Below are positions 1 to 64,000 of a stretch of DNA of 64,000 nt, in pieces (position 1 is the first letter of the stretch; every line of letters begins with the position of its first letter). Location of the stretch: the NCBI RefSeq assembly GCF_023921805.1, contig NZ_CP074197.1, positions 2,232,001-2,296,000 of the forward strand, read 5' to 3'. The DNA is from Ruminococcus sp. FMBCY1 (lineage in GTDB: Bacteria; Bacillota; Clostridia; Oscillospirales; Acutalibacteraceae). The notes below the pieces were generated by a model that was not told the origin of the DNA, ran no database searches, and saw only the letters and a program-made list of their open reading frames with translations. The position numbers were made by a program, and so were the translations under genes.

Positions 1-255
1 GTTTTTGTTACGGGTGGCTTAGATATAGGCGGAGAAAGCGACAGCCCAAGTGTTTTTGCAAGGGCTTTTGCGGATAATCCGCCGTTGGAAATGAAAAGGT
101 TAAAAAATTCCTCCGGCAGTGACGGTTATGTATTTGCATCGGATTCGCAGGCAATAATTCTTTTGCCCGATGATCCGCAGCAGATAGAAAACATAATGAA
201 CGGCGCTTTAAGAGGATTTCTAAAAAGGTATAGGGAAAACAAATTGATTGCTTAA
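1..255 (+). CDS. 3' end of an unrecognised protein (partial)
   Basis: Frame 1 is open from the window edge to a TAA at 253-255 and gives 84 residues. The visible part has a Gly/Ser/Asp-rich beginning, then an alternating hydrophobic stretch (AIILLPDD), and ends in a basic helix. I do not recognise the family. The stop codon directly abuts the first possible ATG of the aminotransferase downstream, and that gene's ribosome site lies just after the stop, so the two are probably co-transcribed. Its function cannot be assigned from this fragment. Confidence 0.6.
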   Translation, partial: VFVTGGLDIGGESDSPSVFARAFADNPPLEMKRLKNSSGSDGYVFASDSQAIILLPDDPQQIENIMNGALRGFLKRYRENKLIA

Positions 256-285
256 ATGCAGCAAAGAGGAAAGGAACAGCATTTT

Positions 286-1545
286 ATGAAAACAGAAGCA
301 TTTGAAAAATACGAGTCATCAGTACGCTCTTACTGCCGACACTTCCCGACAGTTTTTACAACTGCAAAGGGTTCAATCATCAAAGATGAAGAGGGCAACG
401 AATATATAGACTTTTTCTGCGGTGCAGGTGCGGTAAACTACGGTCATAACAATGAATACATCAAAGCAAAGACTCTTGAGTATTTTTCAACAGACGGAAT
501 TATTCACGCACTTGATATGTACACAGTTCCAAAGCGTGAATTTATTGAAACACTTGAAACAAAGATTCTTGAGCCGAGAGGATTTGACTACAGAATTCAG
601 TTCCCGGGCCCGACAGGTACAAACGCTGTTGAGGCTGCATTAAAGCTTGCAAGAAAGTATACAGGCAGAAGAAACATCTTTGCATTTATGGGTTGTTTCC
701 ACGGTATGACACTCGGTGCACTTTCCGCAACATCAGAAATGTTTGCGAGAAACGGCGCTATTGCATCTCTTACAGATTGTACACACATTCCTGCTCCTTA
801 TATGGTAGAGGGTCTTGATGTAGTTAAGTATATGCAGATGCTCATTGATGACGACCATTCTGCAACAGATAAGCCTGCGGCTGTTATTATGGAAACCGTA
901 CAGGCAGAGGGTGGCATCAGAGTATTTGATGTTGAGTTCTTAAAGGCTGTAAGGGAGTTCTGCACAAAGAACGATATTCTTATGATTGTTGATGATATTC
1001 AGATCGGTTGCTGCCGCAGCGGCTCATTCTTCTCGTTTGAGCGTGCAGGTATTCAGCCTGACATTGTTGTAATGTCAAAATCAATCGGCGGTATCGGTAT
1101 GCCAATGTCAATTGTACTTCATAAGCCTGAAATTGATGTATGGAAGCCGGGAGAGCATAACGGCACATTCAGAGGCAATCAGCTTTCATTTGTTGCAGGT
1201 AAGGCTGCTATTGAGTATCTTCTCGAAAACAATGTAGAGGCTGAAACAAAGCGTAAGGGTGATATTGTAAAGAACTTTGTTGAAAAGGAAATTCTTCCGC
1301 TTAACGATAAACTTGAGCTTAGAGGTATCGGACTTATGTGGGGTATTGACTGCTCAAAGATTGATTCTGCTCTTGCATCTAAACTTTCTGACCTTTGCTT
1401 TACAAAGAATCTTATTTGCGAGGTAGCCGGCAGAAATGGCAGCGTATTGAAAATTATGCCTGCTCTTGTAATTGAGGACGAACTTCTCTTAAAGGGACTT
1501 AACATTGTTAAGGAAGCATTTAAGGAACTTCTTGCTGATTATTAA
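286..1545 (+). CDS. ectB: Diaminobutyrate--2-oxoglutarate aminotransferase (EctB/Dat-like)
   Basis: A 419-residue class III PLP-dependent aminotransferase. It closely follows the EctB pattern: an ESSVRSYCRHFP start, GAGAVNYGHNN, a PTGTNAVEAALKLAR helix, a CFHGMTLGALS segment, the VDDIQIGCCRSG metal/PLP aspartate region, and the PLP lysine in VMSKSIGG. The family makes L-2,4-diaminobutyrate from aspartate semialdehyde and glutamate. An upstream ATG at 256 lacks a ribosome site; the ATG at 286 follows an AGAGGAAAGGA stretch and gives the usual family length. No ectA or ectC is adjacent, so ectoine synthesis is not implied. The diaminobutyrate may feed another product, or the enzyme may act on a related omega-amino acid. 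Confidence 0.85.
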   Translation: MKTEAFEKYESSVRSYCRHFPTVFTTAKGSIIKDEEGNEYIDFFCGAGAVNYGHNNEYIKAKTLEYFSTDGIIHALDMYTVPKREFIETLETKILEPRGFDYRIQFPGPTGTNAVEAALKLARKYTGRRNIFAFMGCFHGMTLGALSATSEMFARNGAIASLTDCTHIPAPYMVEGLDVVKYMQMLIDDDHSATDKPAAVIMETVQAEGGIRVFDVEFLKAVREFCTKNDILMIVDDIQIGCCRSGSFFSFERAGIQPDIVVMSKSIGGIGMPMSIVLHKPEIDVWKPGEHNGTFRGNQLSFVAGKAAIEYLLENNVEAETKRKGDIVKNFVEKEILPLNDKLELRGIGLMWGIDCSKIDSALASKLSDLCFTKNLICEVAGRNGSVLKIMPALVIEDELLLKGLNIVKEAFKELLADY

Positions 1546-1564
1546 TATTTAATAGATGTAAATT

Positions 1565-1600
1565 AAGCCTGTTCGGTTTTCACTGAACAGGCTTTTGCTT
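1565..1600 (+). terminator. Rho-independent terminator after ectB-like gene
   Basis: A perfect 10-bp stem (1565-1574 with 1585-1594) with a 10-nt loop is followed by TTTTGCTT. It starts 20 nt after the ectB stop. Confidence 0.85.
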
Positions 1601-1666
1601 AGAGAGTTTTATTAAATTTTGAGGTGAATTAGGTTTTAGCTGATTGCTTTATCAAGCAATTATAAA

Positions 1667-1990
1667 AGTTTGGTCGATCTTTTCAAAGGTCGTGGGTGTG
1701 GGCAAAGCCCACAAATACTTTCCGTTTATGCAATCTAACGATAGCCAAACAGCTCGCTGTTTGGCGGCTTGAACACAACGGCGAATGCCATTAAATGCGA
1801 TAGCAACAAGAAAGCCATTCGATATATAATGAAAAGTTAATGATTTCTTTTATAAAAGGCTGTCGCCTGTTTTTTCAAACTCGGTGCAAGCACGCAAACT
1901 GCCACGCTGTTTGCGCCTGATAAATTGTTATATCGGAAGATTTTTATGGGCGCTGCCCAAACCCGCAATTTTTGAAAAATTGAGTAAACT
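1667..1990. repeat. MITE-like element with ~57-bp imperfect terminal inverted repeats
   Basis: The 603-bp gene-free stretch 1546-2148 holds a structured element. Left arm 1667-1724 and the reverse complement of right arm 1934-1990 align along their length, sharing AGTTT, TTTTCAAA, a GGGT-TGGGC core and a CTTTCCG/CTTCCG end. Each arm carries its own small dyad (GTGGGCAAAGCCCAC on the left, GGGCGCTGCCC on the right). Inside are a perfect 10-bp hairpin at 1744-1765 and another dyad at 1894-1914. About 20-30 bp of imperfect direct repeat flank it (AATTAGGTTTTAGCTGATT at 1627-1645 and a variant at 2011-2030). No ORF fits. It could be a MITE or REP-like element. Confidence 0.6.
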
Positions 1991-2105
1991 TTTTTTGCTT
2001 TTTGGAGGATAATTTAGTGTTAGCTGAATTTTAATGCCCGACCGATACTCCGCTAAAACATAATTTACCCCGACTTTTGAAAGAACTGTTTTAATAAAAA
2101 ATTAA

Positions 2106-2148
2106 CTAAAAAGGCAATACCACAATTAATGTGATATTGCCTCAATTT
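2106..2148 (-). terminator. Terminator of the M23 peptidase gene
   Basis: The 13-bp stem 2112-2124 with 2130-2142 has one mismatch. Read on the minus strand it is followed by a T-rich tract. It sits directly after the peptidase stop codon, and the plus-strand side also ends in CAATTTTT, so it may work in both directions. Confidence 0.8.
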
Positions 2149-3690
2149 TTAAAGAAATTCCATAGGGTCAAGGCGGTTTGTTTCACTTCTTCTGATTTCA
2201 AAGTGTAAATGTTCGCCGGTGGAGTCGCCTGTAGAGCCTACATAGGCTACAGTCTGTCCCTTATATACCTTGTCACCCTGACTCACTGCAAGTGAACTGC
2301 AGTGACCGTACAATGAATAATATCCGTTTCCGTGGTCGATTATAACATAGTTGCCATAGCCTGAATCATCATATCCTGCCCATGTTACTGTGCCGCCGTC
2401 AGCCGCTACAATGTCCTGACCGCCGATTCCGTCATCTGAAATATCTATGCCTGAATGAAGTCTGCCCCAACGATAGCCGTAGTAGCTTACAATGTTGTGG
2501 GTGTAGGGAACAGGCCACATAAACGAACCTGTTGCCTCGTATGACGGAGCTTCGCTTGTGCCCTGAACAATTATCTCGTTCTTAGGCTCTTTTGTAACAT
2601 TTCTTGCTGTTTCAACAGAATTTGTCTGTTCTCCGTTTATATATGTTACCTTGTAGGTTACTTCAGCCTCGCCGTTTTCACCTTCTTGCTTGGTTTCGCT
2701 GTAGGTGTTGCTCTTTGAATCGTCATAATCGTATTGAGTATCGTAATTAAGGCTGATTGTATCGGTAACATCAGTAGTAACAGCCACATAAAGGTAATCT
2801 TTAGCAAGCTCAAGAACTTCATCTGCCGTAAGTACGGTTTCATTCGGGAATTTACCGTTGATAATTTTTACTGTATTTGCAAAATCAGCGGTAGTATTTT
2901 CGTCATAACCCTCTTTAGCGTCAGATAAAATTTTATTTAACGCATTGCCGAGGGCAGATGTTTCTCCTGTAACGCCGATTTTTTTGCCGTTAATATAAAG
3001 TGCAGAAAGTTGAGCGCCGATATTGTTGCTCAAAACTGCATTTGTAACAGCTTTTTCCGCAGTATCGGTTGCCTCATCTGCTGTAGCTATGCTTGAAAAT
3101 TCATTTGAAGTATAGTCAACATAAGAGTATCCCGAAGACCTGGCACTTTGTACAGTCGCTTTCTTTTCTGTCGGCGGTACGGAAAGTGCACTTGCGCCCG
3201 ATGCAAAACCTATCATAGCGGCAGTAAGGCAGGCAACAGATGCAAGCATAGCTTTCTTCTTGATTGCCTTATGCACACTTGCTTTTGAAACAGGTGCGGC
3301 GTGAGCGTATTTTCTGTCATTTTTATAGCGTGTTGCAGTAACAAGCTTTAATGTTGGATTATCTGTATTATTAAAGTTTATACCCTGTCTTGCAGCGCTG
3401 TATCGTCTGTCAAAATAACAGATTTCAGCTCGTTTGGAGCTTGTCTGCATAACAGGCTTTTGCTGTATGGCAGGTTTGTTTTGCCTTTTTGTAACAGGTT
3501 TTGTAACATTTCTTTTTACGGTTACTTTTCTTGTTGATTTTATTTTAAACTTTTTTGCTGCAAGCGCAGCTGCTCTCTTTATAAAGCGAACAGTTTTCTG
3601 AGCGGTATTAAGCTCTTGAGGTTTGCGCCTTGTAAAAGGAAGACTCTCGATTTCTTGGTAGCCGTCCTTGCCAATGAACTTTGTACTCAA
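2149..3690 (-). CDS. Membrane-anchored M23 family metallopeptidase with G5-like domain
   Basis: A 513-residue envelope protein predicted to cut peptidoglycan cross-bridges. Residues 1-145 are strongly basic (Lys/Arg-rich). A hydrophobic segment at about 147-170 looks like a signal anchor. A middle region follows, containing a G5-like beta stretch (EVTYKVTYINGEQ). The C-terminal peptidase (about 395-513) has the metal ligands in HSGIDIS and GEHLHFEIR and the catalytic-site HGNGYYSLYGH. Initiation is at TTG (3688-3690), 8-10 nt after AGGAG. The long basic cytosolic N-terminus is longer than in most M23 enzymes. A promoter and a possible WalR site lie just upstream. Confidence 0.88.
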   Translation of the reverse strand: MSTKFIGKDGYQEIESLPFTRRKPQELNTAQKTVRFIKRAAALAAKKFKIKSTRKVTVKRNVTKPVTKRQNKPAIQQKPVMQTSSKRAEICYFDRRYSAARQGINFNNTDNPTLKLVTATRYKNDRKYAHAAPVSKASVHKAIKKKAMLASVACLTAAMIGFASGASALSVPPTEKKATVQSARSSGYSYVDYTSNEFSSIATADEATDTAEKAVTNAVLSNNIGAQLSALYINGKKIGVTGETSALGNALNKILSDAKEGYDENTTADFANTVKIINGKFPNETVLTADEVLELAKDYLYVAVTTDVTDTISLNYDTQYDYDDSKSNTYSETKQEGENGEAEVTYKVTYINGEQTNSVETARNVTKEPKNEIIVQGTSEAPSYEATGSFMWPVPYTHNIVSYYGYRWGRLHSGIDISDDGIGGQDIVAADGGTVTWAGYDDSGYGNYVIIDHGNGYYSLYGHCSSLAVSQGDKVYKGQTVAYVGSTGDSTGEHLHFEIRRSETNRLDPMEFL

Positions 3691-3714
3691 AATAATTTCT
3701 CCTATCTCATTAAC

Positions 3715-3732
3715 TGTTACATTCTTGTAACA
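3715..3732 (-). promoter_or_regulatory. Candidate WalR box in the M23 peptidase leader
   Basis: An 18-nt palindrome, TGTTACATTCTTGTAACA. Read on either strand it fits the known Firmicutes WalR pattern TGTWAH-N5-TGTWAH exactly. WalR controls peptidoglycan hydrolase genes, which matches the gene downstream. The site lies after the predicted start point, which would favour repression. walRK is not in this window. Confidence 0.4.
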
Positions 3733-3746
3733 AACTTAACACTATT

Positions 3747-3774
3747 ATTATAACAAATAGTAACAAAATTGCAA
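3747..3774 (-). promoter_or_regulatory. Sigma-A promoter of the M23 peptidase gene
   Basis: On the minus strand TTGCAA (3769-3774) is separated by 16 nt from TATAAT (3747-3752). The predicted start near 3740 leaves a leader of about 50 nt. Confidence 0.6.
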
Positions 3775-3861
3775 TAGAAGAATTAAAAACCGTAATCTTA
3801 TCCAGTAATTAGCACAAATCTAACAGCGTATATTATGCAAGAGATACAATAATTCTCAAAA

Positions 3862-4317
3862 TCAATTATACTTTAAGTTATCGACTGTTAAATTCTTTAA
3901 CTTATTGTAATATTTATTTAATGCCTCAATAGCACCGTTAAAGTCGTGTTCCTTGTAATTTCCGCACTCCGCGGCAGTATTTCCCGGAATTTCGCCTGTG
4001 TGATTCTTACATTTAAAAACAGTGTCTTTAATAAGCTCAAGGGCATCTTCCTGCGACATATCTCTTACAAGAAAATAAAATCCCGTTCTGCAGCCCATAG
4101 GGCCAAAATAAATTACCTTATCCGCATATTTGCTGTTGCGTGAATATGTTGCAAAAAGATGTTCAATAGTGTGCATAACAGGGTTAGGCAGAAACGGCGG
4201 AGTATTCGGCCTAATAAATCTCATATCGTATGTTGTAATGTCACCGTCAATTCTCGATACATAAACACCCGGTTCAAGTGTATCGTGATTTACCTGAAAG
4301 CTTGCAATTCTTTCCAT
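3862..4317 (-). CDS. luxS: S-ribosylhomocysteine lyase LuxS
   Basis: A 151-residue LuxS of normal length. It cleaves S-ribosylhomocysteine to homocysteine and DPD, the autoinducer-2 precursor, within the activated methyl cycle. Metal ligands are visible as His49 and His53 (HTIEHL) and Cys118 (ECGN); the catalytic Cys76 is in GCRTGFYF. An AAAGAGG ribosome site precedes the ATG. The gene lies 30 nt after a lysozyme-like lipoprotein gene on the same strand with no terminator between, so the two are likely one transcript. Confidence 0.95.
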   Translation of the reverse strand: MERIASFQVNHDTLEPGVYVSRIDGDITTYDMRFIRPNTPPFLPNPVMHTIEHLFATYSRNSKYADKVIYFGPMGCRTGFYFLVRDMSQEDALELIKDTVFKCKNHTGEIPGNTAAECGNYKEHDFNGAIEALNKYYNKLKNLTVDNLKYN

Positions 4318-4347
4318 TATAAAAAACCTCTTTCTTATTTAATAGTT

Positions 4348-5253
4348 TTAAGCGTAGTCTGCAATACCGGTAAAGCAAATGTTAAGGTCAACTTCGCCGT
4401 CAATACCGTCAACCTTACCTGCGGTTGTATATTGCCACATCGAAAATTGATAGTAAAATTCAGGCGTGTCGCTGTATTCGCAGTACCAAATGTCATAGTC
4501 CTTTAATCTTGAAAGGTCATATTTAAAATAAAGTTCACGGCTCGGAGAGTAAATAGATGCGGTATAGCCGTTTGATTCTACGGTCTGGCAGAATGCTCTT
4601 GCACATTCAGTTGCTTCGTAAGCAGAAACATTATCGGTTCTTGCATCATCATCTTTTACAATTTCCCAGTCATAAGCAACGGGATAATCAAGTTTGATGT
4701 CGCCGAGAATGTCTTTTACATAGTTTGCCTCCTCAATAGCCTCATCGGTATTAATTGCTTGGGAGAAGAAGTAAACACCGACTTTGATGCCGTTGTCTTT
4801 TGCCTCTGTAATATTTTTTATTGCATTTTCGTCTTGATACAGAGTTCCCTCTGTGCCGTAGCCTCTGCCGCCGATTCTTATCATAGCAAAGTCAATGCCC
4901 GAATTCTTAACTTTTTTCCAGTCGATAGTTCCGTTGTAATCGGAAACATCAACACCCTCTGTTGATGCCGCTTTACCGTTTACATTGTAATACTTAAAGT
5001 TAGCGTCGGCAGAAAAATTATTTTTATCGAGGGTATTTTTGGGAACATTGGCAAGTTCTGTTATCCAGATTTCTCCGAGAGTGGAATCGTTTATTAAAAT
5101 TTTTTCTCCTGTGGTTTTTACTGTTGTATCTGTAGGAGTGGGGGTGTAGGAACTTTGTTCGGCAGTGCTTTCGCTCTTGCCGCCGCAGCCTGACAGTGCA
5201 ACTGTGCTTACGAGGAGTGCCGAAATAAGTATGTATTTAATTTTTTTCATCAT
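4348..5253 (-). CDS. GH25 family lysozyme-like lipoprotein
   Basis: A 301-residue exported N-acetylmuramidase-like protein. A lysine-rich hydrophobic signal ends in the lipobox LSGC, then comes a Ser/Thr/Pro linker. The GH25 fold starts around residue 100 with GVDVSDYNG, continues through DFAMIRIGGRGYG and the catalytic Asp/Glu pair in PVAYDWEIV, and ends with FSMWQYTTAGKVDGIDGEVDLN. The reading frame extends upstream to 5325, but a TAGGAGTTAAT site places the start at the ATG of 5251-5253, giving a proper signal peptide. It is the first gene of an apparent operon with luxS. Confidence 0.9.
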   Translation of the reverse strand: MMKKIKYILISALLVSTVALSGCGGKSESTAEQSSYTPTPTDTTVKTTGEKILINDSTLGEIWITELANVPKNTLDKNNFSADANFKYYNVNGKAASTEGVDVSDYNGTIDWKKVKNSGIDFAMIRIGGRGYGTEGTLYQDENAIKNITEAKDNGIKVGVYFFSQAINTDEAIEEANYVKDILGDIKLDYPVAYDWEIVKDDDARTDNVSAYEATECARAFCQTVESNGYTASIYSPSRELYFKYDLSRLKDYDIWYCEYSDTPEFYYQFSMWQYTTAGKVDGIDGEVDLNICFTGIADYA

Positions 5254-5333
5254 ATTAACTCCTATTTTGTATTTATTAATGACAGGATAACACAAAAATA
5301 AATTTCTGTAAATAAAATAAGTCAAAATTTATA

Positions 5334-5362
5334 TTGAAAATATTGTGAAAATTAAGTATAAT
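5334..5362 (+). promoter_or_regulatory. Sigma-A promoter for the 85-aa ORF
   Basis: TTGAAA (5334-5339), a 17-nt spacer and TATAAT (5357-5362). The predicted start is about 45 nt before the ATG at 5415. Confidence 0.7.
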
Positions 5363-5414
5363 AGAACAGTATAATGCAACAATATGGCTCACATTAAAGA
5401 AAGGAGTAGGGATT

Positions 5415-5672
5415 ATGAATGCTGCAAAGGTTACAGGTTATGCCAAAAAGCCTAAAAAAGAGCTTATCAAAGCCATTGATGACTGTGTGTCGTTAAGTCA
5501 GCTTTTTGCGCTTATCCAGCATGAGAATATAACTATGCAAATGCATTCACAACCCGGCGCATCAAACCTTGCTCCAAAGGTTCTTTCAGCACAAGAGATT
5601 ATAGATAAAAAAGACACTCCGCTTGAGCGTCTTAAAACTGAAATAAAAAAATCCATTTTAAAAAGCAAATAG
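5415..5672 (+). CDS. Small protein of unknown function, 85 aa
   Basis: A monocistronic unit with its own good promoter, an AAAGGAGTAGGG ribosome site and a terminator directly after the stop. The protein is basic and soluble-looking, with N- and C-terminal lysine-rich helices and no membrane segment, cysteine pair or motif I recognise. The tight promoter-gene-terminator arrangement argues that it is a real expressed gene. Function unknown. Confidence 0.75.
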   Translation: MNAAKVTGYAKKPKKELIKAIDDCVSLSQLFALIQHENITMQMHSQPGASNLAPKVLSAQEIIDKKDTPLERLKTEIKKSILKSK

Positions 5673-5713
5673 CAGTTGTATCGAATTTTGTCGGTACAAC
5701 TGCTGTTTTTTTG
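5671..5713 (+). terminator. Terminator of the 85-aa ORF
   Basis: A perfect 10-bp stem, AGCAGTTGTA (5671-5680) with 5695-5704, followed by GTTTTTTTGC. The stem begins inside the stop codon. Confidence 0.9.
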
Positions 5714-5848
5714 CTTTAAATATTTTGTTGAAAAGAATTGCTGAAGCCTGATAAATTTAGTGGTTTACAGAATACTTTGCCGGTCAATTACAATTGTAAA
5801 ATTAACCATCGCTTTCTGCTAAACATAATTTTATCCAAAAACCTAAAA

Positions 5849-6190
5849 TCAAAAAACAACCACAAGGAGCATTTTAAAGCGTTCTTCACCGAAAACTGCG
5901 TGAGGGTGTTTTGCAGGCATAACGATTGATTCGCCTTCTTTTAATATATACTCAATGTCGTCAACAGTAATTTTACCGACACCGTCAAGGCAGGTTACAA
6001 ATGCGTCGCCACCCGATTCGTGAGTGCTGATTTCCTCGCCTTTATCAAAAGAAAAAAGAGTTACGCTTACTGCATCGTTTTGTACAAGGGTTTTGCTCAC
6101 TACCATTCCGTCCTGATAAGCAACTTCGTCTTTTAATGTAAGCACCTGTGATTTGCTTATATTTTTCATTTTACCGTTTTTAAATAACAT
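5849..6190 (-). CDS. Cupin-domain protein
   Basis: A 113-residue single-domain cupin. Cupin motif 1 appears as STHESGGDAFVTCLDG and motif 2 as GESIVMPAKHPHAV, with histidines and a glutamate in metal-ligand positions. Small cupins like this bind metals or small ligands and are often called quercetin-dioxygenase-like, but the substrate cannot be read from sequence. The frame extends to 6223, but an AAAGGAGG site favours the ATG at 6188-6190, although the spacing of about 14 nt is long. It is transcribed divergently from the ABC exporter. Confidence 0.8.
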   Translation of the reverse strand: MLFKNGKMKNISKSQVLTLKDEVAYQDGMVVSKTLVQNDAVSVTLFSFDKGEEISTHESGGDAFVTCLDGVGKITVDDIEYILKEGESIVMPAKHPHAVFGEERFKMLLVVVF

Positions 6191-6327
6191 TTCCGTTGTA
6201 AGTACCTCCTTTGTTGAAAACATAATTATTTTTTACAATATTATCACATAAATACCCGATAAACTCAATAAAGTGATGCACAATGTATTGATGAATTTTT
6301 GAAAAGTGATATTTTCAATTGCGGATA

Positions 6328-6356
6328 TTGATATATGAATTTTTTTGATGTAAAAT
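6328..6356 (+). promoter_or_regulatory. Probable promoter of the ABC exporter operon
   Basis: TTGATA (6328-6333), a 17-nt spacer and TAAAAT (6351-6356), about 50 nt before the first start codon. Confidence 0.5.
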
Positions 6357-6412
6357 AATAATGTTATACTGTTAAAAGGTTAAATTTAAGAAAGGCAAAT
6401 TGAGAGGAAAAT

Positions 6413-8149
6413 ATGATTAAACTCAGAAGATTTTTGAAGGACTACAAAAAAGAATGTATTATCGGCCCTTTATGTAAGCTTTTTGAGGCAATACTTGAGC
6501 TTATTGTTCCGCTTGTAATGGCGGATATAATTGACAACGGTGTCACCAACGGCGACAAAGGCTATGTACTGCGTATGGGTCTTGTAATGGTTGCGCTTGC
6601 GGCAACGGGATTGCTTAGTGCGCTTGTGTGTCAGTATTTTGCTTCAAAAGCCTCACAAGGTTTTGGTACAAAGGTGAGAAGAGCGTTGTTTTCTCACATC
6701 AACTCACTTTCTCACGCAGAACTTGACAAACTCGGTACACCATCACTCATTACAAGAATTACAAATGATGTAAACCAGTCACAACAGATGGTTGCAATGA
6801 CGATACGATTGCTCACAAGAGCACCGTTTATTGTTATCGGCTCAATTATTATGGCAATGACAATCAGCGTGAGAATGTCAATTATTTTTATAATTGCCGC
6901 CATTATTATCGGTCTTATACTTTATTTTGTAATGACAAAGAGTATTCCGGTTTTCAGCCTTATGCAGAAAAAACTTGATAAAATCGGACTTGTTTCAAGA
7001 GAAAACCTTTCAGGTAACCGTGTTATCAGAGCTTTTTCAAAGCAGAAAAGCGAAAAAGAGAGAATTGATAATTCTACGGAGGATCTTGCAGCTACTTCAA
7101 TTCGTATTAGCAGACTTTCCGCTCTGCTTAATCCCGCAACTTATGTTGTAACGGATGTAGCGATTATTGCAATTATCTGGTTCGGCGGTATTAATGTAGA
7201 TGCCGGTAATATGCAGACGGGTGATATTATTGCGCTTGTAAGCTATATGACGCAGATTTTGCTTGCAATGATAGTTGTTGCAAACCTTGTGCTTTTAATG
7301 ACAAAGGGCAGTGCGTCGGCAGCAAGAATCAACGAAGTCCTTGAAACGGAGCCAAGCGTAAAAGAAACCACAAAAGAGATTATTTCTGTAAATACAGACG
7401 AAAACACACCGAAGATTGCTTTTGACAATGTTTCTTTCAGTTATGGCGGCGGTGATGATGAGCTTAGTAAAATCAGCTTTGAAATCAAGCGTGGCTCAAC
7501 TGTAGGTATAATCGGCGGTACAGGCTCGGGTAAGAGTACGCTTATCAACCTTATTCCTCGTTTTTATGATGTAACACAGGGAAGCGTGGAGGTTGACGGC
7601 AGAAATGTTAAAGATTATTCTTTCAAACAGTTAAGAAAACAGATTGGCATAGTTCCGCAGCAGTCAATACTTTTTAAAGGAACTATCCGTGACAATATGA
7701 AATGGGAAAATCCTGACCTTTCGGATGAAAATATTATTACTGCGCTTAAAAACGCACAGGCTTATGAGTTTGTTTCAAAGCTGCCTATGGGACTTGACAG
7801 CCATGTTGAGCAGGGCGGTAAAAACTTCAGCGGCGGTCAAAGACAGCGACTCTGCATTGCAAGAGCAATTGCGGCACAGCCAAAGGTACTTATTCTTGAT
7901 GACAGCTTTTCTGCACTTGACTTTGCAACAGATGCGGCACTCAGAAAAGCGCTTAGTCAGTACACTCATGAGATGACGGTTATAATTGTAACACAGCGTT
8001 GTTCAACAATTATGAATTCTGATTTGATACTTGTGCTTGATGACGGTATGCTCGTAGGTAAGGGCACTCACAAAGAATTGCTTAAAAACTGCGAAACCTA
8101 CAAGGAAATCTGCCTTTCACAGCTTAGCAAATCGGAGGTGGAAGTTTGA
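6413..8149 (+). CDS. ABC exporter half-transporter, degenerate-site subunit
   Basis: A 578-residue fusion of a six-helix exporter membrane domain (about 15-305) and a nucleotide-binding domain (about 340-578). The Walker A is GGTGSGKST (Lys374) and the signature is FSGGQRQR. The Walker B reads LILDDS, so the catalytic Glu is Asp, and the switch histidine is Gln (VTQRCSTI instead of AHRLSTI). This is the known degenerate pattern of one subunit in heterodimeric multidrug exporters such as TM287/288, BmrCD and LmrCD. The stop overlaps the next gene's TTG start, so the two are translationally coupled. The substrate could be a drug, lipid or peptide. Confidence 0.92.
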   Translation: MIKLRRFLKDYKKECIIGPLCKLFEAILELIVPLVMADIIDNGVTNGDKGYVLRMGLVMVALAATGLLSALVCQYFASKASQGFGTKVRRALFSHINSLSHAELDKLGTPSLITRITNDVNQSQQMVAMTIRLLTRAPFIVIGSIIMAMTISVRMSIIFIIAAIIIGLILYFVMTKSIPVFSLMQKKLDKIGLVSRENLSGNRVIRAFSKQKSEKERIDNSTEDLAATSIRISRLSALLNPATYVVTDVAIIAIIWFGGINVDAGNMQTGDIIALVSYMTQILLAMIVVANLVLLMTKGSASAARINEVLETEPSVKETTKEIISVNTDENTPKIAFDNVSFSYGGGDDELSKISFEIKRGSTVGIIGGTGSGKSTLINLIPRFYDVTQGSVEVDGRNVKDYSFKQLRKQIGIVPQQSILFKGTIRDNMKWENPDLSDENIITALKNAQAYEFVSKLPMGLDSHVEQGGKNFSGGQRQRLCIARAIAAQPKVLILDDSFSALDFATDAALRKALSQYTHEMTVIIVTQRCSTIMNSDLILVLDDGMLVGKGTHKELLKNCETYKEICLSQLSKSEVEV

Positions 8150-9879
8150 AAAAATCAGTAGTAAGAAGAGTTTTAAAATATATAAAACCATACAAAGGAT
8201 TGCTTGCACTTGCTATTTTAAGTGCGATTATAAGCGTTTCGCTTACTCTTTATATTCCTGTACTTACAGGTAATGCCATTGATAATATTATAGATAAAGG
8301 CAATGTTAATTTTGAAAATGTACTTCAAATAATTATTTATATAGCCGTCGGTGTTGCCGGTGTTGCGATTTTTCAGTGGACTATGACTTATTTTACAAAT
8401 GTAATTTCATACAAAACAGTAAGAGATTTAAGAAGAGATGTTTTCTGTAAATTTAACGATGTGCCGCTATCGTACATTGACACACACTCGCACGGTGACC
8501 TTATCAGCCGAGTAATCAATGATGTTGATGCCGTAGGCGACGGCCTTTCACAGATGTTTTTGCAGTTGTTCTCGGGTATTGTTACAATTCTCGGAACAAT
8601 GGTATTTATGTTTATAATTGACTGGAGAATTGCTCTTGCGGTAATTATCCTTACTCCGCTTTCGTTATTTGTGGCTGCTTTTATAGGTAAAATGACACAT
8701 AACCGTTTTGCAAGACAACAGCAGTTGCAGGGCGATATTTCCTCATATGTTGAGGAATATGTGGGCAATCAGCGAATTGTAAAGGCTTTTTCATATGAAG
8801 ACAGAGCTTTTGAAAATTTTGAAAAATACAACCAAGAACTTTACACGGTAGGCTTTAAAGCACAGTTTGCAGGTGCTCTTGCTAACCCGAGCACACGATT
8901 TGTAAATGCAACGGTGTATGCGGCTGTCGGTATATTCGGTGCAATTACAGCAATTGCAGGCACACTTTCGGTCGGACAGCTTTCGTGTTTTTTAACCTAT
9001 GCAAACCAATATACAAAGCCGTTCAACGAAGTAACGGGCGTGCTTACGCAGTTGCAGACAGCTATTGCGGCGGCGGGAAGAGTATTTGATGTGCTTGACG
9101 CCGAAGACGAACCGAAAGATAAGCCTGATTCAATTAAAGTTGAAAATTGCAAAGGTAATGTTAAAATTGAGAATGTCAACTTCTCTTATGTAAAAGACAA
9201 GCCTCTTATTACAAACTTTTCTCTTGATGTAAAGAGCGGAAGTCACATTGCAATTGTAGGACCTACAGGCTGCGGCAAAACAACATTTATAAATCTTCTT
9301 ATGAGATTCTACGATACCGACAGCGGTAAAATATCGGTTGACGGTGTAGATATAAAAGATATGGAGCGTGACGAGCTAAGAAAGCTGTACGGAATGGTTT
9401 TGCAGGACAGCTGGTTGTTCTGCGGCACTATTATGGAAAATCTTAAGTACGGCAATCCGAACGCTACAGACGAAGAAGTTATTGAGGCTGCAAAGGCGGC
9501 ATATGCGCACAGCTTTATAAGAAGAATGCCTGATGGTTATGACACTATGATTTCAGAGGGCGGCGGTAACCTTTCGCAGGGACAAAAGCAGCTGCTCTGT
9601 ATAGCAAGAGCAATGCTTTCCAATCCGACAATGCTTATTCTCGACGAGGCTACTTCGTCTATTGATACACTTACGGAAATTCGTGTTCAAAAAGCCTTTG
9701 CAAAGATTATGCAGGGCAGAACAAGCTTTGTTGTTGCACACAGACTTTCTACGATTAAGGAAAGCGATGTTATTCTTGTTATGCGTGACGGTAATATCAT
9801 TGAGCAGGGCACTCACGAAGAATTGCTTGCAAAGGGCGGTTTCTATAAGAAACTTTACGAAAGCCAATTTGCAAAGTAA
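8146..9879 (+). CDS. ABC exporter half-transporter, catalytic-site subunit
   Basis: A 577-residue partner of the preceding subunit: six transmembrane helices, then a nucleotide-binding domain with Walker A GPTGCGKTT, signature LSQGQKQ, Walker B LILDEATSS with the catalytic Glu, and switch histidine in VVAHRLSTI. It starts at TTG (8146-8148) overlapping the upstream TGA, with GGAGG a few bases before. Pairing a canonical and a degenerate subunit predicts a heterodimer with one hydrolytically competent site. The substrate is not evident. Confidence 0.92.
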   Translation: MKKSVVRRVLKYIKPYKGLLALAILSAIISVSLTLYIPVLTGNAIDNIIDKGNVNFENVLQIIIYIAVGVAGVAIFQWTMTYFTNVISYKTVRDLRRDVFCKFNDVPLSYIDTHSHGDLISRVINDVDAVGDGLSQMFLQLFSGIVTILGTMVFMFIIDWRIALAVIILTPLSLFVAAFIGKMTHNRFARQQQLQGDISSYVEEYVGNQRIVKAFSYEDRAFENFEKYNQELYTVGFKAQFAGALANPSTRFVNATVYAAVGIFGAITAIAGTLSVGQLSCFLTYANQYTKPFNEVTGVLTQLQTAIAAAGRVFDVLDAEDEPKDKPDSIKVENCKGNVKIENVNFSYVKDKPLITNFSLDVKSGSHIAIVGPTGCGKTTFINLLMRFYDTDSGKISVDGVDIKDMERDELRKLYGMVLQDSWLFCGTIMENLKYGNPNATDEEVIEAAKAAYAHSFIRRMPDGYDTMISEGGGNLSQGQKQLLCIARAMLSNPTMLILDEATSSIDTLTEIRVQKAFAKIMQGRTSFVVAHRLSTIKESDVILVMRDGNIIEQGTHEELLAKGGFYKKLYESQFAK

Positions 9880-9997
9880 AACGGTGTCACTGAGTGACAC
9901 AATTATAAAAAACTATATATTATCAGGTTAAAATACTTGGAACAAATGTTTTGAATTTGTAACCTTTTTGCTTATAAAGGTTACAACAAAGCTCTTA

Positions 9998-10046
9998 AGA
10001 GTCGCAAAAATCCCAGATTTTATGGAGGTTTTGCGGCTCTTTTTTG
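9998..10046 (+). terminator. Terminator downstream of the ABC exporter operon
   Basis: A 12-bp stem (9998-10009 with 10029-10040, one G-U pair) is followed by a run of T. The 393-nt gap 9880-10272 also holds a short dyad, GTGTCACTGAGTGACAC, at 9884-9900, then this terminator, then AT-rich DNA up to the mraZ promoter. Confidence 0.85.
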
Positions 10047-10157
10047 TATTATAATTTCGCTTGAGAATTATAAATTAAAATAAGGTAAAAATAATTTCAA
10101 ATCTGAAAAATATTACTTAGGTTTGTAAATTTTATTTCATTTTGTGCTATATTTATC

Positions 10158-10186
10158 TTGATTTTTATCAGCTGATGGGGTATAAT
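10158..10186 (+). promoter_or_regulatory. Promoter of the dcw cluster
   Basis: TTGATT (10158-10163), a 17-nt spacer and a perfect TATAAT (10181-10186). The start is predicted near 10193. Confidence 0.75.
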
Positions 10187-10196
10187 GATAGCAAAC

Positions 10197-10220
10197 GGTG
10201 GCATAAGGTGTCATTTAGTG
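10197..10220 (+). promoter_or_regulatory. Candidate MraZ-binding direct repeats
   Basis: GGTG at 10197, GGTG at 10207 and AGTG at 10217 form three short repeats at an exact 10-nt period, right after the predicted start point. Known MraZ operators are G-rich short direct repeats at 10-nt intervals in the mraZ promoter region, where MraZ represses its own operon. Confidence 0.5.
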
Positions 10221-10272
10221 ACTGAATGATACTCAAAAAACCGAAATTCAGTTCTAAACGGAGGTGGGCAAA

Positions 10273-10695
10273 ATGTTTTCCGGAATGTCTAATAATTCAA
10301 TCGATGCAAAAGGACGAGTTGTTTTGCCTGCAAAATTCCGTGACGAACTCGGAGAAACCTTTTATGTAGCACAGGGATTTGGCACTCCTTGTATTCAGGT
10401 TATGTCTAAGGAAGTTTTTGAGCATTTCTGTTCACAGATTATGCAGCTGCCCGCTAACAAAGCTATGATTCTCCAATATACTTTTACGGCAACCGCTGTT
10501 GAAGTATCGCCTAATTCACAGGGCAGAGTTCAGCTTCCGCAAACTTTAAGGGAGAACGCAAAGCTTGACAGCGATGCTCTTGTAATCGGTCTTAATAATC
10601 GTATTGAGATTTGGAGCAAGTCAGTGTTTGAGGATTATGTAAATTCACAGAAGGAACAGCTTGCCGACGCAGTTGGCAGCCTTTCATTCGGATAA
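10273..10695 (+). CDS. mraZ: Transcriptional regulator MraZ
   Basis: A 140-residue MraZ with two AbrB-like beta-hairpin repeats (about 5-45 and 75-120), each with the DxxGRxxLP signature: DAKGRVVLPAKFR and NSQGRVQLPQTLR. The family forms a ring-shaped DNA-binding oligomer that represses the dcw operon. A GTG at 10264 is in frame but lies within the GGAGGTG ribosome site, so the ATG at 10273 is the start. It leads the cluster, and the 10-nt spaced repeats upstream fit autoregulation. Confidence 0.95.
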   Translation: MFSGMSNNSIDAKGRVVLPAKFRDELGETFYVAQGFGTPCIQVMSKEVFEHFCSQIMQLPANKAMILQYTFTATAVEVSPNSQGRVQLPQTLRENAKLDSDALVIGLNNRIEIWSKSVFEDYVNSQKEQLADAVGSLSFG

Positions 10696-10705
10696 GGAGC
10701 AAGCT

Positions 10706-11629
10706 ATGGAATTTAATCATATTCCCGTCCTGCTCAATGAAACCATCGAAGGGCTTAATATTAAAGAAAACGGCATTTATGCCGATGGTACTGCAGGCGG
10801 TGGGGGACACAGCAGTGAGATTCTAAAACACCTTACTACAGGTAAACTTATCTCAATTGACCGTGATCCCGATGCTATCCAAACGCTTACAAAGCGTTTT
10901 TGCAAAAATGAAAATTCAATAATCATAAAGGGCAACTTTGCAGACATTGCCGAGCTTTTAAAGCAAAGAGGCGTTGGCAGACTTGATGGGGTTATGCTTG
11001 ACATCGGTGTTTCTTCTCATCAGCTTGACACAGCCGAACGGGGATTTTCTTTTCACGAGGATGCTCCTCTTGATATGAGAATGAGCCAAAGCGGTACAAC
11101 AGCCGCAGATTTGGTAAATTCGCTTCCTTTTGAAGAATTACGCAGAATTATTTACACCTACGGTGAAGAAAAATTTGCGGATTCCATTGCAAAGGGTATT
11201 GTGAAAGCGAGAGAAGAAAAGAAAATTGAAACTACCTTACAGCTTGCCGAGATTATCAAACAGAATGTTCCGCAGAAAGTGCGAAGAGAAGGACATCCTG
11301 CAAGAAAAACATTTCAGGCTATAAGAATAGCGGTAAATGACGAACTCGGAGCACTTAACAGAGGTCTTGACGGAGCGTTTGAAATGCTCGGTTCGGGCGG
11401 AAGGCTTGCGGTTATTACATTCCATTCGCTTGAGGACAGAATTGTTAAGCAAAAAATGGCGTCATGGTGTAAGGGATGTACTTGCCCGAAAGATTTTCCG
11501 GTGTGCGTATGTGGCAATAAGCCCAAGGCAAAACTTATTACCAGAAAACCGATTTGTGCAAATGGGACAGAATTGGAATTAAATCCCAGGGCGAGAAGTG
11601 CAAAGTTGAGAATATGCGAAAAAATATAG
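10706..11629 (+). CDS. rsmH: 16S rRNA (cytosine(1402)-N4)-methyltransferase RsmH
   Basis: A 307-residue methyltransferase. The SAM-binding loop is DGTAGGGGHS (about residue 25-34). The catalytic region DIGVSSHQLDTAERGFSF and the GRLAVITFHSLEDRIVK motif are typical of the family, as is the C-terminal Cys cluster. It N4-methylates C1402 in the ribosomal P site. The start is the ATG at 10706 after AAGGAG; a longer frame from 10661 would overlap mraZ and lacks a ribosome site. It lies 10 nt after mraZ. Confidence 0.97.
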   Translation: MEFNHIPVLLNETIEGLNIKENGIYADGTAGGGGHSSEILKHLTTGKLISIDRDPDAIQTLTKRFCKNENSIIIKGNFADIAELLKQRGVGRLDGVMLDIGVSSHQLDTAERGFSFHEDAPLDMRMSQSGTTAADLVNSLPFEELRRIIYTYGEEKFADSIAKGIVKAREEKKIETTLQLAEIIKQNVPQKVRREGHPARKTFQAIRIAVNDELGALNRGLDGAFEMLGSGGRLAVITFHSLEDRIVKQKMASWCKGCTCPKDFPVCVCGNKPKAKLITRKPICANGTELELNPRARSAKLRICEKI

Positions 11630-11681
11630 TTTTTTCTTTGGTAGCTATGGACAAATGAGCTAAATTGTAGTAAAATATAAC

Positions 11682-11726
11682 AAAGCTGTAAATAAGGTTA
11701 CAGATACTATTAGTAGTAGCTTTTTT
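11682..11726 (+). terminator. Weak terminator or attenuator between rsmH and ftsL
   Basis: AAAGCT (11682-11687) pairs with AGCTTT (from 11718) and runs into TTTTTT. An alternative inner hairpin, CTGTAA/TTACAG (11686-11703), would compete with it. The two structures are mutually exclusive because they share CT. The 273-nt gap holds nothing else clear. Confidence 0.35.
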
Positions 11727-11902
11727 ATACTGCAATTACTATATGTACGCATAATATAGGACTTTAAAGACGATTTATCGTGCTTTAAATACGTATAATT
11801 CTTTTAAAATGTTAAATTTGTGAAATATTTTGCTCGTTTTGAAAAATGAGTATATTGTGTGTTTTATTATAAATGATATCGGAAAGGCACAGGGTGCAGA
11901 AT

Positions 11903-12439
11903 ATGGCATATGAAAACAGAAACGCAGCTTATGATTTGAGTCTTTTTGACCAGGCTTCAGCAGCTCCTTTGCCAAAGCGTGACGAAGAAGTAGAAAAGGT
12001 AAAAGAACCTAAGAAAAAGACCGGTAAAAAAGTAATTTCTCTGCCGGAAGAGGAATTACATAAAATCAGAAAGCGCAGACACAATCCGCTTAAGGTTGCA
12101 CTCGGTACAATCGGCGGTGCAGCTGTTGCAATGATTATTGCAACAATTATTGTGGGACAGGTAAGAATCACAGAACTTAATCAGCAGATTATTACCGCAA
12201 AAGAAACACTCTCAAATGCACAGAGTGTTTATACACAGACAGAAATGAGCTTGCAGGCAAAGCTTAGCTCATCAGACATTGAAAAATATGCCGAAAACCA
12301 GCTTGGTTTGACCAAAGCATCAAGTTCTCAGCAAGAATTTGTTTCACTATCGGGTGGAGATAAGGCAGAGGTTACTTCTCCGGAAAGTGAAAACCTCTTT
12401 ACTCAGTTTATCAGCTCAATAGCAAATCTTTGGTCATAA
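11903..12439 (+). CDS. ftsL: FtsL-like cell division protein
   Basis: A 178-residue bitopic protein in the usual ftsL place between rsmH and the division PBP. The N-terminal 65 residues are cytosolic and Lys/Glu-rich. One transmembrane helix follows at about 70-92, then a heptad-like coiled coil (ITELNQQIITAKETLSNAQ...) and an ENQLGL motif typical of FtsL/DivIC-type proteins. FtsL bridges FtsQ/DivIB, DivIC and the FtsWI synthase. The family is very divergent, so the name rests on topology and context. The ATG at 11903 is preferred over 11873, which has no ribosome site. Confidence 0.75.
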   Translation: MAYENRNAAYDLSLFDQASAAPLPKRDEEVEKVKEPKKKTGKKVISLPEEELHKIRKRRHNPLKVALGTIGGAAVAMIIATIIVGQVRITELNQQIITAKETLSNAQSVYTQTEMSLQAKLSSSDIEKYAENQLGLTKASSSQQEFVSLSGGDKAEVTSPESENLFTQFISSIANLWS

Positions 12440-12477
12440 CATAACGGCAAACTTAATACAAATGTTATGGAGGAATA

Positions 12478-12507
12478 AGAGTTAAGACTGTGTCTTGGCT
12501 CTTTTTT
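12478..12507 (+). terminator. Terminator or attenuator between ftsL and the PBP gene
   Basis: An 11-bp stem (12478-12488 with 12492-12502, two G-U pairs, 3-nt loop) is followed by TTTTT. It has a complete Rho-independent shape despite lying inside the dcw cluster. Confidence 0.65.
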
Positions 12508-12577
12508 CGGTATAGAACAGTTATTGTAAAATATTTACATTTTTATAAGGCTATTGCGGTTGAAAGGAGAAATTTTG

Positions 12578-14848
12578 TTGGAGAAAAACGATTTTACTAA
12601 AAAAGAAAAGAAAAAGAAGGCCGCAAAGGGTCCTAATCAGCGCCTAAGACACAGAACGGCAGTTCTTATTGTACTTATTCTTGTTATCGGTTTTGGCGCA
12701 ATTGTTGCAAGACTCGGTTATCTTACCACTATACAGAGCGGAAAATTGCAGCAGGCTGCGGTTGAACAACAGCTTATGGACAGAAAACTCCCCGCAAAGC
12801 GTGGTACGATTTATGATTCAAACGGCAAGGTACTTGCGGAAAGTGCATCTGTATGGCAGGTAGTTATGTCGCCTGCGAATATAGATACCGATAAGCAGAG
12901 AGAGGCTGTTGCTTCCGGTCTTTCTGAAATTCTCGGACTTGATAAGGCAGATTTGCTTGAAAAGACAAAGCAGAACAGCTACTATGTAGTTGTAAAGCGT
13001 AAGATTGAATCTGATACAAGAACAAAAATTCTTGAACTTATCGATAAACTTAAGAAAGACTACGACTGCAGCGATTATGCGGTACAGCTGCAGGATGACT
13101 ACAAAAGATATTACCCGAATAACGACCTTGCGTCTAATGTAATTGGATTTACAGGCAGCGATGAACAGGGTCTTGAGGGTATTGAGTATGAGTACGATAC
13201 TTATCTTAAAGGTACAGCGGGCAGAATCGTAACCGCCAAAAACTCAATAGGTACTGAAATGCCTTTTCAATATGAGCAGAATGTTGCAGCTAAGGACGGT
13301 AATAACCTTTATCTTACAATCGACTCAACAATTCAGTCTATTTGTGAAAAATATATGGCACAGGGTATCATTGATAATGATGTTCTTAACAAAGGCGTAT
13401 GTATATTGATGGATGTAAATACAGGCGCTATTCTGGCTATGGTTACGGCAAACGGTTATGACCTTAACAATCCTTATCAGCTTTCAGACGAAGAACAGAA
13501 AAAAATAGACGCTCTTCCCGAAAATGAACAGGATGCAGCGGAAAGTGCGGCTTTGTCAGCAATGTGGCGTAATAAGGCTGTTGCCGATACTTACGAGCCG
13601 GGTTCTGTATTTAAAATGTGTACAGCGTCAATGGTTCTTGAAGAAGGTCTTGTAAATCCGGACACAAGTACATTTTATTGTGCGGGTTCAATGACAATCG
13701 CTGATGCCGATCCTATTCATTGTCATAACCTTGCAGGCCACGGCACACAAAGCTTTACAGAGGCAATAGTAAACTCTTGTAACCCTGCTTTTATGCAGAT
13801 GGGACAGTTGCTTGGCATTAACAAATATACACAGTATTATAAAGCATTCGGTTTTGCGGACAAAACAGGAATTGACCTTCCCGGTGAGGCTGATGACCAG
13901 TTCTTTACAGATATGGATGAAGTTGACCTTGCGGTAGGTTCATTCGGTCAGAACTTTAAAATCACACCTATTCAGATGATTACAGCTTGTGCCGCTGTTG
14001 CAAACGGCGGTTATGTACTCCAGCCTTATGTGGTTTCAAAAATCACAGATTCAGATGGCAATGTGGTAAAAACCGTTGAAAAGACAGTTAAGCGCCAGGC
14101 TGTTTCAAAAGAAACATCTGATAAGATGAACGAAATTCTTGAATACAACACATCAACTGCAGGTTCGACTTCGGGTTATGTTGCCGGTTATCGTGTAGCA
14201 GGTAAGACAGGTACTTCCGAGAAAAAGGGTGGGGAAATAATCAGTAACTATAAGGAAGACTATATTGCATCTTTCTGCGGATACGCTCCTGCCGATGACC
14301 CTCAGGTTGCTATGCTTGTATTCTTTGATACACCAAACGGTGCTTCATACTACGGTTCTCAGGTAGCATCTCCTGTATTTATCAATATTATGACAGAGGT
14401 TCTTCCTTATCTTGACATTAAAACAAGCTACTCGGATGACGAGCTTGAGTATATTGATACAGTAGCCGGTTCTTATGTTGGACTTTCAGTATCCGAGGCT
14501 ACAACAAATGCAGAAAATGACGGCTTTACAGTTACTGTAAAGGGCGAGGGCAATAATGTTATTTCTCAGATCCCTGCTCCGTCATCACAGATACCTAACG
14601 GCGGCAACATTGTGCTTTACACAGATGAGGCAAGTACAGCCGAAAAAGTAACAGTACCGAAGCTTGTGGGATATTCGGTTTCTGAGGTAAATGCCGTTGC
14701 AAGCTCATACGGACTTAATGTAAGCCTTGTGGGTGCGGCATCGGGCAGTGTAGTAAGTACATCACAGGATATAGCAGAGGGCACTATGGTAAGCGAAGGC
14801 TCACTTATTACCGTAACCTTCAGTTCGTCGGTGAGTGTGAACGATTAA
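12578..14848 (+). CDS. Division/sporulation transpeptidase (PBP2b/FtsI/SpoVD-like) with PASTA domains
   Basis: A 756-residue class B penicillin-binding protein that cross-links septal or cortex peptidoglycan with FtsW/SpoVE. It has a basic N-terminus, one membrane anchor (about 28-50), a dimerisation domain with RGTIYDSNGKVLAES, and the transpeptidase domain with Ser343 in GSVFK, Ser400 in SCN and Lys543 in KTGTS. Two PASTA repeats (about 630-690 and 690-756) close the chain. PASTA domains are known in SpoVD and PBP2x. Translation most likely starts at the TTG at 12578, 8 nt after AGGAG; another TTG at 12575 is possible. SpoVD versus FtsI cannot be separated by sequence alone. Confidence 0.93.
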   Translation: MEKNDFTKKEKKKKAAKGPNQRLRHRTAVLIVLILVIGFGAIVARLGYLTTIQSGKLQQAAVEQQLMDRKLPAKRGTIYDSNGKVLAESASVWQVVMSPANIDTDKQREAVASGLSEILGLDKADLLEKTKQNSYYVVVKRKIESDTRTKILELIDKLKKDYDCSDYAVQLQDDYKRYYPNNDLASNVIGFTGSDEQGLEGIEYEYDTYLKGTAGRIVTAKNSIGTEMPFQYEQNVAAKDGNNLYLTIDSTIQSICEKYMAQGIIDNDVLNKGVCILMDVNTGAILAMVTANGYDLNNPYQLSDEEQKKIDALPENEQDAAESAALSAMWRNKAVADTYEPGSVFKMCTASMVLEEGLVNPDTSTFYCAGSMTIADADPIHCHNLAGHGTQSFTEAIVNSCNPAFMQMGQLLGINKYTQYYKAFGFADKTGIDLPGEADDQFFTDMDEVDLAVGSFGQNFKITPIQMITACAAVANGGYVLQPYVVSKITDSDGNVVKTVEKTVKRQAVSKETSDKMNEILEYNTSTAGSTSGYVAGYRVAGKTGTSEKKGGEIISNYKEDYIASFCGYAPADDPQVAMLVFFDTPNGASYYGSQVASPVFINIMTEVLPYLDIKTSYSDDELEYIDTVAGSYVGLSVSEATTNAENDGFTVTVKGEGNNVISQIPAPSSQIPNGGNIVLYTDEASTAEKVTVPKLVGYSVSEVNAVASSYGLNVSLVGAASGSVVSTSQDIAEGTMVSEGSLITVTFSSSVSVND

Positions 14849-14890
14849 AATTTGCGGTTCAGAGGGGACTGCAATGTTAAATAAACCATT

Positions 14891-14923
14891 GGGCAGGGCT
14901 TTGATTATTCAAGCCCTTTGCCC
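14891..14923 (+). other. Intercistronic hairpin before mraY
   Basis: GGGCA plus GGGCTT pair with AAGCCC plus TGCCC around a TT bulge and a 9-nt loop. No U-run follows, so it is more likely a processing or stability element than a terminator. Confidence 0.5.
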
Positions 14924-14944
14924 GTATGAAAGGAACGATAATTA

Positions 14945-15976
14945 ATGGTATATGGAATTTGGACTTTTGCAGCGGCTATCGTTGCATTTATTATTTCTGC
15001 GGTTGCGGGTGCATTTTTAATTCCAATGCTTCGCAAACTTCACTTTGGTCAGACTATTCTTGAAGACGGCCCTAAGTGGCATAAGAAAAAACAGGGTACT
15101 CCGATTATGGGCGGTTTTATGTTTATTATAGCTATTACAGCCGTTACATTAATAAGCACAATTGTATATATGTGCATCGGTAAGAATTTCATAAACCTTT
15201 ATTTTGCGGATATTAATAAAGAAACCGTAATGATATTTGCGGGACTTTTCCTTGCCCTTGCAAACGGTGCTATCGGTTTCATTGATGACTACACCAAGGT
15301 AGTAAAAAAGCGTAATTTAGGTTTGACAGCAAAGCAAAAACTTATTTTACAGTTTGCCGCCGCTATTGTTTATATTATTATTCTTGCAGTTGCAGGCTGC
15401 GGCACTGCAACAACAATTCCTTTTGTTGGCAGAGTTGACCTCGGATTTTTCTACTACATTATTTCGGCAATTGTAATTGTCGGCATTGTCAATGCGGTAA
15501 ATCTTACCGACGGCGTAGACGGTCTTGACGGTTCAATTACATTTTTTGTATGTATAAGCTTTATGGTAATAGCATGTATGATGAGCGCTCTCGGTGTAAC
15601 AGCGTGGAGTGCGGCATCGGCAGGTGCTTGCCTTGGTTTCCTTGTTTGGAACTTCCACCCTGCAAAGGTATTTATGGGCGATACAGGTTCACTTTTCCTC
15701 GGCGGACTTGTATGTGCAATAGCTTTTGCTGTTGATATGCCTATACTTCTTCTTCCGATAGGTATTGTTTACCTTTGTGAGATGTTCTCTGTTATTTTAC
15801 AGGTTAGCTACTTTAAGGCTACCCACGGCAAAAGATTATTTAAGATGAGCCCTATTCACCATCATTTTGAGATGTGTGGCTGGAGCGAGGTTAAGATAGT
15901 AAGCGTATTCAGCATTGTAACAGCAATATTCGGCGTGATTTCTGCGTTGATTGTTTACTTTGGTGTAGTTGCTTAA
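14945..15976 (+). CDS. mraY: Phospho-N-acetylmuramoyl-pentapeptide transferase MraY
   Basis: A 343-residue polytopic enzyme with about ten helices that makes lipid I from UDP-MurNAc-pentapeptide and undecaprenyl phosphate. Family hallmarks are GPKWHKKKQGTPIMGG, the DDYTK aspartate pair, NLTDGVDGLDG, the FMGDTGSL magnesium site and the HHHFE motif near the C-terminus. A GAAAGGA site precedes the ATG. It lies between the PBP and ftsW. Confidence 0.98.
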   Translation: MVYGIWTFAAAIVAFIISAVAGAFLIPMLRKLHFGQTILEDGPKWHKKKQGTPIMGGFMFIIAITAVTLISTIVYMCIGKNFINLYFADINKETVMIFAGLFLALANGAIGFIDDYTKVVKKRNLGLTAKQKLILQFAAAIVYIIILAVAGCGTATTIPFVGRVDLGFFYYIISAIVIVGIVNAVNLTDGVDGLDGSITFFVCISFMVIACMMSALGVTAWSAASAGACLGFLVWNFHPAKVFMGDTGSLFLGGLVCAIAFAVDMPILLLPIGIVYLCEMFSVILQVSYFKATHGKRLFKMSPIHHHFEMCGWSEVKIVSVFSIVTAIFGVISALIVYFGVVA

Positions 15977-16009
15977 TTTATTTTTTCAGACTGACGGGAG
16001 GTTTTGCGA

Positions 16010-17290
16010 ATGGCTCCGTATCTGAATATGATACTCAAGGCTGATATAAACAGAATATATGACGAGAAATATCTTGAAGCAGAGCAGGCTAAGAAAGAGA
16101 AATTCTTTAACGCTCCTAAAAAGAATTCCGCAAATTCTACAGGTAAAAAGCGCAGAAGAAAGCCGGGTTGGATTACAACGGGTATGGGTATAGATTTGCC
16201 GTTCTGCATTATTATTCTTGTGTTGCTTACAATAGGCTTGATTATGATGTTTTCGGCAAGTTACCCGGTCGCATACTATAGCCTTGGCAACAGTTACTAC
16301 TACCTTGTAAGACAGTTGATTTTTGCCGCTATCGGCGTAGCGTGTATGTTTGGTATTTCGTTTTTTAACTATAATAAGCTGCACAGAGTTGTTCCTCTTA
16401 TTATGGGTATTTCATACCTTGCTTTGATAATTGTACTTATCGTGCCGTCAGGCGAAGCAGGCGTACACCGTTGGATTCCTTTAGGTCCTTTTAATATTCA
16501 GCCGTCAGAGATTGCAAAGTTTTCTACAATACTTTTCTTTGCTCATTGGTGCAGTAAGCATTATGATAAAATGCAGTTGCCGAAATTCAGTGTACTCCCC
16601 GGTATTACAGTATTCGGTACGACTGCAATGTTACTTTTCCTTGAGCCTCACTACTCGGGTATCGTTATTATTGCAATGCTTACCGTCCTTATGCTTTACA
16701 TTGGCGGTATGAAAACAAGATACCTTGCAATAGGCGGTATTATTCTCGGCGCATTGGTAATTGTGCTTGCTATGACAGGCGGACTTACATATGCTATGAG
16801 CCGTATGGACGGTTGGGGACAGTCGCTTGAATACACAACCGAAGATATGTGGCAGACAACATGGCAGACAAGAAACTCACTTTACGCAATCGGTTCCGGC
16901 GGACTTTGGGGTCTCGGACTCGGTCAGTCAAGACAGAAATTCCTTTATTTGCCTGAACCGCAGAACGACTTTATTTTTGCTATTGTAGTTGAGGAACTCG
17001 GACTTGTGGGTGCAGTCCTCATACTTCTTATATTTGCACTTCTTGTATGGAGAGGAATTACACTTTCACTTCGTTCAAAAGATAATTTCGGAAAACTTTT
17101 GGGTATAGGTCTTACTTCACAGATCGGTTTGCAGGTAATACTTAATATTCTTGTAATTACCGACTGGTTGCCTAATACAGGTATCAGCTTGCCGTTCTTC
17201 AGTTACGGCGGCAGTTCGCTTATTATGCTGCTTGCGCAGATGGGACTTGTGCTTTCGGTTTCAAGAACGGCAAACATCGAAAAGCAGTAA
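16010..17290 (+). CDS. ftsW: Peptidoglycan polymerase FtsW/SpoVE (SEDS family)
   Basis: A 426-residue SEDS glycosyltransferase partnering the class B PBP upstream. It has a basic cytosolic start of about 55 residues and roughly ten helices. Family motifs are VHRWIPLGPFNIQPSEIAK, the extracellular catalytic-loop region with RMDGWGQS, LYAIGSGGLWGLGLGQS, PEPQNDFIFAIVVEELG, and NTGISLPFFSYGGSS at the end. GGGAGG with 8-nt spacing supports the ATG at 16010 over a TTG at 16004. The N-terminal extension is longer than in B. subtilis FtsW or SpoVE. Confidence 0.95.
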   Translation: MAPYLNMILKADINRIYDEKYLEAEQAKKEKFFNAPKKNSANSTGKKRRRKPGWITTGMGIDLPFCIIILVLLTIGLIMMFSASYPVAYYSLGNSYYYLVRQLIFAAIGVACMFGISFFNYNKLHRVVPLIMGISYLALIIVLIVPSGEAGVHRWIPLGPFNIQPSEIAKFSTILFFAHWCSKHYDKMQLPKFSVLPGITVFGTTAMLLFLEPHYSGIVIIAMLTVLMLYIGGMKTRYLAIGGIILGALVIVLAMTGGLTYAMSRMDGWGQSLEYTTEDMWQTTWQTRNSLYAIGSGGLWGLGLGQSRQKFLYLPEPQNDFIFAIVVEELGLVGAVLILLIFALLVWRGITLSLRSKDNFGKLLGIGLTSQIGLQVILNILVITDWLPNTGISLPFFSYGGSSLIMLLAQMGLVLSVSRTANIEKQ

Positions 17291-17308
17291 GTGTTTGGAG
17301 GTATATAA

Positions 17309-18430
17309 ATGAGAGTTTTACTTGCAGGAGGAGGCACGGCAGGACATATAAACCCTGCTCTTGCCATCGCAGGATTTATAAAGCAGAAGAAACCCGATAC
17401 GGAATTTCTTTTTGTGGGCAACAAGGGCGGTATGGAAGAAACCCTTGTTCCGCAGGCAGGATATAATATGAAATTCATTGTTATCAGCGGTTTTAACCGT
17501 AAGCTTTCACCGAAAGGCTTGGTTGACAATGTAAAAACTGTAAAAAGAACAATCACTTCTTCTATTGACGCAAAGAAAATTATAAAAGAATTTAAACCTG
17601 ATATTTGCATCGGTACAGGCGGATATGTTTCAGGTCCGGTTATCAGAGCTGCCGCAAAGCTCGGTGTAAAAACCGTTATTCACGAGCAGAATGCTTATCC
17701 GGGAATTACAAACAAAATGCTCGCAAAAGAAGTTGACAAGGTAATGCTTGCAGTGCCCGACGCTAAAAAGCATTTTGATAAAAAGGCGGATTTTGCCGTT
17801 ACGGGTAACCCTGTAAGAAGTAAAATCCTTACAGCAAACAGGGAAGAGGCACGGGCAAAGCTCGGTGTTGACGAAAGACCTGTAGTGCTTTCATTCGGCG
17901 GCAGTCTTGGTGCAAGAAAAATTAACGAGGGTGTAGCCGATTTAATTGCAAGGAGCGGAATAGACGGAAGATACCAACATATTCACGCTTACGGCAAATA
18001 CGGAAAATGGTTCCCCGACCTTTTGAAAGAAAAGGGCTGTGACCTTGAAAAAGCTGACAATCTCGATATAAGAGAGTTTATTAATGATATGGATGTTTGT
18101 ATGGCGGCTGCGGATTTGGTAATCTGCCGTGCAGGTGCTATTACACTTAGCGAAATTCAGGCACTCGGCAAACCCGCAATTCTTATTCCGTCACCGAATG
18201 TTGCGGAAAATCATCAGTATCACAATGCTATGGCGCTTGTTAATGCAGGTGCTGCCGATATTATTGAAGAAAAGGATCTTACAGGCAGATTGCTTATGCA
18301 AAAGGCAGACAATATGCTTTCAAATCCCGAAAAACTTGCCGAATATGCAAAAAATGCAAGAAAAACCGCTATAACAGACGCTAACGAGAGAATTTACTCC
18401 GTTATAAAAGGTGTGCTTGGTCTTGTGTAA
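17309..18430 (+). CDS. murG: UDP-GlcNAc:lipid I transferase MurG
   Basis: A 373-residue GT-B fold glycosyltransferase converting lipid I to lipid II on the inner membrane face. The glycine-rich loop GGGTAGHINPALA is at the N-terminus. The second loop is FGGSLGARKINEG, and the UDP-GlcNAc site is ICRAGAITLSEIQALGKPAILIPSPNVAENHQYHNA. A TTTGGAGG site precedes the ATG, 18 nt after ftsW. Confidence 0.98.
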   Translation: MRVLLAGGGTAGHINPALAIAGFIKQKKPDTEFLFVGNKGGMEETLVPQAGYNMKFIVISGFNRKLSPKGLVDNVKTVKRTITSSIDAKKIIKEFKPDICIGTGGYVSGPVIRAAAKLGVKTVIHEQNAYPGITNKMLAKEVDKVMLAVPDAKKHFDKKADFAVTGNPVRSKILTANREEARAKLGVDERPVVLSFGGSLGARKINEGVADLIARSGIDGRYQHIHAYGKYGKWFPDLLKEKGCDLEKADNLDIREFINDMDVCMAAADLVICRAGAITLSEIQALGKPAILIPSPNVAENHQYHNAMALVNAGAADIIEEKDLTGRLLMQKADNMLSNPEKLAEYAKNARKTAITDANERIYSVIKGVLGLV

Positions 18431-18487
18431 CACATTTTGCATCTGATACATAGAATGTAAAGGTATTTTATGTAGGAGGGTGTTATT

Positions 18488-19741
18488 GTGTCAAGACTTC
18501 TTGTTACGGGACGGGAAAAGCTCAGCGGTGAAGTTAATGTTCAGGGTGCAAAAAACAGCGCCTTGCCGATTATTGCGGCTTCGGTTCTGACAAAGGGCGA
18601 GAATGTGCTTTTCAATTGTCCCGCTCTCTCGGATATTGAGGCATCCTCGCAGATTCTTCGCTATCTCGGCTGTAATGTAAAGCGATTTCATACTACTATG
18701 CTCATTACCGCTGACGGATTGTGCAGAAATGACATTCCTGATGTTCTGATGAGAAAAACAAGAAGTTCAATTATTTTTTTAGGTGCTGTTCTTGCACGGA
18801 CGGGTGCGGTCAAACTTTCGTTCCCCGGCGGATGCGATCTTGGACCTCGTCCTATAGATATGCACCTGAATGCACTCATACAAATGGGTGCGGAAATTGT
18901 AGAAAAACATGGCGTAATAGATTGTACTGCACCAAAGGGGCTGAAAGGCACAAAAATAGCTCTTTCGTTTCCGAGCGTAGGTGCAACCGAAGATATTATG
19001 ATAGCCGCAAGTACCGCTGACGGTACAACTACAATTATAAATGCCGCTTGCGAACCTGAAATTTGCGACCTTGCAGATTATCTCAACAGTTGCGGAGCAA
19101 AAATCAGCGGCGCAGGCGAGGGAGTTGTTGTGATAGACGGTGTTTCGTCGCTTAACGGCACTCAACACACAATTATTCCCGACAGAATAGTTGCGGCAAC
19201 TCTTATGTCTGCTGCGGCTGTTACTCAATCAAAAATTACGCTGAAAGGAATTGTGCAGAGTCATCTCGGAACAGTTATTCCCGTTCTTGAGGAGGCAGGC
19301 TGCAAGATACGCTCAAGCGGCGGAAATCTTACGATATCCGCACCGCAAAAACTTTCGGCTATCAGAACTATTCGTACAATGCCGTATCCCGGTTTTCCTA
19401 CCGATGCTCAAGCACCTCTTATGGCAGTTGCAAGCGTAGCGGAAGGAACTACCGTGTTTGTCGAAAATATTTTTGAAAACAGATACCGACATACAGGCGA
19501 ACTTTCCAGAATGGGTGCAAAGATAAAAACAGAAGGAAAGGTTGCCGTTGTAGAGGGTGTGCGGTCACTGTACGGAGCAAAAGTTGATGCGCCCGATTTG
19601 CGTGGAGGAGCGGCACTGGTAATTGCCGCACTTTCGGCAGACGGTGTTACCGATATAGGTAATTCGGAGTATTTGGAAAGAGGATATGAAAATATAGAGC
19701 TTATGCTCGGTTCTTTGGGTGCGAGTATATCAAAGCTTTAG
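18488..19741 (+). CDS. murA: UDP-N-acetylglucosamine 1-carboxyvinyltransferase MurA
   Basis: A 417-residue enolpyruvyl transferase, the first committed step of peptidoglycan synthesis. It shows GAKNSALPIIAAS near the N-terminus, the catalytic Cys116 in GGCDLGPRP (the residue alkylated by fosfomycin, so a sensitive-type enzyme), DRIVAATLM, and PGFPTDAQAP. It starts at GTG after TAGGAGGG. It sits in the dcw cluster where many Firmicutes carry murD, murC or murB. Confidence 0.97.
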   Translation: MSRLLVTGREKLSGEVNVQGAKNSALPIIAASVLTKGENVLFNCPALSDIEASSQILRYLGCNVKRFHTTMLITADGLCRNDIPDVLMRKTRSSIIFLGAVLARTGAVKLSFPGGCDLGPRPIDMHLNALIQMGAEIVEKHGVIDCTAPKGLKGTKIALSFPSVGATEDIMIAASTADGTTTIINAACEPEICDLADYLNSCGAKISGAGEGVVVIDGVSSLNGTQHTIIPDRIVAATLMSAAAVTQSKITLKGIVQSHLGTVIPVLEEAGCKIRSSGGNLTISAPQKLSAIRTIRTMPYPGFPTDAQAPLMAVASVAEGTTVFVENIFENRYRHTGELSRMGAKIKTEGKVAVVEGVRSLYGAKVDAPDLRGGAALVIAALSADGVTDIGNSEYLERGYENIELMLGSLGASISKL

Positions 19742-19768
19742 GATGGGTATATTTGTAAGGAGGATAAT

Positions 19769-21424
19769 ATGGCAGAAGATAAGAGGAAGGAGCTTTCGGC
19801 GGAAGAACGCAGAAAAATCGGAAAGCAGCGAAAGCAGGCTGCCAAAGAGGCACAAAAGTACCGAAAAAACAGGGAAAAGGCAGTAAAATCCTCCGCTAAA
19901 CAGGAAAATAAAGACAGTGCCAAAAAGCAGAATGAGCCTAAAAAACAAGGCGAAAACAAAAAGCCGAAAACCGCACCGTCAAAGAAAAATTACAATGCAC
20001 AAAAGGCAAAAGCAACAAAAAATAATACAAAATCCGAAAAAAAGACAGAGAACAAATCTCACAGCAAAATTGAGCAAAAACTCAATGAACAGATGAAAAA
20101 GCAGAGAGATGATCTCAGTCAGGAAGAACGCTTTATAAGAAAAAGTGAAAAGAAAATCAAAAATCTAAAGCCAAGGGCTTATGATGACGGTTTTTATATA
20201 GATGAATTCGGTGAGCGCCAAAAGCAGCAAAGAGTTGCCCAAAGTATTCACGAGCAGGAAAATGAAAAAGTTAAGCGCCTTAAAAAGCCTATGACTTCAA
20301 ATCAAATTAAAAAACGCCGAATTATGGCGTCGGCAATTACCTGCGGCGTGGTGCTTTTAATCGGCGTAATTTTGTCGCTTACAGTTCTTTTTAAAACCGA
20401 AAAAATTGAGGTAGAGGGAAACAGCTTTTACAGCGAAGATCAAATACTTTCGTATGCAAATGTAGCTTTGCAGAGTAATATTTTTGTGGGTAAAATGACT
20501 GCAACACCCGATAAAATTGCAGAGAAACTGCCTTATGTCGAATCTGCAAAAGTTGATTTTGTAGTGCCCGATACAATAAAAATAACCATAACGGACGCTG
20601 TTCCGTCTTATGTTATTATAAATGACGGAAAATTCCTGCTTATCAGTTCAAAAGGCAGAATACTTGATGTTATGGCTGACAATTCGTCAAACTACCCCGT
20701 ACTTTCAAGCAGTTCACTTAAAAATACAACAGTCGGCGAATATGTATCATACAGCGATGAAAATGTGCCTGTAATTCTTGAAGAAATTTCCGACTCGTTA
20801 AGCAAAAATGAATTTAAAGGAATAACGGGTATTGATGTTACAAATACAGCGAATATAGAGCTTGTTTATGACAACAGAATAGCTGTTATTATCGGTTTGC
20901 CGGAAGATATTGATTACAAAATCAGAACGGCAATGGCGATAATAACCGAAAAGCTTGACCCTAACAAAACAGGTGCAATTTACGGTACTCTTGATGTTTC
21001 ATCTTGCAGTACGACAAAGACATCAAGATTTAATCCTAACGAAACAATAGCGGTTACTACTGCGCCTGTCGGTACTACAATTGCGTCACAGGCTGCTGAC
21101 AATACTTCCCCTGCTGTAACAACACCGCCTGCTACACTTGCCACTAATAGCAACGGCAATTATGTAGGCAGTATTCCTGCAACCGGCACAGATATAGGAA
21201 ACGGTATTGTTGCTTTTGATACTGACGGCGACGGTATTGCAGAATGTTTTGATACCGACGGTGACGGATACGCCGATGTATATGGCTCGCTTAATTCGTC
21301 AGGCTCGAACGGTTCAGACAACAGCTCCGACAGCTATTCTGACGGCAGTGACGGATACAACAGCGGCGAACCGTCAGAAGATTATTCGACGCAGTATGAT
21401 GACCCGAATAATTCGTATTTATAA
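19769..21424 (+). CDS. ftsQ: FtsQ/DivIB-type POTRA protein with calcium-loop-like C-terminal tail
   Basis: A 551-residue bitopic division protein. Residues 1-183 are a very Lys/Glu/Gln-rich cytosolic region. The membrane helix is at about 184-208, followed by a FtsQ-type POTRA domain (IEVEGNSFYSEDQIL, then IAEKLPYVESAKVDFVVPDTIKITI) and a beta domain to about 425. FtsQ/DivIB acts with FtsL and DivIC in the divisome. The tail is unusual: a Thr/Ala/Pro linker, then two DTDGDG loops (about 483-500) resembling dockerin or EF-hand calcium sites, then a Ser/Asp/Asn-rich end. AAGGAGG precedes the ATG. Confidence 0.85.
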   Translation: MAEDKRKELSAEERRKIGKQRKQAAKEAQKYRKNREKAVKSSAKQENKDSAKKQNEPKKQGENKKPKTAPSKKNYNAQKAKATKNNTKSEKKTENKSHSKIEQKLNEQMKKQRDDLSQEERFIRKSEKKIKNLKPRAYDDGFYIDEFGERQKQQRVAQSIHEQENEKVKRLKKPMTSNQIKKRRIMASAITCGVVLLIGVILSLTVLFKTEKIEVEGNSFYSEDQILSYANVALQSNIFVGKMTATPDKIAEKLPYVESAKVDFVVPDTIKITITDAVPSYVIINDGKFLLISSKGRILDVMADNSSNYPVLSSSSLKNTTVGEYVSYSDENVPVILEEISDSLSKNEFKGITGIDVTNTANIELVYDNRIAVIIGLPEDIDYKIRTAMAIITEKLDPNKTGAIYGTLDVSSCSTTKTSRFNPNETIAVTTAPVGTTIASQAADNTSPAVTTPPATLATNSNGNYVGSIPATGTDIGNGIVAFDTDGDGIAECFDTDGDGYADVYGSLNSSGSNGSDNSSDSYSDGSDGYNSGEPSEDYSTQYDDPNNSYL

Positions 21425-21536
21425 TTCTTATATGTAAATATTTGACATAATAAAAAGCATTTTAGAGAAAAATATATTTGTGTAAACAAATAGGAATAAA
21501 ATGGAATCAGCAAATTAAAAAAAACACGCAAAAGCA

Positions 21537-21565
21537 TTGATATTTTTACAAAAGTGTGTTAATAT
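21537..21565 (+). promoter_or_regulatory. ftsZ promoter
   Basis: TTGATA (21537-21542), a 17-nt spacer and TAATAT (21560-21565), about 75 nt before the ftsZ ATG. This suggests ftsZ can be expressed apart from the rest of the cluster. Confidence 0.6.
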
Positions 21566-21641
21566 ATGAATTATAATCGCCTTAAATGTGATATTATGAT
21601 TTATAGACGGGATGAATATAGATAACAAGGAGGATGTTTAA

Positions 21642-22745
21642 ATGGCTTTTGAACTTGAATTGGAAAATGAGTATATGCCTAAAATTAAAGTAATCGGTGT
21701 TGGCGGCGGCGGCGGTAACGCTGTAAACCGCATGGTTGATATGGGAGTTAAGAATGTTGAATTTATCGCTGTAAATACAGATGAGCACGTTCTCAGACTT
21801 TCAAAGGCTTCACAGAAGGTACAGATCGGTGAGAAACTTACAAAGGGTAAGGGTGCCGGTTCTAAGCCTGACATTGGTAAGAGCGCAGCTGAAGAAAGCA
21901 ATGACGAAATTGCAGCTCTCCTTAAGGATACAGATATGGTATTTGTTACTGCCGGTATGGGCGGCGGCACAGGTACAGGTGCAGCTCCTGTTGTAGCTAA
22001 GATTGCCAAGGATATGGGTATTCTTACAGTAGGCGTTGTTACAAAGCCGTTCGCTTTTGAGGGCAAGAGAAGAATGACACAGGCTGAGCAGGGTATTGCA
22101 GAGCTTTCTGCTTGCGTTGATTCACTTATCATTGTTCCAAACGAGAGATTAAAGTATGTTTCAGAAACAAGCATCACACTTCAGAACGCATTTGCTATTG
22201 CAGATGATGTTTTAAGACAGGGTGTTCAGAGTATTTCTGACCTTATTCTCCTTCCGGGTCTTGTAAACCTTGACTTTGCCGATGTTACTTCTGTAATGAA
22301 GGATGCCGGTTATGCTCATATGGGTATGGGCAGTGCAACAGGCAAAGATAAGGCTACTGTTGCTGCTGATATGGCTATTTCAAGCCCACTTCTCGAAACT
22401 TCAATTGACGGCGCTAAGGGTCTTATCATTAACATTACAGCTTCTGCAGATGTAAGCCTTGATGATATTGACGCTGCATCCACAATGATTAAAGATAAGG
22501 TATCTGAAGACGCTAACATCATTTGGGGTGCTGTTATTGACGATAAGATGGAAGATGCTATCAGCGTAACTGTTATTGCTACAGGTTTTAATGCCGACAG
22601 TCAGGTTGCTAAGAAAAAAGTTGAGGACAGTTTCCTTACAGAGGAGAAAAAACCAACTTCCGCACCTGCTGAAAAGTCAAAGAAAGATGTTACAGACGAT
22701 GATGACGATACTTTCTATGACATTATGTCAATCTTCAATAAATAA
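21642..22745 (+). CDS. ftsZ: Cell division GTPase FtsZ
   Basis: A 367-residue tubulin homologue forming the Z ring. It has [13 protein letters not shown] near residue 20, the GTP signature [10 protein letters not shown] at about 106-115, the NVDFADV-type loop as [11 protein letters not shown], and a short acidic Lys/Asp-rich linker ending in [10 protein letters not shown]. That C-terminal peptide differs from the common DIPxFLRR-type tail that binds FtsA/SepF/ZapD. No ftsA is next to it. AAGGAGG precedes the ATG. Confidence 0.98.
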
Positions 22746-22761
22746 TTATACTTAAACTTTA

Positions 22762-22792
22762 TGGAGCTGTAAAAAAACAGCTCCAATTTTTT
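22762..22792 (+). terminator. ftsZ terminator
   Basis: A perfect 9-bp stem, TGGAGCTGT (22762-22770) with 22777-22785, followed by a run of T. Confidence 0.85.
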
Positions 22793-22811
22793 AAAATTGT
22801 TTATGCAGAAA

Positions 22812-22854
22812 CCGCATAACATAATGCAAAAATATTATAATTCGCATTATGCGG
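22812..22854. other. Dyad in the ftsZ-acs gap
   Basis: CCGCATAA (22812-22819) pairs with TTATGCGG (22847-22854) around an AT-rich loop. There is no U-run. Its role is unknown; the rest of the gap to 23033 is AT-rich with no clear feature. Confidence 0.35.
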
Positions 22855-23033
22855 AGTGTTGTATTTATTGGGGGAATTGTTTATAATAAAAACATAATTA
22901 AAATATTCTTGCAGGTTGGTGACGATTGACCTGTTGTATGTACTGATTAGTAATAGTTGAAAATTTAATTTTATTAATTATGGCAATTTATCGCTGTAAT
23001 TATTATCTTAGTATTAATATTTAGGAGATAATT

Positions 23034-24683
23034 ATGCAGTTATTTAAGAATTTTTGTGACTATACACTTGATAAAAACGGTGTGCTTGAAAAATTTGAAT
23101 TAAAGTATCCCGATAATTACAATTTCGGTTATGATGTTGTAGATGAAATGGCAAAGTGCGCACCAAACGATATTGCTGTTCAGTGGACAAATGTTCATAA
23201 TGAAAGAAAGACATTTACTTTTTCTGATATTGCAACTTTGAGTAATAAAGCGGCTAACGCATTAAGAAATAACGGAGTAAAAAAAGGTGATAAGGTACTT
23301 GTGATTTTAAAGAGAAATTACGAGTATTGGTACATTGTGCCTGCTTTGCATAAACTCGGTGCGGTTGTTATTCCCGCAACAAATATGCTTACCCTTGATG
23401 ATATTACCTACCGTATTGAAACTGCTAATATTAAATTCGCAGTTTCAACTCCTGATGATGTTACAGCCGAAACTTTGGTGCAGGCAAAGACAGTAAAATC
23501 TCAACTTGAAAAAGTATTTGTGGTTCGCAGAGATGTTGAGGGCAGCATTAACCTTACAAAGGAAATTGAAAATGCTGACGAAAACCTTGAAAGAGTACAG
23601 ACGAAAGCAAAAGAGCCGATGCTGATTTATTTTACATCAGGCACAACGGGTTATCCAAAAGCGGTAATGCACAATCATACCTATACTTTAGCGCATATTG
23701 TGACCGCAAAATTTTGGCAGAATGTCAAGGAAAACGGGCTTCACCTTACGGTAGCGGAAACAGGCTGGGGTAAAGCATCATGGGGTAAAATTTACGGTCA
23801 GTGGCTCTGCGGTTGCGGAGTTATGGTGTATGACTTTGATATTTTTTCACCTGAAAAACTTTTAAAGGTGATTGAAGATTTTAAGGTAACTTCTTTTTGT
23901 GCACCTCCTACGGTTTACAGATATTTTATCAAAAAAGATATGAAGAAATTCGATTTGTCACACCTTGAGCACATTACAACAGCAGGTGAGGCACTTAATC
24001 CGGAAGTGTTTGAGCAGGTACATAAGCAAACAGGATTGCAGATTATGGAGGGATTCGGACAGACCGAATCTGTATTAATGCTCGGTAATTTGGTCGGAAG
24101 TACGGCTAAAATTGGTTCACTCGGCAAGCCCACACCCCTTTATAATATTATGATTGCCGACAATGAGGGTAACAGACTGCCTGCAAATGAAGTCGGAGAA
24201 ATCGTTGTAATTCCGTCAGAAAATCAACACGGCATATTTATGGGTTATTGCGGAAATGAAGATTTGTACGCAAATGTGTGGAAATACGGCATATATCATA
24301 CAGGTGATACTGCTTATATGGATGATGACGGCTATTATTGGTATGTGGGCAGAATTGACGACCTTATTAAAACAAGAGGTTACAGAGTAGGTCCGTTTGA
24401 AATAGAGAATGTGCTTATGGAGCATCCTGCCGTTATGGAATGTGCGGTAACGGGCATTCCCGATAAAGCAAGAGGTCAGGCGATTAAGGCGACAATCCAC
24501 CTTGCCAAAGGATTTGATAAAAGCAAAGAGCTTATGCAGGATATAAAGCACTTTGTAAATTCAAAGGTTGCATCATATAAGCATATTCAGCATATTGAAT
24601 TTATTGACGAAATGCCAAAGACTATCAGCGGTAAAATAAAGAGAATAGATATTAGAGATATTGACAGAACAAAACTCTGTTGA
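23034..24683 (+). CDS. AMP-forming acyl-CoA synthetase (acetyl/medium-chain type)
   Basis: A 549-residue adenylate-forming ligase that activates a carboxylic acid to its acyl-AMP and then acyl-CoA. The P-loop-like YFTSGTTGYPKAVMH is near residue 205. TAGEALNPE, EGFGQTES, YHTGDTAYMDDDGYYWYVGRIDDLIKTRGYRVGPFEIE and the acetylation-type lysine in KTISGKIKR follow in family order. Length and motifs fit medium-chain or acetyl-CoA synthetase-like enzymes; chain-length preference is not readable. It is a single gene between terminators. A TTAGGAG site precedes the ATG. Confidence 0.9.
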   Translation: MQLFKNFCDYTLDKNGVLEKFELKYPDNYNFGYDVVDEMAKCAPNDIAVQWTNVHNERKTFTFSDIATLSNKAANALRNNGVKKGDKVLVILKRNYEYWYIVPALHKLGAVVIPATNMLTLDDITYRIETANIKFAVSTPDDVTAETLVQAKTVKSQLEKVFVVRRDVEGSINLTKEIENADENLERVQTKAKEPMLIYFTSGTTGYPKAVMHNHTYTLAHIVTAKFWQNVKENGLHLTVAETGWGKASWGKIYGQWLCGCGVMVYDFDIFSPEKLLKVIEDFKVTSFCAPPTVYRYFIKKDMKKFDLSHLEHITTAGEALNPEVFEQVHKQTGLQIMEGFGQTESVLMLGNLVGSTAKIGSLGKPTPLYNIMIADNEGNRLPANEVGEIVVIPSENQHGIFMGYCGNEDLYANVWKYGIYHTGDTAYMDDDGYYWYVGRIDDLIKTRGYRVGPFEIENVLMEHPAVMECAVTGIPDKARGQAIKATIHLAKGFDKSKELMQDIKHFVNSKVASYKHIQHIEFIDEMPKTISGKIKRIDIRDIDRTKLC

Positions 24684-24714
24684 TGATTGTGATAAGTAAT
24701 CTCTATAAGCAAAA

Positions 24715-24749
24715 AAAGCCTTGCTTTCAATCTGAGAAAGCAAGGCTTT
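24715..24749 (+). terminator. Terminator after the acyl-CoA synthetase gene
   Basis: A perfect 14-bp stem, 24715-24728 with 24736-24749. The U-run is weak on the plus strand (TTTGTCTG) but strong on the minus strand, so it is probably bidirectional. Confidence 0.75.
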
Positions 24750-24866
24750 GTCTGTGTAACTGTTAAGTTGTGGTTTAGAAAAATACTTTGCAGATATATT
24801 CTGATAAACTATAATTCTACCAACTTTTTTAATAAATAACCTAAAACTAAGCATAAGACAACGAAA

Positions 24867-24894
24867 AATGCCGTTCTAAAATCAGAACGGCATT
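24867..24894 (-). terminator. rpmB terminator
   Basis: A perfect 11-bp stem, 24867-24877 with 24884-24894, followed on the minus strand by TTTTCG. It lies 20 nt after the rpmB stop. Confidence 0.85.
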
Positions 24895-24913
24895 GGTTTT
24901 CGACTTGTCTGTA

Positions 24914-25102
24914 TTAGTTTGCTCTGGTAACCTTACCTGAACGTAAGCAACGGGTGCAAGCATATACACGCTTTGGAGAGCCATCAACAATAGCCTTTAC
25001 ACGCTGTACATTAGGCTTCCAAGTTCTGTTGGAACGTCTGTGTGAGTGAGATACCTTGATGCCGAACTTTACATCCTTACCGCAGAAATCACATTTTGCC
25101 AT
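24914..25102 (-). CDS. rpmB: 50S ribosomal protein L28
   Basis: A 62-residue L28 of the zinc-binding type, with two CxxC pairs (CDFCGK and CTRCLR). It is rich in Lys/Arg, with the family pattern GIKVSHSHRRSNRTWKPNVQRV. AAGGAGGTG precedes the ATG. It is monocistronic with its own promoter and terminator. Confidence 0.98.
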   Translation of the reverse strand: MAKCDFCGKDVKFGIKVSHSHRRSNRTWKPNVQRVKAIVDGSPKRVYACTRCLRSGKVTRAN

Positions 25103-25147
25103 GCGTCTGCACCTCCTTAAAAATCATTTTTCACATCTAACTTTGTT

Positions 25148-25176
25148 ATAATAACAGAAAACGAACAAAAATGCAA
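25148..25176 (-). promoter_or_regulatory. rpmB promoter
   Basis: On the minus strand TTGCAT (25171-25176), a 17-nt spacer and TATTAT (25148-25153). Confidence 0.55.
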
Positions 25177-25199
25177 GTGTTTTTTTAAAATTTCTTTTC

Positions 25200-25228
25200 T
25201 TGTTTTTTTATTTGCTTTATTATATAAT
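25200..25228 (+). promoter_or_regulatory. Promoter of the M50-scpAB-rluB operon
   Basis: TTGTTT (25200-25205), a 17-nt spacer and TATAAT (25223-25228), with a leader of about 155 nt before the first ATG. Confidence 0.6.
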
Positions 25229-25389
25229 AGTAATTATATATAGCTTAGGTGTGATTTTTATCTTTATGATAGATAAATTTTGCTCTGAAATATCGCTTAA
25301 ATGGCTGTTTTTTGCTTTTGCTTGTTTTGTGGAAAATTAATGTCTTTAAAAACAAAATCAATTGCTAAATAAAATTTTGGAGGATAATT

Positions 25390-26085
25390 ATGTTACAACA
25401 GATTTTTTCAGGCTCGTTTAATTTTTACGATGTTGTAGCCTATCTGGTAGCAGTTTTACTTATTATATTTTTAATTTTGCCGTTTCACGAGTGGGCGCAC
25501 GCTTTTGTTGCGTATTTACTCGGTGACAAAGAGGCAAAAAGCCGTGGCAGATTAACTCTTAATCCTATAAGCCATATTGATATGGTAGGTGCGCTTGCAA
25601 TGATATTTGTCGGCTTCGGTTGGGCAAAGCCTGTACCTATCAATCCCAATAACTTTAAAAAACCAAAGCTGGGTATGGCGCTTTGCGCTCTTGCAGGCCC
25701 TGTGGCAAATCTTCTTGCGGCATATGTAGGTTTGGTTATTTATTATATTTTAGCTTTTGCGTTCCCGTCATTCTTTTATTTGAATGACATAGGACTTATG
25801 ATAAGAAGTTTTTTTGTTTTTTATGCATCTTGTAATGTCAGTCTTGCGGTATTTAACTTTATTCCGATTCCACCGCTTGACGGTTCAAAGATTTTATTTG
25901 CATTCTTGCCTTATAAGGCAATTGCATTTATGACAAAGTATGAAACAATTTTCTCTTTGGCACTTATCTTTTTAATCTTTACGGGCGGTCTTAGTACGGT
26001 GCTTGGTTTTGCCACAAACGGAATTTTGAATTTCTTAAGCGATATGGCATTGAGCCCTGTCAGATTTTTTGCAGAATTATTTTAA
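25390..26085 (+). CDS. Site-2 protease family (M50) membrane metalloprotease
   Basis: A 231-residue polytopic protein with the zinc motif HEWAH (HExxH form) in the first helices, NPISHIDMVGAL, and the distal aspartate ligand in IPIPPLDGSKI. These mark the compact M50B group, which cleaves membrane-embedded substrates. The substrate is unknown. It opens a long operon with scpAB, as in many Clostridia. A TTGGAGG site precedes the ATG. Confidence 0.92.
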   Translation: MLQQIFSGSFNFYDVVAYLVAVLLIIFLILPFHEWAHAFVAYLLGDKEAKSRGRLTLNPISHIDMVGALAMIFVGFGWAKPVPINPNNFKKPKLGMALCALAGPVANLLAAYVGLVIYYILAFAFPSFFYLNDIGLMIRSFFVFYASCNVSLAVFNFIPIPPLDGSKILFAFLPYKAIAFMTKYETIFSLALIFLIFTGGLSTVLGFATNGILNFLSDMALSPVRFFAELF

Positions 26086-26096
26086 GAGGTAGAGCT

Positions 26097-26825
26097 ATGG
26101 ATTCACAGCCGTTGCAATACAGGTTGGAGGCATTTGAAGGTCCGCTTGATTTATTGCTTACCCTGATTTCAAAAAACAAAATAGATATTTACGATATACC
26201 GATAGCCGAGCTTATTGAACAGTACCTTGAGCAAATTAAGGTTATGCAGGAAAATCAGCTTGACATTGAGTCGGAATTTCTTACGATGGCGTCAAGACTT
26301 GTTTATATAAAGTCAGTAATGTTGCTCCCTAAGTATGAAGAAGAGGTTGAGGAGCTTAAAAAGGAGCTTACAGGACAGCTTATCGAATATGCAATCTGCC
26401 GTCAGATAGCCAAGAAATTCAGCGAGATTTACGATTACGACAGCTTTTGCAGAGAGGCGTCGCCTGTTGAATATGATCTCACATACAACCGTATTCATCC
26501 GAGCGAGGATATAGCAAAGGCATATGTAAGTGCAGTCGGAAGAGGAAAGCGTAAACTTCCGCCGCCGGAATCGGCATTCAGCGTAATTGTGGCACGAAAG
26601 TTTGTGTCTGTAAGCAGCCGAATTATTCATGTAATGCGTAAGCTGTGGAAAGGCAGAAGAATAGAGTATCAAGAACTTTTTGACGCCTGCGAAGAAAAGA
26701 GCGAACTTGTAGCGACTTTTCTTGCTACACTGGAACTTGTAAAAGGCAAGCGTGTTAGAGTTGACGGTGACGGCGACCACGCAATCGTTTATATGATAGA
26801 TAACAAGGAGAACAAAAATGTATGA
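26097..26825 (+). CDS. scpA: Segregation and condensation protein A
   Basis: A 242-residue kleisin linking the SMC heads. The N-terminal FEGPLDLLLTLISKNKIDIYDIPIAELIEQYL is highly characteristic and contacts SMC and ScpB. The C-terminal winged helix (about 185-240) includes FLATLELVKGKRV. It overlaps scpB by 8 nt, with the scpB ribosome site AAGGAG inside its last codons. Confidence 0.97.
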   Translation: MDSQPLQYRLEAFEGPLDLLLTLISKNKIDIYDIPIAELIEQYLEQIKVMQENQLDIESEFLTMASRLVYIKSVMLLPKYEEEVEELKKELTGQLIEYAICRQIAKKFSEIYDYDSFCREASPVEYDLTYNRIHPSEDIAKAYVSAVGRGKRKLPPPESAFSVIVARKFVSVSSRIIHVMRKLWKGRRIEYQELFDACEEKSELVATFLATLELVKGKRVRVDGDGDHAIVYMIDNKENKNV

Positions 26826-27411
26826 TAAAAAAGCGGCAGTCGAGGCAATACTGTTTGCAAACGGTTCGCCGGCAGAGCCTGACAAAATAGCACAGGCAAT
26901 AGAAGTGAAACCATCACAGGCCGAAAAATTAATTTTAGAGCTTATGGATGATTACGAAAAGCAGGAGAGGGGCATAAGAATAATTAAGCTGAATAAATCC
27001 TATCAGATGGTATCGGCTAAAAAATTTGCTCCCGAAATCCGTAAAGTTATGGACTTGCGCAGAAATACTCCGCTTTCGCAGGCGGCGCTTGAGGTGCTTG
27101 CCGTTGTTGCATACAATCAGCCTGTTACAAAGGCTTTTGTTGAGCAGGTGAGGGGCGTTGATTGCAGTGGTGTTTTGGGCAGTCTTACCACAAAGGGACT
27201 TGTCGAGGAAAAGGGCAGACTTGAACTTCCGGGCAGACCGTTGCTTTACGGAACAACCGAGAACTTTTTAAGATGTTTTAATCTTGAAAGCATAGAAAAT
27301 CTCCCTCCGCTTCCCGAAAGTGACAAGACTGATAATTCAGACGAAAAATCCGAAGAAGAAAAGTCAAAAGAAAATAACAACGATGTTGAAAATACCGAAG
27401 TTGAGAAATAA
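26818..27411 (+). CDS. scpB: Segregation and condensation protein B
   Basis: A 197-residue ScpB with two winged-helix domains: AVEAILFANGSPAEPDKIAQ at the N-terminus, then LSQAALEVLAVVAYNQPVTKAFVEQVRGVD and a strand-turn GLVEEKGRLELPGRPLLYGTT. It binds ScpA as a dimer in the chromosome condensation complex. The C-terminal 30 residues are an acidic Glu/Asp/Asn tail. Confidence 0.97.
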   Translation: MYDKKAAVEAILFANGSPAEPDKIAQAIEVKPSQAEKLILELMDDYEKQERGIRIIKLNKSYQMVSAKKFAPEIRKVMDLRRNTPLSQAALEVLAVVAYNQPVTKAFVEQVRGVDCSGVLGSLTTKGLVEEKGRLELPGRPLLYGTTENFLRCFNLESIENLPPLPESDKTDNSDEKSEEEKSKENNNDVENTEVEK

Positions 27412-27413
27412 TT

Positions 27414-27728
27414 ATGGCGTCAAGCAAGGAATATTTGCAGTTTGTTTTAGGACAACTCTCCGATTTGGAAGAAATTACTTATCGTGCTATGATGGGTGAA
27501 TTTATTATTTACTATCGTGGTAAAATAATAGGCGGAATATATGATGACAGATTACTTGTAAAGCCTGTAAAATCCGCAATCCAATATATTCCGACAGCTG
27601 TATATGAGCTGCCGTATGAGGGAGCAAAGGAAATGCTTTTGGTGGATGAAGTTGATAATAAAGATTTTTTGACAGGTTTATTCAATGCAATGTATGACGA
27701 ATTACCGATGCCAAAGGCGAAAAAGTAG
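27414..27728 (+). CDS. TfoX N-terminal domain protein
   Basis: A 104-residue protein matching the TfoX/Sxy N-terminal domain: YRAMMGEFIIYYRGKIIGGIYDDRLLVKP, then YEGAKEMLLVDEVDN. In gamma-proteobacteria Sxy aids competence gene activation with CRP, but stand-alone TfoX-N proteins in Firmicutes have no proven role. It starts 3 nt after the scpB stop, so it is translationally linked. A competence role is not supported here. Confidence 0.8.
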   Translation: MASSKEYLQFVLGQLSDLEEITYRAMMGEFIIYYRGKIIGGIYDDRLLVKPVKSAIQYIPTAVYELPYEGAKEMLLVDEVDNKDFLTGLFNAMYDELPMPKAKK

Positions 27729-27806
27729 GCAGTATTTATATTAAATCAGTAAGATTAAGTAAAATTGCTTTTAAAATGATAAACTAAACTCGGAGGAGGT
27801 TTTGCC

Positions 27807-28436
27807 TTGCTCTGGCTGTATATACTGCTGGGGATAGTCTTGTTTTTTGCAATAATTCTTGCTATTCCCATAAAGGTCTGCGTTCAATATAAAAAACAAT
27901 TCTTTTGCAGACTTCGCATAGGCTTTGTAAAGATTATTCTTTATCCGCCTGTGCCAAAGAAAAAGAAACCCAAAAAGAAGAAAAAAACCGAACAACCGCA
28001 AAAGCCTGCTCCTAAAAAAGAGGAAAAACCTAATGATAACTTCTTAAAAGAGTTGGGACTTTCGGGGATTGTAAATCTTTTTACAAGGATTACAGAGCTT
28101 GCCGCAGGTGTATTAAAAGACTTTTTTGCACACATAATAATCAAAAGCTTTGCGTTAAGCATAAAAGTCGGAGGAAAAGACGCTGCCGATACGGCTATAA
28201 ATTACGGCAAGGTTTGCTCGGTTGTCTATCCGCTGACAAGTGCGGTTATAAGTTCAATGAAATATACGCATTACGGTGTGGATATTCTTCCCGACTTTAC
28301 GGAGGGTGCAAAAACCAAGATTGAGTTTTTTGCGATATTTAAAACAAGAATAGCACATCTTGTTAAAATAGTATTAAAACACGGCTTTAAGGCATTAAAA
28401 ATGCTTATGGAGCTTAAAAATATAAAAGACAATTAA
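27807..28436 (+). CDS. DUF2953 family membrane protein
   Basis: A 209-residue protein with one N-terminal helix (residues 2-22), a Lys/Pro-rich cytosolic linker (PKKKKPKKKKKTEQPQK), and a C-terminal domain with the IGGxD-type stretch (KVGGKDAADTAINYGKVCSVVYP) typical of DUF2953. It is usually found next to ytfJ in spore formers. It starts at TTG (27807) after GGAGGAGG. Function unknown; its position suggests a sporulation-related role. Confidence 0.75.
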   Translation: MLWLYILLGIVLFFAIILAIPIKVCVQYKKQFFCRLRIGFVKIILYPPVPKKKKPKKKKKTEQPQKPAPKKEEKPNDNFLKELGLSGIVNLFTRITELAAGVLKDFFAHIIIKSFALSIKVGGKDAADTAINYGKVCSVVYPLTSAVISSMKYTHYGVDILPDFTEGAKTKIEFFAIFKTRIAHLVKIVLKHGFKALKMLMELKNIKDN

Positions 28437-28499
28437 CGATATTTATCGCATATCTGTTTGTGCAGTTATGACGATTATTCAATACAAAGGAGAATTACT

Positions 28500-28916
28500 A
28501 TGGAACATCCTATCGGAAATCTTATGGACACTACTATGAACAAAATTAAGGAAATGGTAGATGTAAATACTATTGTCGGCGAGCCGATTACCGCTCCCGA
28601 CGGTACACTCATTATTCCTGTTTCAAAGGTAACCTACGGTTTTGCGGCAGGCGGCTCGGATCTTCCTACCAAAAAAGAAAATAAAGATTGCTTTGGCGGC
28701 GGCAGCGGCGCAGGCGTTACAATTCAGCCTGTTGCATTTTTAACTGTTTATCAGGGAGAAGTAAGACTTGTTTCCGTTGACAACAACGGCAGTACCGCAG
28801 AGGGCATTGTGGGTATGATCCCGGATGTTCTTCAAAAAGTAAAGGGAATGTTCAGCAAGAAGAAAGATGCCGATGATTTCTCGGAAATAACACAGGACGA
28901 TATAGATATGGTGTAA
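28500..28916 (+). CDS. ytfJ: GerW/YtfJ family sporulation protein
   Basis: A 138-residue YtfJ: NLMDTTMNKIKEMVDVNTIVGEPI, then PDGTLIIPVSKVTYGFAAGGSD and a Gly-rich GGGSGAGVTIQPVAFL. YtfJ/GerW is a forespore protein needed for normal germination in B. subtilis. An AAAGGAG site supports the ATG at 28500 rather than an upstream frame from 28458. It supports the host being a spore former. Confidence 0.92.
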   Translation: MEHPIGNLMDTTMNKIKEMVDVNTIVGEPITAPDGTLIIPVSKVTYGFAAGGSDLPTKKENKDCFGGGSGAGVTIQPVAFLTVYQGEVRLVSVDNNGSTAEGIVGMIPDVLQKVKGMFSKKKDADDFSEITQDDIDMV

Positions 28917-28960
28917 TTTATGGCAAAGCCTTCGCATAAAATTAGTTCGGAGGCGAGCTT

Positions 28961-30106
28961 ATGAAAAAAATACTTTCCGTTATAGTTGTAGTTGTGGTGA
29001 CATTAACGCAAACCGTACAGATTACGGCGTTTGCGCAGGAAACCGACAAGCCGGCAGTAAATGCACAGGCTTGCGTGCTTTATTGTGTTGATGACGGGAA
29101 AGTGTATTTTTCTGTAAATGAAAATAAAAAAATGAAACCTGCAAGTACCACAAAGCTGATGACTTCACTCATTACGCTTGAGTATGCCGATTCTGCCGAC
29201 AAGGTTGTTGCTTTTACCAAGGATATGACAGCCGAGGGCAGTTCGATGTACCTTAAAGTGGGGGAAAAGGTTAAACTCAGTGATTTAGCGGCAGGAATGA
29301 TGATGGCATCGGGAAATGACGCAGCAAATGCGGCGGCAATTTCTATTGCGGGCAGTGCAGAAAAATTTTCCGAGCTTATGAACAATCGGGCGGCTGTAAT
29401 AGGAATGAAAAACACACATTTTGTTACACCGAGCGGACTTGATGACGAAAATCATTATTCTACGGCTTACGATATGGCTTTGCTTATGAGCTATGCGCTT
29501 GAAAACGAAAGTTTTGCAAAACTGACTTTGCAAAAAAGCGTTACGGTAGAATTCAGCGAACCGCAGTCAAAGAGAACAACCTATACAAACCATAACCGTC
29601 TGCTCTCTATGTATGAGTATTGTACGGGCGGAAAAACAGGCTACACAATGGCGGCAGGCAGATGTTTAGTTTCTTCCGCAAAAAAGGACGGACTTACATT
29701 TGTTTGCGTTACACTCAATGACAGAAACGATTGGAATGACCACATAGCTCTTTATAATTACGGCTTTTCCAAACTTGCCTGTGTTGAGTGTGATGATTCC
29801 GATTATTACCTTGAAATTCCGTGTGTGGGCGGTGATGACGAGTGCATCGGTGTTACGGGTACAAAGGGCAAAAATGTTGTAGTGCCTTTTGACAAGAAAA
29901 GCAATGTTGTACGAACCGCATATGTCGATAATTTCTTGTATGCACCTGTTAAAGACGGAGATATTGTAGGCAGAATAGAATACACGCTTGACGGCAAAAC
30001 GCTTGCAAGTACAAATTTAACCGCTGTTGAATACAGCAATACGCAGAATAAAAACAAAAGTATTTGGACTAAGATAAAGGATTTTTTTACATATGGCAAA
30101 GAATGA
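28961..30106 (+). CDS. D-alanyl-D-alanine carboxypeptidase (DacF/PBP5 family)
   Basis: A 381-residue exported penicillin-binding protein that trims the terminal D-Ala of peptidoglycan stems. It has a signal peptide at about 1-25, the active serine in PASTTKLMT, the second motif SGNDAA, KTGYTMAAG, and a C-terminal beta domain. No clear C-terminal amphipathic anchor is seen beyond IWTKIKDFFTYGKE. Its place with scpAB and ytfJ matches the sporulation-linked DacF/DacB group. The last 14 nt overlap rluB. Confidence 0.93.
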   Translation: MKKILSVIVVVVVTLTQTVQITAFAQETDKPAVNAQACVLYCVDDGKVYFSVNENKKMKPASTTKLMTSLITLEYADSADKVVAFTKDMTAEGSSMYLKVGEKVKLSDLAAGMMMASGNDAANAAAISIAGSAEKFSELMNNRAAVIGMKNTHFVTPSGLDDENHYSTAYDMALLMSYALENESFAKLTLQKSVTVEFSEPQSKRTTYTNHNRLLSMYEYCTGGKTGYTMAAGRCLVSSAKKDGLTFVCVTLNDRNDWNDHIALYNYGFSKLACVECDDSDYYLEIPCVGGDDECIGVTGTKGKNVVVPFDKKSNVVRTAYVDNFLYAPVKDGDIVGRIEYTLDGKTLASTNLTAVEYSNTQNKNKSIWTKIKDFFTYGKE

Positions 30107-30845
30107 ACCAATAAGACTTCAAAAGTTATTATCACAATGCGGTATAGCATCAAGAAGAAAAGCAGAGCAGATGATTATTGACGGTCATGTAAAAGTGAAC
30201 GGCAAAACCGCTCAACTCGGCGACAAGGTAAGACCGACAGATAAGGTATTTGTAAACGGTAAGCGTGTGCTTACCAACGCAAAGCCGTCTTACCGCTATA
30301 TTATGCTCAATAAACCGAGAGGATTTATTACTACAATGAGCGATGACAGAGGCAGAAAATGCGTTGCTCAACTTGTGGAAAATGTGGGCACAAGAGTTTA
30401 CCCTATCGGCAGACTTGACAAAGATTCGGAGGGAATGCTCATTCTCACAAATGACGGTGAGCTGGCAAACAAAATTATGCACCCGAAGAACAGCGTTTAT
30501 AAAATTTACAGAGTAACAGTCCGTCCGTCTATTGACGAAGATCAGCTTGTTAAGCTTGAAACCGGTATTGAGCTTGACGGAGTAAAGACAGCCCCTGCAA
30601 TGGTGCATGTACTTCATCAGGAACCGGGCAGAGTTGTACTCGAAATGATACTTCATGAGGGCAAGAACCGTGAAATCCGCCGTATGTGCGAGGCTGTGGG
30701 CCTTGAGGTTGCAAGACTTAAAAGAATACAAATCGGCGGCGTAAAAATGGGTATGCTGAAACAGGGCGATTGGCGTGACCTTACCGAAATTGAGGTAAAA
30801 AAACTGCTTTCAAACCCGTTTGTAAACGGAAAACAGCTTATTTAA
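30093..30845 (+). CDS. rluB: Pseudouridine synthase RluB
   Basis: A 250-residue enzyme with an N-terminal S4 domain (IRLQKLLSQCGIASRRKAEQMI) and the RsuA/RluB catalytic motif GRLDKDSEGMLILTNDG, with the nucleophilic Asp in RLD. It modifies U2605-equivalent 23S rRNA. It overlaps the carboxypeptidase gene by 14 nt, so translation is coupled, and it ends the operon that began at 25390. Confidence 0.95.
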   Translation: MAKNEPIRLQKLLSQCGIASRRKAEQMIIDGHVKVNGKTAQLGDKVRPTDKVFVNGKRVLTNAKPSYRYIMLNKPRGFITTMSDDRGRKCVAQLVENVGTRVYPIGRLDKDSEGMLILTNDGELANKIMHPKNSVYKIYRVTVRPSIDEDQLVKLETGIELDGVKTAPAMVHVLHQEPGRVVLEMILHEGKNREIRRMCEAVGLEVARLKRIQIGGVKMGMLKQGDWRDLTEIEVKKLLSNPFVNGKQLI

Positions 30846-30981
30846 TCCAAAGCCTTAAAAACTTAACTTTTGGGGCAAAAAATCAAATAAAATCACAAGT
30901 TAAAATGCACAGTAAATCAGAATGTTTGTGCAAAATCATTGTTGTAAATATTCAAATTTTAAAAATAGCTTTGCTTTTTCC

Positions 30982-31010
30982 TTGTAGTTTGATAAATATT
31001 AGGATATAAT
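30982..31010 (+). promoter_or_regulatory. Promoter of the biotin-enzyme operon
   Basis: TTGTAG (30982-30987), a 17-nt spacer and TATAAT (31005-31010). The start is predicted about 70 nt before the first ATG. Confidence 0.65.
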
Positions 31011-31088
31011 GATATATGTGGTAAATTAGTATGCCGACTTATGCTATTTGTCGGCATATTCAATACATTGTATTGGAGGATGTTTAAG

Positions 31089-32396
31089 ATGAGTATTGAA
31101 AAAATCAATCAGGCAAAGGCTGAAATCGCATCTACTTCTGCTTATAAAACAATAACAGAATTTTTTGATGCAGACAGCTTTACTGAAATTGATGCTTTTG
31201 CAAAGTCCGGCGAAGGTTTTGCAGAGGTTGTTGCAGGCTTTGGTACAGTTGAGGGTATGCCTGTTTACGCTTTCGCACAGAACAGCGACATTTGCGGCGG
31301 TGCTATGAGTAAGGCACAGGCTGCAAAGCTTAAAAAGATTTATGATCTTGCACTTAAAACAGGCGCTCCTGTTGTAGGTTTTTACGACAGTGTCGGCGGC
31401 AGACTTATGCAGGGTAATGAGCTTCTTGCAGGCTGCGGTCAGGTTCTTAACAGCGCTGCTGCGGTTTCGGGTGCGGTTCCGCAGATTTCGGTAGTTCTCG
31501 GAACTTGCCTTGGTACAAACGCTCTTAACGCAGCAAGTGCGGATTTTGTTATTATGAGTGAAAAGGCACAGCTTTCTCTTGATGTTACAGGCGAGAATGC
31601 AAGTGCGGAGTACAACGCAGAGCACGGTATTGCTTCTGTTGTTGCAAAGGATTCTGCTGAGGCTGTAGCTAAGGCTAAAGAGCTTGTTCTTTATCTTCCG
31701 TCTAACAATCTCAATACTGCTCCGGAGTCATTTGAGGAAGAGCCTGCAGACTGCGATTGCATCGTAGGTTCAACTGTTGACGGCGGCAGTGTTTATAAAC
31801 TTTTTGACAACTACGGCAAAGACGCTAAAGTCAGACTTGCCCGTCTTGGCGGTTCGGTAGTTGGTATTGTAAAGACAAACGGCGGTGTGCTTTCATGTCC
31901 TGCAACAACGAAGATTGCAAAATTTGTTCGTTTCTGCGACGCTTTCTCACTTCCGATACTTACATTTGTTGACTGTAAGGGCTTTGAATCAATTAAGTCA
32001 GCTGCAAAGGCTGCTTCGGCTTATGCAGAGGCTACAACAGTTAAGATTTCTGTTGTATATGGTCAGGCTATCGGTTCAGGCTACATTGCACTTGCAGGCA
32101 CAGGCGCAAACGCAGATATGGTTTACGCACTTCCACAGGCTGTTATTTCTCCTGTAAATGTTGAGGCTGCGGCATTTATTCTTGCAGCTGACGCTATGAA
32201 TGTTCCTGTTGCAGAGCAGAAGGCAGTTGCCGAAAAGTTTGCGGCAGAAAATCTCTCTGCTTTCAACGCAGCACAGAACGGCTATGTTGACGGTATTGTT
32301 GAACAGCAGGATTTAAGAAAAACTCTTATTTCCGCTCTTGATATGCTTGCAGGCAAGAGAGTTCCTACAGTTGCTAAGAAACATTCAACAATCTGA
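31089..32396 (+). CDS. Divergent acyl-CoA carboxyltransferase subunit (MmdA/PccB superfamily)
   Basis: A 435-residue crotonase-fold protein with the two-domain carboxyltransferase layout: GAPVVGFYDSVGGRLMQG, then IPQISVV-like VPQISVVLGTCLGTNALN, a LPSNN segment, and a second domain with FCDAFSLPILTFVD. It is about 70-80 residues shorter than typical MmdA/PccB. The oxyanion-hole loops differ from the norm (GTCLGTN where GPCAGGA is usual; VYGQAIGSGYIALAG in domain two). The acyl-CoA substrate cannot be inferred. The ATG at 31089 follows GGAGG; the frame from 31041 has no ribosome site. It heads a three-gene biotin operon. Confidence 0.8.
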   Translation: MSIEKINQAKAEIASTSAYKTITEFFDADSFTEIDAFAKSGEGFAEVVAGFGTVEGMPVYAFAQNSDICGGAMSKAQAAKLKKIYDLALKTGAPVVGFYDSVGGRLMQGNELLAGCGQVLNSAAAVSGAVPQISVVLGTCLGTNALNAASADFVIMSEKAQLSLDVTGENASAEYNAEHGIASVVAKDSAEAVAKAKELVLYLPSNNLNTAPESFEEEPADCDCIVGSTVDGGSVYKLFDNYGKDAKVRLARLGGSVVGIVKTNGGVLSCPATTKIAKFVRFCDAFSLPILTFVDCKGFESIKSAAKAASAYAEATTVKISVVYGQAIGSGYIALAGTGANADMVYALPQAVISPVNVEAAAFILAADAMNVPVAEQKAVAEKFAAENLSAFNAAQNGYVDGIVEQQDLRKTLISALDMLAGKRVPTVAKKHSTI

Positions 32397-32431
32397 TAAA
32401 TATGTTTGTTTAAATAAAGGGGATATTTAAA

Positions 32432-32797
32432 ATGAAAAATTTAAGAATTACAGTAAACGGTACAGCATACGATGTTCAGGTTGAAGAGCTCGGCGGTTCT
32501 TCAGCTCCTGTTGCAGCAGCTCCTGCTCCGGCAGCGGCACCCGCACCTGCAGCAAAGCCGGCAGCTCCTGCAGGCGCAGCAGGTTCAGTAGTAGTATCAG
32601 CTCCTATGCCGGGTACAGTTGTTAATGTTGTTGTTTCAGCCGGTCAGTCAGTTAAAGCCGGTGACGACCTCGTATTTATTGAGGCTATGAAGATGGAAAC
32701 TCCTGTAAAGGCTCCTCAGGACGGTGTAGTTGCAACTGTTGATGTTGCTAAGGGTGAGTCTGTAGATTCAGGTAAAACACTTGTTACTCTTAACTAA
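32432..32797 (+). CDS. Biotin carboxyl carrier protein
   Basis: A 121-residue biotinyl carrier. An N-terminal beta segment is followed by a long Ala/Pro hinge (about 27-50), then the biotinyl domain with the modified lysine in EAMKMET. Size and layout match the 1.3S subunit of transcarboxylase and the gamma or delta carriers of sodium-pumping decarboxylases. It lies 36 nt after the carboxyltransferase gene and 24 nt before the pyruvate-type subunit, with a strong AAGGGGAT ribosome site. Confidence 0.93.
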   Translation: MKNLRITVNGTAYDVQVEELGGSSAPVAAAPAPAAAPAPAAKPAAPAGAAGSVVVSAPMPGTVVNVVVSAGQSVKAGDDLVFIEAMKMETPVKAPQDGVVATVDVAKGESVDSGKTLVTLN

Positions 32798-32821
32798 TAA
32801 CTGACGAAAGGGATGTCCGAA

Positions 32822-34228
32822 ATGGCAAAGAAAATTAGAGTTACCGAAACTGCCCTGCGTGACGCACATCAGTCACTTATTGCTACAAGAATGACAACAG
32901 AGGAAATGCTCCCGATTCTTGATAAGCTTGACAAAATCGGTTATTATTCACTTGAGTGCTGGGGCGGTGCAACATATGACGCTTGCCTTCGTTTCTTAAA
33001 TGAAGACCCATGGGCAAGACTTCGTACAATTCGTGAGCATTGTCCGAATACAAAGCTGCAGATGCTTTTCAGAGGTCAGAATATGCTCGGTTACCGTCAC
33101 TATGCCGATGACTGCGTAGAGTACCTCGTTCAGCGTTCGGTTGCTAACGGTATTGATATTATCAGAATTTTTGACGCTCTTAACGATATTAAGAACCTCA
33201 AAACAGCTATTAACGCTGCAAAGAGAGAAAACGGCAAGGCAGAGGCTCAGGTAGCAATCAGCTACACAACAGGCCCTGTATTTACTGATGAGTACTATGT
33301 AGAGTACGCAAAGAGAATTGCCGATGCAGGCGCAGATTCTATCTGCATTAAGGATATGGCTGCATTGCTCACACCAACAGCAACAGAGAGCCTTGTTAAG
33401 GCTATTAAAGAGGCTGTTGACCTTCCTGTTCAGCTCCATACACACTACACATCAGGTCTTGCATCAATGTGTCTTTTAAAGGGTGTTGAGGCAGGCGCTG
33501 ACGGTATTGATACTGCTATCAGCCCACTTGCACTCGGTACTTCACATGCTCCTACAGAGTCAATGGTTGCCGCTTTTGCAGGCACACCGTATGATACAGG
33601 TCTTGACATTAAGCAGCTTGCTGAAATTCGTGCTTACTTTATGACTCTTCGTGAGAAATACTTTAAGAACGGTCTTCTTGATCAGAAGATGCTTGCTACA
33701 GATGCTAAGGCTCTTATCTATCAGGTTCCGGGCGGTATGCTTTCTAACCTTCTTTCACAGCTTAAGCAGGCAGGCAAAGAAGACAAGCTTACAGAGGTAC
33801 TTGAGGAAGTTCCGAGAGTTCGTAAAGATGCAGGTTACCCACCGCTCGTTACTCCTACATCACAGATTGTTGGTACACAGGCTGTATTCAATGTAATTAC
33901 AGGCGAGAGATACAAGATGTGTACAAACGAGTTTAAGGGTCTTGTTGCAGGCGAGTACGGCACAACACCAATGCCGATTGATCCTGCATTCCAGAAGAAG
34001 ATTTGCGGCGATAAGAAAATTATTACTTGCCGTCCTGCAGATTTACTTGAGCCGGAGCTTGATAAGCTCAGAGGTGAGATTTCACAGTGGATTGAGCAGG
34101 AAGAGGATGTTCTTTCATACGCTCAGTTCCCGAAGGTTGCTCTCGACTTCTTTGAGAAGAGAAGAAATGCCGAAGTTGGCATTAACGGCGATAAGCTCGA
34201 CAAGAAAAATATGGTTCATCCTGTTTGA
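32822..34228 (+). CDS. Oxaloacetate decarboxylase alpha / transcarboxylase 5S-type subunit
   Basis: A 468-residue TIM-barrel carboxyltransferase acting on pyruvate/oxaloacetate. It shows ETALRDAHQSLIATRM, the carbamylated lysine in CIKDMAALL, the metal histidines in LHTHYTSG, and a C-terminal PYC-OADA domain (about 300-460) with VPGGMLSNL. It has no attached biotinyl domain, which is encoded separately upstream. An ATG at 32813 directly follows GAAAGGG with no spacing, so the ATG at 32822 is preferred. No membrane beta subunit or ATP-dependent biotin carboxylase is in the operon. Confidence 0.92.
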   Translation: MAKKIRVTETALRDAHQSLIATRMTTEEMLPILDKLDKIGYYSLECWGGATYDACLRFLNEDPWARLRTIREHCPNTKLQMLFRGQNMLGYRHYADDCVEYLVQRSVANGIDIIRIFDALNDIKNLKTAINAAKRENGKAEAQVAISYTTGPVFTDEYYVEYAKRIADAGADSICIKDMAALLTPTATESLVKAIKEAVDLPVQLHTHYTSGLASMCLLKGVEAGADGIDTAISPLALGTSHAPTESMVAAFAGTPYDTGLDIKQLAEIRAYFMTLREKYFKNGLLDQKMLATDAKALIYQVPGGMLSNLLSQLKQAGKEDKLTEVLEEVPRVRKDAGYPPLVTPTSQIVGTQAVFNVITGERYKMCTNEFKGLVAGEYGTTPMPIDPAFQKKICGDKKIITCRPADLLEPELDKLRGEISQWIEQEEDVLSYAQFPKVALDFFEKRRNAEVGINGDKLDKKNMVHPV

Positions 34229-34247
34229 TAATTTAATCAGATTATTT

Positions 34248-34278
34248 ACTCCCTTCGTATTTACGGAGGGAGTTTTTG
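34248..34278 (+). terminator. Terminator of the biotin-enzyme operon
   Basis: A 10-bp stem with one G-U pair, 34248-34257 with 34264-34273, followed by TTTTG. Confidence 0.85.
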
Positions 34279-34340
34279 TATATGATTTTGTTTAGTCTAA
34301 ATAACTAACAATTTAATCGAAAAATTATACAATAATACAC

Positions 34341-34369
34341 TTGTTTGATATTTAATGATATAGTACAAT
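34341..34369 (+). promoter_or_regulatory. Promoter of the dockerin protein gene
   Basis: TTGTTT (34341-34346), a 17-nt spacer and TACAAT (34364-34369). Confidence 0.6.
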
Positions 34370-34411
34370 AATCGTAAGAAATATGACTTATGTCTTAAAG
34401 GAGGCTATATT

Positions 34412-35497
34412 ATGAAAAAACTTATAAGCGGTATTATGGCAATAGCAATTTTGGCAAGTGCTATTCTTTGCGGCACAACAACAGCATTTGCGGCTGATAC
34501 GGGAAACTCAGCCGTTGGTGATGTAGAGATGTGGAATCACGATTTTAAAAATAAGTTAACAGGAGAACTTATGTGGGCGATTGATGATATTGCGGATACA
34601 GATACGGTTGCGGTTAAAATTAATTTAACTTCATATTGTGAAGATATATATACATTTGCAGATAAAAACGATCGCTTAGATGAGATTATTGTAAATGAAG
34701 ACGGCAGAAAGACTTATAGTGATGAATTATTGCGTGATTATGAGGAATATAAAAATAATATAAGAAGTCAGAAGCCCGATGATAAAAAGAAAATTATTGA
34801 TGAAAAATATTCAGTATCAGAAATAAAATATTTTTCCGCAAGTGAATGTTTATTCTGCATTTCAACAAAAGAACAGATATTAAACCTTGGTGATGCCGAT
34901 ATAAAGGTATCTATTGATCTTGCAGATAAAGACTACTACAGTGTTGATAACAAAATTACATGGGATGAATTTTTTAAGATTGAAAAACTGACAAGAGAAT
35001 ATATTGAACAAACTTTAGCTTACCCTTGCCCTGAAAGCGATTATGATATTTTTTATTTGAAATTATCTGCAATAAGCGAAGAAGTTAAATTTGATTATAT
35101 TTTAGTTGAGGATCATTATTCATCAAACAATAATATTAAATCTTTAAAAACAGGAAATTTTGTATATCCTATTTATGAAGATTCACCTGTGGGCAATTAC
35201 TTTTATGCTGATAATAAAGTACAAAATATTGTTGAATTATACACTAACGGTGTTATTGATATTGATACTTTATATTATTTTAATGGCAGATATTACGGCG
35301 ATCTTAATGCCGATAAGTCAACAAATGTAAATGATGTTACAAATTTGCAGATGTATCTTAGCGGTTCTCTTTTTGTCGAAGAAGATTCAATATTTGATGA
35401 AAACAGATATAAAATTTATTGTGACTTAAACGACGACGGAAAAATTGATGTAAACGATGTTACTGTTCTTCAAAAGTATATTTCAATGACAGTATAA
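34412..35497 (+). CDS. Secreted dockerin-containing protein of unknown function
   Basis: A 361-residue exported protein with a signal peptide at 1-28 (cleavage near AFAADTG). A central region (about 35-285) is rich in Asp, Glu, Tyr and Lys and has no glycoside hydrolase motif I recognise. A type I dockerin closes it at about 294-361, with calcium-loop repeats GDLNADKSTNVNDVTNLQ and CDLNDDGKIDVNDVTVLQ. Dockerins bind cohesins on scaffoldins or cell-surface proteins. No cohesin is in the window. The gene is more AT-rich than its neighbours. AAGGAGG precedes the ATG. Confidence 0.82.
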   Translation: MKKLISGIMAIAILASAILCGTTTAFAADTGNSAVGDVEMWNHDFKNKLTGELMWAIDDIADTDTVAVKINLTSYCEDIYTFADKNDRLDEIIVNEDGRKTYSDELLRDYEEYKNNIRSQKPDDKKKIIDEKYSVSEIKYFSASECLFCISTKEQILNLGDADIKVSIDLADKDYYSVDNKITWDEFFKIEKLTREYIEQTLAYPCPESDYDIFYLKLSAISEEVKFDYILVEDHYSSNNNIKSLKTGNFVYPIYEDSPVGNYFYADNKVQNIVELYTNGVIDIDTLYYFNGRYYGDLNADKSTNVNDVTNLQMYLSGSLFVEEDSIFDENRYKIYCDLNDDGKIDVNDVTVLQKYISMTV

Positions 35498-35526
35498 TGT
35501 TCTTTAAAAATTAGGAATTATGAATA

Positions 35527-35555
35527 CTTAGTCAGGCAATTATAAAAGATTGGCA
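35527..35555. repeat. Short copy of the MITE-like element's left flank
   Basis: This stretch shares GCAATTATAAAAG without change with 1656-1668, and about 22 of 27 positions overall with 1648-1675. It is followed by unrelated DNA, so it looks like a fragment or a short dispersed motif. Confidence 0.3.
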
Positions 35556-35609
35556 AAACAATTTACTAAGCCATAATTTATTCACAACTATCTAAAAACA
35601 ATAAAACTA

Positions 35610-35650
35610 AAGGTTGAAAGAATTGGTAATACTCCAATTTTTTCAACCTT
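35610..35650. terminator. Bidirectional terminator between convergent genes
   Basis: A near-perfect 17-bp stem, 35610-35626 with 35634-35650, with T-rich DNA on both sides, lying between the dockerin gene (+) and comF (-). Confidence 0.85.
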
Positions 35651-35656
35651 TTTAAG

Positions 35657-36316
35657 TTATACAATAGCCGCACAAAGCGCTGCACAGCATATGTTTTTGC
35701 AGCCTGCTTTTTTAAGAACCTTACAACATTCTCCGAGTGTGTTGCCCGTAGTAATAATATCGTCAATTATAAGAATATTCTTGTCAGCCACTGCTTGACT
35801 GTCAATTACACGGTACACACCTTGAACATTGCTTTCTCGTTCTTTTCCTTTAAGCGTATGTTGAGCTTTATTTTTCTTATGCTTTTCAACAAGTTCTGCA
35901 TACGGAATGTTAAAAATTTCCGCACATTCTTTTGCAAGAAGTTCCGATTGATTATATCCCCGTTCACGCATATTTTTATAATACATCGGTACGGCGGTAA
36001 TAATATCAAAACAGCCGACACCGTATTTTGCGATTATTTCATTAGCCAAAGGTATGGCAAGTTGGCGGGAATATGACGGATTTTCATAAAATTTAAAGTT
36101 TTTTACACCGCTTGAAAATATACCGTCATATTTAAACGGCGCTATTGTTTTGTATCCTCCGACAGCGTAAGTTTCATAGCCTTTTTGCGGAAATTTACTC
36201 TTACATTCTTTACAGGCGTAGTCATTCCTGTCAATAACTTTTTCGCAGTATGGGCACTTTACGGTGAAAATTATGTCCTGCAAAAACAGCATTGCTCTTT
36301 TAATATAACTGTTCAT
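35657..36316 (-). CDS. comF: ComF family phosphoribosyltransferase-like protein
   Basis: A 219-residue ComFC-type protein. An N-terminal zinc finger carries CPYCEKVI and CKECKSKF. The C-terminal PRPP loop is ILIIDDIITTGNTL. ComFC supports DNA uptake in naturally competent bacteria, but its reaction is unproven. The start at 36316 overlaps recD2 by 17 nt; its ribosome site is only AGGA at long spacing, so the ATG at 36292 after AAAGAG is an alternative. Confidence 0.9.
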   Translation of the reverse strand: MNSYIKRAMLFLQDIIFTVKCPYCEKVIDRNDYACKECKSKFPQKGYETYAVGGYKTIAPFKYDGIFSSGVKNFKFYENPSYSRQLAIPLANEIIAKYGVGCFDIITAVPMYYKNMRERGYNQSELLAKECAEIFNIPYAELVEKHKKNKAQHTLKGKERESNVQGVYRVIDSQAVADKNILIIDDIITTGNTLGECCKVLKKAGCKNICCAALCAAIV

Positions 36317-38513
36317 CTCGCAGTAAAAATTCCTTTAATCCGCTGTATCTTTTTGTACGGCGGTTATTTTGTACCATATATTCTACCGTTTTTGGATTTC
36401 CGACAAGCACAAGCGTTTTCTTGGCTCGTGTAACGGCTGTATAAAGTAAATTTCTGTAATAAAGTTGAGGAGGCCCTTGAAACATAGGTATAATTACGCA
36501 GTCAAATTCGTTACCCTGGCTTTTATGTACAGTGACCGCATATGCAAAGTCAAGATCGGTTGCGTATTCATAAGTGTATTTGGCTGTCTTGTCGTCAAAA
36601 ATAACTATAAGCGTACGGCTTTTGCGGTCGATAGAATCAATAATTCCTATGTCGCCGTTAAAAATTCCCGAACCTTGCTCTCCGTCATCTCTTATCCAGG
36701 TTATATCGTAGTTGTTTTTTATCTGCATTACCTTGTCGCCAATTCTGAATGTTTTTGATGCAATTTCAATTTCAGCTTTATCGGCTGATTTTGGATTAAG
36801 AGCCTTTTGAAGTCTGAAATTCATTTCGGCAGTGCCAAGTTCGCCTTTCTTTGACGGACAAAGCACCTGAATATTGTCAAATGCAGAGTAACCGTAAGCC
36901 TTTGGTAATCTTTGTGCGCAAAGGTCAACTATTACTTGAGAAATTTCGGCTTTGTTATTCCTTAATAAAAAGAAAAAGTCTTTATCTGATGCATTGAGAA
37001 CGGGCATTTCGCCGTTGACTATTTTATGTGCGTTTGTAACAATAAGACTTTTCTGTGCCTGACGGAAAATTTCGTTTAACCTTACAACCGGTACAATTCC
37101 GCAGTCGGTAAGGTCGCCGAGTATGTTGCCCGGCCCTACGGACGGCAACTGGTTAGAGTCGCCGACAAGTATAAGACGGCAACCGATAGGCAAGGCTTTC
37201 ATAACGCTTTCAAAAATAAAGGTGTCAACCATAGAAACCTCATCAACTATGAGGGCGTCACATTTAAGCTGATTGCGTTCGTTTTTATTAAAAATAGGTT
37301 TATCGTGCTTGTCCCAGCTTACTTCAAGCAGACGATGAATAGTTTTTGCCTCAACTCCCGTTAAAGCACTCATTCGTTGAGCCGCTCTTCCGGTCGGTGC
37401 GGCAAGCAAAACTTTTTTGCCGTTGTTTTGCAATATCTTAATAATAGCGTTTAATGTTGTGGTTTTACCTGTGCCCGGACCGCCTGTCAGCACAAGCATA
37501 CCTTTTGTGAGTGCCTGTGTGATTGCCTCTTTTTGCAGTGCGGCATATTCTATTCCGTCATTTTTTTCGCATTTTTCAATTTCGGTGTCAATATTTTTAA
37601 TTTGTTCAGCCGCAAATCCAAGCAGCATTTTCACTCTTGAGGCTATATAAAGTTCACAAAGATGGGTGTTAGGAGAAAAAATAAATTCTTTATCGTTTAC
37701 ATTGTCTTTGATAAGCGAGCGGTCGAAAATCATTTCCTGCATTGTTGAAGCAATAAGTGCTATGTCAACTTTCAGAAAATCTGCGGCTTTTTTGCAGAGA
37801 ACCTCAAAAGGCAAACAGGTGTGGCCGTTGCCCTCGTTGTGAATTAAAATATATGCAATGCCTGCACGAATACGCTCTGTACTCTGCTCGTCAAAATTTC
37901 GCTTTTTTGCAATGAAATCGGCGGTCTGAAAGCTGATGCCGAACTCTCCGTTGCAAAGTATGTACGGGTTTTCTTTAATTTGTTCAATAGCGGAAGTTCC
38001 GAGTTCTGTGAAAATTTTGACAGCCGCAGCATTGCCTATTCCGTATTCGCCGAGGAATAATATAAGCGAGCGGATACCCGTGCTTTGCTTTAGCTGCAGA
38101 GAAAAATCTTCTGCCTTTGATTTTGAAATTCCCTTGAGCATTGCTACTCTTTCGGGTTCGTTTTCCATAACATCAAGAGTTTTTTCGCCAAATTCAGATA
38201 CAAGCCTTTGTGCGGTTGTTGCGCCTATTCCACGGATTGCACCGGAAGAAAGGTAACGCAGAATCCCTGCTGTACCGCTCGGACGGCAAAGCTCACAGAC
38301 CTGGGCAGAGAACTGTCTGCCGTAATTCGGGTGGTCTTTGTAGTTGCCTGTGAGCTTTAAAAGGTCGCCCTGATGTACTCTCGGCATAATGCCGACAGCT
38401 GTTATATAGTCGTCATCGTCCGATATTTCAACAACGGTATAACCGTTTTCTTCATTTCTGTAAACTACGCTTTCAACATAGCCTTCAAGCTGTAAAAGTG
38501 TATTGTCATCCAT
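36300..38513 (-). CDS. recD2: RecD2/RecD-like ATP-dependent DNA helicase
   Basis: A 737-residue superfamily 1B helicase. It has an N-terminal OB-like domain, helix-hairpin-helix repeats (about 85-200, with RGIGATTAQRL and GISKSKAEDF), Walker A GGPGTGKTT at about 350, the DEVSM motif II, and the motif VTVHKSQGNEFDCVIIP near the end. RecD2 acts in repair outside RecBCD. It shares a transcript with comF, with overlapping ends. The start is the ATG at 38513. Confidence 0.94.
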   Translation of the reverse strand: MDDNTLLQLEGYVESVVYRNEENGYTVVEISDDDDYITAVGIMPRVHQGDLLKLTGNYKDHPNYGRQFSAQVCELCRPSGTAGILRYLSSGAIRGIGATTAQRLVSEFGEKTLDVMENEPERVAMLKGISKSKAEDFSLQLKQSTGIRSLILFLGEYGIGNAAAVKIFTELGTSAIEQIKENPYILCNGEFGISFQTADFIAKKRNFDEQSTERIRAGIAYILIHNEGNGHTCLPFEVLCKKAADFLKVDIALIASTMQEMIFDRSLIKDNVNDKEFIFSPNTHLCELYIASRVKMLLGFAAEQIKNIDTEIEKCEKNDGIEYAALQKEAITQALTKGMLVLTGGPGTGKTTTLNAIIKILQNNGKKVLLAAPTGRAAQRMSALTGVEAKTIHRLLEVSWDKHDKPIFNKNERNQLKCDALIVDEVSMVDTFIFESVMKALPIGCRLILVGDSNQLPSVGPGNILGDLTDCGIVPVVRLNEIFRQAQKSLIVTNAHKIVNGEMPVLNASDKDFFFLLRNNKAEISQVIVDLCAQRLPKAYGYSAFDNIQVLCPSKKGELGTAEMNFRLQKALNPKSADKAEIEIASKTFRIGDKVMQIKNNYDITWIRDDGEQGSGIFNGDIGIIDSIDRKSRTLIVIFDDKTAKYTYEYATDLDFAYAVTVHKSQGNEFDCVIIPMFQGPPQLYYRNLLYTAVTRAKKTLVLVGNPKTVEYMVQNNRRTKRYSGLKEFLLRDEQLY

Positions 38514-38568
38514 AAAAACATACCTGTTTCCTTAAAAAATACAGCGGTATTTTGCCACAATTATAATT

Positions 38569-38597
38569 ATTATAGCACTGTTTTTTTGCTTTAACAA
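38569..38597 (-). promoter_or_regulatory. Promoter of recD2-comF
   Basis: On the minus strand TTGTTA (38592-38597), a 17-nt spacer and TATAAT (38569-38574), about 55 nt before the recD2 start. Confidence 0.6.
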
Positions 38598-38609
38598 TAC
38601 ACCTTGCGA

Positions 38610-38945
38610 TTATTCGTTTAAAAGATGTATAAGTTCAGTCTTTTTTATCATACGAATAAATCCGTATTCTTTGCACAAGGCTTTACAAATGTTTTCGGTT
38701 TCTTCGTCCATATCGCAGTCAAGGCAAAGTATGCAGTCTTTACCGCCACGACAAAACCATCTTAATCTTGACGCCGCACCTCGCAATATAAATTCGGCAT
38801 TTTGATTTTCTCCTTCAAGCGGAGTAACAATAATGATTGAGCAATTATTTTTGTTTTTATAAAGGAAATATGTAATTTCCCTTACGCAGTATATTATTCC
38901 CATAACCGCAAAAATAATCAGTATGGCAGTTGAAATCGCTGTCAT
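38610..38945 (-). CDS. Small membrane protein with Cys-rich cytosolic part, unknown function
   Basis: A 111-residue protein with one N-terminal helix (about 4-28). The remainder is likely cytosolic and contains CRGGKDCILCLDCDMDEETENIC, a cluster of closely spaced cysteines that could bind metal. GAGGTGATT precedes the ATG. It is transcribed divergently from the DUF1540 gene and ends just before the recD2 promoter. I do not recognise the family. Confidence 0.65.
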   Translation of the reverse strand: MTAISTAILIIFAVMGIIYCVREITYFLYKNKNNCSIIIVTPLEGENQNAEFILRGAASRLRWFCRGGKDCILCLDCDMDEETENICKALCKEYGFIRMIKKTELIHLLNE

Positions 38946-39024
38946 AAAATCACCTCAATATATTTTATTATTAAGTGTGAATTTGGTGAGGTATATTTAC
39001 TGTTGTTTTGCAGACAATAAGAGG

Positions 39025-39055
39025 GCGAACAGAACTGCAACGGCGCAGTGTTCGC
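39025..39055 (+). other. Hairpin in the DUF1540 leader
   Basis: GCGAACA (39025-39031) pairs with TGTTCGC (39049-39055), with an inner CTGC/GCAG pairing. It ends 24 nt before the ATG at 39080, close to the ribosome site. It could affect translation or be the end of an overlapping RNA. Confidence 0.4.
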
Positions 39056-39079
39056 TAATAATGTATGAGGTGATTTACA

Positions 39080-39268
39080 ATGATGAACAATTCCTATGTA
39101 AACCGTAGCATTAAATGCACCGTAAATAACTGTTCTCATAACAACGAGGCAGAACACTACTGCTCACTTGAAACAATTAAGGTTGGTACACATGAATCAA
39201 ACCCAACAGTATGTCAGTGCACAGACTGTCAGAGTTTTGAGTTAAAACAGGGTTGCGGTTGTAAGTAA
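39080..39268 (+). CDS. DUF1540 domain protein
   Basis: A 62-residue cysteine-rich protein with the DUF1540 pattern: KCTVNNCSHN, YCSLETIKVG, then CQCTDCQSF. Spaced cysteines suggest a zinc- or iron-binding knuckle. The family is common in spore-forming Clostridia but has no proven function. GAGGTGATTT precedes the two adjacent ATGs. It is monocistronic with a terminator. Confidence 0.85.
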   Translation: MMNNSYVNRSIKCTVNNCSHNNEAEHYCSLETIKVGTHESNPTVCQCTDCQSFELKQGCGCK

Positions 39269-39283
39269 TCTTGCGGTAAAGCA

Positions 39284-39320
39284 AAAAGCTGTATCCCTTT
39301 GCGGGGTACAGCTTTTACTT
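39284..39320. terminator. Bidirectional terminator, DUF1540 / transglutaminase
   Basis: The stem 39284-39297 with 39303-39316 is flanked by A-rich and T-rich DNA, between convergent genes. Confidence 0.8.
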
Positions 39321-41433
39321 ATATACCGAGAATTATTATGCAATACAGCTTTTTAACAATCGGCATTTTACCGATTGTTTTATTCCTGAATGTTAATACA
39401 TAATTAAGAACAATTTTATATTCTTTATCAGAAATATTGTGCGTGGAAAACTTTGCTTTGGTACAGATATTTTCAATTTTTTTCGGTATTCTGACTTTTG
39501 CATGAACGGAAAGTTTATTTAAATATCTGTAAATGCAGATTACTCTTGATTTATAATCTTTGTGAGTAAAACTGTATTTTCTGTAATACCGTATTAAAAT
39601 AATTCTTAAGATTGCCAAAGCTATAATCAGTAAAATAATTATAACAATTATGGCAGGTGTTGAAATTTTTGCCTTTACTTCTGTTTTTACAGGCTTAGTA
39701 TTTTGTGCCTGTGTAGTAGGCTGAACGGTAGGAGAGGTTGTCTGTGCCTGCGTTGTTGTTTGCACTGATTCGGTAGCTTGCGGCACTTCAAAATCAGATG
39801 ATGTAGCGTCAAGAGGAATCCAGCCGATTCGTTCGTCAAAGTATTCCACCCAAGCATGGGCATTGTCTGAGGTGACAATAGCTTTACCGTCAACAACATC
39901 GGCGCAATACCCTGTTACATATCTTGCGGGAACGCCTAAGGCTCTTAACATTACGGCGGCGGCATTTGCAAAATGCATACAATAACCTGTTTCGGCATCG
40001 TTTAAAAACCATTCTGCAACATCTCTGCCATCGGGTACTTTTTGTGTATTGAGAGAATACGATGCGGAATGTGAAACAAAGTCCTTAACCGCCGCAACCG
40101 TTTGAGAAATATCACTCTTGGATAAATCTTTAATATTGTTGCGCTCGGCAATTTCAAGCATTGCCTGTTTGGTATCGTTTGGCAGAGATAAATAGCATTG
40201 TGCAAAATCATCGTATTTTGAGGTGCCACTTATTTCTATTCGTGAAAAGTCGTTAATATTTTCCTCGGAATACGGTATAACAAACATAGTGTAGTTTGTT
40301 GCCTTGTCGGTGTTTGCTATGAACACATCGCATACAGGCGAAAAATTGTTGTTGATATAATTAAGATAATAGGGTGTGTAAATAACATTTTCTTTGTTTA
40401 CGGTGTCAATGGTTACGGTTTCTGCCTCTTCGAAATACTGCGTCATAATAGTCATAATAAAGGATTGATAATCCTGCGGATAGTTGTCTGCCTGCTCATC
40501 GGTAAGTACAGACCATTTGTTGTTTTCGTAATTTGCATATGCCATACTCTTAAGGTAAATTCTGCCGTCTGTACTTGATGTGACAGTCATAACCTTTTTC
40601 CCTGTTTGAGTAAGTGCGCCTGCATTTGAAAAATCTACTTCGGAGCTGACATTATTTCCTACTTCGGCAAGAGCGGATGAGATTTTGCCGCTGCCGTTGT
40701 AAGTTTTCATTCCCGTGAGAGTTTGTACTGTATTCAGCATATTGTCCTGCCACTTCGGTCTTTCGTAATCGGCAACCGGATTTATTACAGCCAAAACAGT
40801 AATGAGTACAGCCAAAATAACGGCACAAACCGCAGTTATTACACCGCTGTGTGCATAGTTTAATTGTCTTGTCTGCGATGAAAAGTAAAGCGCAAACAGA
40901 ACTGTAAATATTATAAGCAGCGGTACAAGGTCGGGCAAAGTGTTTACAAGTACAAAGCAGGGTACAAGTAACACAATGCTCAAAAGTCCTGCAATTTTGA
41001 TTGATTTAATTCGTGATATTAAGAAAGAAAACAATCCGTTCAGAATTAATGACAGCAAAACAAAGAACCCTGTAGCGTCGTTCGCTATATAACTTGCAAA
41101 TTTGATGTTGCTGTAAACAGGAAGATAAACCGAATACAGTTCAAGCAGTTTGTTAATTGCGTAGTTTGCCTGTGCAAAAATACGCTCATTTGCAAAGACA
41201 AATACCAAAAATGCCACAAAAGCGATTACTGTCATACATAAAGCGTATTTCAAATTGTTTTTTACAAAGGCTGACAGCAGGCTGAAAACAATTGAAAATA
41301 ATACAGCCGCCATAATCAGTACCGAAGCTTCGAGTTTAACCGAAAATGCGCTTGCATAGCAGAGTATGGGGCAGACCGACAAAAGAACTACGCATATACC
41401 GTCTGCCAGAGTGGAAAGCAAATATTTTTTCAT
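39319..41433 (-). CDS. Transglutaminase-like membrane protein (DUF3488-TgpA type)
   Basis: A 704-residue protein. The N-terminal 200 residues form about six helices. An extracytosolic region follows with a transglutaminase core: catalytic Cys485 in GYCMHFANAA, LRALGVPARYVTGY, His in NAHAWVEYFDE and Asp in PLDATSSD. Then come a Gln/Thr-rich linker, one more helix (about 600-620) and a basic cytosolic tail. The usual partners DUF58 and MoxR are adjacent. The physiological substrate is unknown. GAGGAGG, inside the end of the DUF58 gene, precedes the ATG. Confidence 0.9.
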   Translation of the reverse strand: MKKYLLSTLADGICVVLLSVCPILCYASAFSVKLEASVLIMAAVLFSIVFSLLSAFVKNNLKYALCMTVIAFVAFLVFVFANERIFAQANYAINKLLELYSVYLPVYSNIKFASYIANDATGFFVLLSLILNGLFSFLISRIKSIKIAGLLSIVLLVPCFVLVNTLPDLVPLLIIFTVLFALYFSSQTRQLNYAHSGVITAVCAVILAVLITVLAVINPVADYERPKWQDNMLNTVQTLTGMKTYNGSGKISSALAEVGNNVSSEVDFSNAGALTQTGKKVMTVTSSTDGRIYLKSMAYANYENNKWSVLTDEQADNYPQDYQSFIMTIMTQYFEEAETVTIDTVNKENVIYTPYYLNYINNNFSPVCDVFIANTDKATNYTMFVIPYSEENINDFSRIEISGTSKYDDFAQCYLSLPNDTKQAMLEIAERNNIKDLSKSDISQTVAAVKDFVSHSASYSLNTQKVPDGRDVAEWFLNDAETGYCMHFANAAAVMLRALGVPARYVTGYCADVVDGKAIVTSDNAHAWVEYFDERIGWIPLDATSSDFEVPQATESVQTTTQAQTTSPTVQPTTQAQNTKPVKTEVKAKISTPAIIVIIILLIIALAILRIILIRYYRKYSFTHKDYKSRVICIYRYLNKLSVHAKVRIPKKIENICTKAKFSTHNISDKEYKIVLNYVLTFRNKTIGKMPIVKKLYCIIILGI

Positions 41434-42392
41434 TTTGCCACCTCCTCGGAGTCGGCAAAAATACTGTGAATTTCTGCATTTGAAGTATCTGCGTTACCGA
41501 GATTTTGCCGTGTGTAAATTGCTTTGTATATGGAATAAATATTTGTTTGAGGGGTAAGGGGATATGCACCTGCATTTTTGGTAGTACACACCGTACACGG
41601 AATTTCATTTTTTATTGCGTTCTTGCAAACGCCTGCAAATTTCGCCAAAACTTTATTGTTGTTTTCGGGGTTGTCGCCAAGCATAAGCATAATTTTAAAA
41701 TTCTTGTAAATCGGCAGGCTCGGTTCTCGAACCATTAAATTATCATTTTTGGCAGATAATTTCCAGTGAACATTACGCAGATTGTCGCCGTCACGGTATT
41801 CTCTGATTTCGTAATCATCAGAAAATCCGCCTCCGGCTTTCTTTTTGTATCCTATAATAGCTTGTTTGCCCGTCAGGACTTCTTCGCTGCAATTTGCGGT
41901 TTTAGGAATTACAAGTATTTCTGCCGCGGTATTAAACCTTACGGGAATAAAAAAGATTCCGAGCATATCGTAAATCTTAAGCCATCTTGTTTGTGTTTCG
42001 ACTAATCCGCAATCTTTGCCGATTTTTGAAAGCGGAATATTTACGGGTTTATTTATCATTCCGCTGTATTTAAACGCTGTTTTTTTCGATTTGTCGCAAA
42101 AACTGTTCTTTGAGTAAACAAGAACTTTAATCAAAGGGCAGAAAAGACCGTTGCGGTTGTTTGCCGCAAGATTAATTACAACATCATCGCCTGCATAAAT
42201 GACCTTGGAAGCATAAAGAGAAAAACCTTTGACGGCCGAATAAATCATAAAAGGCAGACTGCATAACAATGAAAGAACAGGCAGACAAAGTACAACAATC
42301 AGCAGAAAATTGGAAAACCAGGCATAATAAAAAACCGCAAACGAAAATGATATTGCAAGAACCGCAATATATATAAGTATGTTCTTTATCAT
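41430..42392 (-). CDS. DUF58 domain protein
   Basis: A 320-residue protein with two N-terminal helices (about 5-50), a beta-rich middle, and the DUF58 signature DYEIREYRDGDNLRNVHWKLSAKNDNLMVRE. DUF58 proteins often have a vWA-like fold and work with MoxR ATPases. The stop overlaps the transglutaminase ATG by 4 nt, showing coupling. Confidence 0.92.
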   Translation of the reverse strand: MIKNILIYIAVLAISFSFAVFYYAWFSNFLLIVVLCLPVLSLLCSLPFMIYSAVKGFSLYASKVIYAGDDVVINLAANNRNGLFCPLIKVLVYSKNSFCDKSKKTAFKYSGMINKPVNIPLSKIGKDCGLVETQTRWLKIYDMLGIFFIPVRFNTAAEILVIPKTANCSEEVLTGKQAIIGYKKKAGGGFSDDYEIREYRDGDNLRNVHWKLSAKNDNLMVREPSLPIYKNFKIMLMLGDNPENNNKVLAKFAGVCKNAIKNEIPCTVCTTKNAGAYPLTPQTNIYSIYKAIYTRQNLGNADTSNAEIHSIFADSEEVAK

Positions 42393-42402
42393 TTTTCCCT
42401 CA

Positions 42403-43329
42403 CTAAATTTTGGGTTGTCTTGTTGTTCTCAAAATCTCATTAAGAGCTTTTGTAACGCTGATTTTTTTAGCGTTTGCCTCTGCGCTCAAAATAACACGAT
42501 GACTTATGGTAGCAACAAAAATATTTTGAATGTCACGGGGGACAATGTAATCTCTGTCGTCCGCAAATGCCGCCGCCTTTGCCATATCTTTAAGTGAAAG
42601 TGCGGCTCTTGGACTTGCACCTCTTTCAAAAAGGCTGTTCTGTCTGGTGGCTGTTACGAGCATTACAATGTATTTTGCCATATCTTCGCTTACAAAAACT
42701 TCTTTTACTTTGTTTTGCATATTAATAAGTTCTTCAACAGTAACTGCTTGTTTTACCTTATCAAGAGGGTTTTGTCGACTGCGGTTAATAAGCATTTGAC
42801 ATTCAGCCTCAAAATTAGGGTATCCCATTGAAATTCTTACTGTAAAACGGTCGGTTTGAGAGTCAGGCAAAAGTTGTGTACCCGAGGCACCAACAGGATT
42901 TTGGGTTGCAATTACGGAAAAAGGATTTTCAAGCTGATAACTGTGTCCGTCAACGGTAACTTGCCTTTCTTCCATTGCCTCAAGCAAAGCCGCTTGAGTA
43001 CGGCTTGAAGTACGGTTAAGCTCATCTGCCAAAAACAAATTACAGAAAATAGCTCCTTTGTTAAAATGCATTTTTCCGCTTTCTTTGTTAAAAGAAGAAA
43101 ATCCCGTTATGTCTGACGGCAGAGTATCGGGAGTAAACTGTATTCTGCCGTACTTCAGTCCGAGAGCCTTTGAAAAAGCAAGAGCCATAGTGGTTTTGCC
43201 GACGCCCGGTATATCCTCTATAAGAATATTGCCGTTTGCGAGCAGAGCAAGCATTGTAATAATAATTTCCCTGTCTTTGCCGTTAATAACTTTTCTAACT
43301 TCATTTAAAACAGATTTAAATTCATTCAT
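42403..43329 (-). CDS. MoxR family AAA+ ATPase
   Basis: A 308-residue AAA+ ATPase with Walker A GVGKTT, Walker B LFLADELNR followed by TSSRTQAALLEAMEERQVTVDG, sensor 1 in VIATQNP, and an arginine-rich sensor 2 (GASPRAALSL). MoxR proteins act as chaperones for neighbouring vWA/DUF58 partners. It is the first gene of a three-gene operon with DUF58 and transglutaminase proteins. Confidence 0.95.
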   Translation of the reverse strand: MNEFKSVLNEVRKVINGKDREIIITMLALLANGNILIEDIPGVGKTTMALAFSKALGLKYGRIQFTPDTLPSDITGFSSFNKESGKMHFNKGAIFCNLFLADELNRTSSRTQAALLEAMEERQVTVDGHSYQLENPFSVIATQNPVGASGTQLLPDSQTDRFTVRISMGYPNFEAECQMLINRSRQNPLDKVKQAVTVEELINMQNKVKEVFVSEDMAKYIVMLVTATRQNSLFERGASPRAALSLKDMAKAAAFADDRDYIVPRDIQNIFVATISHRVILSAEANAKKISVTKALNEILRTTRQPKI

Positions 43330-43410
43330 ATTTTCACCATAATTTCTACTTTTTTAGATTAATTTATAAATAAAATATGTGTTTTGTGTGAAATGATTTG
43401 TATATATTAT

Positions 43411-43439
43411 ATATTACCTTATTTTCCAAAAATCTGCAA
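43411..43439 (-). promoter_or_regulatory. Promoter of the MoxR operon
   Basis: On the minus strand TTGCAG (43434-43439), a 17-nt spacer and TAATAT (43411-43416). Confidence 0.5.
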
Positions 43440-43476
43440 TACAAATACAAAATATTTACAAACAGAATATAGCAGA

Positions 43477-43508
43477 ATAAAAAGGGAACCCGTCAAGGAT
43501 TCCCTTTG
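43477..43508 (-). terminator. Terminator of the cyclophilin-HAD operon
   Basis: AAAGGGAA (43481-43488) pairs with TTCCCTTT (43500-43507). The minus-strand exit reads TTTTTATT. It lies just after the HAD stop. Confidence 0.85.
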
Positions 43509-43515
43509 AAAAATA

Positions 43516-44361
43516 TCAGTTGTTAATTTCGTGCTTTTGTTTTGAATATTCACGGTAAAGTGTTTCACTTATTGCCATTTTTTGAATTATATTTTTGACT
43601 GTATTGTCAAGCCCGCTGTTTTCGCTGTAGTCGGCAGGGTAAATGTAATCAACTCTGCCACGCTGTAATAAATCTTCTACTTTTGCGTCTTTCTTTTGAT
43701 ATACGGCAATGGAATATCCTCCGTATGCTTTCATCATTTTCATACACGGTACATCGGAAAGACCGTCGCCGATATAAATCATATTGCAAAAAGGAATACG
43801 CTTGCTGTCGTCGGGCATTGATTTGTTGAGGTCGTTATCGTTGGCAACATCAAGAACACCTTTGTTTATGCGGTACACAAATTGAGTTTTATTTGTGTAA
43901 TTAACATCGGTTTTCGGCCATATTCCGTTGCCGTTTTCATCGTAAAGAAATTCACAGGCGAAAATACTTTTAAATTCGTTCGCAATATCCGTACCTTCGA
44001 TAATCTCTTTAAGACCGGACGAAATAACATAGTGCTCGACACATACGCCGAGTTTTTTACCGAAATTGTTTATTCGTGAAAACCATTTTGAAACTCCGTC
44101 AAAAAGTTCGACTTTTTTGCCTGTTTCAACAAGTTTTTCCCTTAATAAAGGAATGTTCTTATCTTTAGATATTTTAACCATTGCATACATATATGCAAGG
44201 ATTGAATCCATATGCTCCTTGTGCCCGATTTCGTTGGCGTAATTCCAAAACTCTTCCTCGGTTATGCCAAGACTCGGAATAAAGCCGTATCCCTGCATAT
44301 CTTTTGTACAAAGCGTTTTATCAAAATCATACATTATTGCAATAATAGGCTTTCCGTTCAT
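43516..44361 (-). CDS. HAD superfamily phosphatase
   Basis: A 281-residue haloacid dehalogenase-type hydrolase. Motif I is YDFDKTL, with the nucleophile and acid/base aspartates. Motif II is VISSGL, and motif IV YIGDGLSDVPCMKM. The cap lies between motifs I and II, as in SerB/PSPase-like subfamily I. The window has serA and serC but no assigned serB, yet the sequence is not close enough to call this a phosphoserine phosphatase. It lies 10 nt after the cyclophilin gene. Confidence 0.85.
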   Translation of the reverse strand: MNGKPIIAIMYDFDKTLCTKDMQGYGFIPSLGITEEEFWNYANEIGHKEHMDSILAYMYAMVKISKDKNIPLLREKLVETGKKVELFDGVSKWFSRINNFGKKLGVCVEHYVISSGLKEIIEGTDIANEFKSIFACEFLYDENGNGIWPKTDVNYTNKTQFVYRINKGVLDVANDNDLNKSMPDDSKRIPFCNMIYIGDGLSDVPCMKMMKAYGGYSIAVYQKKDAKVEDLLQRGRVDYIYPADYSENSGLDNTVKNIIQKMAISETLYREYSKQKHEINN

Positions 44362-44371
44362 AATAATCCTC

Positions 44372-45352
44372 TTAATTGGCAGAATATGTTGTAATTTCTA
44401 CAGAAGTTACTTTTACATCTTCCGTAGGTTTATTTGTCGATGAGTCAACAGCTACAGATGCGATTGAATCCACTACATCCATTCCCTCAATTACCTGTGC
44501 AAATACGGTGTGACCTCTGTCAACTGCATTGTAAGCGCCGTCAAGGTATGGGTTACCGCCGTTATCGTCATAAAGCTTTTTGATGTCATCACTGATTACA
44601 TCTGTGTTGTAGCAGTATGTGCCGTACTGCTGAACAAAAGCGGAGAAAAGCTCGGAATCTTTATAATTTTCAAGCTGTGCTTTAATGTTTGCCCACTGAT
44701 TTTCAAAGGCAGAAAAACCACCGTTGTTTTTATAAGCTTCGGGTGTTGTCTGATTGATAAAGAACTGACTTCCGTTTGTGTCAGGACCGCTGTTTGCCAT
44801 TGATACCGCACCTCTTATGTTAAAGAGTTTGTCGCAGAATTCATCTTCAAAACTTTCACCGTATGAGCTTGTGCCGCCTGTGCCGTTGGCATTTTCGTAG
44901 TCACCGCCCTGAATCATAAAATCATTGATTACTCGGTGGAAAATGGTGTTGTCATATTTGCCCTCTTTGGAAAGATTAATAAAGTTTGTAACGGTTTTTG
45001 GCGCTTGGTCCGCAAAAAGGCGGAGCTTTATGTCACCCTTTGAGGTGTGCATAATCGCAATAGTGTCGCCGTCGTTAGGAGCGTCAAGCTGGAAACCTAC
45101 TTTATTGTCGTCGTGATTTATAGAAGGATTAATACCTACGGTTGACGGAACAATGCCCATATCTTCAAGTGCGGATACGGCAGGCTGTCCGACTTTTGCT
45201 TCGTCAATTGTGGCAACGGCAGCGGGAGTTGCTTCTGTTGCTTTTGAATTTTCGGATTCGCTTTTATCGTTTGAGCAACCGACTGCAAATGCAGGAATAA
45301 GTGCAAGTGCCGCAATAAGGCACAAAGTTTTTTTAATTCTGTTGTATTTCAT
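44372..45352 (-). CDS. Cyclophilin-type peptidyl-prolyl isomerase lipoprotein
   Basis: A 326-residue exported isomerase. The signal ends at the lipobox AVGC, followed by a Ser/Glu/Lys linker. The cyclophilin domain (about 88-325) has FIxLxxxGxYD-like [28 protein letters not shown], then NGSQFFINQ and a C-terminal [17 protein letters not shown]. An insert of about 60 residues sits between the FFINQ motif and the GHTVFAQV strand. It likely folds surface or secreted proteins. Confidence 0.94.
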
Positions 45353-45391
45353 AGTGTATTGATTCCTTTCGGTACATATTTATACATTTTT

Positions 45392-45420
45392 ATCATAACA
45401 TACTTTAAAAAAAAATGCAA
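45392..45420 (-). promoter_or_regulatory. Promoter of the cyclophilin operon
   Basis: On the minus strand TTGCAT (45415-45420), a 17-nt spacer and TATGAT (45392-45397). Confidence 0.5.
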
Positions 45421-45435
45421 CTTTTTAAGCAAATG

Positions 45436-45456
45436 AGCCGCTTTTGCGGCTTCTTT
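45436..45456 (+). terminator. Orphan terminator-like hairpin
   Basis: AGCCGC-TTTT-GCGGCT is followed by TCTTT on the plus strand. It lies between two divergent promoters, so no gene obviously ends here. It might insulate them. Confidence 0.4.
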
Positions 45457-45485
45457 AAGATTGATTTAAAAAATAAATACCTGTA

Positions 45486-45514
45486 TTGTTTTATTATGCT
45501 TTGTGTGTTACAAT
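45486..45514 (+). promoter_or_regulatory. Promoter of the split methionine synthase operon
   Basis: TTGTTT (45486-45491), a 17-nt spacer and TACAAT (45509-45514). The leader of about 110 nt shows no SAM or cobalamin riboswitch pattern that I can see. Confidence 0.55.
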
Positions 45515-45630
45515 AATAAAGTATAGCTATGCGGTCGGTTTTGAATTTATGATTTAACAGAGAGTTTTTATTAAATGATTTGCAGTATTTAAAATAAATC
45601 CGATTGCATTGAATGTATAGGGGTTATACT

Positions 45631-46275
45631 ATGATAGAATTAGAAAAACTTAACAGAAACGAGGCAGTGCGTTATCTCGGAGGAGCGGGAATCAGGCTTA
45701 ATTACCGAATGGATGTACTGATGGATGAATGCGAAAAGGCTGTGCTTGAAAAAGCGTCGCCAAAATATCTTTATGTAGAAAAGGATTTGCCGTGCCCGCA
45801 GATTATGGGCGGAAAAGATATAGAATCACACTTAAACGGTTGTGAAAAAGCTATTGTTATGTGCGCCACCGTCGGTTCAGAGGTGGACAAACTCATCAGA
45901 ATTTCGCAGATTTCCGATATGGCCCGTGCTGTGGTAATGGACAGCCTTGCAAGTGTTGCCGTGGAGCAGGTCTGCAATGCTTTTGACAAGATAATTGCGG
46001 AAAAATACAGCGATTATAATATGACATTCCGCTTCAGCCCGGGCTACGGAGATTATCCTATTGAATTGCAAAAAATAATTTTGCAAATGCTTGATGCGCC
46101 AAAGAAAATAGGACTTTGCACAAACGATAACTTTTTGCTTACACCGACAAAGTCTGTTACGGCGGTGCTGGGACTTTCAAAAAATCCTATAGAAAGAAAA
46201 AAGCGTGGCTGTGCCATCTGTAATATGAGAGAAACCTGTAAATTCAGGAGAAAGGGACTTCATTGTGGGGTTTAG
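45631..46275 (+). CDS. B12-dependent methionine synthase activation-domain protein
   Basis: A 214-residue stand-alone version of the MetH C-terminal reactivation domain, which binds SAM and helps re-methylate oxidised cobalamin. The marker RFSPGYGDYPIELQ corresponds to the SAM-site RxxPGYP motif of MetH. CAICNMRETCKFRRKG ends it with a Cys cluster. AGGGG with 7-nt spacing supports the ATG at 45631. It overlaps the metH gene by 11 nt, which supplies the missing domain's partner. Confidence 0.88.
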   Translation: MIELEKLNRNEAVRYLGGAGIRLNYRMDVLMDECEKAVLEKASPKYLYVEKDLPCPQIMGGKDIESHLNGCEKAIVMCATVGSEVDKLIRISQISDMARAVVMDSLASVAVEQVCNAFDKIIAEKYSDYNMTFRFSPGYGDYPIELQKIILQMLDAPKKIGLCTNDNFLLTPTKSVTAVLGLSKNPIERKKRGCAICNMRETCKFRRKGLHCGV

Positions 46276-48655
46276 AGAATTATTAAAGGAAAAAGAATTT
46301 ATTATACTTGACGGTGCGACAGGCACTATGATTCAAAAAAGCGGTGTACAGTATGACGAAGTGCCCGAAACGCTTAACATTACACATCCCGAACTTATTG
46401 CGTCATTTCATAAAGCTTATGTAGATGCGGGCGCAGATGTTGTGTATGCAAACACCTTTGGTGCGAATGCGTACAAACTTGAGGGATGCGGCTACAGTGT
46501 TGAAGAAATTGTAGGAGCAGGTATCAGCATTGCTAAAAACGCTGTCGGTGACAGAGCGCTTGTTGCCCTTGACATCGGTTCAATCGGTCAGTTGCTCGAA
46601 CCTGCGGGTTCGCTTACTTTTGAACAGGCTTATGAATATTACAAACAGCTTATCCTTGCAGGTAAAGACGCTGATGTTATAGCTTTTGAAACTATGACGG
46701 ATCTTTATGAACTTAAGGCCGCTGTACTTGCCGCAAAGGAGAACAGCGACAAGCCAATATTCACCACTATGACATTTGAGCGTAATATGCGTACTTTTAC
46801 AGGCACATTGCCGTCTGCTTTTGCCGTAACTATGGAAAATCTCGGCGTTGACGCTCTCGGCGTAAACTGTTCGCTTGGACCTGATGATCTTGAGCCGATT
46901 GTAAGTGAGATTTCCAAGTACACAAATCTTCCTATTGTAATTAAGCCGAATGCAGGTTTGCCGGACCCTAACACCAATGAATACGATGTTATGCCCGATG
47001 ATTTTGCAAAGTCATCTCTGTCACTGTTAAAGTATGGTGTTAAAGTTCTCGGCGGCTGCTGCGGTACAAATCCCGAATATATAAAGGCTCTTAAAGACGC
47101 TCTTGCAGATAAAAAATATCAGCCGTCAAAAAGTCAAGTTGATACAATAGTATGCAGTGCAAGTTCTGTTGTTGAAGTTAATCATCCGAGAATTATCGGC
47201 GAAAGAATCAACCCTACAGGCAAAAAGCTGTTTAAACAGGCACTTGTTGATAATAATATTGATTACATTCTTACACAGGCACTTAGTCAGACGGGCGCAG
47301 GTGCGGAAATTCTTGATGTCAATGTAGGTCATCCCGAAATTGACGAAAAGCAGATGATGGTGCGTGTGCTCAAAGCAATTCAGAGTGTTTGCGATGCACC
47401 TCTGCAGATTGACTCTACCAAACCCGATGTACTTGAGGCAGGACTTCGTGCTTATAACGGCAGACCGATTGTAAACTCGGTAAACGGTGAGGAAAAAAGC
47501 CTTAGCACGGTTTTACCGCTTGTTAAAAAATACGGTGCTTGCGTTGTCGGTCTTACACTTGACGAAAACGGTATTCCAAAGACAGCGGAGGGCAGATTTG
47601 AAATTGCAAAAAGAATTGTAGAGAGGGCAGAGGCAATCGGCATTGACAGAAGAGATGTTTTTATTGACTGCCTTACAATGACGGTTTCTGCCGAACAGTC
47701 TGCCTGCAGACAGACGCTTAATGCTTTGCACAGAGTAAAAACCGAACTTGGCTGTAAAACCTGTCTCGGTGTTTCAAATATTTCATTCGGACTTCCGAAT
47801 CGTGACCTTGTTACAAGAACTTTCCTTACTATGGCTCTTGAAGAGGGACTTGACTTACCGATTATTAACCCGAATATTGATTCTATTACGGGTGCGGTAA
47901 GAGCATACCGTGTGCTTGACGGTATTGATAAAAACTCTATGGATTTTATTGCCGCATATAACGATGCGGTACAAGCACCTGCCGCAAATAATAATTCTGC
48001 CGCATCCGATTTGGATATTATGACCGCTGTTTTCAACGGCTTGAAAAAAGAAGGTGCGTTGCTTACAGAAAAAATGCTTGCCGAAACAGGCGACGCAATG
48101 AAAATAGTAAACGAAATGCTTATTCCTGCCCTTGATAAGGTGGGAGAGGGTTTTGAAAAGAACAAAATCTTTTTACCTCAGCTTATTCAGAGTGCAAATG
48201 CCGCACAGGCTTGCTTTGATGTAATTAAATCACATATTTCCAAAACAAGCGGAGAAACCGTAAGCAAGGGCAAAATCATTGTTGCAACCGTTAAGGGTGA
48301 TATTCACGACATAGGAAAGAACATTGTAAAAGTATTGCTTGACAACTACGGTTATACGGTTGTTGACCTCGGTAAAGATGTTGACCCTCAACTTGTTGTC
48401 GATACTGCAATTGAGCAGGATATAAAGATGATTGGTTTGTCTGCTCTTATGACAACTACCCTTAAGAGTATGGAAGATACAATCAAACTTGTAAGAGAAA
48501 CAAAAGAATTACAGAATCCCGACGGAAGCAGTAAATGCGTAATTTTTGTCGGCGGTGCTGTACTTACGGAAGAATATGCTATGAAAATCGGCGCTGACTA
48601 CTATTGCAGAGATGCTAAGGAAAGCGTAGATACGGCTAAAAAGGTATTAGGTTAA
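46265..48655 (+). CDS. metH: B12-dependent methionine synthase MetH without activation domain
   Basis: A 796-residue three-module enzyme. The homocysteine domain (about 1-285) has the zinc ligands in GVNCSLGP and LGGCCGTNPEYI. The pterin/methyl-THF domain (about 305-560) starts at IIGERINPTGKKLF. The cobalamin cap and Rossmann domain (about 580-796) has the lower-ligand motif DIHDIGKNIV. It makes methionine from homocysteine and methyl-THF. It starts at GTG (46265). The reactivation domain is encoded by the overlapping upstream gene. Confidence 0.96.
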   Translation: MGFRELLKEKEFIILDGATGTMIQKSGVQYDEVPETLNITHPELIASFHKAYVDAGADVVYANTFGANAYKLEGCGYSVEEIVGAGISIAKNAVGDRALVALDIGSIGQLLEPAGSLTFEQAYEYYKQLILAGKDADVIAFETMTDLYELKAAVLAAKENSDKPIFTTMTFERNMRTFTGTLPSAFAVTMENLGVDALGVNCSLGPDDLEPIVSEISKYTNLPIVIKPNAGLPDPNTNEYDVMPDDFAKSSLSLLKYGVKVLGGCCGTNPEYIKALKDALADKKYQPSKSQVDTIVCSASSVVEVNHPRIIGERINPTGKKLFKQALVDNNIDYILTQALSQTGAGAEILDVNVGHPEIDEKQMMVRVLKAIQSVCDAPLQIDSTKPDVLEAGLRAYNGRPIVNSVNGEEKSLSTVLPLVKKYGACVVGLTLDENGIPKTAEGRFEIAKRIVERAEAIGIDRRDVFIDCLTMTVSAEQSACRQTLNALHRVKTELGCKTCLGVSNISFGLPNRDLVTRTFLTMALEEGLDLPIINPNIDSITGAVRAYRVLDGIDKNSMDFIAAYNDAVQAPAANNNSAASDLDIMTAVFNGLKKEGALLTEKMLAETGDAMKIVNEMLIPALDKVGEGFEKNKIFLPQLIQSANAAQACFDVIKSHISKTSGETVSKGKIIVATVKGDIHDIGKNIVKVLLDNYGYTVVDLGKDVDPQLVVDTAIEQDIKMIGLSALMTTTLKSMEDTIKLVRETKELQNPDGSSKCVIFVGGAVLTEEYAMKIGADYYCRDAKESVDTAKKVLG

Positions 48656-48660
48656 AACAA

Positions 48661-48695
48661 AAGGGCAGTTCCGAATCAGGAATTGCCCTTGGTTA
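48661..48695 (+). terminator. metH terminator
   Basis: A 12-bp stem with one wobble (48661-48672 with 48679-48690). The exit is TT-rich but not a strict U-run. Confidence 0.7.
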
Positions 48696-49034
48696 TATTT
48701 ATTATGCAAATTTCAGTTCTCAAATGACGAAATCTATAGCATTTAATAACTGTTATATTTTGTTATGGAAAACTCGTTAATCCATTGAAAATGCTAAACT
48801 TTTCATTGGTGTTCTGTCCATCACATCTTGTATCGTGTTATATCATTTTACCCTTGATTACGAACCCTCATAAGGGAAAATACAAGGGAAAGAAAATCTG
48901 GTGGCAACTAATAACAAATTATAAAAATGGCAATTGGAACTGGATGAAATGCTTTTAATACATTGTCGGTTATAATGACGATGTTACTGCGTTTTTTGCA
49001 AAAGTGCAAAAGATATAAAAGAGGTGGAAAATTA
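48696..49034. other. Gene-free AT-rich accessory DNA
   Basis: No ORF with a ribosome site is seen here on either strand. A dyad, CCCTTGATTACGAACCCTC continuing to AAGGG (48851-48876), with another AAGGG at 48884-48888, is the only structure. Base composition changes visibly from the metH side, suggesting the left edge of inserted DNA. The dyad is a place to look for an attachment site, but no integrase gene is present. Confidence 0.4.
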
Positions 49035-49091
49035 TTGAAATATAACGAATTATATCATACAATAGTAGTGTTTTTGTACAAGTCAATTTGA
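49035..49091 (+). CDS. Possible 18-aa peptide ORF (TTG start)
   Basis: TTG at 49035 lies 7 nt after GAGGTGG and reads MKYNELYHTIVVFLYKSI before TGA. The ribosome site is good but the ORF is very short. It may be a leader peptide or a gene remnant. Confidence 0.25.
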   Translation: MKYNELYHTIVVFLYKSI

Positions 49092-49115
49092 TAGAAAAGG
49101 GGGAGAGAAGGAACT

Positions 49116-49169
49116 GTGTATTTCGATTTGTATAACCAAAATATAGGCAAACTTATGGAATATGAATAA
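49116..49169 (+). CDS. Possible 17-aa peptide ORF overlapping the 89-aa gene
   Basis: GTG at 49116 follows a GGGGGAGAGAAGG stretch and reads MYFDLYNQNIGKLMEYE. Its stop overlaps the next start by 8 nt in another frame. It could be a translational coupler, or the N-terminal remnant of a frameshifted longer protein joined to the 89-aa ORF. Confidence 0.3.
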   Translation: MYFDLYNQNIGKLMEYE

Positions 49170-49431
49170 TGGACTTATAGTATATAGTTTCAAGAAAAAA
49201 CAACCAGATGAAGTACCAGTACCAGTGCCGGTTCCTGAAGAAGAGAAATATGATAACTATGTATATGTTTCGCAATATCAACCATCACAAGAGATACAAT
49301 TTTGGGGAACTGTAGCAGCTGTTCTTATAGTTGGAGGAACACTTGCAGAAGATGTGATTACAGGTGGTGGCGGAATTGCAGATGATGCCGCATCATTCTA
49401 TCTTGCATACAGGTTGATGTTTGGACTATAA
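49162..49431 (+). CDS. 89-aa Pro/Gly-rich small protein, unknown
   Basis: The N-terminal third is polar with a repeated Val-Pro run (PDEVPVPVPVPEEEKYD). The last 45 residues are one hydrophobic segment (GTVAAVLIVGGTL) followed by an acidic, glycine-rich loop (AEDVITGGGGIADDAASF) and a short hydrophobic end. There is no signal peptide. The arrangement resembles small accessory proteins seen beside toxin or bacteriocin genes, but I cannot name a family. No separate ribosome site is seen, so it probably depends on the overlapping 17-aa ORF. It lies 15 nt before the 245-aa gene. Confidence 0.55.
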   Translation: MNNGLIVYSFKKKQPDEVPVPVPVPEEEKYDNYVYVSQYQPSQEIQFWGTVAAVLIVGGTLAEDVITGGGGIADDAASFYLAYRLMFGL

Positions 49432-49446
49432 CAAAGGAGATTTTTT

Positions 49447-50184
49447 ATGTCGTTTAATTCACAATTTAAACTTATTTTTGGTGAAACATTTCAAACAGAG
49501 GGTTTTCGATATTGCTCAAAATTGAATGTTTTTGTTAAAATGCTCAATGAAGATTTGATGGCTTTTTTTGGAGTAAAAACAGCTCCGGCATGGAATAAAG
49601 GGGCAAAAGGATTTTTCCTTACTGCAGGAATTATTTCTACCTATCATTCCTCTATCGATAAAAAATCAATATTGTATGCTGGACAGGATTTAAATTCATT
49701 CCTTCCACGAAATGAAGCAAGAGTAAGTTTTGAATATACCGAAGATACAATGGAAGAGATTATTTCAGCGACGGCTTTATATGTGAAGGAACGTTTGATG
49801 CCTATATTCAATCGAGTTTATGATTTAGATTCTTTTATTGATTTTTTAAAGGAATATTCGATTAATAAATTGCGCACATGTGATACTTTTGAAGGGGAAT
49901 CTCTTGTCTTGATTAAAACAGATAACCATGATGATTTTCAAACGTATTTCCAGCAGCATCTGGATGAATTATACGCACAAATTGATGCAGGAAATGTTGG
50001 TGATGGCTATACGAAAGAAATGGCTTATGATGATTTGTTTCATGGTATTATCGAAAGTATTGTATATCCTCGGGATAAAGTATATTCTGACAAGAGTTTA
50101 TATAATGAGGCGCTGGAAGAGGCTGAGAGAAGAAAAAGTGAAAATATGAAAAAATTATATAGCTATCAAATATTGAAGAACTGA
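49447..50184 (+). CDS. 245-aa orphan protein, unknown function
   Basis: A soluble protein with no membrane segment. It starts MSFNSQFKLIFGETFQTEGFRYCSKLNVFVK, a layout faintly like DUF4304-type domains, in which an N-terminal helix is followed by a GFxxxxxxFxR strand. That likeness is only an impression. The C-terminal 60 residues are charged and helical. AAAGGAG precedes the ATG. Codon use is AT-rich and unlike its neighbours. It pairs with the 89-aa gene in an apparent two-gene cassette inserted between metH and an envelope gene. Confidence 0.65.
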   Translation: MSFNSQFKLIFGETFQTEGFRYCSKLNVFVKMLNEDLMAFFGVKTAPAWNKGAKGFFLTAGIISTYHSSIDKKSILYAGQDLNSFLPRNEARVSFEYTEDTMEEIISATALYVKERLMPIFNRVYDLDSFIDFLKEYSINKLRTCDTFEGESLVLIKTDNHDDFQTYFQQHLDELYAQIDAGNVGDGYTKEMAYDDLFHGIIESIVYPRDKVYSDKSLYNEALEEAERRKSENMKKLYSYQILKN

Positions 50185-50275
50185 TTACTATAGCAATTAA
50201 TCAAATTGATTTCAATAATGGAAGTTTAGTGTGATTTCTTGATGATGAGTGTTCTGAACTTCATTTTTGAAAAAA

Positions 50276-50350
50276 TTAAGCAATGACTATTGCAAGAGCA
50301 AATAAAGCAGAAAAAATAATTAAAGGTAGTCTTTTCTTTGTTTTCTTCAT
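50276..50350 (-). CDS. 24-aa hydrophobic peptide with basic N-terminus
   Basis: On the minus strand the ATG at 50348-50350 lies 8 nt after AAAGGA and reads MKKTKKRLPLIIFSALFALA, then IVIA and TAA. Five positive residues followed by one hydrophobic helix is the build of small membrane peptides, including type I toxins. A consensus promoter sits about 47 nt upstream. It is convergent with the 245-aa gene. No antisense RNA was identified. Confidence 0.5.
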   Translation of the reverse strand: MKKTKKRLPLIIFSALFALAIVIA

Positions 50351-50396
50351 AAAAATGTCCTTTCTTTAAGAATAATGTTATATTGTTTATAAAATT

Positions 50397-50425
50397 ATAT
50401 TATATCTAAATTAAGTATTTGTCAA
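50397..50425 (-). promoter_or_regulatory. Strong promoter for the 24-aa peptide
   Basis: On the minus strand a perfect TTGACA (50420-50425), a 17-nt spacer and TAATAT (50397-50402). A TATAAT overlaps at a 15-nt spacing. Confidence 0.65.
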
Positions 50426-50486
50426 ATTAGGTAAAAAAAACACATATTTTATCTACGCAAATAAGAAAAGAGCATTGCTTTGCAAT

Positions 50487-50515
50487 TTGACAAAAAATTA
50501 AATTTGATGTATAAT
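50487..50515 (+). promoter_or_regulatory. Consensus promoter of the capD-like gene
   Basis: A perfect TTGACA (50487-50492), a 17-nt spacer and a perfect TATAAT (50510-50515), giving an AT-rich leader of about 90 nt. Confidence 0.85.
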
Positions 50516-50610
50516 ATTGTGTGTTAATTTGTATAATATTTTAAAATTAGACGATATGTTTGTATTAAATTTTATATAATCAGATAAAATTTGCAGGGGA
50601 CAATTAAAAA

Positions 50611-52479
50611 ATGAAAAAAATAAATTATCGTAAGCTTATTCTTGCTTTGGCTGATGTTTTTATTATTGTGGTAAGCGGTATTGTGCTTAATTTTGCTATG
50701 TCGCTTATATTTCCGGAACTTTCGGAAGCAAGCAGAGGACTGTTATATACAATAATAGTAAACTTAGCACTGTGTATGCTTATTATGTACGGTGCAGGTG
50801 CGTATAAAAGACTTTGGCGATACTTTAATGAAAAGGATTACTTGGTTTGCGGTTTGGCGATGTTCGCAGGCTTCGCTTTGGGCTATCTTATTATGTCGAT
50901 TTTGCAGATACAGCAATCTGTTTTGTTTGTTACTTTATATGCAATTCTCGCAACAGGCGGAGTGCTCTTATTCCGATTTATATTTAAGCGTACTTTCCTT
51001 GATTTAACTGAAGTCGGCAGAGCGGATAATTGTGAGCGTACGCTTATTGTTGGCGCAGGCAATGCAGGCAGAATGATTCTTACCGAAATTCAGAATGCAA
51101 GTTATGACGAAAACAGTCCCGCACGCAATCTTATTGCGGTAGGTTTTGTTGATGATGATGAAACAAAACTTAACAGAAGCATTAACGGTGTGCCTGTTCT
51201 CGGTTTTTGCAGAGAAATTTCTAAGATTTGCAATGATAAAAAGATTACAAATATTATTGTGGCTGTTCCGTCTTGCGAAGAAGAGGAAAAGCGCAAAATC
51301 CTTGATTATTGCTCGGAAACTACTTGTAAAATCAAGATAATTCCTTATTTGAGCGAGCTTTTGTTTGACGATAAGCACACAGAGCTTATTTCACAGGCTA
51401 AAGAAATTAAAATTTCAGACTTACTTGGCAGAAAGCCGATTGAATTTGATAAAAAAGAAATAAAAGAATTGGTTACGGGAAAAATCTGTATGGTTACAGG
51501 CGGCGGCGGTTCTATAGGCAGCGAGCTTGTAAGACAGATTGCAAAGTATTCGCCTAAGCAGGTAATTATTGTTGACATATACGAAAATAACGCATATGAT
51601 ATTCAGCAGGAACTTGTGCTTGAGTACGGCAACAAACTTAATCTTGTAACTTTGATTTCATCTATCCGTGATTACGACAAAATGGAACTGATATTTAAAA
51701 CATATCGTCCTCAGCTTGTATTTCACGCAGCTGCCCACAAGCATGTTCCTCTTATGGAAACCGTGCCGGAAGAGGCAGTTAAAAATAATATTTTCGGTAC
51801 TTTTAATGTTGCAACACTTGCAGAAAAGTACAAAGCCGATAAATTTGTTATGATTTCAACCGATAAGGCTGTAAATCCGACTAATGTTATGGGTGCAACC
51901 AAAAGAGCATGTGAAATGATAATTCAGCACAAGGCTCAGCACAGCACTCATACCGAATTTGTAACCACTCGTTTCGGTAATGTTCTTGGGTCAAACGGTT
52001 CGGTTATTCCCTTGTTCAGGCGTCAGATTGAAAGCGGTTCACCTGTAACCGTTACTCACCCTGACATAATCAGATATTTTATGACTATTCCCGAGGCTGT
52101 TTCGCTTGTTCTTGAGGCAGGCGCTATGGCTCACGGCGGCGAGATTTTTGTTCTTGATATGGGTGCGCCCGTAAAGATTACAACTCTTGCCGAAAATCTC
52201 ATTCGTATGTACGGCAAGATTCCATATAAAGATGTTCCGATTGTTTTCACGGGCTTAAGACCGGGCGAAAAACTTTTTGAGGAACTTTTGATGGACGAAG
52301 AAGGACTTAAGTCTACCGCAAACGAAAAGATATTTATCGGTAATCAGATAAATATCAATTCCGCAGAACTGCTCAAAAAACTTGATGAGCTTAAAGTTGT
52401 TGCTAACAGCAACGACAGCGAAAAAACGGTAGAACTTCTTGCGGATCTTGTACCTACTTTTAACCATAAGACAAACTGA
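50611..52479 (+). CDS. UDP-sugar 4,6-dehydratase/epimerase, membrane type (CapD/EpsC/WbpM-like)
   Basis: A 622-residue enzyme with four N-terminal helices (about 8-125), a CoA-binding-like Rossmann domain (about 140-270), and an extended SDR catalytic domain. The NAD loop is TGGGGSIGSELVRQI. The catalytic segment is MISTDKAVNPTNVMGATKR, where the usual YxxxK tyrosine is Met, as in the WbpM/PglF group that makes UDP-4-keto-6-deoxy sugars from UDP-GlcNAc. It likely serves capsule or glycan synthesis. A GCAGGGG site precedes the ATG. glmS follows 34 nt later. Confidence 0.9.
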   Translation: MKKINYRKLILALADVFIIVVSGIVLNFAMSLIFPELSEASRGLLYTIIVNLALCMLIMYGAGAYKRLWRYFNEKDYLVCGLAMFAGFALGYLIMSILQIQQSVLFVTLYAILATGGVLLFRFIFKRTFLDLTEVGRADNCERTLIVGAGNAGRMILTEIQNASYDENSPARNLIAVGFVDDDETKLNRSINGVPVLGFCREISKICNDKKITNIIVAVPSCEEEEKRKILDYCSETTCKIKIIPYLSELLFDDKHTELISQAKEIKISDLLGRKPIEFDKKEIKELVTGKICMVTGGGGSIGSELVRQIAKYSPKQVIIVDIYENNAYDIQQELVLEYGNKLNLVTLISSIRDYDKMELIFKTYRPQLVFHAAAHKHVPLMETVPEEAVKNNIFGTFNVATLAEKYKADKFVMISTDKAVNPTNVMGATKRACEMIIQHKAQHSTHTEFVTTRFGNVLGSNGSVIPLFRRQIESGSPVTVTHPDIIRYFMTIPEAVSLVLEAGAMAHGGEIFVLDMGAPVKITTLAENLIRMYGKIPYKDVPIVFTGLRPGEKLFEELLMDEEGLKSTANEKIFIGNQININSAELLKKLDELKVVANSNDSEKTVELLADLVPTFNHKTN

Positions 52480-52513
52480 TATATTTATTCATCAGCAAAG
52501 GAGAGAATACATA

Positions 52514-54343
52514 ATGTGTGGTATTGTTGGATATGTTGGACCTAAAGACTGCAGTGATGTGCTTGTAAGCGCACTCACAAAGCTTGAATACAGAGGTTAT
52601 GATTCAGCGGGTATAGCTGTTTTTGGAAAAAACGGCATTGAAACAGTTAAAACAAAAGGTAAACTTAAAAATCTTGTTGACAAGATGGCAGTTGAGGGTA
52701 AACCGGAGGGTCATGTAGGTATAGGCCATACAAGATGGGCAACTCACGGTGAGCCGTCAGATGTAAACTCACATCCGCACAGCGGCGCAAGAGTTACCAT
52801 TGTTCATAACGGAATTATTGAAAATTACATTGAATTAAAAGAATTTTTAACATCAAAGGGCAGAACTTTCCTCAGTGATACAGACACCGAGGTTGTTGCA
52901 CAGCTACTTGATTATAAGTATAACGGAAATCCGCTTGAAACTATCGACAGCGTAATGGCTGAACTTAAGGGCTCTTTTGCTCTCGGTATTATGTTCAAAG
53001 ATTTCCCGGACAGAATTTTTGCCGTAAGAAGAGAGAGTCCGCTTATTGTTGGCGTAGCTGACGGCGAAACCTTTATTGCGTCCGATGTTCCTGCAATTCT
53101 TAAATACACAAAGAATTACTATCTTCTCGACCATGATGAGATTGCTACACTTACAGCAGACGGCGTTTCATTTGTAGATGAGCACCTTGACCCTATCGAA
53201 AAAGAGTTAAAGGTTGCGGATTGGGATATGGAGGCTGCCGAAAAGGGCGGTTATCCGCATTTTATGATTAAAGAAATCAAAGAACAGCCGGAAGCTATCA
53301 GAACCACCGTTGCTCCGAGAGTAAGAGCCGGATTGCCTTGCCTTGAAGAATGCGGTATTACACTCGAAAAATTAAGAGAATTTAAATCAATTTCGGTTGT
53401 TGCCTGCGGTACAGCTATGCATGCCGGTCTTGTAGGTAAATATATTATCGAAAGTATTGCGAGAGTACCTGTTACAGTTGATATTGCGTCAGAGTTCAGA
53501 TACAGAAATCCTATTGTAGGTGAAGGCGACCTTGTAATTATTATTTCGCAGTCGGGTGAAACTGCCGACAGCCTTGCCGCAATGCGCCTTGCAAAGCAGA
53601 AAGGAGCAACTACTCTTGCTATTGTAAACGCAAAGGGAAGTTCAATTGCACGAGAGGCGGATATGCTTATTTACACTCTTGCAGGCCCTGAAATTTCTGT
53701 AGCGTCGACAAAAGCGTATATTACACAGCTTTCCGTTATGTATCTTTTTGCCTTTGAGCTTGCTCTTGCAAAGGAAACCGTAAGCGAAGCAGAGTGCAAA
53801 AGACTTGTGTCTGCACTTCTCAAAATGCCGGAAGCTGTTAAGTATGTTATTGAAACAACAGAGGAAAAATGCAAGTATGTAGCGACAAAACTTATCACAA
53901 CAGACAGCTTGCTCTACATTGGCAGAGGTCTTGACTATGCTCTTTCAATGGAAGGTTCGCTTAAACTTAAGGAAGTATCATACATTCACTCCGAGAGCTA
54001 TGCGGCAGGTGAATTAAAGCATGGTACAATTTCTCTTATTGAGGACGGTATGCCTGTAATTTCTGTTGCAACACAGAGTGACCTTATTGCAAAAACTATC
54101 AGTAATATTGTTGAGGTTAAGTCGAGAGGTGCTATGAATATTCTTGTTTGCTCGGAGGCTTGTGCAAGAACTCTTGAGGACGGTATTGCGGATTATGTTA
54201 TTAAAGTTCCGCAGACAGATGAACTTCTTATGCCGATTTCTGCGGTTGTTCCGCTCCAGATTCTTGCTTATTACACAGCGGTCAATAAGGGTAATGACCC
54301 TGATAAGCCAAGAAACCTTGCAAAATCAGTTACTGTTGAGTAA
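52514..54343 (+). CDS. glmS: Glutamine--fructose-6-phosphate aminotransferase
   Basis: A 609-residue GlmS. The N-terminal glutaminase domain starts MCGIVGYVG, with Cys2 as nucleophile after Met removal. GHTRWATHG and HNGIIENY follow. Two SIS isomerase domains (about 290-590) contain SQSGETADS and the C-terminal DKPRNLAKSVTVE. It makes glucosamine-6-phosphate, feeding UDP-GlcNAc for peptidoglycan and for the upstream dehydratase. The ATG at 52514 follows AAGGAGAG; the frame from 52439 overlaps the neighbour without a ribosome site. The 34-nt spacing leaves no room for a glmS ribozyme. Confidence 0.98.
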   Translation: MCGIVGYVGPKDCSDVLVSALTKLEYRGYDSAGIAVFGKNGIETVKTKGKLKNLVDKMAVEGKPEGHVGIGHTRWATHGEPSDVNSHPHSGARVTIVHNGIIENYIELKEFLTSKGRTFLSDTDTEVVAQLLDYKYNGNPLETIDSVMAELKGSFALGIMFKDFPDRIFAVRRESPLIVGVADGETFIASDVPAILKYTKNYYLLDHDEIATLTADGVSFVDEHLDPIEKELKVADWDMEAAEKGGYPHFMIKEIKEQPEAIRTTVAPRVRAGLPCLEECGITLEKLREFKSISVVACGTAMHAGLVGKYIIESIARVPVTVDIASEFRYRNPIVGEGDLVIIISQSGETADSLAAMRLAKQKGATTLAIVNAKGSSIAREADMLIYTLAGPEISVASTKAYITQLSVMYLFAFELALAKETVSEAECKRLVSALLKMPEAVKYVIETTEEKCKYVATKLITTDSLLYIGRGLDYALSMEGSLKLKEVSYIHSESYAAGELKHGTISLIEDGMPVISVATQSDLIAKTISNIVEVKSRGAMNILVCSEACARTLEDGIADYVIKVPQTDELLMPISAVVPLQILAYYTAVNKGNDPDKPRNLAKSVTVE

Positions 54344-54376
54344 TTTACAAAAATAAACATTAGAAATTTTATTTTA

Positions 54377-54413
54377 AAAACCAAGTGACGGAATGGCTGT
54401 CACTTGGTTTTTG
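54377..54413 (+). terminator. glmS terminator
   Basis: A 13-bp stem (54377-54389 with 54399-54411), with the U-run merging into its 3' arm. Confidence 0.85.
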
Positions 54414-54487
54414 TTTTCTTTATTGGAAAAAACGAACGCTTTAGCGCTTTAAATTTCAAAAAATTCTCTTAAAACACCGCCTTGCAC

Positions 54488-54516
54488 TTGTATTTTTTAC
54501 TTGTATTATGTATAAT
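54488..54516 (+). promoter_or_regulatory. Promoter of the acidic/basic membrane protein gene
   Basis: TTGTAT (54488-54493), a 17-nt spacer and TATAAT (54511-54516). Confidence 0.6.
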
Positions 54517-54572
54517 AATTGATGTATATGGATTTATTGACAGAATATTCTGTTTTTTCGGAGGCTTTTAGT

Positions 54573-56531
54573 ATGACAGCTAAAAATATAAAAAAATTTT
54601 TTACAGCATTTGTTTGTGCGGCACTTGTTGCTTGTACTGCCGTTGTTTGCAGTGCGGCGGGCAGTAAAATACAGATTGAAAAACTTGATAATATGACAAT
54701 TCAACTGCCCGACAATATGCTTGGCATAACAAGGGACAGCAAGAGTACCGACAAGTATTTTTCCGTTTTCGGACTTGATTATGACAAAACAATGTCTGAT
54801 TTCAAGAGCAGTGATATTTTTATGCAGGCTATGGATAATCAGGCAACCACGACGGTCACGGTTACTATGACACGCAACGGTGACAGCGAGGGTATTAAGA
54901 ATTATAAACTTCTTTCGGACGAAAAGCTTTATGAAGTGAGAGAAAGCTTTATTTCTCAAGAGGAATATATCAGTTGCACACCGGATCAGGCGCAAGACCT
55001 TGTATGGCTTATATTTGACCTTAATGTAGAGAGCGGCAGTGACAGAATCAAGACTTATCAGGCAAACACCGTTTATGACGGAATGAGTATTAATATTACT
55101 ATTCAGCATAACGGCGGCGATGTTACATCTGCCGATTATCAAACTTTAAAGTCAATTCTTTCAACCGTTACTTTTAATGCAAAAGCTGACCCGGAAAGCG
55201 ACTTTACAAAATATGTTTACATAGGTATAGTTGCTGTTGTTATTATTCTTTTTATCATAGTTATGATTGCAGGTAAAAAGACAAGAAAGAAAAACAAAAA
55301 GAGCAAAAACGAAAAAATTTTGCGTGAACTTACCGATAAATACAAATCAAACAATAAACCTGTAAAAAAATTACAGGAAGATGATATTGTCAGCATTCAT
55401 CAGGCTTATGATGAGTTAAAAGAAGAAAACAACGACATAAGCAGTGGCAGAAAAGACGATGACCTCTTTGACGATTACAAGGACATTGACGAAGAAGAAG
55501 TAAAGGTTAAGATTTACGAAAAGCCGACAGTTTCGGATTATGAAATTGACGAAATAGTAAATGAGAGCAAAGAAAGGCTTAAGAATGAGGGCGCAGATGT
55601 TGAAGTAATAGAAACAAGTGCCGAAAAACTTGAGCCGCAGGAAGTAATTGAAGACCGACTTGAAGAGGCTAAGGAGGATTTACAGACCGAAGAGGTTGTT
55701 CAAACCGTGGCTGTTGACGAACCCGAAGATGAAAACGATGCTGAAGAAAACTCGGAAATAACCGAGGAGGCAGATGCGGATGCTACCGATACAGCCGTTG
55801 AAAATCAATCGGTCGAAGATAAAGAAAACGCTGACTTTGAAATTGAATCGGAAGAAAAAGTAATTTCGGACGACGGAAAATACGAAGAAGCTGCACAGGC
55901 AGAAATTTCAACAGAAGAAGAACCGACAGACGAAATAGAAGAAACAATTGAAGAAGTTGAATCTGAATACGAAGAAGAAACGGAAGATGAAGTCGAAGAA
56001 GAAAACGAGGAAGAACTGAGAAGAGAGGCTGAAAAAAATACAGCCGATGATTTTGATGAAGGTTATGATTTCTTTGAGGAAAAGCCGAGAAGAATTGTAG
56101 GTATCATTGATGTTGACAGTTCAGACCTCAAAAATGCGGTCGATTACGATGTTCTTTCAGAGGAAGAAAAGCGTGCCGTAGAGGTTGAAACCGCTGTGGA
56201 TAACGATAAGACAGAAAGCTTTATTGCGGCTGCGGAAAAAGCAGGTAACGGAATAAAGAATTTCTTTGTACACTGCGGATATTTCTGCACAAATGTTTCA
56301 AGACTTATAAAGCGTAAGCATGCTGCTAAAAAGCGTAAAAAAGCTGAACTCGAACGCAGAGAAAGAGAGCGTGTGAGAAAACAGCAGGCTGCGCAAAGGC
56401 GTGACGGCAACGGTCTTGTAAAGGTACACAGCGCCACACAGAGAAGACCGCAGCCTAACGGCAGAGCATCTCAGTCAGCTCGCAGAACACCAAACAGAAA
56501 ACCACAGCAGAACAATAACAGAAGAAAGTAA
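54573..56531 (+). CDS. Single-pass membrane protein with acidic then basic cytosolic region
   Basis: A 652-residue protein of unknown family. A signal peptide (about 1-29) is followed by an extracytosolic alpha/beta domain (30-210) with a KLDNMTIQLPDNM start. A single helix lies at about 213-233, then a Lys-rich stop-transfer. The cytosolic half is first strongly acidic with long Glu/Asp repeats (about 280-510), then a short ordered piece (EKPRRIVGIIDVDSSDLKNAV), and finally a strongly basic Arg/Gln/Asn tail (about 585-652). GGAGG supports the ATG at 54573 over an upstream 54519 start. Confidence 0.75.
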   Translation: MTAKNIKKFFTAFVCAALVACTAVVCSAAGSKIQIEKLDNMTIQLPDNMLGITRDSKSTDKYFSVFGLDYDKTMSDFKSSDIFMQAMDNQATTTVTVTMTRNGDSEGIKNYKLLSDEKLYEVRESFISQEEYISCTPDQAQDLVWLIFDLNVESGSDRIKTYQANTVYDGMSINITIQHNGGDVTSADYQTLKSILSTVTFNAKADPESDFTKYVYIGIVAVVIILFIIVMIAGKKTRKKNKKSKNEKILRELTDKYKSNNKPVKKLQEDDIVSIHQAYDELKEENNDISSGRKDDDLFDDYKDIDEEEVKVKIYEKPTVSDYEIDEIVNESKERLKNEGADVEVIETSAEKLEPQEVIEDRLEEAKEDLQTEEVVQTVAVDEPEDENDAEENSEITEEADADATDTAVENQSVEDKENADFEIESEEKVISDDGKYEEAAQAEISTEEEPTDEIEETIEEVESEYEEETEDEVEEENEEELRREAEKNTADDFDEGYDFFEEKPRRIVGIIDVDSSDLKNAVDYDVLSEEEKRAVEVETAVDNDKTESFIAAAEKAGNGIKNFFVHCGYFCTNVSRLIKRKHAAKKRKKAELERRERERVRKQQAAQRRDGNGLVKVHSATQRRPQPNGRASQSARRTPNRKPQQNNNRRK

Positions 56532-56537
56532 TCAGAG

Positions 56538-57818
56538 GTGATTAAAATAAATACTTTAGTAATTAAAAACGCACACATAGTTTCACCGTCAGACGGACTT
56601 GACAAAGTTGCCGATGTTCTTGTAAAAGACGGCAAAATCACAAAAATTGCAGAGAACATCTCTACAGAGGGCAATGTGATTGATGCAGACGGCTTAACAC
56701 TTATTCCGGGTATTGTGGATATGCATGTACATCTTCGTGACCCCGGTCAAACTCACAAAGAGGATATTATAACAGGCTGTAAAGCAGCTGCTGCGGGCGG
56801 TGTTACAAGTTTACTTGCAATGCCTAACACAATTCCTACTACGGATAATGCCGAAACCGTAAAATATATTCTTGACAAGGCAAAGAATGCCGACGCCAAT
56901 GTTTATGTGGCAGGCAGTATTACAAAGGGACTCAAAAGTCTTGAACCGACCGATATTGAAGAACTTAAATCAGCAGGTGCAATTGCTCTTTCGGATGACG
57001 GCAGACCGGTTGAAAACACAAAGTATTTAAGCGAGGCAATGAAAAAAGCTCCGCAGCTCGGCATGACGGTTGTTGCACACTGCGAGGATCTTTTCCTTGC
57101 AGACGGCGGTAAAATCAACGGCGGCGAAGTAAGCAAAAATCTCGGCGTAAAGGGTATTCCTGCCGCAGCAGAGGATTGCGGTACCGCAAGAGAAATTGCA
57201 CTTGCGGCGGCGCTTGATGTGCCGATACACATTTGTCATGTCAGCACAAAGACAAGCGTTGCACTTGTAAGAGATGCAAAGAGAAGAGGGGTTAAGGTTA
57301 CGGCAGAAACCGCACCGCACTATTTCTCAATGACAGAAAAAGAATTGCTTGCAAAGGACGCAGATTTCAGAATGAATCCGCCTCTCCGCACACATGAAGA
57401 TGTTGTTGAAATAATAAGCGGTCTTAAAGACGGTACGCTTGACGCTATTGCAACCGACCACGCACCGCATACACCGGAAGAAAAGTCCGATTTTGAAAAA
57501 GCACCGAACGGTTCTATCGGTATGGAAACTTCATTTGCGGTATCATACACATATCTTGTAAAAACAGGACTTCTTACAATTTCGGAGCTTGTTGAAAAGA
57601 TGAGCACAAATCCTGCCGAAATTCTCGGAATCAATGCAGGACATATCAAAGTCGGTGTGCCTGCAGACCTTGCACTCGTTGATTTGAACGAAGAATGGGT
57701 TGTTGATGTAGATAAATTGCACGGCAAGAGTAAAAATACTCCTTTCAAGGGCAAAACGCTCTGCGGAAAGGTTAAATATACAATTTTGGGCGGAAAAACC
57801 GTATTTGAAGATAAATAA
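56538..57818 (+). CDS. pyrC: Dihydroorotase
   Basis: A 426-residue amidohydrolase of the type I class, closing the pyrimidine ring in UMP synthesis. It shows DMHVHLRDPGQTHKED (HxH metal pair), GGVTSLLAMPNTIPTTDN, later metal histidines in VVAHCED and ICHVSTK, and ATDHAPHTPEEK. The start codon is uncertain. The GTG at 56538 lies inside the best ribosome site (AGAGGTG). Initiation at the in-frame ATA at 56547 would give MNTLVIKNAHIV, the usual family start, but needs a rare codon. It lies 6 nt after the membrane-protein gene. Confidence 0.93.
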   Translation: MIKINTLVIKNAHIVSPSDGLDKVADVLVKDGKITKIAENISTEGNVIDADGLTLIPGIVDMHVHLRDPGQTHKEDIITGCKAAAAGGVTSLLAMPNTIPTTDNAETVKYILDKAKNADANVYVAGSITKGLKSLEPTDIEELKSAGAIALSDDGRPVENTKYLSEAMKKAPQLGMTVVAHCEDLFLADGGKINGGEVSKNLGVKGIPAAAEDCGTAREIALAAALDVPIHICHVSTKTSVALVRDAKRRGVKVTAETAPHYFSMTEKELLAKDADFRMNPPLRTHEDVVEIISGLKDGTLDAIATDHAPHTPEEKSDFEKAPNGSIGMETSFAVSYTYLVKTGLLTISELVEKMSTNPAEILGINAGHIKVGVPADLALVDLNEEWVVDVDKLHGKSKNTPFKGKTLCGKVKYTILGGKTVFEDK

Positions 57819-57853
57819 TCGGAGCGCTCGCAGATTAAAGGAGATTTGGCAAA

Positions 57854-58831
57854 ATGGCACAAAAAGGTGATTTGTTATCAGTAAGAGAAGATATACGAGT
57901 TGTTGACGCTACAATTCGTGACGGCGGACTTTGTAATAATTTTGAGTTCCCCGACGAATTCGTAAAGGCTTTATACAAAGCAAATGTTAAAGCCGGTGTT
58001 GATTATATGGAGTTCGGCTATAAGGCATCTAAGGAACTTTTCAACGAAAAAGATTTTGGTAAGTGGAAGTTCTGCAACGATGACGACATAAGAGAAGTTG
58101 TTGGCGAAAACAATACAGACCTTAAGATTGCAGTTATGGCTGATGTTGGCAGAACAGATTTTAAGAATGACATTCTTCCAAAGAACGAAAGTCCGATTGA
58201 CCTTGTAAGAATTGCAACATATATAAACACAATTCCTGCGGCAGTAGAAATGATTGAGGACTGCGCAAAGAAAGGCTATGAAACCACAATCAACATTATG
58301 GCTGTTTCAAAGGCGAGAACAGAGGATATTATTACAGCTCTTGATATTCTCGGCAAAAGCCCTGTAAACGCATTTTATATTGTAGACAGCTACGGCGCTT
58401 TATATCCCGAAGAATCAAGAAAACTCGCAGAGTTATATTGTTCATACGGTGAGAAGTACGGCAAGTCAGTCGGTATTCATGCACACAACAACCAGCAGCT
58501 TGCTTTCGCAAATACTATTGAGGCTATGACACAGGGTGTCAGCTACCTTGACGCAACAGTAGACGGTATGGGCAGAGGTGCAGGCAACTGCGCACTTGAG
58601 CTTCTCTTAGGTTTCCTCAAAAATCCTAAGTACAAGGTTGACCCGATTCTCAAGATGCTTGAGTATACACAGCAGTTCAGAGAAAGCGGAGTTAAGTGGG
58701 GATACGATGTTCCTTATATGCTTACAGGTCAGTACAACACTCACCCCCGTCCGGCTATCTCATTTGTTAAGGATGACAGAAAAGATTACACAAACTTTGC
58801 TCACGAACTTTTTGACATTATCAACAGCTGA
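57854..58831 (+). CDS. DRE-TIM metallolyase-family aldolase-like protein
   Basis: A 325-residue TIM barrel of the HMGL-like family. VVDATIRDGGLCNNF carries the DRE-type catalytic and metal aspartate near the N-terminus, and GIHAHNNQQLAFAN carries the HxH metal pair. It resembles 4-hydroxy-2-oxovalerate aldolase but has no acetaldehyde dehydrogenase partner. The reaction is therefore unknown; it could be an aldolase or acyltransferase. It lies between pyrC and pyrF, which suggests co-expression rather than a proven link to pyrimidine synthesis. AAAGGAG precedes the ATG. Confidence 0.85.
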   Translation: MAQKGDLLSVREDIRVVDATIRDGGLCNNFEFPDEFVKALYKANVKAGVDYMEFGYKASKELFNEKDFGKWKFCNDDDIREVVGENNTDLKIAVMADVGRTDFKNDILPKNESPIDLVRIATYINTIPAAVEMIEDCAKKGYETTINIMAVSKARTEDIITALDILGKSPVNAFYIVDSYGALYPEESRKLAELYCSYGEKYGKSVGIHAHNNQQLAFANTIEAMTQGVSYLDATVDGMGRGAGNCALELLLGFLKNPKYKVDPILKMLEYTQQFRESGVKWGYDVPYMLTGQYNTHPRPAISFVKDDRKDYTNFAHELFDIINS

Positions 58832-59178
58832 TGCAGCATATAATGAGATTAAATCCATCTCCGTTTGCAATGATTGAAAACAGAGAAAAAACCATTGAGT
58901 TAAGACTTAATGACGAAAAACGCAGACTGATTAATGTCGGAGATGAAATTACTTTTATAAATACGGAAGACAACCGAAAAACATTAAAAACGGAAATTGT
59001 TAATATTTATAAATTTAAGTCTTTTGAAGAATTATACGCTGATCTTCCTTTACTTAAATGCGGGTATACAAAGGAAGATGTAAAGACTGCCTCACCCGAA
59101 GATATGCTTGCATATTATTCGGCAAAACAGCAGGAAAAATACGGCGTATTGGGAATAGAGATAAAAGTAATATCGTAA
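58831..59178 (+). CDS. ASCH domain protein
   Basis: A 115-residue PUA-superfamily protein. FAMIENREKTIELRLNDEKRRLINVGDEITF is a typical ASCH start (the Lys-Thr-Glu-R-L pocket), and EKYGVLGIEI ends it. ASCH domains are thought to bind RNA or act on nucleosides; some hydrolyse N4-acetylcytidine. TGATG overlap with the aldolase stop shows coupling. Together with pyrF next door, a nucleoside-related job is possible but unproven. Confidence 0.85.
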   Translation: MQHIMRLNPSPFAMIENREKTIELRLNDEKRRLINVGDEITFINTEDNRKTLKTEIVNIYKFKSFEELYADLPLLKCGYTKEDVKTASPEDMLAYYSAKQQEKYGVLGIEIKVIS

Positions 59179-59211
59179 GCGTTATTACTGAATTTAAAAG
59201 GAGAGTAAAAA

Positions 59212-60144
59212 ATGGCATTTGACAGACTTATTGATAAAATCGCAGAAATGCAGAATCCTACAGTTGCAGGTCTTGACCCAAAGCTTGACTATGTACCTGA
59301 ATTTATCAAAGAGGAGTGCTTTGCAAAGTACGGCAAAACTCTTGAGGGTGCGGCTGCCGCTTTGTTTGAGTTCAACAAGGCTCTTATTGACGCTCTTTAT
59401 GAGGTAGTTCCTGCAATCAAGCCACAGGCTGCTTACTACGAAATGTACGGTTGGCAGGGCGTTAAGGCACTTGCAGACACTATCGCATATGCAAAGTCAA
59501 AGGGTATGTTTGTTATTACAGACGGTAAGCGTAACGACATCGGTACAACAATGGAGGCTTACGCTGCTGCTCACCTCGGATCAACCACAGTTGCAGGCGA
59601 AGAGGTAGAGGCTTTTGGTGCAGACGCACTTACAGTAAACGGTTACCTCGGCACAGACGGTATCAAACCGCTTGTTAATATCTGCAAGAGCGGTGATAAG
59701 GGCATTTTTGTACTTGTTAAGACATCTAACCCAAGTTCAGGCGAATTACAGGATAAGAAACTTGATGACGGCACAACCGTTTATGAGCAAATGGGTAAAA
59801 TGTGCGAAGAGTGGGGAACAGAGCTTGAGGGCAAATACGGTTACTCGGGTGTCGGCGCAGTAGTAGGCGCAACATATCCTGAGCAGCTTGCCGAAATGAG
59901 AGCTAAATGTCCGCACACATTTTTCCTTGTACCGGGTTACGGTGCACAGGGCGGCGGTGCAAATGATGTTAAAAACGCATTTGATGAAAACGGTCTTGGT
60001 GCAATCATCAATTCAAGCCGTGGTATTATGTGCGCATGGAAAAAACAGGGCATTACCGAGAATGATTTTGCAAAGGCTGCTTACAACGAGGCGGTTCGTA
60101 TGCGTGACGAAATTATCGGCTGCATAGGCAAAATTAAGAAATAA
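59212..60144 (+). CDS. pyrF: Orotidine 5'-phosphate decarboxylase (long type)
   Basis: A 310-residue OMP decarboxylase of the longer class 2 form. PTVAGLDPKLDY is at the N-terminus, the catalytic DGKRNDIG (D-K-x-x-D) is in the middle, and the phosphate loop is in NSSRGIMCAW. It makes UMP. AAAGGAG precedes the ATG. It ends the gene run that begins at 54573; pyrC lies two genes upstream. Confidence 0.96.
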   Translation: MAFDRLIDKIAEMQNPTVAGLDPKLDYVPEFIKEECFAKYGKTLEGAAAALFEFNKALIDALYEVVPAIKPQAAYYEMYGWQGVKALADTIAYAKSKGMFVITDGKRNDIGTTMEAYAAAHLGSTTVAGEEVEAFGADALTVNGYLGTDGIKPLVNICKSGDKGIFVLVKTSNPSSGELQDKKLDDGTTVYEQMGKMCEEWGTELEGKYGYSGVGAVVGATYPEQLAEMRAKCPHTFFLVPGYGAQGGGANDVKNAFDENGLGAIINSSRGIMCAWKKQGITENDFAKAAYNEAVRMRDEIIGCIGKIKK

Positions 60145-60186
60145 TACAATAAATTGTTGTTTTTATGTATTAAACACAAAATATTG

Positions 60187-60215
60187 TTGACTTTGCTAAA
60201 AGTTGGCGGTATAAT
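60187..60215 (+). promoter_or_regulatory. serC-serA promoter
   Basis: TTGACT (60187-60192), a 17-nt spacer and TATAAT (60210-60215), 60 nt before the serC ATG. The leader is too short for a T-box. Confidence 0.75.
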
Positions 60216-60275
60216 TTAATAGTCAGTATTAGTTAAAACTGTAAATAAAATATATTTTCAAGGGAGATTTTTAAT

Positions 60276-61361
60276 ATGGCAAGAGTATATAACTTTTCTG
60301 CCGGTCCTTCAATGCTTCCGGAGGCAGTATTAAAGACAGCAGCAGATGAAATGCTTGATTATCATGGCAGCGGACAGAGTGTAATGGAAATGTCACACCG
60401 CAGCAAAACATATGATAAAATCATTAAGGACGCCGAAGCTTTACTTCGTGAGATTATGAACATTCCTGACAATTACAAGGTTATGTTCCTCCAGGGCGGC
60501 GGTTCTACACAGTTTGCTATGGTAGCACTCAACTTTATGAACAAGAACAATAAGGCTGACTACATAATCACAGGTCAGTGGGCTAAAAAAGCTTACAAAG
60601 AGGCTGCTCGCTATGGCGATGCTAAGGCTGTTGCTTCTTCGGAGGATAAAACTTTCTCTTATATTCCTAAGACAGATAAGTCAATGTTCAGAGAGGACGC
60701 CGACTATGTGTATATTTGTATGAACAATACTATTTACGGTACTGTTTATCACGAACTTCCGGATACAGGCGATATTCCGCTTATTGCAGATATTTCATCT
60801 TGTATTCTTTCAGAGCCTATTGATGTAACTAAGTTTGGCGCACTCTTTGCAGGTGCTCAAAAGAATATGGCTCCTGCAGGTCTTACAATCGCAATTGTTC
60901 GTGAGGACCTTATCGGCAATGCTATGGATATTTGTCCTACAATGCTCAACTACAAAACTCACGCTGACGCCGATTCACTTTTCAACACACCTCCTTGCTA
61001 CACAATTTATATTGCAAAGCTCGTTCTTGAGTGGATTAAGAACGAAATCGGCGGTCTTGACAAGATGAAAGAGCTTAACGAGAAAAAGGCTAAACTTCTT
61101 TATGACTTCCTTGATAATTCAGAACTCTTTAAGGGTACTGTTGTTCCTGAGGATCGTTCACTTATGAATGTTCCGTTCGTAACAGGCAATGCTGACCTTG
61201 ATGCTAAGTTTGTTAAAGAGGCAACAGAGGCAGGTCTTGTAAACATCAAGGGTCACCGTACAGTTGGCGGTATGAGAGCTTCTATCTACAATGCTATGCC
61301 ATATGAGGGTGTAGTTGCTCTTGTTGACTTTATGAAGAAGTTTGAGGCAGAAAACAAGTAA
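60276..61361 (+). CDS. serC: Phosphoserine aminotransferase
   Basis: A 361-residue class V PLP enzyme. YNFSAGPSMLPEAVL is the family start. QGGGSTQFAMVALN holds the phosphate site, the PLP lysine is in FAGAQKNMAPAGL, and NIKGHRTVGGMRASIYNA is the C-terminal substrate loop. It converts 3-phosphohydroxypyruvate to phosphoserine. It is followed by serA 50 nt later. Confidence 0.98.
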   Translation: MARVYNFSAGPSMLPEAVLKTAADEMLDYHGSGQSVMEMSHRSKTYDKIIKDAEALLREIMNIPDNYKVMFLQGGGSTQFAMVALNFMNKNNKADYIITGQWAKKAYKEAARYGDAKAVASSEDKTFSYIPKTDKSMFREDADYVYICMNNTIYGTVYHELPDTGDIPLIADISSCILSEPIDVTKFGALFAGAQKNMAPAGLTIAIVREDLIGNAMDICPTMLNYKTHADADSLFNTPPCYTIYIAKLVLEWIKNEIGGLDKMKELNEKKAKLLYDFLDNSELFKGTVVPEDRSLMNVPFVTGNADLDAKFVKEATEAGLVNIKGHRTVGGMRASIYNAMPYEGVVALVDFMKKFEAENK

Positions 61362-61410
61362 TTTTTGCTCAAACAATCTGCTTTAAATAAAATAAAAGAG
61401 GATGAATACA

Positions 61411-62565
61411 ATGTTTAATATACTTACTCTCAATAAAATTGCTGCCGTTGGCACAAGCCGCCTTGGTGACAATTACGCTTACGGTGACGATGTTCAGAAT
61501 CCTGACGCAGTTCTCGTAAGAAGTGCTGCTATGCACGATATGCAGTTTGAAGATAATCTCCTTGCCATTGCAAGAGCAGGCGCAGGTACAAACAACATTC
61601 CTAAAGATGTTTGTTCAGAAAAGGGTATTGTGGTTTTCAATACTCCGGGTGCTAATGCAAATGCTGTTAAAGAGCTTGTAATTGCAGGTCTTTTACTCTC
61701 TTCAAGAAGAGTAATGGAGGGTGCAGACTGGGCAAAGACACTCAAGGGCAACGGTGACGCAGTAGGAAAGATGGTAGAAAAAGGCAAGAGCCAGTTTGTA
61801 GGTCCTGAAATTAAGGGCAAAACTCTCGGCGTAATCGGTCTTGGCGCTATAGGTATTCTTGTTGCCAACTGTGCCGTTGCACTCGGTATGGATGTAATCG
61901 GTTTTGATCCGTTTATGTCTGTAACAAACGCATTAAAGCTCAATCCTGCCGTTAAGCTTATGAAGAGCGGCGAAGATGTAATGGTAAACTGTGATTACCT
62001 TACAATCCATGTTCCTCTTACAGCTGACACTAAGGATATGGTTGATGCAGATATGATTGCTAAGATGAAAGACGGCGTTCGTATTCTCAACTTCAGCCGT
62101 GACGGTCTTGTAAATTCAACAGCTGTTCTTGAGGCTGTTAAGAGCGGTAAGGTTGCTAAGTATGTAACAGACTTTGCAACTGATGATATTATCGGCGAAG
62201 AGAATATCATTTGTCTTCCACATCTCGGTGCATCAACTCCCGAAAGTGAAGATAACTGCGCAATTATGGCTTGCGATGAGCTTAAAGAGTACCTCGAAAA
62301 CGGTAACATCGTAAATTCTGTAAACTATCCTGCACTTTCACTTGCAAGAACAAATACAGAGAATGTTCGTTTCTGCGTAATGCACAAGAATGTACCTGAA
62401 CTTCTTAAGAAGGTACTTTCAGAGGTAAAAGGCAATGTAGAAAATATGCTTTCAAAGAGCCGTGGCGACTACGCTTATGCAATTATTGATGTTGCAGGCG
62501 GTAACCCTGAAAACGCTGCTGCTATTGCAGCTATTGAAGGTGTAATCCGTGTTCGTGCTATCTAA
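61411..62565 (+). CDS. serA: D-3-phosphoglycerate dehydrogenase
   Basis: A 384-residue 2-hydroxyacid dehydrogenase opening the serine pathway. RAGAGTNNIPKD is in the substrate domain and GVIGLGAIGILVAN is the NAD loop. Catalytic Arg, Glu and His are in NFSRDGLVN, FATDD and LPHLGAST. A C-terminal ACT domain (about 315-384) suggests feedback control by serine. The ATG at 61402 falls on its own ribosome site, so 61411 (9 nt after AGAGG) is preferred. No serB is adjacent. Confidence 0.96.
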   Translation: MFNILTLNKIAAVGTSRLGDNYAYGDDVQNPDAVLVRSAAMHDMQFEDNLLAIARAGAGTNNIPKDVCSEKGIVVFNTPGANANAVKELVIAGLLLSSRRVMEGADWAKTLKGNGDAVGKMVEKGKSQFVGPEIKGKTLGVIGLGAIGILVANCAVALGMDVIGFDPFMSVTNALKLNPAVKLMKSGEDVMVNCDYLTIHVPLTADTKDMVDADMIAKMKDGVRILNFSRDGLVNSTAVLEAVKSGKVAKYVTDFATDDIIGEENIICLPHLGASTPESEDNCAIMACDELKEYLENGNIVNSVNYPALSLARTNTENVRFCVMHKNVPELLKKVLSEVKGNVENMLSKSRGDYAYAIIDVAGGNPENAAAIAAIEGVIRVRAI

Positions 62566-62587
62566 AAGCATAATATAATGAAGTCAT

Positions 62588-62618
62588 AGGGCGGCAGAGC
62601 TATTCTGTCGCCCTTTTA
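62588..62618 (+). terminator. serCA terminator
   Basis: An 11-bp stem with one wobble, 62588-62598 with 62604-62614, merging into TTTT. Confidence 0.85.
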
Positions 62619-62744
62619 AAGTTTTGTTTTAATGTCCTATTTTAAATGTTGGGGTAACATTAATAGATTATGGTTTAACTCGTGCGCTAAACCATACTTT
62701 CCCACAATTTTTGATAAAGAATTTTTTTGAATTGAGGAATGAAA

Positions 62745-64000
62745 ATGAGAGGAATAAAAAAATTATCTGCAATTACGCTGACTGCCGTGCTTGCATTTTC
62801 TTCTACAGTTACTGCATTTGGCGCAGAAGTAACAGAATCGGTTTCTTACAGCAAATGGGGCAGTAAAACCGTATGCGAAGCATTGGGAATAGATACTGCC
62901 GAATACTACAAATGGATTGTAAATCACGATAATGATTCAAGCAATGATTATCAGACTTACACTGTTTCTAAAAATTATGATTCATCTGTAGGTACTGATT
63001 ATTATCTCGGTACAAAATATACATCGGGCGACCATCGTACACCAAAAGGAGATACCAAAGGGTACTTTAATACAGATTTATATTCACCAAACAGCGGATA
63101 TTACTGTGTAGGTTACGGCAGACAAGACGAGCTTAACGGTTCATCGTACAAGCCGCAGATGAACTGCACAGGATTTGTATGGCATATACTTTACAAGTCG
63201 CTTGCAAATACCAAGGCACAAAAGGGTCAGTCGGTAAGCTATGCATACGCAAACACTCATATTCCGAGTTATTCGTATGCGGCTTATGATACGGGTCAGG
63301 ATACATGGATTAATTGGGCGGGCAATAACAATATCAAGACATATTATTTTGACGGTACAAGTGCCATTAATAATGCATTGAACAGCGGAGTGCTTGAAAA
63401 AGGCGATATTATTTTTATGCTCGGTACGGCTGACGCTCATGTCGGTATTTTTTACGGCAATAATTCAAAAAATAACAAGTTCTGGCATTCTCAATATAAA
63501 AATGTAAATACAATCACAAATATTGAACCGAGGGGTACTTGCTACGGATTGTATGTATTTAAAACAGGTTGTTCAAACGGTATTGATCTTAATATTCAGC
63601 TTAACAGCACACAAAGCGGATTAAAGGGTACTTCATACGATTATTCACAGTTTGAATACACGGTTTATGCTGACTCGGCTTGTAGAAAGCCTGTCGGAAA
63701 AATTGTACCGCAGTCTGACGGATTCGGTGCATTTGGTTTGACGAGCAGTCAACAGTATTCTTCATCAAGTGCGGTTGCGAGAGGTGTGCCTGTTGCAAAT
63801 ACTTCTTATTGGTGCAAAGAAACAAAAACACCGAACGGGTATGTTGCAGACAACACGGTATATAAATTTGAAAAGTCTACATTGACATGGGGCGGTACGG
63901 AAAGATACTATGCAGGTGTAGCTGTAAATGAAAATAACCATAAATTAAGCAAAATAAACAAGACACCTAAAATAGCACTCCGTATTCAGAATGTGTCATC
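62745..64000 (+). CDS. Secreted NlpC/P60-like cysteine peptidase with SpaA-like domain (partial)
   Basis: An open frame from the ATG at 62745 to the window edge: 418 codons with no stop. A signal peptide spans about 1-26 (AFSSTVTAFGAE). An NlpC/P60 or CHAP-like domain follows, with the probable nucleophile Cys141 in MNCTGFVW and the histidine in DIIFMLGTADAHVGIFYG, then FWHSQ. After about residue 285 comes a beta domain typical of SpaA/Cna-B repeats (FEYTVYADSACRKPVG, KETKTPNGYVADNTVYKFE). More repeats may follow beyond the window. It probably acts on peptidoglycan or at the cell surface. A TTGAGGAAT site precedes the start. Confidence 0.85.
   Translation, partial: MRGIKKLSAITLTAVLAFSSTVTAFGAEVTESVSYSKWGSKTVCEALGIDTAEYYKWIVNHDNDSSNDYQTYTVSKNYDSSVGTDYYLGTKYTSGDHRTPKGDTKGYFNTDLYSPNSGYYCVGYGRQDELNGSSYKPQMNCTGFVWHILYKSLANTKAQKGQSVSYAYANTHIPSYSYAAYDTGQDTWINWAGNNNIKTYYFDGTSAINNALNSGVLEKGDIIFMLGTADAHVGIFYGNNSKNNKFWHSQYKNVNTITNIEPRGTCYGLYVFKTGCSNGIDLNIQLNSTQSGLKGTSYDYSQFEYTVYADSACRKPVGKIVPQSDGFGAFGLTSSQQYSSSSAVARGVPVANTSYWCKETKTPNGYVADNTVYKFEKSTLTWGGTERYYAGVAVNENNHKLSKINKTPKIALRIQNVS

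Follow-up and report, generated by a model that had tools for sequence, protein, structure and literature searches.

A predicted orphan immunity gene beside a toxin stub in an accessory cassette of a Ruminococcus genome

We analyse a 64,000-nucleotide stretch of the genome of Ruminococcus sp. FMBCY1 (hereafter the window) and find that a cassette between metH and a polysaccharide gene probably carries an orphan immunity gene: ORF245 would be the immunity protein of a large polymorphic-toxin system, of whose toxin gene a stub, ORF89, is left beside it, and the nuclease toxin of a rival would be blocked. We give this reading a probability of about 0.7. To a gene caller the stretch would be two hypothetical proteins, and the orphan-immunity reading explains them. 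In outline, ORF245 would descend from a gene paired with a large polymorphic toxin that had a nuclease domain of the PD-(D/E)XK-like kind and ended in a hydrophobic, Gly-rich tail. Mobile elements would have moved between bacteria a piece in which the immunity gene is complete but the toxin gene is represented by its end only, and this piece would have settled between metH and the polysaccharide gene. The toxin stub would no longer be toxic because the nuclease-like part is missing, and ORF245, as a cytoplasmic protein, would attach to and inhibit the nuclease domain when a rival delivers a toxin of this family, which could let the host survive attack from neighbouring bacteria. This binding and protection, like the nuclease fold, we infer.

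The neighbours of the cassette are the ordinary genes that a sequence-only reading of this DNA had taken them to be: metH (46265-48655; Pfam S-methyl_trans, Pterin_bind and B12-binding) on the left and a Polysacc_synt_2 gene (50611-52479, by Pfam) on the right. Between them lie two co-directional ORFs, ORF89 and ORF245, with a gap of 15 bp, and a 24-aa ORF on the minus strand, all three present where that reading had placed them. The features discussed below are as follows.

48661..48690, plus strand: terminator-like hairpin after metH (consensus scan, 12 pairs), at the left edge of the accessory stretch
48741..48957, plus strand: conserved non-coding block of about 215 bp, with a second copy in the same genome and copies on plasmids and in a viral contig
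49162..49431, plus strand: ORF89, predicted C-terminal stub of a nuclease-like polymorphic toxin, by homology to loci L028 and L082
49288..50286, plus strand: stretch of 999 bp in common with Falcatimonas sp. MSJ-15 (L007 7842-8840)
49447..50184, plus strand: ORF245, predicted orphan immunity protein, with AAAGGAG 7 nt before its ATG
50276..50350, minus strand: ORF of a 24-aa membrane peptide, of which only the last bases fall within the transferred part

The cassette is, as had been noted, more AT-rich than both neighbours: GC is 31.2% in 48656-49161, 38.1% in ORF89, 32.2% in ORF245 and 21.6% in 50185-50610, compared with 42.2% in metH, 39.1% in the downstream gene and 39.5% in the window. 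None of 1000 order-1 shuffles of 48656-50610 holds an ORF of at least 245 aa. An ORF of at least 89 aa appears in 168 of the 1000, so that ORF89 is by length alone within chance; what supports this candidate is its homology, not its length. A scan of the stretch for terminator-like hairpins found one (0.7 expected in shuffles), and promoter-like sites show no excess (16, with 12.5 expected and an sd of 3.2). The mini-ORFs to which attention had been drawn include one of 57 aa (48785-48958) that overlaps the conserved intergenic block and turns out not to be conserved, its frame holding two to three stops in each of the four other aligned block copies; a second, of 42 aa (48963-49091), lies outside the block. 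The 24-aa peptide has no relatives in the loci examined, and no similar peptide stands at that position in 28 related genomes. Its ORF has an AAAGGAC site and a promoter-like TTGACA-17-TAATAT; the latter points away from a perfect TTGACA-17-TATAAT that precedes the polysaccharide gene, and together these two make up a 33-nt inverted repeat (79%; region 50397-50516).

The cassette is real and accessory. Conservation and synteny in all relatives is not what we see: among the 150 genomes of the genus that were searched, the sole carrier of ORF245 is the window's own. Relatives of ORF245 occur in 6 of the 398 genomes searched from the host's family and in 2 of 391 from its class (own genome included in both), and in 7 of 397 genomes of the family of Falcatimonas (Falcatimonas included), one of which, G825, was dropped later. 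A comparison of this site in related genomes, proposed earlier as a check, finds the whole block absent, with ORF89 and ORF245 in 0 of 29 relatives' loci and 0 of 14 longer stretches. The downstream polysaccharide gene is present in 40 of 40 genus genomes searched. Directly upstream of it, metH is found in 5 of the 29 relatives with compared loci and is missing from the examined stretch of the remaining ones, so that this adjacency is itself variable. Four of the five have a plain intergene of about 40-290 bp between the two genes; the fifth, a congener (L068), has about 1.2 kb with an unrelated gene, metallophosphoesterase-like by eye, and given this different gene the site may take in genes repeatedly.

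What the window does share, it shares with another genus. The stretch 49288-50286 matches, at 98.7% identity, a part of the Falcatimonas sp. MSJ-15 genome with recombinase genes next to it, and we therefore regard the transfer as recent; its left end falls within ORF89, and the two ORF245 proteins are about 99% identical. NCBI places this Falcatimonas in Clostridiaceae, and since the two family searches gave different genome sets, the two genomes presumably belong to different families. Identity across genera, occurrence in one of 150 congeners and absence from the site in relatives together bear out the earlier description of an accessory block.

Traces of mobile elements accompany both copies. 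The Falcatimonas copy sits after a gene with TRAM and tRNA_U5-meth_tr domains, which we take to be rlmD-like (the name is our own assignment; rumA is another name for it). On its other side come an integrase fragment, an HTH gene, a gene of the RhuM family and a large serine recombinase. Reportedly, rumA has been named together with integrative elements in two papers (PMC4701971, PMC4320837). The rlmD-like ends of Falcatimonas and of the window's genome are 84% identical over 554 bp. By eye, the Falcatimonas rlmD-like gene (L007 5544-7202) and the serine recombinase (12841-14832) have a similar C-terminal stretch; it looks as if the element might supply a new end to the gene that it enters.

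In the window, upstream of ORF89, the block of about 215 bp has a second copy in the same genome (G000:C1:1029213-1029426, about 70% identical), where an rlmD-like gene ends and MobC/relaxase genes lie close by. Further copies lie on plasmids of Lachnospira eligens and Agathobacter rectalis, in parts that carry no annotation, and on one viral contig. The boundaries are the same in five places (the window, the second copy, L008, L009 and L092), where mobile-element genes adjoin and the copies align without gaps over 171 bases. A DUF6061 gene is annotated beside the Agathobacter copy; similar starts are visible by eye beside the other copies, the one in the window's genome being unnamed by Pfam. 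Two further genomes have shorter matches to the block, each 7-46 bp before a TnpV gene. The block is possibly an attachment site or an element end. Signs of an RNA structure in it are weak (30 pairs, two of them changed on both sides, from five sequences of which two are 98.7% identical). The one match that Rfam gave in the analysis (E 0.042; 32.8 bits, with a gathering score of 115) we take as chance.

We now consider what ORF89 is. It consists of the last strand of a nuclease-like domain, a Pro-rich linker and a Gly-rich hydrophobic tail: it starts with NNGLIVYSF, followed by the linker, and matches the toxin tail of L028 (E 5e-15) and the linker after NGLILYSF in the giant protein of L082 (E 6e-4). 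From these matches ORF89 reads as the last strand, linker and tail of a protein whose rest is lost, and on its sequence it is a C-terminal fragment of a much larger toxin-like protein rather than a stand-alone toxin. At L028, in a genome of the family of Falcatimonas, the tail directly precedes an ORF245 homologue of 40% identity. Further upstream, in other frames, lie three more parts: a fragment with the end YYNLQNGLILYRFEK, a nuclease-like piece (WNF.HN..., E, G.GR.DL, IWRVKP), and one that matches VWA weakly (E 0.049, short of the Pfam cut-off). The L028 toxin is thus broken into frames, breaks that assembly errors could account for. The same nuclease-like domain occurs in L082 (40% over 73 residues, E 1e-12), where it continues in one frame into YYNPGNGLILYSF and the Pro-rich linker, and the domains of both loci share a matching NGLI.Y.F end and linker. 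The L082 protein (G866:C11; 2848 aa) has a signal-like start and long Gly-rich repeats after the nuclease-like domain. It is the only intact nuclease-bearing protein; here the domain stands close to the N-terminus rather than at the C-terminal end, and no such tail was found in the protein. We found no intact single open frame with both the nuclease-like domain and the tail, and only one toxin-bearing locus adjoins an ORF245-type gene. The G866 genome also has an ORF245 homologue with two domains (474 aa) and, on another contig, the start of a second copy.

The nuclease-like piece is present in 2 of 397 genomes. Its motifs come in the order H, E, GRxD, WEVKP; the domain has no Pfam or PDB match, and from E..GRxD..WEVKP the ancestral toxin may have had a PD-(D/E)XK-like fold. 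Neither the L082 nor the L028 version was found in the window, and the domain was not found in Falcatimonas either. Searched with the L082 piece, the window's own genome (99.81% complete, one contig) gave nothing at E 0.1 and appears to be without the cognate effector. The L028 piece gave a single match there (E 0.022), which we rejected since its frame is relaxase-like by eye.

ORF245 itself is an orphan, as had been recognised. Neither it nor ORF89 has a credible family in Pfam, NCBIfam, PHROGs or PADLOC (the best PHROGs match, in searches with both, is E 0.015 over 36 residues), and a sequence search of PDB gave nothing credible. We take ORF245 to resemble DUF4304; the Pfam profile DUF4304 (PF14137)/Imm54 gave no match up to E 10 with ORF245 or up to E 1 with seven family members. 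An AlphaFold model of ORF245 from two near-identical rows is useless (mean pLDDT 42.2). Phage searches found nothing, and searches of viral contigs with ORF245, the tail, the nuclease-like pieces and two ORF245 homologues also gave no match. Among plasmids none matched ORF89, the nuclease-like pieces or the L028 homologue, and a Neorhizobium plasmid match to ORF245 (23%, E 3e-4) was rejected because its frame reads by eye as an FMN reductase.

Matches of the ORF245 type were found in 14 genomes, of which 13 are plausible after dropping G825, whose match covers 40 residues (E 7e-5) of a frame resembling an RNA methyltransferase by eye. Besides the 99% identical Falcatimonas copy, the relatives are 16-40% identical to ORF245 and keep G19-F/Y20; relative to the L028 homologue dN is 0.56 and dS is near saturation. 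The pair, which it had been suggested to seek elsewhere, does recur: in the loci examined, 4 of the 13 genomes (the window's, Falcatimonas, L028 and L029) have the tail immediately before their ORF245-type gene, and these include the closest homologues, at 99, 40 and 33% identity. In all four the ORF245-type gene is open and the toxin is a stub or broken, the open frame in Falcatimonas being 48 codons only and L029 having a stop just before the tail. At L028, where toxin fragments and tail are followed by the 40% identical gene, the ORF245 homologue is the gene directly downstream of the toxin. No tail was found nearby in the other nine, and the ORF245 family may therefore have other roles. 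That the family are general cytoplasmic proteins, alone or fused (two-domain forms of 474-475 aa occur in G539 and G866), which met the toxin stub by chance, we hold to be highly improbable: those nine argue for it, but in the window, as in its three closest homologues, the tail comes directly before the gene, and the sparse, patchy occurrence is unlike that of a housekeeping gene.

Could the two genes instead be leftovers of a mobile element without present function? The AT-rich stretch, the truncated toxin, the single carrier among congeners and a G214 relative (without a tail) that is broken into two frames fit such debris, but ORF245 is intact and has a strong ribosome-binding-type site, AAAGGAG, read from the sequence. 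Moreover, the two parts of the shared stretch do not change alike. Compared with Falcatimonas, the stub differs at 7 of 144 bases and ORF245 at 5 of 738 (Fisher P 0.001); with the first 20 edge bases left out the stub differs at 4 of 124 (P 0.029 versus ORF245). Near-identity of ORF245 could also come from recent arrival, and its changes (three synonymous, two non-synonymous) are too few to speak of selection and give no power here. On balance we regard neutral debris as unlikely.

The same comparison bears on whether ORF89 and ORF245 could be a working toxin-antitoxin or bacteriocin-immunity pair, with ORF89 itself a membrane-active toxin and ORF245 its antitoxin or immunity protein. Their close spacing speaks for such a pair, as does the hydrophobic tail, the part retained in all four loci. 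Against it, the start of ORF89 lies inside a longer ancestral protein, no clear ribosome-binding site is visible before it, the short Falcatimonas frame and the L029 stop interrupt its counterparts, and the stub changes faster than ORF245. A toxin-antitoxin module has no PADLOC match, and ORF89 reads as a fragment. We consider a working pair very unlikely. The toxin/immunity pairing proposed by the sequence-only reading thus survives in one half: ORF245 sits where an immunity protein is expected, whereas ORF89 is a toxin end without the nuclease-like domain, and because that domain of the larger toxin is lacking we favour reading the pair as an orphaned immunity gene next to what is left of a toxin.

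A bolder version, to us a long shot, is that Clostridia have their own acquired-defence cassettes: immunity genes with no more than the toxin tip attached, on elements that insert at rlmD-like genes and have the conserved intergenic site of roughly 215 bp, directed against an undescribed family of nuclease toxins with a Gly-rich hydrophobic GTxxEDVxxGGxGIxDDxAS tail. On that version, a tail that has stayed beside the immunity gene more than once would point to a use of the tip in its own right, for instance in leading translation or in offering homology by which recombination could bring in new toxin-immunity pairs. A literature search for ORF245-type pairing in Clostridia, mostly outside subscription journals, gave no paper that we recognised as describing it. 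The remnant still attached to the gene, with relatives outside named families, makes a concrete toxin-immunity family to test, and it opens the question of how immunity comes to be separated from its toxin and handed to other bacteria.

Type VI secretion is not expected in a Clostridia-type genome. Among known toxins, the signature here recalls Tox-REase-9 with its partner Imm54. In the part of Zhang et al. 2012 (PMC3482391) available to us, Tox-REase-9 has GxxxH, E, D, ELKP and YxxE, and Imm54 is listed with a GF motif. The likenesses are the order H, E, GRxD, WEVKP in the nuclease-like domain, an immunity gene directly downstream of the toxin, and the G19-F/Y20 kept in ORF245 relatives. The differences are that neither protein here has a Pfam match and that the toxin is lost, and the comparison is by motif description, not by profile. 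ORF89 is related to the C-terminal part of a putative REase-type polymorphic toxin, that of L028 being itself broken into frames, and the catalytic domain of such a toxin was not found in it. RdnE/RdnI, described in the accessible part of PMC12483513 as a PD-(D/E)XK effector with a cross-protecting immunity family, is alike in predicted effector type, in the adjacent immunity gene and in its spread across phyla; RdnI is of a different named family and was set against ORF245 by description, not by sequence.

The best-described orphan immunity genes are those of Gram-negative gut Bacteroidales, where AID-1 and rAID are known (PMC12247911, in the portion available). Like these, ORF245 would be an immunity gene whose genome lacks the matching effector, on mobile DNA beside a conserved intergenic sequence. 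Unlike them, it stands alone between metH and the polysaccharide gene instead of in an array, with no recombinase adjoining at the site, so that the tyrosine recombinase and immunity-gene array of a rAID cluster were not found here; the host is a Clostridia-type genome, and the toxin stub is still attached. With near-identical, transferred copies in two Clostridia-type genomes, the cassette appears to add a new case to an already known strategy, acquired interbacterial defence, here in a Clostridia-type host.
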